36,577 nt of DNA from an uncultured Bacteroides sp. (GTDB lineage Bacteria; Bacteroidota; Bacteroidia; Bacteroidales; Bacteroidaceae), in the NCBI GenBank assembly GCA_946628545.1, contig CAMOWU010000026.1, positions 1 to 36,577 on the forward strand, given 5' to 3'. Below, piece by piece: positions 1 through 36,577 of this stretch. A program made the translations under genes and the position numbers. A model generated the notes under the pieces. The model worked only from the letters and a program-made list of their open reading frames with translations. It made no database searches and was not told the DNA's origin. The first letter of the stretch is position 1; every line of letters starts with the position of its first letter.

Positions 1-27
1 ACCCAAATCTATATTGCCTATCTTCAT
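1..27 (-). CDS. N-terminus of a leftward gene, probably tRNA-dihydrouridine synthase (partial)
   Basis: On the minus strand an ATG at 27-25 opens a frame that runs off the window edge and reads MKIGNIDLG. This resembles the first residues of Bacteroidales DusB-type tRNA-dihydrouridine synthases, which reduce uridine in the tRNA D-loop using FMN. Only nine codons are visible, so the assignment rests on recall of the family's N-terminus and cannot be tested here. A possible leftward promoter lies at 254-261. If it is used, the transcript would have a leader of about 220 nt that crosses the hairpin repeats. Confidence 0.4.
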
Positions 28-56
28 TCGATTACCTTCTTAGATGTGAATAAAAA

Positions 57-211
57 CATGTTGTATCTTTTTACCTAACGGTTATTATTGTACTTTGCAA
101 TAGGAGGGGCGGCATTCCTGCCGCACAGATGTTAATAAAGCATGTTGTATCTTTTTACCTAACGGTTATTATTGTACTTTGCAATAGGAGGTGCGGCATT
201 CCTGCCGCACA
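57..211. repeat. Two 71-bp direct copies (84-bp period), each ending in a hairpin
   Basis: Positions 57-127 and 141-211 are near-identical; the one difference seen is g versus t in the hairpin arm. Each copy ends in the palindrome GTGCGGCA-TTCC-TGCCGCAC (107-126 imperfect, 191-210 perfect). The 13 bp between copies are unrelated. This looks like a recent tandem duplication of a hairpin-bearing intergenic unit. Confidence 0.85.
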
Positions 212-219
212 ATAGTATC

Positions 220-233
220 CGGCAAGAATGCCG
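220..233. repeat. Variant hairpin of the GTGCGGCA family, inverted orientation
   Basis: CGGCA-AGAA-TGCCG is a 5-bp stem. Its reverse complement, with flanks, matches the GTGCGGCATTC…TGCCG hairpin of the neighbouring repeats, so a fourth, diverged copy lies in opposite orientation. Confidence 0.6.
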
Positions 234-253
234 CACATCCTGATTATTCGCTG

Positions 254-261
254 CAAAGTTA
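254..261 (-). promoter_or_regulatory. Possible Bacteroidetes -7 box for the leftward gene
   Basis: The minus strand reads TAACTTTG followed by C, matching TAnnTTTG. No convincing TTTG -33 box sits at the right distance, only T-rich sequence. It would drive the leftward gene at 1-27. Confidence 0.35.
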
Positions 262-336
262 GTACAAAAACCACGAAAACCCGTCATTTTGTCTTTTTAA
301 AAGAATAGAGTTGCACTTGTAACTATTCAATGCAAG

Positions 337-364
337 TAGGAGGTGCGGCATTCCTGCCGCACAA
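337..364. repeat. Third direct copy of the TAGGAGGTGCGGCA hairpin
   Basis: The hairpin GTGCGGCATTCCTGCCGCAC at 343-362, with its leading TAGGAG, repeats the ends of the copies at 57-211 without the upstream AT-rich half. The hairpin therefore moves or is copied independently of the longer 71-bp unit. Confidence 0.8.
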
Positions 365-426
365 AAGAACGTTCTGAAGCCAAATCGAGGCCAAAGACTG
401 GAATTGGTAAAAAAAGGAATTATTGT

Positions 427-457
427 TTTGCCCTATAGGTAAAAAACGATAATTTTG
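427..457 (+). promoter_or_regulatory. Bacteroidetes promoter for the 482 gene
   Basis: TTTG at 427-430 and TAATTTTG at 450-457 are separated by 19 bp, the spacing expected for the Bacteroidetes primary sigma factor. Transcription would start near 464, leaving a short leader before the ATG at 482. This rules out the upstream in-frame TTG at 455, which lies inside the -7 box. Confidence 0.75.
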
Positions 458-481
458 CACATTCTTTTTAAACAAGCCTCG

Positions 482-2074
482 ATGGTAAAAATAGACAAAA
501 CGACCATTGCATGGATGCTTTCCTACTCGGTCATCTTCTTGATATTCAATTTTCTGACTCCACTCTTCGCAGATGATTGGAATGACCGTATATATGGAAC
601 AACTGATCCTGTAGCATCCATTAAAGATGTATTTGACAGTGGAAAAGGGCTCTATTTCCTGTGGTCAGGTAGAGTCATCCCACATATCTGTATCCAGTTT
701 TTCAACTGTATCACAGGAAAAAGTACATTCAATGTAGTAAATGCCCTGTTTTTCATGCTCTTTTTATATGGTGCTGTTGTAAACGCCAATGCAAAACGGG
801 GGCAATCCAATTTACACTTACTCACACTGACAGTCATATTCCTTTTCCTGTTCATGCCAGGATTTGCACGATGTTGCTTGTGGTTGTGTGGTGCCTGCAA
901 CTATCTATGGGTTGGCTCTTTCATCCTTCTTTTCAACTTCCTGCTACGAAAAGACATCAAGAAGAATTTGTATCCCCTTTTGTTTGTTTTTGCCATCTTA
1001 TGTGGCTGGTCAAACGAAGGCATAGTTCTGGGATTTGCTGTCGCATACTTCATTTTTGCCGTACGTAAGCGCAAGACATTGTCGAGCTCACAAAAAGTCA
1101 TGCTGTCAGGTTTTTATATTGGAGTGCTTTTACTTCTTTCATCTCCAGCAAATGTCAGCCGTTTCATGTCGGGCTATACCAACCATTCCAATTCTATCAA
1201 AGAACTTGTCATAGGATTGACGCATTTCAGTAATCTCAGAATCACTTTCATCATGCTCATCGCATGCGTTTTTGCATGCAGATTCGACAAACGTAAGTAC
1301 TTGGAATTCGGCAAGAAGAACCAGACGATGCTTATAGCATTGCTGACGAACTGGTTATTTCTGTTATCCACTAAACATACGTCAGACCATTCAAGATTCG
1401 GCATAGAGCTGTGCGCTCTCATCGTCTTGCTGGACAATCTTCCAGCCATGAGGAGTCAAAAGATCCTCACTTCCCTGAATGTCCTCCTGACCTTGTATCT
1501 TTGTAGTGCAATCCCAACATTATACAGTGACTACAAACAATATAAAAGGGATATCTACCAACTTCAGAATGGTGAGACAGTACTACTTGCCAACGACAGA
1601 CAGAACATCTACAGCCGCTTTGTGCTGAATTACATGTTTCCCACATTTGATGACTATTATGACTCATACCATCCAGAATCCTGGCAGGTGTCAATGATAG
1701 CACAAAGACTCGGAACAGGTCCTTTCATCAGAATACCAGAAAGTCTGGTCATAGATATGATGGTAGAACCTAAATACGAACACTTCTCCACAGACAAGAC
1801 TTCAACTCCACTGTACGCCATGAGGGCAACAGGGATAAAAGAAGACCAAATAGGCAATATCGTCTTTATCCTTCGCCAAAAGAATCTCAATGGGATGAAC
1901 CTGTTGGAACGATGCTACGAGAAGTATGTCAGAAAGAGTGATTTGGGCGAGGTTCCATGCAGTGGATGGTCGTATGTGGTCATAGGGAATCAGCCGTATA
2001 TCCTCGCTAAGAAGTCCCAGTTTGAGGATTCAAGGATTATAGATGTCCAAATCAGGCCTATTCACGATAAATAA
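482..2074 (+). CDS. Polytopic membrane protein, DUF6056/GtrII-like
   Basis: The 530-residue protein has many hydrophobic segments over roughly its first 350 residues and a soluble C-terminal part of about 160 residues. Near the N-terminus an ADDW motif follows the first membrane segment, and about 35 residues later comes WSGRVIPH. This DD…W.GR pattern is typical of DUF6056-like and GtrII-like proteins, which are often found with surface-glycan genes and may be lipid-linked sugar transferases (family inference; no activity shown). I chose the ATG at 482 over an in-frame TTG at 455 because the latter overlaps the promoter. The gene is more AT-rich than the pyrE–argH block after it, like the glycan genes at 6710-13642. 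The exact family is uncertain; that it is an integral membrane protein is firm. Confidence 0.55.
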   Translation: MVKIDKTTIAWMLSYSVIFLIFNFLTPLFADDWNDRIYGTTDPVASIKDVFDSGKGLYFLWSGRVIPHICIQFFNCITGKSTFNVVNALFFMLFLYGAVVNANAKRGQSNLHLLTLTVIFLFLFMPGFARCCLWLCGACNYLWVGSFILLFNFLLRKDIKKNLYPLLFVFAILCGWSNEGIVLGFAVAYFIFAVRKRKTLSSSQKVMLSGFYIGVLLLLSSPANVSRFMSGYTNHSNSIKELVIGLTHFSNLRITFIMLIACVFACRFDKRKYLEFGKKNQTMLIALLTNWLFLLSTKHTSDHSRFGIELCALIVLLDNLPAMRSQKILTSLNVLLTLYLCSAIPTLYSDYKQYKRDIYQLQNGETVLLANDRQNIYSRFVLNYMFPTFDDYYDSYHPESWQVSMIAQRLGTGPFIRIPESLVIDMMVEPKYEHFSTDKTSTPLYAMRATGIKEDQIGNIVFILRQKNLNGMNLLERCYEKYVRKSDLGEVPCSGWSYVVIGNQPYILAKKSQFEDSRIIDVQIRPIHDK

Positions 2075-2119
2075 GTGAATTATATCATGCCTGATGGGTG
2101 AAATCAAATGATTTTTATA

Positions 2120-2127
2120 TACTTTTG
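2120..2127 (+). promoter_or_regulatory. -7 box of the pyrE promoter
   Basis: TACTTTTG followed by C matches TAnnTTTG and lies 28 bp before the pyrE ATG. The -33 position near 2097 is GGTG rather than TTTG, so the upstream half is weak. Confidence 0.55.
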
Positions 2128-2155
2128 CATGTAAAATATAAAAACAAGAAGGATT

Positions 2156-2788
2156 ATGAGTACATTAGAGAAGATTTTCGCAGAGAAACTGCTGAAGATA
2201 AAAGCCATCAAACTCCAGCCCGACAACCCCTTCACCTGGGCATCGGGATGGAAGTCGCCATTCTACTGCGACAACCGCAAGACCCTCTCCTACCCCGACC
2301 TGCGCTCGTTCGTGAAACTGGAACTGAGCCGTGTCGTGCTGGAGAACTTCCAGGACGTGGACGCCATAGCCGGTGTGGCAACAGGAGCCATACCACAAGG
2401 CGCACTGGTGGCCGACGCCCTGTGCCTGCCATTCGTCTATGTCAGGTCCAAACCCAAAGACCACGGACTGGAGAACCTCATCGAAGGCGAGCTCAAGCCA
2501 GGAAGCAAAGTGGTGGTGGTGGAAGACCTCATCTCCACTGGTGGCAGCAGTCTGAAAGCCGTTGAGGCTATCCGCAAGGCCGGCAGCGAAGTGGTTGGGA
2601 TGGTGGCATCCTACACCTACGGTTTCAATGTAGCTGAACAGGCATTCAAGGACGCCGACGTGCGCCTGATTACCCTCACCAACTACGAGGCCGTGCTCGA
2701 AGTGGCACTGCAGACGGGCTACATCACAGAGAAAGACATACCCGTGCTCAACGAGTGGAGACAGGATCCCGCTAACTGGAAAAAATAA
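2156..2788 (+). CDS. pyrE: Orotate phosphoribosyltransferase
   Basis: This enzyme transfers ribose-5-phosphate from PRPP to orotate, giving OMP in de novo pyrimidine synthesis in the cytoplasm. At 210 residues it has the normal family length. The PRPP-binding loop VVVVEDLISTGGS lies at about residues 119-131, and the orotate/PRPP region FTWASGWKSPFYCDNRK is near residues 26-42. It starts at an ATG preceded by AAGGATT, a plausible ribosome site. The order pyrE–SRPBCC protein–argH is familiar from Bacteroidales. A 12-bp tandem array separates it from the next gene, which may be co-transcribed. Confidence 0.95.
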   Translation: MSTLEKIFAEKLLKIKAIKLQPDNPFTWASGWKSPFYCDNRKTLSYPDLRSFVKLELSRVVLENFQDVDAIAGVATGAIPQGALVADALCLPFVYVRSKPKDHGLENLIEGELKPGSKVVVVEDLISTGGSSLKAVEAIRKAGSEVVGMVASYTYGFNVAEQAFKDADVRLITLTNYEAVLEVALQTGYITEKDIPVLNEWRQDPANWKK

Positions 2789-2818
2789 GAGGCTACTACC
2801 GCCAACTGGCAATGCCTT

Positions 2819-2926
2819 TTTACCTTCCACTTTAACTCCCATTTTAACTTCCACTTTAACTTCCACTTTAACTCCCATTTTAACTCCCACTTTAACTCCC
2901 ATTTTAACTTCCACTTTAACTCCCAA
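2819..2926. repeat. 12-bp tandem array, nine units (TTTAACTYCCAY)
   Basis: Nine contiguous 12-bp units of the form TTTAACT[C/T]CCA[C/T] fill the spacer between pyrE and the SRPBCC gene and end 11 bp before its ATG. Variation is confined to two positions, apart from the degenerate first unit and the last base. On the minus strand the array is open in two frames as four-residue repeats; these are not genes. Confidence 0.95.
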
Positions 2927-2937
2927 TTAGGATAAAC

Positions 2938-3405
2938 ATGGCTAAATACGTAAGCAGCGTCAAACAAGTCAACTACCCACAAGCAAGCGTCTATAACAAG
3001 CTGTCGAACCTCAACAACTTCGAAGACATCAAACAAAAAGTCACCGATCCAGCCTACGAAGCGCGCTTCAACGAGATACCCGCCGACAAAATCGGCGACG
3101 TGAAGCAATACATCCAATCAATGGAGTTCACGTCCGACGATATGAGCGTGGATGTGCCTGGCCTTGGCAAACTGGCCGTCAGAATCGTGGAACGCGAGCC
3201 CAACAAATGCGTGAAGTTCGAGTCGGTGAACTCGCCTGTGGGGTTCCGGCTCTGGGTGCAGATGCTGCCAGTGACCGAAATGACCAGCAAACTGCGCGTC
3301 ACCCTCGATGCCGACCTCAACTTCTTCGTGAAGCAGATGCTGGGCAGCAAACTGGAAAAAGGCGTGGAGAAACTGGCCGACATGCTGGCTATCATGCCCT
3401 ATTAA
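2938..3405 (+). CDS. SRPBCC (START-like) family protein
   Basis: The 155-residue protein resembles the SRPBCC proteins commonly found between pyrE and argH in Bacteroidales. It begins KYVSSVKQVNYPQASVYNKLSNLNNFEDI, as in START-like folds where a first strand is followed by a helix, and ends with the long C-terminal helix typical of ligand-cradling START domains. There is no signal peptide or membrane segment, so it is probably cytoplasmic. The ligand and function are unknown. The ATG is preceded by AGGATAAAC, a reasonable ribosome site lying directly after the 12-bp array. Confidence 0.8.
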   Translation: MAKYVSSVKQVNYPQASVYNKLSNLNNFEDIKQKVTDPAYEARFNEIPADKIGDVKQYIQSMEFTSDDMSVDVPGLGKLAVRIVEREPNKCVKFESVNSPVGFRLWVQMLPVTEMTSKLRVTLDADLNFFVKQMLGSKLEKGVEKLADMLAIMPY

Positions 3406-3465
3406 CCAGGAAAAAGAAATTCCTTATCATTTTCAGAAAGACAATTTACAGAAGCCCCCTTTAGC

Positions 3466-4830
3466 ATGGCAGACAAACTATGGACGAAGAATGTCCAGAT
3501 GACACAAGAGATTGAGAAGTTCACCATCGGACGCGACCGCGAGATGGACCTCTACCTTGCCCCGTACGACGTGCTGGGCAGCATGGCGCATATCACCATG
3601 CTGCAGACCATCGGACTGCTTACAGCCGACGAACTGCAGCTCCTGCTCAAAGAACTGCGCAAGATTTACGACGAGACCCTCAACGGCTCCTTCGTCATCG
3701 AAGAAGGTGTGGAGGATGTGCACTCACAAGTGGAACTGATGCTCACCCGCCGACTTGGCGACATCGGCAAGAAAATCCACAGCGGACGCTCGCGCAACGA
3801 CCAAGTGCTCGTCGATCTCAAGCTCTTCATCCGCGACCAGATACGGGAACTGGCTACACTCACCCTCAACCTCTTCAACGAACTGATTGCACAGAGCAAC
3901 CGCTACAAGGACGTGTTGATGCCTGGCTACACCCATCTGCAAGTGGCCATGCCATCGAGCTTCGGACTGTGGTTCGGCGCTTATGCGGAGAGTCTGGTCG
4001 ATGACATGCAATACCTACTGGCAGCATGGAAAATCACCAACCGCAACCCGCTGGGTTCAGCTGCAGGCTACGGTTCTTCCTTCCCGCTCAACCGACAGCT
4101 CACCACCGACTTGCTGGGCTTCGACTCGATGGACTACAACGTGGTCTATGCTCAGATGGGGCGTGGAAAAACGGAGAGAAACGTGGCTTTCTCCATGGCC
4201 AGCATCGCCGGTACTATCGCCAAGATGGCATTCGACGCCTGCATGTTCAGCAACCAGAACTTCGCCTTCGTCAAACTGCCCGACAACTGCACCACAGGGT
4301 CGAGCATCATGCCGCACAAGAAGAACCCAGATGTGTTTGAACTCACACGAGCCAAGTGCAACAAACTGCAGGCACTCCCACAGACCATCACACTGATTAT
4401 GAACAACCTGCCCAGCGGATACTTCCGCGACCTGCAGATCATCAAAGAGGCGTTCCTACCCGCTTTCGACGAACTGAAAGACTGCCTGAAGATGTCGGCC
4501 TATATCATCGAGAAGATGAAGGTCAACGAGCATATCCTCGACAACCCCATCTACGACAACATGTTCAGCGTGGAGGAAGTGAACCGTCTGGCAAAGGACG
4601 GCATGCCTTTCCGCGACGCCTACAAGAAAGTGGGACTCGACATCGAGGCAGGACAGTTCACCCCCGACAAACATATCCACCACACCCATGAGGGCAGCAT
4701 AGGCAATCTCTGCAACGACCGCATCACAGCACTCATGCAGCAAATAGCCGATGGCTTCCAGTTCCAGAAGATGGACCAAGCCATCCAGGCCCTACTCGCC
4801 ACAGGCGACCCAACTCCCCTCCTCTCATAG
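3466..4830 (+). CDS. argH: Argininosuccinate lyase
   Basis: This is the last enzyme of arginine synthesis, splitting argininosuccinate into arginine and fumarate; it acts as a cytoplasmic tetramer. The 454-residue protein has the N-terminal GRDREMDLYLAPYDVLGSMAH segment split by family insertions, the substrate motif SGRSRNDQV near residues 106-114, and the superfamily signature GSSIMPHKKNPD near residues 278-289. The last residues (PTPLLS) and the stop codon lie in a copy of a CCCCT…AGGGG intergenic repeat, so the native C-terminus may have been altered by repeat invasion. The start is the ATG at 3466; an in-frame ATG at M12 is less likely because the preceding residues are family-typical. 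Confidence 0.95.
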   Translation: MADKLWTKNVQMTQEIEKFTIGRDREMDLYLAPYDVLGSMAHITMLQTIGLLTADELQLLLKELRKIYDETLNGSFVIEEGVEDVHSQVELMLTRRLGDIGKKIHSGRSRNDQVLVDLKLFIRDQIRELATLTLNLFNELIAQSNRYKDVLMPGYTHLQVAMPSSFGLWFGAYAESLVDDMQYLLAAWKITNRNPLGSAAGYGSSFPLNRQLTTDLLGFDSMDYNVVYAQMGRGKTERNVAFSMASIAGTIAKMAFDACMFSNQNFAFVKLPDNCTTGSSIMPHKKNPDVFELTRAKCNKLQALPQTITLIMNNLPSGYFRDLQIIKEAFLPAFDELKDCLKMSAYIIEKMKVNEHILDNPIYDNMFSVEEVNRLAKDGMPFRDAYKKVGLDIEAGQFTPDKHIHHTHEGSIGNLCNDRITALMQQIADGFQFQKMDQAIQALLATGDPTPLLS

Positions 4831-4911
4831 GGGAGGGATGCCTGAAAGGCGGGGTGGAGTCCCCCCCATCAATTCCCATAATTCCCATCAACTCCCACAA
4901 CTCCCACAACC
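4811..4911. repeat. CTCCCCTCC…AGGGGAGGG repeat copy plus 9-bp AACTCCCAC units
   Basis: Positions 4811-4861 resemble the end unit of the array at 32990-33133: a CTCCCCT arm, a short loop, an AGGGGAG arm, then a GGGGTGG tract. From about 4869 to 4911 come roughly four 9-bp units of AATTCCCAT/AACTCCCAC type. The first part encodes the end of argH; the rest fills the spacer before the aldo-keto reductase. Confidence 0.75.
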
Positions 4912-4912
4912 T

Positions 4913-5884
4913 ATGTTCTACAACTATTGCGGACATTCAGGCGTGCAACTTCCCGTCTTCTCTCTGGGACTCTGGCACAACTTCGGCGACGTCGATGACT
5001 ATGCCACAGCACGCGACATGATATTATATGCCTTCGAGCATGGTGTGTGCCACTTCGACCTGGCCAACAACTACGGACCTCCACCAGGCAGCGCAGAACG
5101 CAACTTCGGCAAGATCCTCAAGGAAAACCTCGCCAGCCACCGCGACGAGATGTTCATTGCCTCCAAAGCAGGACATGAGATGTGGCCCGGCGTCTATGGC
5201 GACGGATCATCACGCAAGAACCTCATCGCCTCGTGCGACCAGAGCCTGCGCCGCACCGGACTGGACTATTTCGACGTGTTCTACAGCCACCGCTACGATG
5301 GGATCACTCCTGTGGAAGAGACCATGCAAGCGCTCATCGACATCGTGCGCCAAGGCAAGGCACTCTATGTGGGCATCTCCAAGTACCCCCCTGCCTTGCA
5401 GCAACGCTGCTACGACATACTGGCAGAGGCTCATGTGCCATGCCTGCTGAGCCAGTATCGCTGCTCCATGCTCGATCCCCACGCCCAGATGAACAATTTC
5501 CAGGTTGCCGCCGACAACGGGTCAGGCGTGATCGTCTTCTCCCCATTGGCACAAGGCCTGCTCACTGGCAAGTATCTCAACGGCATACCCGAAGGCAGCC
5601 GCGCAGCCCGCAAAGAGGGTTTCCTGAAGGAATCACAAGTGACACCTGAGCGCGTGGAAGCATCGCGCCAACTGGGACTCATCGCTCAGGAGCGCGGCCA
5701 GTCGCTCTCGCAAATGGCACTGGCATGGGTACTGAGCGACAAGCGAGTGACATCGGTCATACTGGGCACACGCACTCTCGACCAACTCAAGAACAACCTC
5801 GACACCCTCCACAACATGGACTTCAGCGAAGAAGAGACCACACGTATCAACGACATCATCTCCAATCCCGACCTATGGTTCTGA
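4913..5884 (+). CDS. Aldo-keto reductase, YghZ/Gpr-like
   Basis: This NAD(P)H-dependent aldo-keto reductase (323 residues) resembles the E. coli YghZ/Gpr group, which reduces L-glyceraldehyde 3-phosphate and related aldehydes, and the Kv-beta subunits. The catalytic tetrad is visible: D49 and Y54 in FDLANNYGPPPGSAE, K85 in IASKAGHEMWPG and H126 in FYSHRYDG. The C-terminal SVILGTRT lines the cofactor site. I placed the start at the ATG 4913 (MFYNYCGHSG). The frame stays open upstream to 4751, but that stretch translates argH out of frame and then repeat DNA. The gene follows argH by 82 bp of repeat sequence. The true substrate is unknown. Confidence 0.88.
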   Translation: MFYNYCGHSGVQLPVFSLGLWHNFGDVDDYATARDMILYAFEHGVCHFDLANNYGPPPGSAERNFGKILKENLASHRDEMFIASKAGHEMWPGVYGDGSSRKNLIASCDQSLRRTGLDYFDVFYSHRYDGITPVEETMQALIDIVRQGKALYVGISKYPPALQQRCYDILAEAHVPCLLSQYRCSMLDPHAQMNNFQVAADNGSGVIVFSPLAQGLLTGKYLNGIPEGSRAARKEGFLKESQVTPERVEASRQLGLIAQERGQSLSQMALAWVLSDKRVTSVILGTRTLDQLKNNLDTLHNMDFSEEETTRINDIISNPDLWF

Positions 5885-5905
5885 ACAGAAGATGACGTTT
5901 CAACA

Positions 5906-5954
5906 GTAGGGACGCGACGTGTCGCGCCTGCATACCACGAACGGGCGTCCCTAC
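5906..5954. repeat. GTAGGGACGC palindrome copy (expanded form)
   Basis: GTAGGGACGC at 5906-5915 and GCGTCCCTAC at 5945-5954 form a perfect 10-bp outer stem. Inside, GCGAC-GT-GTCGC (5914-5925) repeats the core of the family also seen at 13817, 31977 and 34924. It sits just after the aldo-keto reductase and could act as a transcript-end hairpin. Confidence 0.8.
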
Positions 5955-5971
5955 TATCAAACCAACTGGAA

Positions 5972-6517
5972 ATGCATAAAACTACATCACTCTATACAAC
6001 GGCATTAGTCTTGGCATTTGCTTTTCTCTGCGCTTGCGACAACCACAGCGAGTTCTCCAAGAAATATCCCGTGAACTTCACCTACATGGTCACCGCCTCA
6101 CAGCAACTTTTCGGCACGATGGGCAACTACGGGCAGTTCTGCTCCATCAGACGTGAAACCAACAACGGGAAGACAGAGATTGTAATGACCAATTCATCAG
6201 GCACAGGACGATACACCATAGATGCGACTCAGAAATACTTCAACTACGGCCTGGGAGGCCTGATTGTAGGCACCAACATCTACGGTGAGCATCTGGCCTA
6301 CGACCTGGCATGCCCCAGTTGCGACCGCAACACCCGCCGCCTCACACTCCGAGACAACGGTTTTGCCATTTGCAACCACTGCGGCCTCACCTACGACATG
6401 AACAACCACGGCGTCATCAGCTCCCGCGACTCCACAGCACGTCCACAGCCCGACGCAAGAGGCATGTTCCGCTACCACATCACCTACAACGGAACCCACA
6501 TCACGGTCTATAACTGA
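5972..6517 (+). CDS. Lipoprotein with a four-cysteine Rieske-like/zinc-ribbon motif
   Basis: The 181-residue precursor has a signal peptide ending in a lipobox-like FLCAC with the likely lipidated Cys at 22, so it should be membrane-anchored. Near the C-terminus, C114-P-S-C117 and C134-N-H-C137-GLTYD are set 17 residues apart. The second motif, CNHCGLTYDMNNHGV, closely resembles the second half of a Rieske [2Fe-2S] site (C-x-x-H-G-x-x-F/Y-D), and AYDLACPSC resembles the first. Each His ligand is replaced by Cys, which points to a rubredoxin/zinc-ribbon Cys4 site rather than a true Rieske cluster. The function is unknown. It lies 87 bp after the reductase, with a palindrome between. Confidence 0.7.
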   Translation: MHKTTSLYTTALVLAFAFLCACDNHSEFSKKYPVNFTYMVTASQQLFGTMGNYGQFCSIRRETNNGKTEIVMTNSSGTGRYTIDATQKYFNYGLGGLIVGTNIYGEHLAYDLACPSCDRNTRRLTLRDNGFAICNHCGLTYDMNNHGVISSRDSTARPQPDARGMFRYHITYNGTHITVYN

Positions 6518-6709
6518 CAGAAAAACTACGAGTATTCATAGCATAAGATGCTAATATCGTCTGTTTCTAAAACGGCTATATGGGAACCCAATCTTCTAAA
6601 GAACGATTATTCTGGATTGACTGAATAAAAGCCATAGGCATTTTTTTAGGTGGAATTGCAGAGCTACAGGCTCCAAATACGACAAACATCTATAATAAAA
6701 CATACTCCC
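6518..6709. other. AT-rich spacer before the GT2 gene
   Basis: No gene, RNA, tandem array or clear TTTG/TAnnTTTG pair was recognised in these 192 bp. Base composition becomes markedly AT-richer here, marking the beginning of the glycan block. An in-frame GTG at 6650 would lengthen the next gene by 20 residues but without family-like sequence. Confidence 0.5.
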
Positions 6710-7732
6710 ATGATTAGCGTAATAGTTCCAATATTCAACGTAGAAAAATATCTTCCACCTTGTATTGAGAGCATTCTCAATCAGACATATAAAGACTTGG
6801 AAATCATCCTTGTGGATGACGGTTCAACAGATTCATGTTTGGAGATTTGCCAACACTATGCAAAGAACGATCAAAGAATCGTCGTGATACATAAGGAAAA
6901 CGGTGGTCAGTCTTCAGCACGCAATGCAGGATTGGACAACTGCCATGGCGACTATATCTCATTCATTGACGGAGACGATTTTATTCACCCTGAGATGCTG
7001 GAAACGATGTGTCAGCTCATCAGAGAAGAAAAAAACAGCATCGCCTCATGCAATGCGATATATTATTATGACAATACAGAAATAACATACCCTCCTGTCC
7101 ATTCAGCTCACGCTGAGCGCAACGCTGATGACCTCATGATGAGCTTATTCAAAAAAAGCAATACCATTCCATGGGCAGGGAGTAGCTGTACCAAACTTTA
7201 CAGCAAAGAAGTGATTGGTCAAATGCGTTTCAGGGATCTCAGCGCCGAAGATTGCGTATTCAATGCGGAAGTGGCAGTACAGAATTGCAAAAAGATCATT
7301 ACGACTAACAACTCATTCTACTACTATCGCCAAAGAATCAACTCCACCACAGCCCAATGGAGAAAAAGCATCAACAAAGTGGCAATTGATATCAGCAACT
7401 CATGGCTTTTCCTGCTTGACAATGTCATTCCAAAAGATAAAGAGGTATGGAGAAGCACCATTCTCACATATATGTACACAGGGGTGATAGATACAAGATT
7501 ATACGCAGATAAATACAATCACATCGAGAATGGATTGGATATCAAGCAATATGCCAAGCAAACCGCCACGGAAATCTTGCGCAAGACACGATCAGAATTC
7601 TTGCATAATAAAATAATATCTGTGCCCACCAAGCTAAAAATCCTTTTCTTCCTCTCCAGTCCCAAAGCATATCAAACATTCATTAAGGCAACAGAAATAA
7701 ATGCCAGACTAAAAGCCAGATGGAAAAAGTAA
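6710..7732 (+). CDS. Glycosyltransferase family 2
   Basis: The 340-residue protein opens with ISVIVPIFNVEKYL, the start of the GT-A nucleotide-sugar domain. LVDDGSTD (residues 35-41) and FIDGDD (85-90, the DxD-type metal/nucleotide site) follow in the right order, as does the GQSSARNAGL segment. It probably adds one sugar to a surface polysaccharide in the cytoplasm, at the inner membrane. I chose the ATG at 6710 because the conserved domain starts at once; an upstream in-frame GTG adds unrelated residues. It is convergent with the leftward operon ending at 7774, with only 41 bp between and no obvious terminator. Donor and acceptor are unknown. Confidence 0.88.
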   Translation: MISVIVPIFNVEKYLPPCIESILNQTYKDLEIILVDDGSTDSCLEICQHYAKNDQRIVVIHKENGGQSSARNAGLDNCHGDYISFIDGDDFIHPEMLETMCQLIREEKNSIASCNAIYYYDNTEITYPPVHSAHAERNADDLMMSLFKKSNTIPWAGSSCTKLYSKEVIGQMRFRDLSAEDCVFNAEVAVQNCKKIITTNNSFYYYRQRINSTTAQWRKSINKVAIDISNSWLFLLDNVIPKDKEVWRSTILTYMYTGVIDTRLYADKYNHIENGLDIKQYAKQTATEILRKTRSEFLHNKIISVPTKLKILFFLSSPKAYQTFIKATEINARLKARWKK

Positions 7733-7773
7733 TCCAACGCAGACTGTTAGTCCAGCCGACAAAGGAAACCCAC

Positions 7774-8601
7774 CTAAATGTCTTTATGGATGAAGTGATA
7801 AATCTTATACTTCAAATAAAGAATTAAAGGTAGTTTTCCCACCTGATATCTATCTGCCGCTACCACAGCGTGAGCCTTATCAGACTCCGACTTCTCAGGA
7901 AGAACCAATATCTTATCAGATTCATGATAATAATAAGCCAAGGGAGTGATGATTGACTGATCATGACGATGACGCGAGAATGATGCTGGAAGGCGGTCAA
8001 GCTCAACTCCGTATGGATCCATCACCAATTCAGGATGAAACAATGTAATCGAATACCAGTCCTCAACAAATCGCAACTTTTCTTTTGTTTTCCTGAACAT
8101 CATGAAGCCACCCCATATCTTATTATAATCCAAATAGTCAACGCTATCGAATTTTTGATTAAAGAAATCAATACAAGAAGGCTTCATCCAATGGAGAATT
8201 GCAGGACTGGCGTTTTTTTCGTCAAGTCCATACACTTTCTGCCATCCGTAATCACAATCGTTTCTGTACTGGAATAATATAGCATGATATGTATCCAGAT
8301 ACGAAAGATATTCCTTCCATTCCAAACCTTCCGCCAACCTACAACCTGCATCAACATAAACGACGATATCACCTTCTTCACATTCTGACAATGTTTTATG
8401 GATAATATAAGGTTTCCAAACCCAATAGCCTCCTCCACATGAAAAGGCCATTAAGGGTGAGGATTTGATGTATAATGGCAAATCCTTGGGGGTATAAGCG
8501 ATGATTCGATTGAAAATCCCTAATCTCTTCGCTTGTCTTTTTATCCGCAGAAGAGATTCCTTGAAATTACCATCAGCGTATGAAATGAATACAACAGACA
8601 T
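7774..8601 (-). CDS. Putative glycosyltransferase, capsule-type
   Basis: The 275-residue protein starts MSVVFISYADGNFKESL and contains GGGYWVWKPYII (near residues 56-67) followed by GDIVVYVDAGC (near 77-87), with a DxG in the position of a GT-A metal site, and later KIWGGFMMFR. This arrangement occurs in uncharacterised glycosyltransferase-like proteins of polysaccharide loci; I cannot give a CAZy family. It is the last gene of the leftward operon, 19 bp after the ABC ATPase gene. No signal peptide is seen. A sugar-transfer role is inferred from motif order and context. Confidence 0.6.
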   Translation of the reverse strand: MSVVFISYADGNFKESLLRIKRQAKRLGIFNRIIAYTPKDLPLYIKSSPLMAFSCGGGYWVWKPYIIHKTLSECEEGDIVVYVDAGCRLAEGLEWKEYLSYLDTYHAILFQYRNDCDYGWQKVYGLDEKNASPAILHWMKPSCIDFFNQKFDSVDYLDYNKIWGGFMMFRKTKEKLRFVEDWYSITLFHPELVMDPYGVELDRLPASFSRHRHDQSIITPLAYYYHESDKILVLPEKSESDKAHAVVAADRYQVGKLPLILYLKYKIYHFIHKDI

Positions 8602-8620
8602 AAAGCAATTGTTAATCCGT

Positions 8621-9892
8621 TCATTTTTGATATGAAGTCAAACCTAAAAACCCATAGCGGAGTTGATCTAAGGCAGAACCGTAATCATTTTGGTAGCCCT
8701 GGCTTTCCAACACACAGCAGTCAATAGCCTTCATCTGATACTCCACATTTGGGTGATGGAGATATAGGTCAACTTTCATAATACCTTTGGATAAAATCAT
8801 GGGCAAGGCAATCTGACGACTTATGGAAAAGCGGCCTTTCGGACAATGGTTCATCTCTCCCATGTAGTGCCCAAGGGCATACGTAGCCAAGGGATTCCCA
8901 TCTTTGCTCTTGAAGACCATCATCACGTCGTAGGTCATGTCCTCTGCTGTTTCACCCTCTATCAGCACATCAATATGATCTTGACCTGAAACGAGAACTG
9001 ATTGAGCAGCCTTGGTTCCATTAATCTCAATATTATAAATCTTCAGCGAATTTTTTTTCCATTTAATATTATCTATAATAAGCTCCTTTCTAAGCTCATC
9101 CTCGTTCTTAAGGTAATGATCGAGTGAGTCGGGCACTGTACCCATGAAATCCACCATACCGTCTTTCAGCACCACTCCACGAGTGCACAGACTGCGCACT
9201 GCAGCCATATTATGACTGACAAACAATACTGTACGACCCTGTCCACGTGCCACATCTTGCATCTTGCCGACAGCCTTTTTCTGAAACTCTGCATCGCCCA
9301 CCGCCAGCACTTCATCCACCACCAATATCTCGGGGTCAAGATGTGCAGCCACGGCAAATCCCAGACGCACCATCATTCCAGAGGAATAACGCTTGACGGG
9401 AGTATCGATGTATTTGGCCACACCGGCAAAATCAACGATTTCGTCAAACTTACGCTTGATTTCCTGCTTGGTCATGCCCATGATGGAGCCATTCATGAAG
9501 ATATTCTCCCGTCCAGTCATCTCAGGATGGAACCCCGTACCCACTTCAAGAAGCGACGCCAGACGCCCTTTGATTTTAATCTGTCCGATAGTGGGCGATG
9601 TGACTCGAGAAAGAATCTTCAGCAAAGTGGATTTGCCAGCACCGTTCTTACCAATGATTCCCACCACATCACCTTGCTGAACGTCGAAAGTGATGTCGCG
9701 CAGCGCCCAGACGAAATCGCTCTCGCCTTTTTTCGTCCGGTCGTTTGTATCGCCAACACGCAGATAAGGGTCTTCCTTTCCTCTTACCCTTGCCCACCAA
9801 CGGTTGAGGTCGTGGCTCAACGTACCTGTTCCAAACGTTCCAAGCATATACTGCTTGCTGATACCGCTTATGTCTATTACTGTTTTACTCAT
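8621..9892 (-). CDS. wzt: ABC transporter ATPase for polysaccharide export (Wzt-like)
   Basis: The 423-residue protein has an ABC domain with Walker A GIIGKNGAGKST at 78-89, signature YSSGMMVRLGFA at 169-180, Walker B ILVVDEVLAVGD at 189-200 and H-loop SHN at about 226-228. About 170 further C-terminal residues form a separate domain, as in Wzt proteins whose C-terminus binds the finished O-polysaccharide. Its partner is the permease at 12791-13642, at the other end of the same operon. Together they should move a lipid-linked glycan across the inner membrane. The insertion between the start and Walker A (about 25-60) is typical of this TagH/Wzt group. Confidence 0.92.
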   Translation of the reverse strand: MSKTVIDISGISKQYMLGTFGTGTLSHDLNRWWARVRGKEDPYLRVGDTNDRTKKGESDFVWALRDITFDVQQGDVVGIIGKNGAGKSTLLKILSRVTSPTIGQIKIKGRLASLLEVGTGFHPEMTGRENIFMNGSIMGMTKQEIKRKFDEIVDFAGVAKYIDTPVKRYSSGMMVRLGFAVAAHLDPEILVVDEVLAVGDAEFQKKAVGKMQDVARGQGRTVLFVSHNMAAVRSLCTRGVVLKDGMVDFMGTVPDSLDHYLKNEDELRKELIIDNIKWKKNSLKIYNIEINGTKAAQSVLVSGQDHIDVLIEGETAEDMTYDVMMVFKSKDGNPLATYALGHYMGEMNHCPKGRFSISRQIALPMILSKGIMKVDLYLHHPNVEYQMKAIDCCVLESQGYQNDYGSALDQLRYGFLGLTSYQK

Positions 9893-9995
9893 TACTCAAT
9901 TTTTTTTCTTCCCATTGATTGAGACTATATTCAACTTGCGGAAATAATATTTTAGAAACAAAAAGGTCTGAATAAATTCTTTTCGTGTAAATGTT

Positions 9996-10838
9996 CTATT
10001 GATCATTTAATCCCGCGGTTAAGAAACTCTTGCTCTTATCTTTTCCCTTTTTCCGCCAAAAATAAAAATAAATCCTGAATAATTGATAAACAAATTTGTT
10101 GCCTTTCAACGCATCCAGTATTGCATAGTTTTCAAGATGGAAATCAAGTAGTTTCTTAATAACGGGCAAGACAGGCTTTTCATTCATCACTTTCTGCCTT
10201 TCCTTCATGCCTTTTTGCAGATTCTTGGAACTGATGCCTGTGTCGTCGAATAAAGACACAACTAAGGGTAGGAATTTCACTGTTGCCTTTCCCAAGACAA
10301 TGGCATCAAGAAAGAAAGACCAGTCGGAAGCGATACGCAGGTCTTCACGATAGTAGCCATATTGTTGAAACAACGACTTCCTGATAAATGATGCAGGATG
10401 AGGCAATGAATAATTCATCAGTATAAAAAGTAGATTTCCTGCACTCATACTATTCTCATCCAAAACACCAGCATCTTTTTTATTTGTATGAGCGATATTG
10501 CCTATTACAAAATCTGATCCAGAGAGATAAGGAACAGCTTTGTCCAAGACATTCTTGTCCATTAGACAATCTCCTGAATTCAAAAACAAAAGGAACTCAC
10601 CATGCGACATTCGGATACCTTTATTCATCGCATGATAGATGCCGTTGTCGGGTTCACTAACCCAAACGGAGATGTAGTCGGAACTGTTTTTTATCAATTC
10701 CGCGCTTCCATCTGTAGAACCTCCATCCACAACAACCCACTCGAAATCCTTGAAGACTTGGCACTCAATACTCTGCATCGTCTTTCGCAATCCTTCGAGA
10801 TTATTAAGATTGACTGTTATAATTGAAAGTATCATCAT
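9996..10838 (-). CDS. Glycosyltransferase family 2 (WcaA-like), paralogue A
   Basis: The 280-residue protein begins MILSIITVNLNN, with VVVDGGSTDGS, VSEPDNGIYHAMNKGI and FLNSGD in order, a GT2 subgroup in which NSGD takes the place of the usual DxD. It is clearly homologous to the gene just upstream (10912-11691): both share FEW[IV]VVDGGSTDGS and the SEPDNGIYHAMNKGI block. The pair probably arose by tandem duplication and then specialised for different linkages (inference). There are two adjacent ATGs at the start. The gap to wzt is 103 bp of AT-rich sequence without a recognised gene. Confidence 0.88.
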   Translation of the reverse strand: MMILSIITVNLNNLEGLRKTMQSIECQVFKDFEWVVVDGGSTDGSAELIKNSSDYISVWVSEPDNGIYHAMNKGIRMSHGEFLLFLNSGDCLMDKNVLDKAVPYLSGSDFVIGNIAHTNKKDAGVLDENSMSAGNLLFILMNYSLPHPASFIRKSLFQQYGYYREDLRIASDWSFFLDAIVLGKATVKFLPLVVSLFDDTGISSKNLQKGMKERQKVMNEKPVLPVIKKLLDFHLENYAILDALKGNKFVYQLFRIYFYFWRKKGKDKSKSFLTAGLNDQ

Positions 10839-10911
10839 CTATAAATATTTCGATAAAACATTGTCTTAAAAGAGTTTTGCTATAGATTTGTCAGCATGAT
10901 GCATTCGCCGA

Positions 10912-11691
10912 CTACCTACGCTTGAGAAAGAAAAAGAATCGATTGAAGAACCTTGCAACGCGATTGTTTTCTATTGCAGTTGCCATTTCGAAATAATCCC
11001 TATAGAAAAGGAAATAGGACTTGAAGCACTTCCATTCATCAATCACTTTCGCTCTTTCGTCATTGTATAGTTTCTTGTTCACCGAACTGATTCCTTTTAC
11101 ATCATAAATGGAGACAACTGTGGGTATTGACTTCAATGTACACTGATTGAACACCAAGGCCTTCACCACTAACACCCAGTCAGAGACAATCTTCAAGTCC
11201 TCACGATAGAAACCACAGCGTTCAAAGACGCTCTTCCTAATAAAGGTGCTTTGATGAGGAAGGGATGAGATGGTCAGCATAAAGGGTAATCGCTGAGAGC
11301 TGAGATTATTCTCATCGAAAGCTTTCACGCCCAAATTGTCGGACTTGTAGATATTTCCAACCACAAAATCAAAATCGCGAAGCGAAGGCACAACATGCTC
11401 AACGACTTGGTTGTCCGCCAACATATCTCCAGAATTCAAGAAAAGCAGATACTCTCCACCCGCCTCCTTGATACCCTTGTTCATGGCATGATAAATGCCG
11501 TTGTCTGGCTCACTCACCCAATAGGAGAAACTATCTGCATGAGCTTCTATCAAGTCGCGGCTGCCATCAGTAGATCCTCCATCCACCACAATCCATTCGA
11601 AATCCTTCAAGGTCTGCCCCTCAACACTTCGAATGGTTTCTGCAAGCCCATTGCAGTTATTATAATTGATTGTAATGATAGATAGTTTCAT
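10912..11691 (-). CDS. Glycosyltransferase family 2 (WcaA-like), paralogue B
   Basis: This 259-residue enzyme begins MKLSIITINYNN and shares VVDGGSTDGS, SEPDNGIYHAMNKGI and FLNSGD with its downstream paralogue. I placed the start at the ATG 11691. The frame is open to a TTG at 11748, but the extra 19 residues (rich in K and N) precede the conserved first strand and look like leader sequence. A role in adding a sugar to the exported glycan follows from family and operon position; the sugar is not predictable. Confidence 0.87.
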   Translation of the reverse strand: MKLSIITINYNNCNGLAETIRSVEGQTLKDFEWIVVDGGSTDGSRDLIEAHADSFSYWVSEPDNGIYHAMNKGIKEAGGEYLLFLNSGDMLADNQVVEHVVPSLRDFDFVVGNIYKSDNLGVKAFDENNLSSQRLPFMLTISSLPHQSTFIRKSVFERCGFYREDLKIVSDWVLVVKALVFNQCTLKSIPTVVSIYDVKGISSVNKKLYNDERAKVIDEWKCFKSYFLFYRDYFEMATAIENNRVARFFNRFFFFLKRR

Positions 11692-11756
11692 TGATTGTCT
11701 GTAGTTCTTATTCTCCTTGATAGCCTTTAGTAGTCCTCTAATAGCCAAAGTTGGAT

Positions 11757-12743
11757 TCAGCCCACCTTGCCAAGCCTGATGAAATCGTAGATTCCATAAA
11801 GGCCGGAAATGAGTACTAATTTCATCACTTTTTGCTTGAAAGAGTCATCGTGACGGAAAAGAATGTCTGAAGAACCAAGTGTTTTCAAGCACTTGATTCT
11901 CTCGTTCTTTCCTCCATGAGGGTCCTTATATATTGCATTGACACATCTGTCAGCATACCAACCAATACTTGAATGCAGTTTTTTCTTTGCAGAAAGAGGG
12001 TGAACCATGTCTATCAATTGACTAAAAAGCTTACGGATGTTACGGTAATTGTAAAGCTCTTGGTCAAATGTGCCACATGTGGTGGAAAGAGACTTCGGCT
12101 GAACGAAATAATCATAATTAGCCACCTCATCGAAATACACATAAGAAGCATCGGACGAACATGAAAGAATATAATTGATCATAAGAACACAATCCTCCGC
12201 CATGTTCTGTTTCACATCAAACTTGATATGGTTCTTTTTCAACAAAGACAGCTTGTATAACTTAGCAAAAGGGAAACCATGCCTATGGAGCTCTCTTTCG
12301 CCAAAAAGCGAATCCAAATCTGAAGAGCTTACAATTCCATTACTCATGCGAAGAAGCTCGGCACTCTTGCCCATTCTAAACACATTCACACTTCCGACGT
12401 AGAGGGCCACATCAGGTGTTGCACTCACACAAGCGTGCATCCTGCTGAGATAATCCAAACTGACACTATCATCAGAATCCACAAAAGTAATCCACTCTCC
12501 GCAGGCTTTCTCCAGACCCAGATTACGTGCAGCCGAAACGCCTTTGTTGTCTTGATGAAATACAGTCACACGTTTGTCACTTTCTGCAAATTTGCGACAT
12601 AACGCCAAAGTATTGTCTGTAGAGCCGTCATCAACTAAAATCACTTCAAAGAATGGATAAGACTGTGACAAAACACTTCGAACACACTTCTCGATAGTAG
12701 GTGCAGAATTGAATGCCGGGATAATAACAGAAATCTTATCCAT
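11757..12743 (-). CDS. Glycosyltransferase family 2
   Basis: The 328-residue protein begins ISVIIPAFNSAPTIEKC; LVDDGSTDN (residues 36-44), GVSAARNLGL and FVDSDDS (87-93) mark a GT-A domain with an intact DxD-type site. The C-terminal third is helical and ends with basic residues, as in many capsule/O-antigen GT2 enzymes. It lies 47 bp after the permease gene and upstream of the two WcaA-like paralogues, so it is probably part of the same transcript. Confidence 0.9.
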   Translation of the reverse strand: MDKISVIIPAFNSAPTIEKCVRSVLSQSYPFFEVILVDDGSTDNTLALCRKFAESDKRVTVFHQDNKGVSAARNLGLEKACGEWITFVDSDDSVSLDYLSRMHACVSATPDVALYVGSVNVFRMGKSAELLRMSNGIVSSSDLDSLFGERELHRHGFPFAKLYKLSLLKKNHIKFDVKQNMAEDCVLMINYILSCSSDASYVYFDEVANYDYFVQPKSLSTTCGTFDQELYNYRNIRKLFSQLIDMVHPLSAKKKLHSSIGWYADRCVNAIYKDPHGGKNERIKCLKTLGSSDILFRHDDSFKQKVMKLVLISGLYGIYDFIRLGKVG

Positions 12744-12790
12744 AAATAAAAATGATTAAAAGTTGAGATCAGAATCAAATGTCAACTTGG

Positions 12791-13642
12791 CTAAATCACG
12801 TCCATGAAATTGCGTTGCACTCGGTTGAAGACCAAAAGGCCCCAGATGAAAACCACAGTGATGACGACAAAGCTATAGAGCAAATAGGTCCAACTGAACA
12901 TGCCCACACCCGTGAAGGCATACTTGAAGGCCTCCAGAATGGAAGTCAACGGATTGGCAAGAAGCAGCCAAAGGTATTCTGGATGACTCTCCTTCAGCAC
13001 TGAAAGCGGGTAAATCACCGGTGTGGCATACATCAGCAGTCCTATACCGAAAGAAATCAGAAAGTTGAGGTCACGATACTTGATGGTGAGCGACGACACC
13101 AACATTCCAGTTCCCAAACCAAAAGCCGCCAGCATGATGATATAGACAGGCAGCAGAAAAATAGTGGCATTGATATTGAAATGGGTGCCTTGAAAGACAA
13201 AATAGAGATAGACACACAGAAAGAGAAAAAACTGTATGCCGAACTTGACCAAGTTGGATATGACACCCGCCAAAGGCACCACCAATCTCGGGAAATAGAC
13301 TTTGCCAAAAACACCCTTATTGGAGGAAAAGGTATTGGACGTACGGTTGAAGCAATCGGCGAAATAGTTCCAGCACAACAGTCCAGCCATATAGAACACA
13401 GCCTGCGGCACACCGTCGGTGGAAATGCCAGCAATACCTCCAAACACAAACATGAACATGATGGTAGTGAATACAGGTTGGATGAAATACCATATAGGGC
13501 CAAGAATAGTCTGCTTGTAGAACGTGACAAAATCACGCTTCACATACATAAACACCAAGTCCCTGTAACGCCACATTTCCTTGAAGTCTATGTCGAACAG
13601 TTTTCTACGATTCGTAATGATGATATCCCACTTTTCGTCCAT
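12791..13642 (-). CDS. wzm: ABC transporter permease for polysaccharide export (Wzm-like)
   Basis: The 283-residue ABC-2 permease starts with a cytoplasmic stretch (RRKLFDIDFKEMWRYRDLVFMYVKRDF) followed by YKQTILGPIWYFIQP, a hallmark of Wzm/TagG permeases, then about six hydrophobic segments. It pairs with the Wzt-like ATPase at 8621-9892. It is the first gene of the leftward operon, with a -7 box at 13711-13718. In this family the two proteins export a completed, lipid-linked polysaccharide to the periplasm. Confidence 0.92.
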   Translation of the reverse strand: MDEKWDIIITNRRKLFDIDFKEMWRYRDLVFMYVKRDFVTFYKQTILGPIWYFIQPVFTTIMFMFVFGGIAGISTDGVPQAVFYMAGLLCWNYFADCFNRTSNTFSSNKGVFGKVYFPRLVVPLAGVISNLVKFGIQFFLFLCVYLYFVFQGTHFNINATIFLLPVYIIMLAAFGLGTGMLVSSLTIKYRDLNFLISFGIGLLMYATPVIYPLSVLKESHPEYLWLLLANPLTSILEAFKYAFTGVGMFSWTYLLYSFVVITVVFIWGLLVFNRVQRNFMDVI

Positions 13643-13710
13643 GATTGTTTTATTGCTATATTGAGTAACGAAAATACAATCAGATATTTTCTGTTGCTGA
13701 ATTCAAAATG

Positions 13711-13718
13711 CAAAGTTA
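13711..13718 (-). promoter_or_regulatory. -7 box of the leftward glycan operon
   Basis: The minus strand reads TAACTTTG followed by CA. The -33 region is only TTAG at about 21 bp upstream. The predicted start, near 13705, gives a leader of roughly 60 nt before wzm. Confidence 0.55.
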
Positions 13719-13816
13719 CAACTATTTTCCTGGAATCAGCTAATTTCGACCCAAAAATTGATGAGATGAAACCATTGAGGGGATCTATTTTCTGTAAGCA
13801 TTCAGTTCACATGTAG

Positions 13817-13836
13817 GGACGCGACGTGTCGCGTCC
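13817..13836. repeat. GGACGCGAC-GT-GTCGCGTCC palindrome
   Basis: A perfect 9-bp stem preceded by GTA, identical to the copy at 34924-34943. It sits between the divergent wzm and susC promoters. The rest of the 430-bp spacer 13643-14072 is AT-rich, and I see only promoters there. Confidence 0.9.
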
Positions 13837-13948
13837 GCTGAAGTAAATCAATAACTGAAGTTTCCTAACGCTAAAATATAGCATAAATATTATAAATATT
13901 TACATTCCATATACCAAAACATAGGCAAAAAACTATATTTATCAACAT

Positions 13949-13984
13949 TTTGCAGTTTTTTTTAATAAAAAAACACTAATTTTG
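13949..13984 (+). promoter_or_regulatory. Promoter of the susC operon
   Basis: TAATTTTG (13977-13984) followed by CAC is a strong -7 box. TTTG at 13949-13952 lies 24 bp upstream, longer than the usual 19-21, so the -33 element is uncertain. The start near 13991 gives a leader of about 80 nt. Confidence 0.6.
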
Positions 13985-14072
13985 CACTTTGAAATTTTAC
14001 TTACGCATGTGTCTGCATATTTGAACTCTGAACAGACCTCCATCGCTTTTGCAAAAACTAACACACCACAAT

Positions 14073-17000
14073 ATGGCAAACAAGTACCTTCTTGGGGCTT
14101 TCTGCTGCATGCTCACTTTCGGAGCAGCACAAATGCAGACAGCCAAAGCCCAACAAAACAACCCCACACAGCAAGCCAGGACCATCAAAGGCCAGGTGGT
14201 CGATAGTCGTGGCGAGACGTTGCCTGGCGCGGCTGTCTATCCTACCGGCAATCCCGAACGCGGAACAGCCACCGACCCCGACGGCAAATTCAACCTGCCC
14301 GTTGGTCCAGGCGTGAAAAGCATCACTGTCAGCTTCATCGGCTACAACACACGCACCATCGACATCAGCAAACGCAGCGAAGTCAAGGTGGTGCTGACAG
14401 AAGCCACACAGAGCCTTGAGGACGTGGTGGTGACCGGCTATCAGGTCATCGATAAGCGCTACTCCACCAGCGCCACAACCTCGGTGAAGATGGAAGACAT
14501 CAACATCCCCGGCATCACCAACGTGACACAGATGCTCGAAGGCAAGATTCCCGACATGGTGGTGACCACCAACAGTTCGGAAATCAACGCCACTCCACGT
14601 CTCCGTATCCGTGGTACATCTACCCTCATCGGCAACCGTGAACCACTCTGGGTGCTCGATGGCATCATCCTCACCGACCCTGTAGATCTCTCTCCCGATG
14701 TGCTCAACGACCCCGACTACGTCAACCGTATCGGTAACGCCATCGCTGGCATCAACCCACAGGACATCGAGCGTATCGACGTGCTCAAGGACGCTGCTGC
14801 CACAGCCCTCTACGGTACACGTGCCGCCAACGGTGTCATCGTAGTCACCACCAAAAGTGGCCGCGTGGGCAAACCCATCGTCAGCTATACAGCCACGATG
14901 ACCGGACGCCGCCGCCCATACTACTCCGACCGCAAGATCGACCTCATGAACTCAGCCGACCGCATACAGTTCTCCAAGGACCTTACCGACGATCACTACT
15001 ACTTTCCCTTAAACATGCCGCTGGTGGGCTACGAGTACTCTCTGTCGCAGTACTACGAGGGCCAAATCACACGCGACCAGTTCCTGTCGGAGGTGAAAGA
15101 CCTCTCGGACGCCAACACCGACTGGTTCAAGATCCTCAACCACAACTCATTCTCGCACGAGCACACCGCCAGTGTGTCGGGAGGTAGCGACGACGTGCGC
15201 TACTACGTCAGCATCGGCTACAACAACCAAGACGACGTCCTGAAATACACCGACAACGAACGATATTCTGCACACGCACGAATCGACCTCAAACTCTCCA
15301 GCAAGTTCGACCTCGAGTTCAACGCCAACGGATACCTCAACGAGCGCAAATACAACCAAAGCGAGGTCAACCCCATCAACTACGCCTACAACACCAGCCG
15401 AGCCATACGCGCCTTCAACGACGACGGTTCCTACCACTACTACAAGAAATATGGCAACTCCGACACCGGCTATATGAACTTCAATATCCTCAACGAACTC
15501 GACAACAGCTACATGAAGCAGTCTGTGGGCAACATCATCGCCACCGTCAACCTGCGATACCGACCCACTTCAGACTTCTTCATCAACGCCATTGTCTCAG
15601 CCAACTACTCCAGTTCCAACATCGAGGGCTTCTGGGGCGAAAACACGTTCCATTCCAGTGTGCTCAGGAGTAGTGAGTATGGTGTACCTGCCCCTGAAAA
15701 CAGTTACATGCCTTATGGAGGCGAACTCTCAACCACCAACACCCACACCAAAGGACTCACCACACGTCTCCAGGCCAACTACAACAAGTACTTCGGCAAA
15801 AACGAAGACCACAACATCAACGTCGCCTTGGGACTGGAAGCATCGAAAAACAAAGTGGACGGCTACAGCCGCACCGACAGAGGATTCTATATCGACCGCG
15901 GAAAGAAATTCGCCAATTCCTATCCAGCCGACACTTACCTGAATTTTGAAAACTGGCTCAGAAGCAACGTGCCAACCATCACTGATTCGCGAACCAACCT
16001 GCTATCAGCATACGGCACAGCAACCTACAGTTTCAAGAACTATTTCACACTCAACATCAACGGACGTTACGACGGTTCCAACCAGTTCGGCAGCCGAAGC
16101 AACGAAAAGCTACTTCCAATCTGGTCGGCATCAGGCAACGCCAAACTGAAGGACATCTTCCATATCGACAACGACTGGCTCGATGAACTCACCTTCAAGG
16201 CATCCTATGGTGAGCAAGGCAACATGCTCGACGGACAGACCGTGAAACTCGTCATCAAGCGCGGCGCTGTCAACACCTATTATAATGAACTGACATCCTC
16301 GGTCAGTTCGTTCGCCAATCCTGACCTGCGCTGGGAGAAAACACACTCTACCAACATCGGTCTGGAGTCGTCGTTCTTCCACGGACGACTACAATTAGGG
16401 ATCGAAGGCTACTACAAGAAGACGACCGACGCCTTCCTCGACAAGACCATTGCCGACATCAACGGCTACAACTCCTACGTGGTCAACTCTGGCACCATCA
16501 TCAACAAAGGCTACAACATCACCTTCAGCGCCACCCCAGTCAAGCTCCGCAACTTCTACTGGATTCTCTCAGGTAACGTGTCCAAGGTCATCAACGAAGT
16601 GAAGACTGCACCAGGACAAGAAACCTACGAACTCAATGATTTTCTCCGCGGAACAGCAGTAGTAAAAGGCAAGCCCATTGGCACTTTCTACTCCTACCGC
16701 TTCCTTGGCCTCAGCCCAGCTGACGGTGGTCCTATCTTCGACGACACGGAGGAACGTATGATCGAATACTCCACGATGGACAACTACGACGCCTACACCA
16801 CACTCCTTGTGGCATCAGGAAAACGCGAGCCCGACGTGACAGGAAGTGTCAACAACACATTCACCTACAAACAATGGCGTCTGGGCGTCAGCCTCCTCTA
16901 TAGCTTCGGAGCCAAGACACGACTCTTCCGTCTTTTCGACGACCTCACAAGAGGAGGATATAACTCAGAAGCCAATGTCAACAATGCCTTGCTCAATCGA

Positions 17001-17399
17001 TGGAGAAAACCTGGTGACGAGTTCATCACCAACATTCCCGCCATCATCGGACGTGGCAACGACAGCTACTACAACTACCAGGCACACTGGGATGAAGCTG
17101 TGGACTATAGCGGAGCTCAAATCGCAGGCAGCTCATGGGATATGTACGACTACTCCACCGCACGTGTGGTCAGCGCCAACTACGTGAAACTCTCCAACAT
17201 CCAACTCACCTACGAATTCAAGAGGGACCTGCTTGCCAAATGGGGGCTGGGACGCCTGGCTATCACTGGCAGTGCCTACAATCTCTACACATTCTGCAGC
17301 AGCCAACTCAAAGGACAGACACCCACACAGGGTGGTTTCAGCGAAGTGCAACTATCAGACACTCCGTCATATACCCTCGGACTGACCATAGAATTCTAA
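14073..17399 (+). CDS. SusC/RagA-family TonB-dependent outer-membrane transporter
   Basis: The 1108-residue precursor has a signal peptide ending AKA before QQNN, an N-terminal carboxypeptidase-like domain (GQVVDSRGETLPGAAVYPTG… IGYNT), the TonB-box region LEDVVVTGYQ, and a plug with RIRGTSTLIGNREPLWVLDG and KDAAATALYGTRAANGVIVVTT. A long beta-barrel follows, ending in Y-T-L-G-L-T-I-E-F. With SusD it should form the outer-membrane import complex for a glycan, peptide or other large nutrient, energised by TonB. I start at the ATG 14073; an in-frame TTG at 14049 is upstream. No sensor or CAZyme is adjacent, so the cargo cannot be inferred from neighbours. A 9-bp repeat array separates it from susD. 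Confidence 0.95.
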   Translation: MANKYLLGAFCCMLTFGAAQMQTAKAQQNNPTQQARTIKGQVVDSRGETLPGAAVYPTGNPERGTATDPDGKFNLPVGPGVKSITVSFIGYNTRTIDISKRSEVKVVLTEATQSLEDVVVTGYQVIDKRYSTSATTSVKMEDINIPGITNVTQMLEGKIPDMVVTTNSSEINATPRLRIRGTSTLIGNREPLWVLDGIILTDPVDLSPDVLNDPDYVNRIGNAIAGINPQDIERIDVLKDAAATALYGTRAANGVIVVTTKSGRVGKPIVSYTATMTGRRRPYYSDRKIDLMNSADRIQFSKDLTDDHYYFPLNMPLVGYEYSLSQYYEGQITRDQFLSEVKDLSDANTDWFKILNHNSFSHEHTASVSGGSDDVRYYVSIGYNNQDDVLKYTDNERYSAHARIDLKLSSKFDLEFNANGYLNERKYNQSEVNPINYAYNTSRAIRAFNDDGSYHYYKKYGNSDTGYMNFNILNELDNSYMKQSVGNIIATVNLRYRPTSDFFINAIVSANYSSSNIEGFWGENTFHSSVLRSSEYGVPAPENSYMPYGGELSTTNTHTKGLTTRLQANYNKYFGKNEDHNINVALGLEASKNKVDGYSRTDRGFYIDRGKKFANSYPADTYLNFENWLRSNVPTITDSRTNLLSAYGTATYSFKNYFTLNINGRYDGSNQFGSRSNEKLLPIWSASGNAKLKDIFHIDNDWLDELTFKASYGEQGNMLDGQTVKLVIKRGAVNTYYNELTSSVSSFANPDLRWEKTHSTNIGLESSFFHGRLQLGIEGYYKKTTDAFLDKTIADINGYNSYVVNSGTIINKGYNITFSATPVKLRNFYWILSGNVSKVINEVKTAPGQETYELNDFLRGTAVVKGKPIGTFYSYRFLGLSPADGGPIFDDTEERMIEYSTMDNYDAYTTLLVASGKREPDVTGSVNNTFTYKQWRLGVSLLYSFGAKTRLFRLFDDLTRGGYNSEANVNNALLNRWRKPGDEFITNIPAIIGRGNDSYYNYQAHWDEAVDYSGAQIAGSSWDMYDYSTARVVSANYVKLSNIQLTYEFKRDLLAKWGLGRLAITGSAYNLYTFCSSQLKGQTPTQGGFSEVQLSDTPSYTLGLTIEF

Positions 17400-17405
17400 A
17401 AAACA

Positions 17406-17450
17406 AATCTTGAAGACCTTAGAGACCCTAAGGACCCTGAGAACCTTAGA
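17406..17450. repeat. 9-bp tandem array, five units (GACCCTAAG type)
   Basis: Five 9-bp units of the form GACC[C/T]T[A/G]AG fill the susC–susD spacer just after the susC stop. The reverse complement of the same unit appears inside the lnb coding region at 23129-23173. Confidence 0.9.
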
Positions 17451-17462
17451 AAAAAAGACGAT

Positions 17463-19061
17463 ATGAAACTACTGAAATATATATGCCTATCGGCTTTCGC
17501 TATGACTGCCGCTGGCTGCAGTGATTTTCTGGAGGAATACTCACAGGACAAATACTATGTCAGCTCCTGGAAAGACCTCAATGAACTGTTGTTGGGCGAC
17601 TGCTATATGCCTGCCGATAACACACAACGCACCGTCTGGTCGTCAACAACTTGCGCTAAAATCCATTATCTCGCCGACGAAATCCAAGACTTCAACAAAA
17701 GCGAGGGTGGCAACCAAGACATGGACGGACACGACCCTGTTTTCGGATACTACACGTGGCAACAGCGCACCGGACAGAACGAAACCTACTCCGATTTCCA
17801 CCCCGAGAACCAAGACTGGACAAAGCTCTACAAACTCATCAATGTTGCCAACAACATCATCGAAAGCGCCGAAGACATCCCACAAAACGATGACGAAGAA
17901 CGACAGGGCTACCTCAAAGTGACTGGTGAGGCCCGTTTCCTGCGCGCATACTATTATTTCTATCTTGCCAACCTCTATGGCAAGCCTTACCATCCCGATA
18001 GCGCCAAAGTAGATCTGGCTGTGCCCATCAAAACCAGTTCAGAGGTGGAAGACAAGAAATTCCAGCGCAACACCGTTCAGGAAGTCTATGACCTTGTCCT
18101 CTCCGACCTGCTCATCGCCGAACAGAACCTCTCACGCTATACTTCGCCTCAACCTTCCATCTACCGAGCCGACAGTGTGGCGGCACAACTGCTCCTGAGC
18201 CGCGTCTATCTCTACATGCAGAACTGGAGCAAAGCAGAGGAATACGCCGACAAAGTCATCAAGGCCCACCCCGCACTTCGCAACCTCAACACCGACATGA
18301 GCACCTTCGCTGTGGCCAGCAACGAGGAGAACATCTTCTCCATGGGGGGAGATGACCTGCCTTGCGCTTTCGTCAACGCCACCCAGTCGTTCGCCGTCGA
18401 TAACGAACTCTACTATGCCTACGACTCAGAGGATCTCAGGCGAACACTCTGGTACTGGCATAAAGGCACCTTCACAGGACTCACCAAGGTGGCCCCGCGT
18501 GTTGGAGGATGGTTCGGACAAGAAAGAGAGCCATCCAGCTCCGACTACTACCTCAATATGTTCTACAACTCACACGAAGGCCTGCAACCAGAGGTGTCGA
18601 GCATGTTTCTCATGCGTTCTGCAGAAGCCTATCTCAACAAGGCAGAGGCCTTGGCTTATCAAGGCAAGTATGACGAGGCTCGCAACACCGTCAACACATT
18701 GCGGTGGTATCGATTCAGAACACGTGCAGATGAGAAACGAGTATTGACATCCACAGGCACAGAACTCATCGACGACATACGCAACGAGCGCCGTCTGGAA
18801 CTGGCCCTGGAAGGACACCGCTGGTTCGACCTACGTCGCTACCTGGTTTGCAGCGTACATCCCGACTCCAAGGAAATTGTTCACTACTACACCTATTACC
18901 GTGATCGCTACGAGAGCGAGATCACCGCCTACCGCAAGTTCACACTTCAGAAATGGGATCCAGCCTACACGCTCAACATCCCACATGAGGTGATTGAGTT
19001 CAACACGGGCATGACCCAGAACTACCGCCCATGGCGAACCTACGAAGATGTGGAATTCTAA
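17463..19061 (+). CDS. SusD/RagB-family outer-membrane lipoprotein
   Basis: The 532-residue lipoprotein has a signal peptide ending AAGC with lipidated Cys19. SusD hallmarks follow: the helical TPR-like segment with GEARFLRAYYYFYLANLYG, a YLNKAEALA repeat near the C-terminal part and NERRLELALEGHRWFDLRRY before the end. SusD proteins cap the SusC barrel and bind the cargo at the cell surface. It is directly downstream of susC, the obligate pairing. The binding specificity is not readable from sequence. Confidence 0.95.
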   Translation: MKLLKYICLSAFAMTAAGCSDFLEEYSQDKYYVSSWKDLNELLLGDCYMPADNTQRTVWSSTTCAKIHYLADEIQDFNKSEGGNQDMDGHDPVFGYYTWQQRTGQNETYSDFHPENQDWTKLYKLINVANNIIESAEDIPQNDDEERQGYLKVTGEARFLRAYYYFYLANLYGKPYHPDSAKVDLAVPIKTSSEVEDKKFQRNTVQEVYDLVLSDLLIAEQNLSRYTSPQPSIYRADSVAAQLLLSRVYLYMQNWSKAEEYADKVIKAHPALRNLNTDMSTFAVASNEENIFSMGGDDLPCAFVNATQSFAVDNELYYAYDSEDLRRTLWYWHKGTFTGLTKVAPRVGGWFGQEREPSSSDYYLNMFYNSHEGLQPEVSSMFLMRSAEAYLNKAEALAYQGKYDEARNTVNTLRWYRFRTRADEKRVLTSTGTELIDDIRNERRLELALEGHRWFDLRRYLVCSVHPDSKEIVHYYTYYRDRYESEITAYRKFTLQKWDPAYTLNIPHEVIEFNTGMTQNYRPWRTYEDVEF

Positions 19062-19080
19062 ACTTCTAAACACGACGACA

Positions 19081-20016
19081 ATGAAAGCAAGATTATATAT
19101 TTGGATGATGGCAGGAGCTATCACGGCTTTGGCTGCCTGCAGCGGGGAGGACAGCCTCGACACTGACCCAAAGCCCCTCGACATGACAACCAACTTCATA
19201 CCTGCTGACAACGACAACAGCGAGGAAGCACAGATGAGAAGGGAGTTCTACAATAGAAACCAAAGCTACCTCCTCTTCAACGACACACTTCGCCACGAAT
19301 ACCTCGGCCTCGACTTCAACGGCGACTCGACCTACTTCACCGAACTGCTCGACATTGGCTATGATGTGGGGGCTAACAGCAACAACAGTGGAACAGAGCG
19401 CTACTACTACCAGCACTTGAGCACAGTCGAGAACAAGCAAAAAGCAGTGGATTATCTCGAAAACTACATCCTGCCCCATATCGGCAATTCCATACAGCCT
19501 TTCTCTTGGTTGCTTACAGATAAGATCACAAAATACACAGTGAGTACAAGGGCCACAACCAACCCATACGCTGTGTCGGGACAACGATGCATCGCCGTTG
19601 CGGTATTCCCGCTCTGGTCAATCAAGAACGAAAACCAACTCGCTTCCTTCACCCGACAGATTCTGATCATCATCATACAGAAAATCGTCACAAACAACAG
19701 CAGCAAATTCGACGACTTCTATCTCATCAGCGACAGAGACTACAACAACACTTTCAATGCGGAGGGTATCACCAATGAGGAAAACACCGACTTACTGGCT
19801 CAAGCTGGGTTCATCGTAAGAGGAAAAAGCGACTCCTGGGGCACTATGATGAACGGAAAGTACCCCAATCGAACCGACGACCTCAACTCCTTCGCCCGAC
19901 AGACCATCAACCGAACCAGGGAGCAGATCCTGACTCAATACGCCGACTACCCCAAGGTGCTGCAGAAAGACAGCATCATCAGAGCCACACTCACATCGCT
20001 GGGATATGTCTATTAA
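19081..20016 (+). CDS. Lipoprotein resembling zinc metallopeptidase Mx1 family, active site degenerate
   Basis: The 311-residue lipoprotein (LAAC, Cys20) lies 19 bp after susD. Its layout matches the putative zinc-binding metallopeptidases (Peptidase_Mx1-like) often encoded after SusCD: a FELLDIGYD-like region, then a helix followed by F..…LIS..Y, a GFI segment and a DD-F-A helix near the end. Where those proteins carry HEFGHILHQ, this one has RQILIIIIQ (residues 192-200), so all three His/Glu ligand positions are lost. By sequence it should not be a peptidase and may be a binding partner on the cell surface. The family link is my alignment by eye, so it is moderate; the absence of any HExxH is certain. 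I chose the ATG at 19081 over an in-frame upstream ATG at 19048 that overlaps susD. Confidence 0.6.
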   Translation: MKARLYIWMMAGAITALAACSGEDSLDTDPKPLDMTTNFIPADNDNSEEAQMRREFYNRNQSYLLFNDTLRHEYLGLDFNGDSTYFTELLDIGYDVGANSNNSGTERYYYQHLSTVENKQKAVDYLENYILPHIGNSIQPFSWLLTDKITKYTVSTRATTNPYAVSGQRCIAVAVFPLWSIKNENQLASFTRQILIIIIQKIVTNNSSKFDDFYLISDRDYNNTFNAEGITNEENTDLLAQAGFIVRGKSDSWGTMMNGKYPNRTDDLNSFARQTINRTREQILTQYADYPKVLQKDSIIRATLTSLGYVY

Positions 20017-20044
20017 CACATTATTATATTTAAAGAATATCAAG

Positions 20045-20743
20045 ATGAAACATCTACTCTATAGCCTGATGCTGACCACAGCAGTAGCCATTTGCGTCTG
20101 CTCATGCAGCGACGACGACAACGACCCCACGAGAGTGACCCCAACCATCACAGGTACATTCATCGATGAACGCGACAGTTTTGAATACCACTGGGTGAGG
20201 ATCGGCAAACTCGACTGGAGCTGCGAAAACCTCCACTACGACCTTGGTAATAGCGCAAAATGCCAGATTTACCAACCGGCATGGGCCGATGGAAGCCCCA
20301 CCCCTATCGATATCTATTCAGAGAAGTATGGACGCCTCTACACCGTCAGCGGTGCCATCGAATCCATTCCCGAAGGCTGGCGACTACCCACAGACGCTGA
20401 CTGGCAGCAACTGGAACAAGCATTCGGCATGTCGGCCGACGAGACCAACAAAAGAGAATGGCGAGGCAACATCGCACAACTGCTCCTTGAAAAAGGCGAA
20501 GGCACAGCCAACCTCGGCATCCAACTTTGTGGCTACACCAGCATCCACGACCACACCACACGTACCGACTGGCTCTATATGTCGGTATTTGGTTACTACT
20601 GGACAGCCACGACCGACACTGCGAAAAACGATGTGTCTTCCTTCTACCGCAAGTTGGCCTACAACAAGAAAGAAGTCTATCGCGAAAGCACTGAAGCAGA
20701 GAAGTATTTCTTCAGCGTGCGCTTTGTCAGAGACGCTCAATAG
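20045..20743 (+). CDS. FISUMP-domain lipoprotein
   Basis: The 232-residue lipoprotein has a signal peptide ending VCSC (lipidated Cys near 20) and an Asp-rich tether. It carries the pattern of the Fibrobacter succinogenes major paralogous domain (FISUMP): IGKLDWSCENLHY, GRLYTVSGAIESIPEGWRLPTDADWQQLE, YYWTAT and the closing VRFVRD. The domain has a C-type-lectin-like look and occurs in surface lipoproteins of gut Bacteroidetes; its ligand is unknown. It follows the metallopeptidase-like gene by 28 bp and is probably a surface accessory of the SusCD complex (inference). I used the ATG at 20045; an earlier ATG at 20006 overlaps the previous gene. Confidence 0.8.
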   Translation: MKHLLYSLMLTTAVAICVCSCSDDDNDPTRVTPTITGTFIDERDSFEYHWVRIGKLDWSCENLHYDLGNSAKCQIYQPAWADGSPTPIDIYSEKYGRLYTVSGAIESIPEGWRLPTDADWQQLEQAFGMSADETNKREWRGNIAQLLLEKGEGTANLGIQLCGYTSIHDHTTRTDWLYMSVFGYYWTATTDTAKNDVSSFYRKLAYNKKEVYRESTEAEKYFFSVRFVRDAQ

Positions 20744-20823
20744 CAGAACTACAACGCAGCAAGAATTGACAGACTACTACATAATACTATACAATCTATA
20801 AAAAATATTACTTACTATCTCCA

Positions 20824-22230
20824 ATGAAAAAATTGACTCTCGCCCTCATGGCTCTGCTGCCCTTGAGCATGACAGGACAGACCACACTGGTCAAAGGCAA
20901 ACTCGTGGGTTATACACCTGCCGACACACTTGTCTATTTCGTACAAAGCGACAACCGAAACGGCTACCAGAACATTGAGGTGAATAAAAACGGCACGTTC
21001 ACCATCAACGACAACATCGACCAACCAACAACCCTCTCCATCATCAAGACCTCCAATGGCGATAGAGACGGAGTGGTGATCCTCTACGCCGACCCGAAGA
21101 ACCCTCTGGATGTGGTCATCAAACCAGGGAAAGACATTCTCGGCGACGAGTGCCTCACGGCTGAGTTCAAAGGCAAAAACGCCAACCGATCCACTTTCGA
21201 GAACATCTCATGGTATAACTACACAGGATCCCAAATCTTCTCCGACAAAGGCTTCAGCACCTTGGCCGACTTCAATGCCCTTCAGAAATACATCGAGCAA
21301 AGATACGCTCCCATGAAGAAAGCACTGAAAGGCATCAAGGACGACAAAGCCTACGTGGAAAAAGAGATGGAAGTACTTGACAACCAGACGAAGAGAATCA
21401 ACTATGCCTACGCCATCTATCAAGAGCAACACGGGCACCACATGACTGGCGACAAAGGGTTCATGGATATGCTGGAGGCTATCGACCTCAACGACACCAC
21501 CAACCTGCAAGACGCCGTAGGATACATCGACTGGAAATACGCTTCCAACCCCACCGTCTATTCGCCCCTGGACGAAGACGCCACCAAACTGCGACTTGCG
21601 CGCGAATTGTTCTCCAACCAGGACCAGCGCAACAAGATTGCCGACCAACTCATCTACGGCAAACTCTTCCTCGCCTCCTGGGGCTACGACCTGGCCAGCG
21701 AAGAGATGGCACCTTTCTACGATGAATACGAGAAAACCAGCACCGACACCACCTACACCCGTCTCATTGCCGAACAGAGAGCAAAGATGGAGCTGAACAA
21801 ACCCGGGCAGGAGGCACTCTCATTCAGTCTCAACGACGAAAACGACGAGAGCTACGATTTCCGCGACATCGTGGGAGGCGGCAAAGTGACCTACATCGAC
21901 TTCTGGGCCACATGGTGCGGGCCATGCAAACGCGAAAACCCCTTCCTCGCCAAACTCTACGAGGAATACAAGGACAACCCTGGCATCCGCATCGTCAGCA
22001 TCTCCATCGACACCAACGTCAAGGCATGGAAAGAGATGATTGGCAATGAAAAACCAGGATGGGAACAGTACAATATACCCGACCCCGAAAACAGTGCGGG
22101 ACTCTCGGGCTACAACATCAACTCCATACCACGTTTCATGCTCTTCGACAAGAACGGAAACCTGGTGAAATCCAGCGCACCACGCCCCTCAGCACCCGAA
22201 GTGAAAGACGTGATCAACGCACTGCTCTAA
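20824..22230 (+). CDS. TlpA-like thiol-disulfide oxidoreductase (secreted)
   Basis: The 468-residue protein has a signal peptide ending SMTG before Q19, an N-terminal beta-rich DUF4369-like region, a long helical middle, and a C-terminal thioredoxin-fold domain with W364-C-G-P-C368 in FWATWCGPCKRENPF and a cis-Pro segment (INSIPRFMLFDKNG). Such periplasmic proteins reduce or isomerise disulfides in exported proteins or cytochromes. Here it sits in the SusCD operon, 80 bp after the FISUMP gene, so the partner may be a lipoprotein of this locus (inference). It is longer than classic TlpA because of the extra N-terminal domains, as is usual in Bacteroidetes. Confidence 0.88.
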   Translation: MKKLTLALMALLPLSMTGQTTLVKGKLVGYTPADTLVYFVQSDNRNGYQNIEVNKNGTFTINDNIDQPTTLSIIKTSNGDRDGVVILYADPKNPLDVVIKPGKDILGDECLTAEFKGKNANRSTFENISWYNYTGSQIFSDKGFSTLADFNALQKYIEQRYAPMKKALKGIKDDKAYVEKEMEVLDNQTKRINYAYAIYQEQHGHHMTGDKGFMDMLEAIDLNDTTNLQDAVGYIDWKYASNPTVYSPLDEDATKLRLARELFSNQDQRNKIADQLIYGKLFLASWGYDLASEEMAPFYDEYEKTSTDTTYTRLIAEQRAKMELNKPGQEALSFSLNDENDESYDFRDIVGGGKVTYIDFWATWCGPCKRENPFLAKLYEEYKDNPGIRIVSISIDTNVKAWKEMIGNEKPGWEQYNIPDPENSAGLSGYNINSIPRFMLFDKNGNLVKSSAPRPSAPEVKDVINALL

Positions 22231-22249
22231 CACAAGACACTCATTGACT

Positions 22250-23608
22250 ATGTGGAAGAAAGCCGCGACATTCTTGCTGACATTCTGCGTCTTTGCTATG
22301 GCAATGGCGCAAGGACCGGAAGATGCTGACTTTTCAGCAACTGCCGATACCACGAAGAATGCCGCAGCCGACTCCTCCACCATCATTGCATCGCTCTTGG
22401 TCACCTCGCCCGACAGGACTGCATGGGGGGTATGCGGGCATGCCGCCCTGCGACTGCAAAGCCCTGAGAACGACCTTGACTGGGTGTTCAGTTACGAAGT
22501 GCCCAAGCCAGAGAACCAACTCTACCTCTTCCTCTCAGGCACACTGCAAGAGACATTGGTGGCCGTTCCAACAGCAGCTTATATGGAGCCATGCAGGCAG
22601 AAAGACCGCACCCTCACCGAATATATCCTCAACCTTCCACACCCCACCAAACAACGACTGTGGATGATTGTTGACAAGCAACTGGAACGAGGCATCGAAC
22701 GCCCCTACGACTACATCAACCATGGGTGTGCACGCGAAGTCATTTATCTGGTGGAGCAAGCACTCACTACAGGAGCAATTCAGTATGGCGAGTTGCCGCA
22801 GGAACTGCAATGCAGGCGCAGAGACATCTTCAGCCACTCCATCTCTGAGAGCAAATGGTGGAGAAGCCTCTGGTCGTTCGTCTTTGGAGAAACCGACGAC
22901 AGACATCTGTCCACCGAAGACCGACTGATGATTCCTGCCCATCTGGCCCAAGCGTGGAGCCAGGCACAAGTGGCAGATAGCACAGGACATCTTCAGCCCT
23001 TGATGACAGGCGAGACAAATGTACTGGTCAAAGGCAACTACCACCCCCGAAACGGATGGCTGACCCCAGAACTGGTTTTCACATTGTTGCTCATCATCGT
23101 GGCTGTCATCACGGCAATGGACATAAGGGCATTAAGGTCTTTTGGGTCTTTAAAGTCATTAGGATCTTTAGGGCCAGGCAAAGGATGGAGCTCATTATTG
23201 ATAGACGTGGTGCTGGTTGCCTTGCAAACCTTGCCAGGACTATTCCTCACCTACCTCCTTTTCTTTTCGCGGCTCGTGGCCACCGACTGGAACTGGCTCT
23301 ACGTCATCTTCAATCCGCTACCGCTGCTGTTGCTATGCATCGACTGGCTAAAACACTTCACCCACACAACCTGGGCAAAGATTTATCTCTGCTACGCAGT
23401 CATCCTGACTCTATTCATAGTTGGTGGCATAGCACTGTCAGCACTGACGTCGGTCATCCAGACCATCCAACCCATAGAATATCTCATGGCGCTTGCGTTC
23501 TTGATGAGATGCATCTATAAGTGTGGCCTGCATCGATCCCTTCATGACATTCAGAACACAAAAAATACTCAGAACATCAATAAAAGGAATCCCAAACAAA
23601 CCAATTAA
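22250..23608 (+). CDS. lnb: Lipoprotein N-acyltransferase Lnb-like (DUF4105)
   Basis: The 452-residue protein has a signal sequence ending AMA before Q21, a periplasmic DUF4105 domain with GVCGHAALRL (His64) and YDYINHGCAREV (Cys160), then about five membrane segments from residue 272 on. DUF4105 is now associated with Lnb, which adds the third acyl chain to lipoproteins in Bacteroidetes; the Cys/His pair fits a thioester mechanism. The window encodes at least six lipoproteins that could be substrates. Oddly, residues 294-308, directly after the first membrane segment, are five tripeptides ending in SLG-SLG and encoded by a 9-bp DNA repeat that also occurs between susC and susD. An in-frame TTG at 22244 is less likely than the ATG. 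Confidence 0.8.
   Translation: MWKKAATFLLTFCVFAMAMAQGPEDADFSATADTTKNAAADSSTIIASLLVTSPDRTAWGVCGHAALRLQSPENDLDWVFSYEVPKPENQLYLFLSGTLQETLVAVPTAAYMEPCRQKDRTLTEYILNLPHPTKQRLWMIVDKQLERGIERPYDYINHGCAREVIYLVEQALTTGAIQYGELPQELQCRRRDIFSHSISESKWWRSLWSFVFGETDDRHLSTEDRLMIPAHLAQAWSQAQVADSTGHLQPLMTGETNVLVKGNYHPRNGWLTPELVFTLLLIIVAVITAMDIRALRSFGSLKSLGSLGPGKGWSSLLIDVVLVALQTLPGLFLTYLLFFSRLVATDWNWLYVIFNPLPLLLLCIDWLKHFTHTTWAKIYLCYAVILTLFIVGGIALSALTSVIQTIQPIEYLMALAFLMRCIYKCGLHRSLHDIQNTKNTQNINKRNPKQTN
23129..23173. repeat. In-frame 9-bp repeat inside lnb (five units)
   Basis: Five 9-bp units of TCTTTAGGG type occupy exactly fifteen codons (ALR-SFG-SLK-SLG-SLG). Reverse-complemented, the unit is the GACCCTAAG unit of the array at 17406-17450. 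Confidence 0.9.
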
Positions 23609-23626
23609 CTATTTAAAAACCTATTT

Positions 23627-25309
23627 ATGAAACAGTTTTTACTTTCAAGCAAGAGAATGGCGCTTGCCTTGGTAGCCACAATGGCCACGCTAAGCGCATT
23701 CGCCACTACCGATGAGAACTACTATTGGCACTACAACGACGTGACTGCCTATCCAACAGGAAAGGGAACAGTCTATGGTACTGACGTTTACGGTGCAGAA
23801 CCAACTGCCGAGCAGTATGCTGAGACCAGCACCGTCCAGTTCGTGGTGCAAGGTATGCCATCCAAGAGTGTCTATCTCTATGCCCAGCCTGCTGAAGGCT
23901 ACCTCTTTGCAGGTTGGTACGGCGATGGTGGCAACACCCTCATTTCTCTCGACAACCCTGCCTCTGTGACCGACAACTGCAAGATCTCCACAGCCGACTA
24001 CGATGAGGAGAATCCCAACTACGGTTTTGAGCCCGACACCGTTTTCTACGGCTATTTCGCCAAAGTGGTGATTGGCTACAAGCCCAACCAAGAAAAACTG
24101 GGTACAGCCACCATCGACAAAGTGGCCAATGACCTTGGCGACGAGGTGACACTCACTGCCACTCCCAACGAGACCTATCAGTCGGTGTTCGCAGGATGGG
24201 TGAAAGAAGGCACTACCGACACCATCAAGACCAACCCGCTGACCCTCAAGGTGACTGAGGCTGCAAAGTACAACGCTTACTTCACCAGCCCATACGCACA
24301 GACCGTAATATTCCCCGAGGACGAGGATGGCTACATGATCTACAGCAACAACACCTACTGGTCTCAGCTGCCCGACAACTTCAACACAATGTCGTTCTAT
24401 GGTGCCAACTTCAATGAATCACGCGACACCATCAACGCTCAAATCGCAGGATATGGCATCTACCGCGCCACTGGTTTCATCATCTACGGCCGTGGCGAGG
24501 GCACCATCGTTTCCGACCCAGAGAGCACCACTCAGCAGCCCGACTCAGCCAACTTGCTCAAACCAGCTGGCCCTTACGGAACAGACATCACCGAACTGCC
24601 ACAGAACAATGGCGAGAAGTACTATGTATGGAACGAGTCGAAGCGCTACTTCCAGCGCGCCAATGAAGGCTACCTGCCCGTAGGCTCCGCTTACCTGTCG
24701 ATCAACGACACTCTGAACGTGACCAGCGACATCATCTACATCAGCCAGCTGGCAGACTTCTATGCCAACGGCGGTGGTGAGGAAGTGAACGACGACATCG
24801 TCATCATCCCTCTCGACAACACTTGGGGCAACTGGAACGGCGCTGAGTCTTACACTGTGAATGAGGATGGCACCTTGACCTTCAACACCCAGCAGTGGGG
24901 CGGTCTGAATAAGTGGCTCGGAGGTGTTGACTGGAGCGAATACAGTGAACTCGTCATGGAGTATGTTGAGCCTGTCAGCTTTGGTACCCAGCTCTTCGTT
25001 CAGTACGACAACAAGAACGGCGGCGACGAGAATCAGACTGCTTGGTGCAACGCTGGCGAGCAGAAGGTATCCATCGCTCTCGACCCCACCTTCAAGGACA
25101 ATGTGAAGCAGTTCGCTCTCCAGGCTGCTGAAATTGGCACAGTTCAGATTGCCAAATGCTACCTGGTCAAGAACGGTGCATCTGCTATCAAGAACATCCA
25201 GACCATCAAGACTTCCGACAACGTGAGATACAACCTCGCCGGTCAGGTGGTTGACGGTAGCTACAAGGGCATCGTCATCATTGGTGGCAAGAAGTACCTC
25301 GTGAAGTAA
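23627..25309 (+). CDS. Secreted repeat protein with CBM-like region and C-terminal sorting-type motif
   Basis: The 560-residue protein has a signal peptide (LSAFA before TTDEN) and two InlB-type/bacterial-repeat segments: GYLFAGWYGDG near residue 90 and YQSVFAGWVKEG…AAKYNAYF near 185-220. A beta-rich part with WGNWNGAESYTVNEDGTLTF and GGVDWSEYSELVMEY (about 405-450) resembles carbohydrate-binding modules. The last 30 residues, VRYNLAGQVV…KGIVIIGGKKYLVK, form the short C-terminal domain common on exported Prevotella proteins, possibly a sorting signal related to type IX secretion. No catalytic motif is seen. It starts 18 bp after lnb. Function unknown; likely extracellular or surface. Confidence 0.7.
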   Translation: MKQFLLSSKRMALALVATMATLSAFATTDENYYWHYNDVTAYPTGKGTVYGTDVYGAEPTAEQYAETSTVQFVVQGMPSKSVYLYAQPAEGYLFAGWYGDGGNTLISLDNPASVTDNCKISTADYDEENPNYGFEPDTVFYGYFAKVVIGYKPNQEKLGTATIDKVANDLGDEVTLTATPNETYQSVFAGWVKEGTTDTIKTNPLTLKVTEAAKYNAYFTSPYAQTVIFPEDEDGYMIYSNNTYWSQLPDNFNTMSFYGANFNESRDTINAQIAGYGIYRATGFIIYGRGEGTIVSDPESTTQQPDSANLLKPAGPYGTDITELPQNNGEKYYVWNESKRYFQRANEGYLPVGSAYLSINDTLNVTSDIIYISQLADFYANGGGEEVNDDIVIIPLDNTWGNWNGAESYTVNEDGTLTFNTQQWGGLNKWLGGVDWSEYSELVMEYVEPVSFGTQLFVQYDNKNGGDENQTAWCNAGEQKVSIALDPTFKDNVKQFALQAAEIGTVQIAKCYLVKNGASAIKNIQTIKTSDNVRYNLAGQVVDGSYKGIVIIGGKKYLVK

Positions 25310-25326
25310 TATCCCATCTCTCTTTT

Positions 25327-25389
25327 CAAGGGCTATAGAGGCTATAGAAGCTATAGATACTATAGAAACTATAGTTGCTATAGCCCTTG
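25327..25389. repeat. 9-bp CTATAGANN array (six units) framed by a 12-bp inverted repeat
   Basis: Six 9-bp units, CTATAG plus three variable bases, run from 25333 to 25386. The ends form a perfect inverted repeat: CAAGGGCTATAG (25327-25338) and CTATAGCCCTTG (25378-25389). The RNA could fold into a hairpin with a loop of 39 nt, but there is no T-run after it. The same unit occurs around 28653-28970. Confidence 0.9.
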
Positions 25390-25434
25390 TCTCACTCTAA
25401 AAAAGAACCTTATACATAATATACTTACTATTCC

Positions 25435-26529
25435 ATGCGAAAAGATTTACTGACACTCGTTTTGCTTCTCGTCACGCTCTGCGGCTGCAGCCAGCAGAAA
25501 GAGGAGGAGTTCGTCATCCGCTGCAAAGCCAATGGCATGGCAGATGGCATCTCGGTAGGACTGCTGACACATGAGAACATGGAATCCGAGGAACTGGCAA
25601 CGGCAGTGGTCAAGAACGGAGAGTTCGAACTGAGGGGCAAGGTATCGCACCCACAACTCTGCACACTCGTGACCAACAACCTTGAAATCATCAAGGACGA
25701 GGTGGCCAAAGAGGACTACAGCCATGTTCACTGGACCTATACCCCAGTGTTTGTGAGCAACACGGAGATGACGCTCAATGTGACCGACTATCAGGACATC
25801 CCCGATGAAGCATGGACCGACAGGTTCAGCATCACTGGTGGACAGCCTCAGGCCGACTATACCAAATACATTCAGTTGACACGTGGCGCAGGCGAAGATT
25901 TGGCAGCACAGAACAAGGTGGCGTGGACTTTCATCAAGGACAACCCCACATCAGTGGTGTCGCTCTACCTGGCCAACAACATGCTGCGCAACGGCTACAA
26001 CCTCACCCTCGACTCCATCAAGTTGCTGGAGAGCTACATCAAGCCCAACGACGCTGACACACTGCGCTACGCCCAATTCCTCCGCAACAGCGAACTGGCA
26101 GAAGCTACAGCCGTAGGCAAACCCGTAGTGGACTTGCCCATGCAAGACCTTGATGGCAAACCATTCATGCTCAGCGAAGCACTGCCGCAGGGCAAAATCG
26201 TGCTGGTTGACTTCTGGGCAAGTTGGTGTGGCATCTGCCGTGCCGGCACACCGGCCATCAAGGAATGTGCCAAACGTCATCCGGAATCGTTTGCCGTGAT
26301 CGGTGTCTCCACCGACGAGAACTTGGACAAGTGGAAGAAAGCTGTGGAGGAGGAAAACTGCCCATGGCCACAGTACGTTTTGACCCCTGAGGGTGCCAAG
26401 GATTTCTATGAAAAGTACCAGACGATAGGAGTGCCTTACTACATCATCATCGACACCGAAGGTCATGTCATCTCCAACCCTGGCGGCACAGACGCAGCCG
26501 TGAAGATGATCGACCGCATCTGCGAATAA
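25435..26529 (+). CDS. TlpA-like thiol-disulfide oxidoreductase lipoprotein
   Basis: The 364-residue lipoprotein has a signal peptide ending LCGC (lipidated Cys near 16), an N-terminal DUF4369-like beta domain (EEEFVIRCKANGMADGISVGL), a helical linker and a C-terminal AhpC/TSA-thioredoxin domain. The redox motif is W264-C-G-I-C268 in FWASWCGIC, with Ile replacing the usual Pro; the cis-Pro loop is IGVPYYIIIDTEG. Changing the residue between the cysteines shifts the redox potential in known thioredoxins, so this enzyme may work differently from the CGPC paralogue at 20824. It is the last gene of the run and ends before a terminator hairpin. Confidence 0.88.
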   Translation: MRKDLLTLVLLLVTLCGCSQQKEEEFVIRCKANGMADGISVGLLTHENMESEELATAVVKNGEFELRGKVSHPQLCTLVTNNLEIIKDEVAKEDYSHVHWTYTPVFVSNTEMTLNVTDYQDIPDEAWTDRFSITGGQPQADYTKYIQLTRGAGEDLAAQNKVAWTFIKDNPTSVVSLYLANNMLRNGYNLTLDSIKLLESYIKPNDADTLRYAQFLRNSELAEATAVGKPVVDLPMQDLDGKPFMLSEALPQGKIVLVDFWASWCGICRAGTPAIKECAKRHPESFAVIGVSTDENLDKWKKAVEEENCPWPQYVLTPEGAKDFYEKYQTIGVPYYIIIDTEGHVISNPGGTDAAVKMIDRICE

Positions 26530-26550
26530 AGCAGAAAAACTGGTGACAAC

Positions 26551-26594
26551 GCCCTGAAAGGGCAATATCTACCAGCCCAGGGCAACGCCCTGGG
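26551..26594. repeat. Paired hairpins GCCCTGAAAGGGC and CCCAGGGC-AAC-GCCCTGGG
   Basis: Two palindromes lie 12 bp apart: 26551-26563 (5-bp stem) and 26576-26594 (8-bp stem). The same two-hairpin module recurs several times inside the element at 28687-28932, and a relative of the first is at 31887-31904. It is a REP-like dispersed intergenic unit. Confidence 0.85.
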
Positions 26595-26623
26595 GATAAT
26601 GATGACCTACCATCCCCCAAAAA

Positions 26624-26659
26624 ACAATCGGTGGCGCGAACATTCGCGCCACCGATTGT
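26624..26659. terminator. Bidirectional terminator between convergent genes
   Basis: ACAATCGGTGGCGCGAA (26624-26640) pairs perfectly with TTCGCGCCACCGATTGT (26643-26659). On the minus strand the stem is followed by six T residues, an ideal intrinsic terminator for the M16 gene. On the plus strand it is followed by CTTTC, weaker but plausible for the TlpA gene. Confidence 0.85.
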
Positions 26660-26662
26660 CTT

Positions 26663-27937
26663 TCACTCATACACAAGAACCGAAAGCCTGTCTTCAGCCA
26701 GCATTTCATTTGCCGTTTGCTGGATGAGTTCAGGGGTGAGTTTGGAGAGCTGTGTCAGCGTGTCTTCCACACCCTCAAAGATATTGTAATGCAAGAAGGA
26801 CTTGGCCATGTCGAGTGCATAGTTCTCGAAATTGTCGCAAGCCACCAGAATCTGCCCCCTCATCTGCTTGATGGCCGCGGCGAGTTGCCGCTGCGTCAGC
26901 GGGGTGGTCATCAACTTGTCAAACTCCTTGCGGATGATGCCCATGCAGCGTTCCACATCCTTGTTGTCGCAACCGAAGTAGAGTCCGAAAGTACCCGTGT
27001 CGGTGTAGTTGGTCAACGAACTCTCCACCGTATAGACCAGTCCATTGTGTTCTCGGAGGGCGATGTTGAGCATGGTGTTCATGCTGGGTCCGGCAATGAT
27101 GTTGTTGAGGAAGTACATGGCGATGCGCCTTTCGTCGCTGGCAGCGTAAGCTCTCCCACCGAGCATCACGTGGGCCTGATGGGTCGATCGGTTCTCCGTC
27201 TGCCTCAACGGGCGGTAATCCTTGAGCGGCATCCTCCATTTATCACCTTGAAAAACAGATCCATGCGTGTCGCTTTCCGTCAACAATCCATCCAGGCTCC
27301 ACTCGGGCATTCCGCCACAATACTTCTCCACAGTGGCAACCACTCGGCTGAAGGGCAGATGACCGAAAACGAAAAACACCATGTTCTCCGGCCTGTAATA
27401 TCGGCGCGTGAACGACAAGGCATCCTCAGTAGTGAATTGTCGCACACGTTCAGCCTTTCCCAGAATATCGTGTCCCAAGGGATGGTCTTGGTAGATCATG
27501 TTCTCAAACTGGTCGAAGATGAGTTCGGCTGGGGAGTCGTTGTAGCTTTCTATCTCCTCGGCGATGACCTCCACTTCCTTGTCGATCTCATGCTGCGGGA
27601 AGGTACTGTGGAAGACGATGTCGGCAATCAGTTCCACAGCTCTGGCGAAATGCTGTTTGGTGAAGGCGGCATAGACCACCGTCTCCTCCTTGTTGGTGTA
27701 GGCATTGAGGTCACCACCCACCGTGTCCATACGGTTGATGATGTGCCATGCCTTGCGTTTCCGTGTGCCTTTGAAAATGAGGTGTTCGCAGAAATGTGCG
27801 ATACCCTGCTCATTGTCGCGCTCGTCTCTCGTCCCAGCGTCTATGGCCAAGCCGCAGTAGGCCACGCTGGTGGGCGATGGCAAGTGAATGATGCGCAGAC
27901 CGTTGGCAAGCGTCTTGGTTTGGCTGGACTCCATCAT
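26663..27937 (-). CDS. M16 (insulinase-like) zinc peptidase
   Basis: The 424-residue protein has the inverted zinc motif H48-F-C-E51-H52 in GIAHFCEHLIFKGT and a downstream EVEVIAEEIESYNDSP stretch with the third ligand (about Glu128), as in the active subunit of M16B processing peptidases. The RGQILV segment and YTVESSL of the C-terminal half also fit. It has a single pair of M16 domains and no signal peptide, so it is probably cytoplasmic. Its first ATG overlaps the sirtuin stop by four bases (ATGA), indicating translational coupling. Substrates are unknown. Confidence 0.9.
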   Translation of the reverse strand: MMESSQTKTLANGLRIIHLPSPTSVAYCGLAIDAGTRDERDNEQGIAHFCEHLIFKGTRKRKAWHIINRMDTVGGDLNAYTNKEETVVYAAFTKQHFARAVELIADIVFHSTFPQHEIDKEVEVIAEEIESYNDSPAELIFDQFENMIYQDHPLGHDILGKAERVRQFTTEDALSFTRRYYRPENMVFFVFGHLPFSRVVATVEKYCGGMPEWSLDGLLTESDTHGSVFQGDKWRMPLKDYRPLRQTENRSTHQAHVMLGGRAYAASDERRIAMYFLNNIIAGPSMNTMLNIALREHNGLVYTVESSLTNYTDTGTFGLYFGCDNKDVERCMGIIRKEFDKLMTTPLTQRQLAAAIKQMRGQILVACDNFENYALDMAKSFLHYNIFEGVEDTLTQLSKLTPELIQQTANEMLAEDRLSVLVYE

Positions 27938-28638
27938 TGCTGTGCGAGCAGAATCTCCATCAATTCCCTCATGCCTTCCGTGGCTCCTTTCTGGATGGTG
28001 TGGATATCCAGTCCGTAAGGCACCTTTACAGGCTTGGGGTCAATGAGGTAAAGTTGGGCATCGCGAGGAACATAACTGACGAGTCCGGCGGCAGGATAAA
28101 CATTGAGTGAAGTACCGATGATGACGAAAATATCAGCCTCCATAGCTGCCTTTGCTGCCTCCTCCATCTTGGGCACAGCCTCACCGAACCAGACGATGAA
28201 AGGACGCAGCTGGCTGCCGTCCTTGGCCTTGTCGCCAATTTCGATGTTGAGCTTGTCGGGAGTAAGGCTCACGATACATCTGGGGTCGTTGGGGTTGGCA
28301 GAGGAGGTGGCTTTCATGAGCTCACCATGCAGGTGGATGATATGCTTGCTGCCAGCACGCTCGTGCAGGTCGTCCACATTCTGGGTGACCACAGTGGTGT
28401 CGAAATGCTCATCGAGCGCAGCCACCAGCTTGTGGGCTTCATTGGGCACGGTGGTGAGTAGTTGCTCACGCCTTTTGTTGTAGAAGTCAATGACAAGGGC
28501 TGGATCACGGTAGTAGCCTTCAATGGAGGCTACTTGCTCTACAGGATATTTCTCCCATAGACCATCTGAGTCTCGAAACGTGCTGATGCCACTTTCTGCC
28601 GATATACCGGCACCTGTGAGAAAAACCAATTTCTTCAT
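27934..28638 (-). CDS. NAD-dependent protein deacylase (sirtuin)
   Basis: The 234-residue Sir2-family enzyme has GAGISAESGISTFRD at the N-terminus, TQNVDDLHERAG and HLHGE with the catalytic His, VWFGEAVP and GTSLNVYPAAGL. FYNKRR carries the Tyr-x-x-Arg pair that in CobB/SIRT5-type sirtuins binds succinyl or malonyl lysine, so desuccinylase activity is possible. The usual zinc-binding Cys pairs after HLHGE are missing; only one Cys lies in that region. The small domain may therefore be zinc-free. It is the first gene of a two-gene leftward unit with the M16 peptidase. Confidence 0.9.
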   Translation of the reverse strand: MKKLVFLTGAGISAESGISTFRDSDGLWEKYPVEQVASIEGYYRDPALVIDFYNKRREQLLTTVPNEAHKLVAALDEHFDTTVVTQNVDDLHERAGSKHIIHLHGELMKATSSANPNDPRCIVSLTPDKLNIEIGDKAKDGSQLRPFIVWFGEAVPKMEEAAKAAMEADIFVIIGTSLNVYPAAGLVSYVPRDAQLYLIDPKPVKVPYGLDIHTIQKGATEGMRELMEILLAQQ

Positions 28639-28652
28639 ATCTTTTTACTATT

Positions 28653-28686
28653 TGATAGACGCTATAGATTTGATAGATGCTATAGA
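28653..28686. repeat. 9-bp array, left part (interrupted)
   Basis: About four 9-bp units (TGATAGACG, CTATAGATT, TGATAGATG, CTATAGAT…) precede the inserted element and continue beyond it at 28933-28970 in the same phase. Confidence 0.85.
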
Positions 28687-28932
28687 TATTCAACTTTAGC
28701 AAGTGCGCCCCGAAGGGGCAACCTTCCTATAGCCCAGGGCACCGCCCTGGGTTTTTGATGTTGTATGTAGTTGCGCCCTGTAAGGGCAAAATCATTTATT
28801 TTATTCATGATGCTGCCCTTTCAGGGCGATTTTTGCCGGTCTTATATATCCCCAGGGTGGTACCCTGGGCTTGGCGATAGTGCCCTTTCAGGGCGATTCT
28901 ATCCGCTCATATTCACTTGCTAAAGTTGAATA
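28687..28932. mobile_element. Non-autonomous inverted-repeat element (MITE-like) carrying REP hairpins
   Basis: Ends are a perfect inverted repeat: TATTCAACTTTAGCAAGTG (28687-28705) and its reverse complement (28914-28932). Inside are six short palindromes in an A-B-A-A-B-A order: GCCCC-gaa-GGGGC (28707), CCCAGGGC…GCCCTGGG (28733), GCCCT-gta-AGGGC (28775), GCCCT-ttc-AGGGC (28815), CCCAGGGT…ACCCTGGG (28851) and a last GCCCT…AGGGC (28882). It encodes no protein. It interrupts a 9-bp tandem array, and removing 248 bp (element plus a short target duplication, AGAT or GA depending on where the ends are set) restores the array in perfect phase, strong evidence for insertion. Confidence 0.8.
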
Positions 28933-28970
28933 GATGCTATAGATGCTATAGAAACTATAGACCTATAAAT
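28933..28970. repeat. 9-bp array, right part
   Basis: Continuation of the CTATAGATG-type units (CTATAGATG, CTATAGAAA, CTATAGACC) after the inserted element. Beyond it, to 29084, the spacer is AT-rich; I see nothing more than a weak GGACAATTGTCC palindrome. Confidence 0.85.
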
Positions 28971-29084
28971 CCAAAGACGCTGAAATCTTGAGCAATTGAG
29001 GACAATTGTCCGCTTTTTTAATAGATTATTTGCAAATTTAACAAAAAATATTACAAACTACGGAAAGACAAGAAAATAAAAGCG

Positions 29085-29092
29085 TAACTTTG
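29085..29092 (+). promoter_or_regulatory. -7 box for the FKBP gene cluster
   Basis: TAACTTTG followed by CA matches TAnnTTTG. No TTTG is found at the -33 position. The predicted start near 29099 gives a leader of about 33 nt before the ATG at 29132. Confidence 0.6.
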
Positions 29093-29131
29093 CATGATTT
29101 TAGTATTTATAACAAAAAAGCAATCACATTT

Positions 29132-29740
29132 ATGGACAAATTAAGTTATGCTCTGGGGCTTGGCATCGGCCATCAGCTGAAGAGCATGCTCAGAGGTGGC
29201 GACCTCATCGTTGACGACTTCGCCCTGGCCATCAAGGATGTGCTCAGCGATGCCAAGCCCAAGTTCTCAAGTGCAGAGGCACAGCAGATCGTTAACACCT
29301 ATTTCAGCCAGTTGCAAGACACCTTGAATGCCGAGAAGGCAGCCAAAGGCAAGCAAGCCCTTGCTGAGGGCAAGGCTTTCCTGGAGCAGAACGCCCAAAA
29401 AGCCGGTGTGACCGTGACCAAGAGCGGACTGCAGTATGAGGTGCTGCAGCAAGGTAGCGGCAAGCATCCCAAAGTCACCGACACGGTGCGTTGCCACTAC
29501 GAAGGTCGCCTCATCGATGGCACTGTCTTCGACAGTTCATATCGCCGCAACCAACCCGCCGACTTTGGCTTGAGCCAGGTGATCACAGGTTGGACCGAAG
29601 GTGTTCAGCTGATGGCAGAAGGCGCCAAATACCGTTTCTATATCCCTTATATGCTCGCTTATGGCGAGGGCGGATTCGGTGAAACAATTCCTCCTTTCAG
29701 CACACTCATTTTCGATGTGGAACTGATCAAGGTGCTGTAA
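29132..29740 (+). CDS. FKBP-type peptidyl-prolyl isomerase (cytoplasmic)
   Basis: The 202-residue protein has an N-terminal helical dimerisation domain of FkpA/FklB type (MDKLSYALGLGIGHQLKSML) and a C-terminal FKBP domain with the family active-site residues: VRCHYEGRLIDGTVFDSS, VITGWTEG and YIPYMLAYGEGG. It catalyses cis-trans isomerisation before proline and assists folding. It has no signal peptide, unlike the two following genes. I start at the ATG 29132, because the in-frame TTG at 29090 lies inside the -7 box. It is the first of three FKBP genes in a row. Confidence 0.92.
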   Translation: MDKLSYALGLGIGHQLKSMLRGGDLIVDDFALAIKDVLSDAKPKFSSAEAQQIVNTYFSQLQDTLNAEKAAKGKQALAEGKAFLEQNAQKAGVTVTKSGLQYEVLQQGSGKHPKVTDTVRCHYEGRLIDGTVFDSSYRRNQPADFGLSQVITGWTEGVQLMAEGAKYRFYIPYMLAYGEGGFGETIPPFSTLIFDVELIKVL

Positions 29741-29824
29741 GAAAACGCAGTAGTCTTTCCTTGACAACTATTCTACTACCCCACAACAAGAATATAAATC
29801 TTAGTACAATTAAATCATACAACA

Positions 29825-30697
29825 ATGAAAAAGTATTTGTTTATGGCGGCTTCTGTAGCCGCAATGGCTTTCACCTCGTGCAACAACACAGAAGTGAAAA
29901 CAGAGTTGAAAACAGACGTTGACTCACTGGCTTACGACCTGGGCGTGGCTCAGTCGGAAAGCCTGCGTCAGTACATGACCATGCAGCTGGGCGTTGACAG
30001 CACTCAGTTGGACGCAGTCATCAAGGGCATGAAAGAAGGTGCCACTCAGGACGAGGACAAGAGCCGCGACGCTTACCTCAGCGGTATTCAGATTGGCAAG
30101 CAGATCAAGAACATGGCCAAGGGCCTGTCCAACGACGTTTATGCCGGCGACAGCACTCAGCAGGTCAACCCACAGCACATCCTCGCAGGACTCGTGGCTG
30201 GTCTGACCCACAAGAACACCAAGACTCCTGAGGAGGCTTACAACGACTATCAGAAGAACATGCAGCCCATCGTGGACCGCAACACTGAGAAGCAGTACGG
30301 CGAGAACAAGAAAGCCGGTGAGGACTTCCTCGCTGCCAACAAGAAGAAGGAAGGCGTGGTGACACTGCCCAGCGGACTTCAGTACAAGATCATCAAGGAG
30401 GGCAAGGGTGTGATGCCTAACGACAGCGCTACAGTATCGTTCGACTACACTGGCAAACTCATCGACGGCACAGAGTTCGACTCATCAAAAGACCGTCAGC
30501 CCCTGGAGCTCCGTCTCGACCGTCCAGGCTTCATCGCTGGTGTGACCGAGGCCATCAAACTGATGCCAGAGGGTTCTGTATGGGAAGTGTATATCCCCTA
30601 CGACCTGGCTTACGGATCACGTCCAGCTGGTCAGCAGATCAAACCTTTCTCTGCCCTCGTTTTCGAACTTGAGTCAAAGAAAGTGACTAACAAGTAG
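29825..30697 (+). CDS. FKBP-type peptidyl-prolyl isomerase lipoprotein, altered active site
   Basis: The 290-residue lipoprotein (FTSC, Cys near 19) has an FkpA-like N-terminal helical domain with VDSLAYDLGVAQSESLRQYM and a C-terminal FKBP domain (FDYTGKLIDGTEFDSS…YIPYDLAYGSR). Where its neighbours have QVITGWTEG or QVIKGWTEA it has PGFIAGVTEA: the Trp at the floor of the proline pocket is replaced by Val. The protein may act mainly as a chaperone with little isomerase activity (inference). It lies 84 bp after the cytoplasmic paralogue. Confidence 0.9.
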   Translation: MKKYLFMAASVAAMAFTSCNNTEVKTELKTDVDSLAYDLGVAQSESLRQYMTMQLGVDSTQLDAVIKGMKEGATQDEDKSRDAYLSGIQIGKQIKNMAKGLSNDVYAGDSTQQVNPQHILAGLVAGLTHKNTKTPEEAYNDYQKNMQPIVDRNTEKQYGENKKAGEDFLAANKKKEGVVTLPSGLQYKIIKEGKGVMPNDSATVSFDYTGKLIDGTEFDSSKDRQPLELRLDRPGFIAGVTEAIKLMPEGSVWEVYIPYDLAYGSRPAGQQIKPFSALVFELESKKVTNK

Positions 30698-30718
30698 TCA
30701 TCAAGAAGCTGTTTAGCA

Positions 30719-31783
30719 ATGAAAACGATCCTTATTGCATTTCTCTCTTTCTTCCTCTGTTCATCCATCGCGGATGCAGGAGTGACGGAGGTGGCTCGCG
30801 ACAGCGTGAAGACTGCCAAAGTCAAGAAGGAGAAGAAAAAGAAGAGCAAGAAAGACGCCAAGGCTGAGTCTCAGGCCTACGACATGACACTCCCTGAGCT
30901 GAAGACACGCGAAGACTCCATGACCTACATCTTCGGCTGCTCGCAGTCCAACGGTTTCATGAACTTCGTGGTCAACCAGCTGAAAGTAGATACCGCCAAC
31001 TACCTGAACGACTTCGTTCGCGGACTGATGGAGCGAATCGAACTCGACACGCTCGACAAGGCGAAAGCCGCCTACAACGCAGGTGCTGACGTGGCTTCAC
31101 AGATCACGAGAATCAACCAGCAGTTCAGTGCCGACTACTACGCTGCCGAGCCTGGCAAACAAATGTCGACCAGCCTGTTGGCCAAGGCCATCATCAACGC
31201 TTCCTTGGGCAAGACCGACCTCAAGGCTGAGGATGCCGCCAAGGAGTTCCAGCAGAAGATGGAGGTACGCCACGCCGAGAACAAAGAGGCGATGTATGGC
31301 GCCAACCGTCTGGAAGGCGAGAAGTTCCTGGCCGACAACAAGCTCAAGGAGGGTGTAGTCACCCTGCCTAGCGGCTTGCAGTACAAGGTGCTGACCGAAG
31401 GCACAGGCGAGAAACCTCAGGTGACGGACAAGGTGGAGGTGAACTATGAAGGACGTCTCATCGACGGCACAGTCTTCGATAGTTCCTACCAGCGCAACAA
31501 ACCTTCTACTTTCCGCGCCAACCAGGTCATCAAGGGATGGACTGAGGCCCTGACGATGATGCCGGTAGGTTCGAAGTGGGAGTTGTACATCCCGCAAGAA
31601 CTGGCTTACGGTGACCGTGAGCAGGGTCGCCAGATCAAGCCTTACTCGGCATTGATCTTCACCGTCGAACTACTGGGCATCGTCAAGGAAGAGGCTGCAA
31701 CCACCGACAACAAGGCTGGTGGACTCAAACCCAATGCCGTGCTGCCTACATCCAAGCGACCTGCGATCAGAAGGAATAAGTGA
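30719..31783 (+). CDS. FKBP-type peptidyl-prolyl isomerase (secreted, Lys-rich linker)
   Basis: The 354-residue protein has a signal peptide (SSIADA before GVTEV), then a very basic stretch (VKKEKKKKSKKDAK, about residues 36-50), an FkpA-type helical domain (EDSMTYIFGCSQSNGFMNF) and a C-terminal FKBP domain with Tyr, FDSS and VIKGWTEA all intact. It ends with a proline- and basic-rich tail of about 35 residues (…KRPAIRRNK). It begins 21 bp after the lipoprotein gene, so the two are probably co-transcribed. The basic linker could bind lipid A phosphates or nucleic acid (speculation). Confidence 0.9.
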   Translation: MKTILIAFLSFFLCSSIADAGVTEVARDSVKTAKVKKEKKKKSKKDAKAESQAYDMTLPELKTREDSMTYIFGCSQSNGFMNFVVNQLKVDTANYLNDFVRGLMERIELDTLDKAKAAYNAGADVASQITRINQQFSADYYAAEPGKQMSTSLLAKAIINASLGKTDLKAEDAAKEFQQKMEVRHAENKEAMYGANRLEGEKFLADNKLKEGVVTLPSGLQYKVLTEGTGEKPQVTDKVEVNYEGRLIDGTVFDSSYQRNKPSTFRANQVIKGWTEALTMMPVGSKWELYIPQELAYGDREQGRQIKPYSALIFTVELLGIVKEEAATTDNKAGGLKPNAVLPTSKRPAIRRNK

Positions 31784-31785
31784 TT

Positions 31786-31875
31786 TTAGGCGTTAGGCGT
31801 TAGACTTTAGGCGTTAGACTTTAGACCTTAGGCATTAGACCTTAGACTTTAGGCTTTAGCCTTAGACTTTAGAGG
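31786..31875. repeat. 7-bp tandem array, about 13 units (TTAGRCN)
   Basis: Starting three bases after the FKBP stop codon, 7-bp units TTAGGCG, TTAGACT, TTAGACC and similar run without interruption, except one 6-bp unit at 31856-31861. Confidence 0.95.
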
Positions 31876-31886
31876 GAGCTCTGTGC

Positions 31887-31904
31887 CCGCCCTTTCAAGG
31901 GCGG
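31887..31904. repeat. CCGCCCTT-TC-AAGGGCGG palindrome
   Basis: A perfect 8-bp stem, related to the GCCCTTTCAGGGC hairpins at 26551 and within 28687-28932. Confidence 0.7.
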
Positions 31905-31926
31905 TGTAAGCATCTCCAAAGATTTT

Positions 31927-31970
31927 AGGAAGCGGACTGAGTTGTGGCTCAGTCCGCTTCCTTTTTCTTT
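31927..31970 (+). terminator. Intrinsic terminator of the FKBP cluster
   Basis: AGGAAGCGGACTGAG (31927-31941) pairs with CTCAGTCCGCTTCCT (31948-31962) around a 6-nt loop and is followed by TTTTCTTT. A strong 15-bp stem with a T-run ends the transcript from the three FKBP genes. Confidence 0.92.
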
Positions 31971-31976
31971 GACGAC

Positions 31977-31988
31977 GCGACGTGTCGC
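31977..31988. repeat. Partial GCGAC-GT-GTCGC palindrome
   Basis: The core of the GGACGCGACGTGTCGCGTCC family with the outer bases degraded. The rest of 31989-32076 is AT-rich with no recognised feature. Confidence 0.65.
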
Positions 31989-32076
31989 TTCCGTGAAGCA
32001 TAACAACCTACATAATGTTGAGAAAAACGAAAATGTCATGAAAAACATTCAAAAAGTGAAGAAAAACGCCTTATAA

Positions 32077-32109
32077 TTTGGAAAAATGACAAATGATTTC
32101 GTAAATTTG
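32077..32109 (+). promoter_or_regulatory. Promoter of the Lrp/AsnC regulator
   Basis: TTTG (32077-32080) and TAAATTTG (32102-32109) are 21 bp apart, a good match to the Bacteroidetes consensus. The predicted start near 32116 gives a leader of about 90 nt, long enough for autoregulatory binding. Confidence 0.75.
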
Positions 32110-32207
32110 CTTACTAAATGGCAACTAAAGCCACAAAAGACTCATCCATCCGCATGGATTAGGCGGAAAAAAGATACACCAACAGCAAATCAATCATAAC
32201 AAACATA

Positions 32208-32675
32208 ATGGAAAAAATAGACAAACTCGACAAGCAGATTATGGAGATCATCTCCAACAACGCTCGTATTCCCTTTAAAGATGTGGCAACAGCCTGTGGC
32301 GTATCTCGCGCCGCCATCCACCAGCGCGTTCAGCGCCTGATCGACATGAACGTGATAGTAGGTTCAGGCTACAACGTCAATCCCAAGAGCTTAGGCTATA
32401 CCACCTGCACCTATGTGGGCATCACCCTGGAGAAAGGATCGCTCTACAAACAGGTGGTCGATGAACTCAAGCACGTTCCCGAGATTGTGGAATGCCACTA
32501 CACCACTGGCCCCTACTCCATGCTCGTGAAACTCTATGCCAAGGACAACGAACAGCTCATGGACTTGCTCAACAACAAGATTCAAGGCATTCAAGGCGTT
32601 GATGCCACCGAGACGCTGATCTCTCTGGAGCAAAGCATCAAGAAGGAAGTGCCCATATCCATCGACGAGGACTAA
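32208..32675 (+). CDS. Lrp/AsnC-family transcriptional regulator
   Basis: The 155-residue regulator has an N-terminal helix-turn-helix (LDKQIMEIISNNARIPFKDVATACGVSRAAIHQRVQRL, given in parts: the recognition helix is VSRAAIHQRVQRL) and a C-terminal RAM/AsnC ligand-binding domain (TYVGITLEKGSLYKQV to the closing acidic tail). Members act as dimers to octamers and respond to amino acids. A likely target is its own promoter. The neighbouring arginine and peptide genes make a nitrogen/amino-acid role plausible, but the effector is not readable. Confidence 0.92.
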   Translation: MEKIDKLDKQIMEIISNNARIPFKDVATACGVSRAAIHQRVQRLIDMNVIVGSGYNVNPKSLGYTTCTYVGITLEKGSLYKQVVDELKHVPEIVECHYTTGPYSMLVKLYAKDNEQLMDLLNNKIQGIQGVDATETLISLEQSIKKEVPISIDED

Positions 32676-32691
32676 AAACACTTCACTCATC

Positions 32692-32991
32692 ATGACTTTT
32701 CATTTCGAAGGGCTACTCATCGGCATTTGCACTTTCCTGATTATCGGCATCTTCCACCCCATCGTCATCAAGGCTGAATACCATTTCGGCACACGATGCT
32801 GGTGGGTCTTTCTCGTAGCGGGTGTGGCGGGTGCCGTAGCCACTGTTTTTATTCCAAGTGTGTTCTGGGCGTCGCTCACGGGAGTATTCGCTTTTTCCTG
32901 CTTCTGGAGCATCAAGGAAGTCTTCGAGCAGGAGAGACGCGTCAAGCGAGGATGGTTCCCAAAGAACCCCAAGCGGAAATACAATTTCTAA
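32692..32991 (+). CDS. DUF4491 small membrane protein
   Basis: The 99-residue protein has three hydrophobic segments (LLIGICTFLIIGIFHPIVI, WWVFLVAGVAGAVATVFI and FWASLTGVFAFSCFWSI) and a basic cytoplasmic tail ending RGWFPKNPKRKYNF. This matches DUF4491, a small inner-membrane family of unknown function in Bacteroidetes and Firmicutes. It starts 17 bp after the lrp-like gene and is probably co-transcribed. Its stop is followed at once by a repeat array. Confidence 0.8.
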   Translation: MTFHFEGLLIGICTFLIIGIFHPIVIKAEYHFGTRCWWVFLVAGVAGAVATVFIPSVFWASLTGVFAFSCFWSIKEVFEQERRVKRGWFPKNPKRKYNF

Positions 32992-33133
32992 ACTCCCCAT
33001 CGAGGAAAAAACATCCTAAAACTCCCCTCCCCTTCGAGGGGAAGAAACATCCTAAAACTCCCCTCCCCTTCAAGGGGAAGAAACATCCTAAAAACTCCCC
33101 TCCCCTTCGAGGGGAGGGGCAGGGGTGGGGTCA
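32990..33133. repeat. 36-bp tandem array with CCCCT-TCG-AGGGG hairpins
   Basis: Four units of about 36 bp (the first truncated) each contain CTCCCCTCCCCTTCGAGGGG followed by AAGAAACATCCTAAA. The last unit changes to GGGGAGGGGCAGGGGTGGGG. The same unit recurs at 36483-36577, and a diverged copy lies at 4811-4861. Confidence 0.92.
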
Positions 33134-33167
33134 TGCCTCACTCCGCCCCATACAACCCACACATCCC

Positions 33168-34916
33168 ATGCAAGATTTCAACTGGACTGCGGCCTACAAC
33201 CGCCTGAACACCGGTTTCAAGCCCCATGAGAGCCGTCCGCTGATCGGCATCACGGGCAATCACCGCGAACTCGACACCTTCCTCAACGAGGCGTACTACC
33301 GCTCCGTGCTTGAAGCAGGTGCTATACCCGTAGTCATACCACCCCACGACGACCTCAGCATCCTCCCCGACCTGCTCGACAGCCTAGACGGCATCCTTCT
33401 GAGTGGCGGGGCAGACATGAACCCATTGTTCATGGGTGAGGAGCCTGTACGTGGTTTGCACAGCGTCAACGTCAAGCGCGACCAACAGGAACTGGTGATC
33501 GCGCGTCTGGCCTACGACCGCCAGATACCCATGCTGGGCATTTGCCGCGGCATACAGATGATGGTGGTGGCATTGGGAGGCAGCATCTACCAAGACATCT
33601 ACTCGCAAGTGAGCAAGGACTGCCTCAAGCACACACAGGAACTTGACCGTGCAACACCATCACACAGCGTCAACCTCACTCAAGGCTCGCTGCTGCACGA
33701 GTTGTTCAAGACCGACACCATCTACGTCAACTCCTTCCACCACCAGGCGGTCAAGGATGTGCCTGCATGTCTGAAAGTCACCGCCACCAGCCCTGATGGC
33801 ATCGTCGAGGCGGTGGAATCGACCGAATACAAGTCCATTCTCGGCGTGCAATGGCATCCAGAGGCTTTCTGCATGGCTGGCAAGGACGACATGAAACCCA
33901 TCTTCGAGTGGCTGACACGCGAAGCGGCGTCGTTCAAAGCAGCCAAACGCGTTCACCAACGCATCGTCACACTCGATTCCCACTGCGACACCCCGATGTT
34001 CTTTCCCCAGCACATCGACTTCTCCTCTCGCGACCCTCGTATCTTGGTCGATCTGCACAAGATGACGGAAGGAAGGCTCGATGCCAGCATCATGGTGGCA
34101 TACCTCAAGCAACTGGAACGCGACGACGAATCGCTCATCAACGCCACAGCCAAAGCCAACCAGATTCTCACTCAGATAGAGGAGATGGTGGCGAAGAACT
34201 GCACAGCGGTGGATATCGCCTACCGCCCCGAAGACATCCTCCGTCTCAAGCGCGCAGGCAAGAAAGCCATCATGCTGGGCATTGAGAATGGCTATGCCAT
34301 CGGAAAGGACATCACCAATGTGGAGAAATTCCGCCAGCGAGGCGTGGTCTATATGACGCTCTGCCACAATGGCGACAACGACATCTGCGACTCTGCCAAA
34401 GGTAACGGCGAACATGGAGGTGTCAGCGAGTTGGGCGAGAAAGTCATCAAGGAGATGAACCGTGTGGGCATGATGGTGGACCTCAGTCATGCGGCAGAAA
34501 GCAGCTTCTACGACGCACTGGAAATCAGTGCCCTACCCATCGTCTGTTCCCATTCCTCTGCTCGTGCGCTGTGCGACCACCCTCGCAACCTCACCGACGA
34601 ACAAATGCGCCGACTGGCACAGAAAGGCGGTGTGGCACAAGTGACATTCTACAATGGCTTCCTGCGCAAGGAGGGGCAAGCCAGCATCCTCGATGCCATC
34701 AACCACCTCAACCACGCTGTCAACGTGATGGGTATTGAGCATGTGGGCATCGGCACCGACTTCGACGGCGATGGCGGAATCTGTGGGTGTGCATCAGCAT
34801 CAGAGCTCATCAACTTCACCCGCCGCCTGCTTCTCGAACGCTACACCGAAGAGCAGATTGCCATGATTTGGGGCGGCAACTTCCTGCGAGTGATGCAGCA
34901 AGTCCAAGACGCTTAA
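33168..34916 (+). CDS. Fusion of PuuD-like glutamine amidotransferase and M19 dipeptidase
   Basis: The 582-residue protein joins two enzymes. Residues 1-255 are a class I glutamine-amidotransferase of the C26/PuuD type with the triad Cys126 (GICRGIQMM), His230 and Glu232 (GVQWHPEAF); relatives hydrolyse gamma-glutamyl bonds. Residues 265-582 are a membrane-dipeptidase (M19) domain with metal ligands His272/Asp274 (DSHCDTP), Glu373 (LGIENG), His441 (DLSHAAE) and His462 (CSHSSAR), plus GTDFDGDGG. Both active sites look intact. No signal peptide is seen, so it is probably cytoplasmic. A substrate like glutathione or another gamma-glutamyl peptide, cut first at the gamma bond and then as a dipeptide, would suit both domains (inference). 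The frame is open upstream to 32796, but that part translates DUF4491 out of frame and then the repeat; the ATG at 33168 is the start. Confidence 0.88.
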   Translation: MQDFNWTAAYNRLNTGFKPHESRPLIGITGNHRELDTFLNEAYYRSVLEAGAIPVVIPPHDDLSILPDLLDSLDGILLSGGADMNPLFMGEEPVRGLHSVNVKRDQQELVIARLAYDRQIPMLGICRGIQMMVVALGGSIYQDIYSQVSKDCLKHTQELDRATPSHSVNLTQGSLLHELFKTDTIYVNSFHHQAVKDVPACLKVTATSPDGIVEAVESTEYKSILGVQWHPEAFCMAGKDDMKPIFEWLTREAASFKAAKRVHQRIVTLDSHCDTPMFFPQHIDFSSRDPRILVDLHKMTEGRLDASIMVAYLKQLERDDESLINATAKANQILTQIEEMVAKNCTAVDIAYRPEDILRLKRAGKKAIMLGIENGYAIGKDITNVEKFRQRGVVYMTLCHNGDNDICDSAKGNGEHGGVSELGEKVIKEMNRVGMMVDLSHAAESSFYDALEISALPIVCSHSSARALCDHPRNLTDEQMRRLAQKGGVAQVTFYNGFLRKEGQASILDAINHLNHAVNVMGIEHVGIGTDFDGDGGICGCASASELINFTRRLLLERYTEEQIAMIWGGNFLRVMQQVQDA

Positions 34917-34923
34917 AAAGTAG

Positions 34924-34943
34924 GGACGCGACGTGTCGCGTCC
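34924..34943. repeat. GGACGCGAC-GT-GTCGCGTCC palindrome
   Basis: Perfect 9-bp stem, identical to 13817-13836 and also preceded by TAG. It lies in the 60-bp gap between the fusion gene and the M28 gene. Confidence 0.9.
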
Positions 34944-34976
34944 GATTTTGAAAACACTCATCAATACAGAACACTC

Positions 34977-35972
34977 ATGAAAAAAACGATATTTCTCTTA
35001 TCCATGGTGTCACTACTCTCCTCATGTTCCTCCTGCGGCGATGGAAACAACAACCAGGGAGGCAACATCGGCAGTTATGAGAGCATCGCACCCACATTCA
35101 ACGCCGACAGTGCCTACGCCTACGTGGCACAGCAATGTGCCTTCGGACCACGCACCATGAACAGTGCCGCCCACGACTCTTGCGGCAACTACATCGCACG
35201 AGAGTTCCAGCGTCGGGGCGCCAACGTCTTCAATCAGGAGGCCGAACTGCAGCTCTACGACGGCACACCCATTCATGCTCGCAACATCATCGCATCATTC
35301 GACACTGCCAACGCTGCCCGTGTGATGATATGCGCACACTGGGACTCGCGTCCTTGGGCCGACCACGATGCAGACGAGAACAACCACCACAAGGCCATCG
35401 ACGGTGCCAACGACGGAGCGAGCGGAGTGGGTATCCTGCTGGAGATTGCACGTCAGATCCAACAGAAAGCGCCATCGGTGGGCATCGACCTCATCTGTTT
35501 CGATGCTGAGGACTGCGGCGTGCCAGAATGGGCTGACTACCCAGGCGACACGGGAGACACATGGTGCTTAGGGTCGCAATACTGGGCTCGCAAAGCAAGT
35601 GCCAGTGGCTACAGCGCGCGTTTCGGCATCCTACTCGACATGGTGGGCGGCAAACAGAGTCTGTTCCTCAAAGAGCAACTGTCGATGCACTTCGCCCCCA
35701 GCATCGTCGATAAGGTATGGTCGGCAGGACAACGGGTGGGCTACTCCGACTACTTCCCCAACGCCATTGGTGGAGCAGTCACCGACGACCATGTGCCTGT
35801 CAACCGTATTGCAGGCATACCCTGCATCGACGTGATCGGCACCAACTCAGCAAACAAGGAGGGATTCCCCGCCACTTGGCACACCGTCAACGACAATATC
35901 GAGAACATCGACCGCCAGACCCTCAAGGCCGTCGGACAAACCGTCCTCGAAGTCATCTACACCGAAAACTAA
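34977..35972 (+). CDS. M28-family glutaminyl-peptide cyclotransferase-like lipoprotein
   Basis: The 331-residue lipoprotein (LLSSCSSCG; lipidated Cys near 17) has an M28 fold with AHWDSRPWADHD, DGANDGASGVG (zinc Asp), FDAEDCG (Glu pair), TDDHVPVNRIAGIPCIDVIG and TWHTVNDN (zinc His). The single-zinc set and the TWH motif resemble animal-type glutaminyl cyclases and the Porphyromonas enzyme, which convert N-terminal Gln of exported proteins to pyroglutamate. Three exported proteins in this window have Gln right after the predicted signal-peptidase site, fitting this role. An aminopeptidase remains possible. Confidence 0.82.
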   Translation: MKKTIFLLSMVSLLSSCSSCGDGNNNQGGNIGSYESIAPTFNADSAYAYVAQQCAFGPRTMNSAAHDSCGNYIAREFQRRGANVFNQEAELQLYDGTPIHARNIIASFDTANAARVMICAHWDSRPWADHDADENNHHKAIDGANDGASGVGILLEIARQIQQKAPSVGIDLICFDAEDCGVPEWADYPGDTGDTWCLGSQYWARKASASGYSARFGILLDMVGGKQSLFLKEQLSMHFAPSIVDKVWSAGQRVGYSDYFPNAIGGAVTDDHVPVNRIAGIPCIDVIGTNSANKEGFPATWHTVNDNIENIDRQTLKAVGQTVLEVIYTEN

Positions 35973-35978
35973 CAAGGC

Positions 35979-36058
35979 TAACGATTTTTCGATCAATCGA
36001 TTAAACGATCTTCCGATTAAACGTTCAAACGATTAGCCGATTAAACGAAAAATACGAA
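35979..36058. repeat. 8-bp tandem array, about ten units (AAACGATT)
   Basis: Degenerate 8-bp units (TAACGATT, AATCGATT, AAACGATC, TTCCGATT, AAACGTTC and others) fill the spacer between the M28 and sufE genes, up to 6 bp before the sufE ATG. Confidence 0.85.
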
Positions 36059-36064
36059 AACAAA

Positions 36065-36481
36065 ATGACCATAGAAGAAACCCAACAAGAAATCATTGAT
36101 GAGTTCAGCGACTACGATGATTGGATGGATCGCTACCAACTGCTCATCGACTTAGGCAACGACCAAGAGCCACTGCCAGAGGAGTACAAGATTGAAAGCA
36201 ACCTGATCGACGGTTGTCAGAGCCGTCTGTGGCTGCAAGCCGACCTCGTGGATGGCAAAATCCACTATCGCGCAGAAAGCGAGGCACTGATCGTGAAGGG
36301 TATCGTGGCACTGCTCATCCGTGTGCTCAACGACCACACACCCGAAGAAATCCTCGATGCCGACCTCCACTTCATCGATGACATCGGACTGCGCGAACAC
36401 CTATCCCCCACCCGCAGCAACGGCCTGCTCTCGATGCTCAAGCAAATGAAACTCTACGCCATGGCCTTCAAAGCCCTTTAA
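36065..36481 (+). CDS. sufE: SufE-family Fe-S cluster assembly protein
   Basis: The 138-residue cytoplasmic protein matches SufE. The conserved Cys51 in LIDGCQSRLW accepts sulfur from the SufS cysteine desulfurase and passes it to the SufBCD scaffold. YDDWMDRYQLLIDLG at the N-terminus and LSPTRSNGLLSMLKQM at the C-terminus are also family-typical, and the length is normal. No sufS or sufBCD is in the window. It starts directly after the 8-bp array and is followed by the 36-bp array. Confidence 0.93.
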   Translation: MTIEETQQEIIDEFSDYDDWMDRYQLLIDLGNDQEPLPEEYKIESNLIDGCQSRLWLQADLVDGKIHYRAESEALIVKGIVALLIRVLNDHTPEEILDADLHFIDDIGLREHLSPTRSNGLLSMLKQMKLYAMAFKAL

Positions 36482-36482
36482 A

Positions 36483-36577
36483 ACTCCCCCTCCCCTTCGA
36501 GGGGAAAGACATCCTAAAAACTCCCCTCCCCTTCGAGGGGAAAGACATCCTAAAAACTCCCCTCCCCTTCGAGGGGA
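36483..36577. repeat. 36-bp tandem array, continues past window end
   Basis: Three visible units of CTCCCCTCCCCTTCGAGGGG plus AAAGACATCCTAAAAA, the same family as 32990-33133 but with AAAGAC in place of AAGAAAC. It begins right after the sufE stop and is cut by the window edge. Confidence 0.92.

Follow-up and report, generated by a model that had tools for sequence, protein, structure and literature searches.

A 242-bp MITE-like element with probable IS4-type ends that appears to carry the gene-less hairpin flanks of a Y1 transposase system

The window, the stretch of 36,577 nucleotides analyzed here, is contig 26 of a 3.79-Mb draft genome (G000; 238 contigs). Between a sirtuin gene (27934-28638, minus strand) and a gene for an FKBP-type isomerase (29123-29740, plus strand), it contains a repeat element that sits about 50 bp upstream of the sirtuin gene in a 9-bp tandem array of GCTATAGAT units (Table 1). 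Perfect 19-bp inverted repeats lie at 28687-28705 and 28914-28932, and the end pattern is matched twice in the window against 0.03 matches expected by chance. The interval between them holds six GC hairpins, organized as two mirrored triplets with the order small-big-small, and no open reading frame of at least 60 amino acids is found inside the element. The ends, the six hairpins, and the lack of coding capacity were thus as described in the original prediction, which had been made from the letters of the window. The element is short, non-coding, and bounded by terminal inverted repeats, as MITEs are; as RNA, it has a folding energy of -130.9 kcal/mol (z = -12.2), and it matches no Rfam family. 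Short tandem arrays of related 9-bp (GCTATAGAW) or 7-bp (TTTAGAC) units are also seen in several spacers of the window (25332-25383, 28650-28687, 28930-28961, and 31785-31873), and 36-bp repeats with a CCCCTTCGAGGGG hairpin occupy 32993-33115 and 36480-36577, the latter at the contig end; they are apparently another repeat family that breaks the assembly.

Table 1. Features of the element and its surroundings in the window
Feature	Positions	Strand	Basis
Left flank: tandem array of 9-bp GCTATAGAT-type units, up to and including the TAGATA duplication	28650..28688	.	tandem repeats, phase test
Left terminal inverted repeat TTCAACTTTAGCAAGTG; fits the ISPepr1-subgroup end consensus YT-AA-YTT---A	28689..28705	+	
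Hairpin A (small) GCCCCGAAGGGGC	28707..28719	+	
Hairpin B (big) CCCAGGGCACCGCCCTGGG	28733..28751	+	
Hairpin C (small, innermost) GCCCTGTAAGGGC; counterpart of the tnpA-adjacent hairpin in the Y1 locus	28775..28787	+	
Central spacer, C to C'; place of the Y1 tnpA gene in the resident Y1 locus (G000:C33)	28788..28814	.	
Hairpin C' (small, mirrored) GCCCTTTCAGGGC	28815..28827	-	
Hairpin B' (big, mirrored) CCCAGGGTGGTACCCTGGG	28851..28869	-	
Hairpin A' (small, mirrored) GCCCTTTCAGGGC	28882..28894	-	
Right terminal inverted repeat (TTCAACTTTAGCAAGTG on the minus strand)	28914..28930	-	
Right flank: TAGATG duplication (28931-28936), then 9-bp array in phase	28931..28961	.	tandem repeats, phase test
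Isolated hairpin unit of this family, lacking terminal repeats: small GCCCTGAAAGGGC at 26551, big CCCAGGGCAACGCCCTGGG at 26576	26551..26594	+	

Comparison with other copies placed the limits of the element proper at 28689 and 28930 (TTCAA at the start, TTGAA at the end). The outer TA/TA of the "19-bp" repeat comes from the target, which reduces the predicted length of 246 bp to 242 bp, and the proposed 4-bp AGAT or 2-bp GA duplication gives way to an imperfect 6-bp one with a single mismatch (TAGATA at 28683-28688, TAGATG at 28931-28936). A tandem-repeat search found 9-bp units of the CTATAGATG type outside both inverted repeats. The prediction that taking out 248 bp rejoins the array in phase held: this removal gave 9/9 period-9 matches across the rejoined junction, compared with 0 to 4 of 9 for the other lengths from 242 to 253 bp. 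Only the 248-bp removal restores the 9-bp phase, indicating that the array was continuous before the element arrived. The sirtuin and isomerase genes are adjacent in all three available congeners, and the promoter-like block beside the isomerase gene is kept in these spacers, from which the element is absent. The search for empty sites succeeded in part: the same three spacers also lack the 9-bp array and are empty spacers rather than perfect empty sites.

A DNA search of the same genome recovered dozens of homologous places with identities of up to 98%, and the end sequence gave 50 matches at two or fewer mismatches versus none for a reversed-pattern control. About 19 end-bounded copies of 98 to 378 bp could be resolved, of which the short ones (98 to 116 bp) look like internal deletions. 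Perfect target duplications, 7 bp long and once 9 bp, flank 7 of the 18 scorable copies in this genome versus 0 of 306 mismatched flank pairs, and the corresponding numbers in other genomes are 14 of 25 copies and 1 of 600 pairs. The duplications are mostly of 7 and 8 bp, with two of 9 bp, and are 86 to 91% AT. Dispersed copies with target-site duplications far above the control rate are features of a MITE, the window copy itself having the 6-bp duplication with one mismatch, and they bear out the earlier view of a genuine insertion of a MITE-like mobile element; from the target duplications, it is clear that the shell formed by the ends is mobile. A static structured RNA or terminator region, with the array being incidental, would fit the strong folding, but it fits neither this multicopy distribution with duplicated targets nor the empty Rfam search, and its probability is close to nil.

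The ends and the hairpin core are independent of each other. In the same genome, the core without ends occurs as inverted cores, tandem arrays, and single triplets, and a few end-bounded copies carry a different interior of the GCCGCATGGC type. At three loci (L032, L046, and L215, on contigs C2, C13, and C79), the same ends enclose a second kind of interior, with GCCGCATGGCAAAATGCCGTTAGGC-type repeats as its building blocks. Short palindromes of about 70 bp, which differ from one another, are inserted at the same place inside the hairpin A' loop (GGCCTTT^CAGGCC, GGGCTTT^CAGCCC) in two genera, namely, in the L013 element of this genome (contig C94) and in two elements of genome G065 (L376:12366-12688 and L378:2908-3319), as if this loop were a target for another mobile element. 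Several copies (L010, L013) are located within or close to short tandem repeats, which hints at an insertion preference for AT-rich arrays.

The IS4-family ISPepr1 subgroup is characterized by ends of the form YT-AA-YTT---A, direct repeats of 7 to 8 bp, and a preference for AT-rich targets (PMC2266710). When compared with the table in that work, the end TTCAACTTTAGCA conforms to the ISPepr1 consensus, and both TTCAACTTTAGCAAGTG and the variant CTCAACTTTAGCAAGTG match it at every specified position; the AT-rich duplications also have the expected length, apart from the two of 9 bp. Judged by these features, the ends are most likely mobilized by a DDE transposase of the ISPepr1 subgroup. A transposase gene with the same ends, proposed earlier as a sign of mobility, was not found: the draft genome has no PF01609 transposase, none of the 20 inspected IS loci of relatives with PF01609 is bounded by the ends of the element, and a scan of all collected loci for a transposase gene bounded in this way returned none. 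DUF4372-type IS4 elements were rejected as the parent because they have other ends (TTATTGCTGTCCGG). Draft assemblies lose multicopy IS, so the missing parent is weak evidence; at the same time, it leaves a short consensus and the duplication length as the basis of the IS4/ISPepr1 assignment. Several IS families give 7- to 9-bp duplications. This and the missing parent lend some room to mobilization by a DDE family other than IS4/ISPepr1, which is nevertheless the less likely option in view of the complete consensus match and of the agreement in duplication length and AT preference.

The exact end sequence is absent from the 398 other genomes of the family. The idea of species-specific ends was dropped, however, after a looser search seeded with the end of a congener, in which related right ends lie next to the same hairpins (TTCAACTTTCGGATTTGCC), had found related ends in other genera and high-copy families in other genomes. 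In G065, which belongs to a different genus, elements of 241 to 412 bp with ends YTCAAGTTTCGGATTTAGC, many of them with 7- to 9-bp duplications, contain six mirrored hairpins in the same order as the window element. In Segatella copri DSM 18205, a copy of 248 bp is flanked by a 7-bp duplication (GAAGTTA), and further composite copies were found in human-gut contigs. Around an unrelated interior, G017 and G081 show the outer end sequence again, together with 8-bp duplications. The S. copri copy (L406:1430-1730, NZ_CP085933.1) also lies inside a 9-bp repeat, of the GTTAAAGAA type. Global scans with the 17-mer gave mostly chance matches, with the exception of L163 (IMG/VR 3300021399_004848); this contig, listed as viral, has the same 107-bp copy as the C104 locus of the genome under study, with 97.6% identity over 1266 bp. 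L163 carries two tyrosine recombinases beside this host-like sequence and resembles an element integrated in a closely related strain rather than a virus. Viral contigs yielded nothing when searched for the composite end or for the Y1 protein described below.

The interior was assessed with an alignment of 16 sequences from three lineages. In the six local stems, 98.1% of the cells are paired, a value that was reached in 0 of 500 shuffles, and eight pairs have changes on both sides. In the rival long stem, which would pair both halves of the element, the A-A' arm is only 85.6% paired. Mismatches between A and A' are frequent within copies (GCCCCGAAGGGGC on one side, GGCCTTTCAGGCC on the other) while each local stem stays intact, which disfavors the whole-element long stem as the functional fold; the comparison indicates that the local hairpins, and not the long palindrome, are maintained. 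Like REPs, the palindromic units are dispersed and found in inverted and tandem arrangements. By inspection, no 5' GTAG-type guide is present at the hairpin feet, and we therefore do not file them as canonical GTAG REPs; the 3' feet read C/G and then A-A/C-A-T.

Three Y1-domain genes are present in the genome, and one of them connects the hairpins to a transposase family. This gene, L324 (G000:C33:19701-20153, minus strand; PF01797, E = 9e-20), encodes a 151-amino-acid protein whose motifs DHIH, WQ, and YIDNQRKHH are those of the published TnpA_Y1 subclass 1.2 signature (DH[IV]H, WQ, and Y---Q--HH in about 150 amino acids). Inverted copies of the small hairpin of the element bracket the gene at distances of 19 and 10 bp, and the flanks of the gene read outward as small hairpin, big hairpin, and another small hairpin, with no terminal repeats. 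As in a REPtron, a Y1/HUH gene is thus flanked by the same units; around the remaining Y1-like proteins, L062 and L063, the big hairpin was not found. The start-to-start spacings of small to big and small to small hairpins are 36/67 in the window element and 38/69, 36/68, 36/68, and 38/70 beside four Y1 genes (L324, L326, L333, and L432). Given the same hairpins and the same spacing, the interior of the window element corresponds to both ends of a Y1 locus minus the gene. Among homologs in other Bacteroidota, inverted flanks of diverged sequence reach significant similarity in six of nine (P < 0.001), whereas the scores of eight control open reading frames did not exceed 10. In Persicobacter sp. 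JZB09, AACCCTGAAGGGGTT / CGATGGGTGTTAACCCATCG triplets stand on both sides of the Y1 gene. Subclass 1.2 genes across Bacteroidota (L324, L325 to L334, and L432) mostly have GC hairpins on both sides, several of them in the small-big-small order with conserved spacing. The 2018 survey that defined this subclass reported no REPs for it (PMC6006769).

The original prediction that two kinds of repeat are linked here is strengthened by these observations, with hairpins that flank a resident Y1/HUH gene and occur without the ends, and ends that occur with other interiors. Two other readings assign the parts differently. The whole could be a pure REP/BIME-type element that the Y1 (HUH) transposase moves and whose terminal repeats are an outer extension, and the hairpins beside the Y1 gene and the end-free inverted cores and tandem arrays would suit this. 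However, HUH Y1 transposition (IS200/IS605 family) is not known to make target duplications; the perfect 7- to 9-bp duplications at many copies would be unexpected, as would ends that bound interiors without these hairpins, and we regard this explanation as very improbable. Alternatively, the hairpin interior might be native to the IS4-type element, for example, as an expression or structure module, and Y1 genes might have inserted later into hairpin copies. In three congeners without the Y1 gene, a few of the hairpins remain, and the composite occurs in several lineages, as this order of events would allow. Against it, distant Bacteroidota genes of the Y1 subclass (L326, L330, and L432, the last from Persicobacter) are flanked by diverged hairpin pairs of their own, several of which keep the triplet spacing; hence, the hairpins belong with the Y1 gene lineage, and a native interior seems improbable. 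We infer action of the Y1 protein on the hairpins and capture of the core from the Y1 system, not the reverse.

The reading that we prefer, with a probability of roughly 0.8, is that of a composite in which an IS4-type MITE shell encloses both ends of a Y1 REP system without the gene, and the core interpretation of the original prediction is supported in this form. The window element would be a 242-bp non-autonomous MITE-like transposon whose ends, YTSAACTTT[A/C]GCAAGTG, are recognized in trans by a DDE transposase that probably duplicates 7 to 8 (sometimes 9) AT-rich target bases at insertion. Its interior would be no transposase remnant and would instead consist of the left and right flanking repeats of a TnpA_Y1 subclass 1.2 gene with the gene missing, a putative REPIN-like or PATE-like core; the window copy would have landed in the pre-existing GCTATAGAT array. 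On a wider scale, TnpA_Y1 subclass 1.2 may have its own small-big-small REP system across Bacteroidota, with its gene-less double end being standard cargo of IS4-type MITEs in Prevotellaceae (a name taken from the Segatella matches), such that a single element could serve both a DDE transposase, which would copy it as double-stranded DNA, and an HUH transposase, which would process it as a single strand; we hold the chances of this generalization to be even.

It is customary to place REPs and MITEs in distinct classes, each with its own enzymes, and a recurrent element that joins both shows how REP-type hairpins can spread without their own transposase. It also provides a candidate hairpin substrate for a Y1 subclass of previously obscure function and DNA target and explains a common intergenic repeat of this genome, which also occurs in S. 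copri and is seen at many contig ends. We met no earlier description of the composite in the open-access literature. PATEs are gene-less derivatives of IS200/IS605 elements, and the core of the window element resembles them in that it is a Y1 element reduced to its two hairpin ends; unlike PATEs, it is enclosed in the ends of an unrelated transposon and is moved with target duplication. REPINs/BIMEs and the REPtrons of TnpA_REP (RAYT) share with it the inverted pairs of palindromic units, the tandem arrays, and the single-copy Y1 gene flanked by the same units. The present system departs from these in three ways: its Y1 gene belongs by signature to the IS200-like subclass 1.2, for which no REPs were reported (PMC6006769); every unit combines two kinds of hairpin; and the inverted pair often lies inside DDE-type ends with target duplications. 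The BrickBuilt MITE of Porphyromonas gingivalis (PMC4596501) is likewise an intergenic Bacteroidales MITE with a repetitive interior and small inverted ends, but its interior is a 23-nt tandem minisatellite, whereas the window element has a mirrored hairpin triplet with a link to a Y1 gene. ISPepr1-subgroup IS4 MITEs (De Palmenaer et al. 2008, PMC2266710) have the same end consensus, 7- to 8-bp AT-rich duplications, and lack of coding capacity; the window element, for which the parent IS was not found, differs from them in that its interior is made of mirrored REP-like hairpin triplets instead of a deleted transposase.
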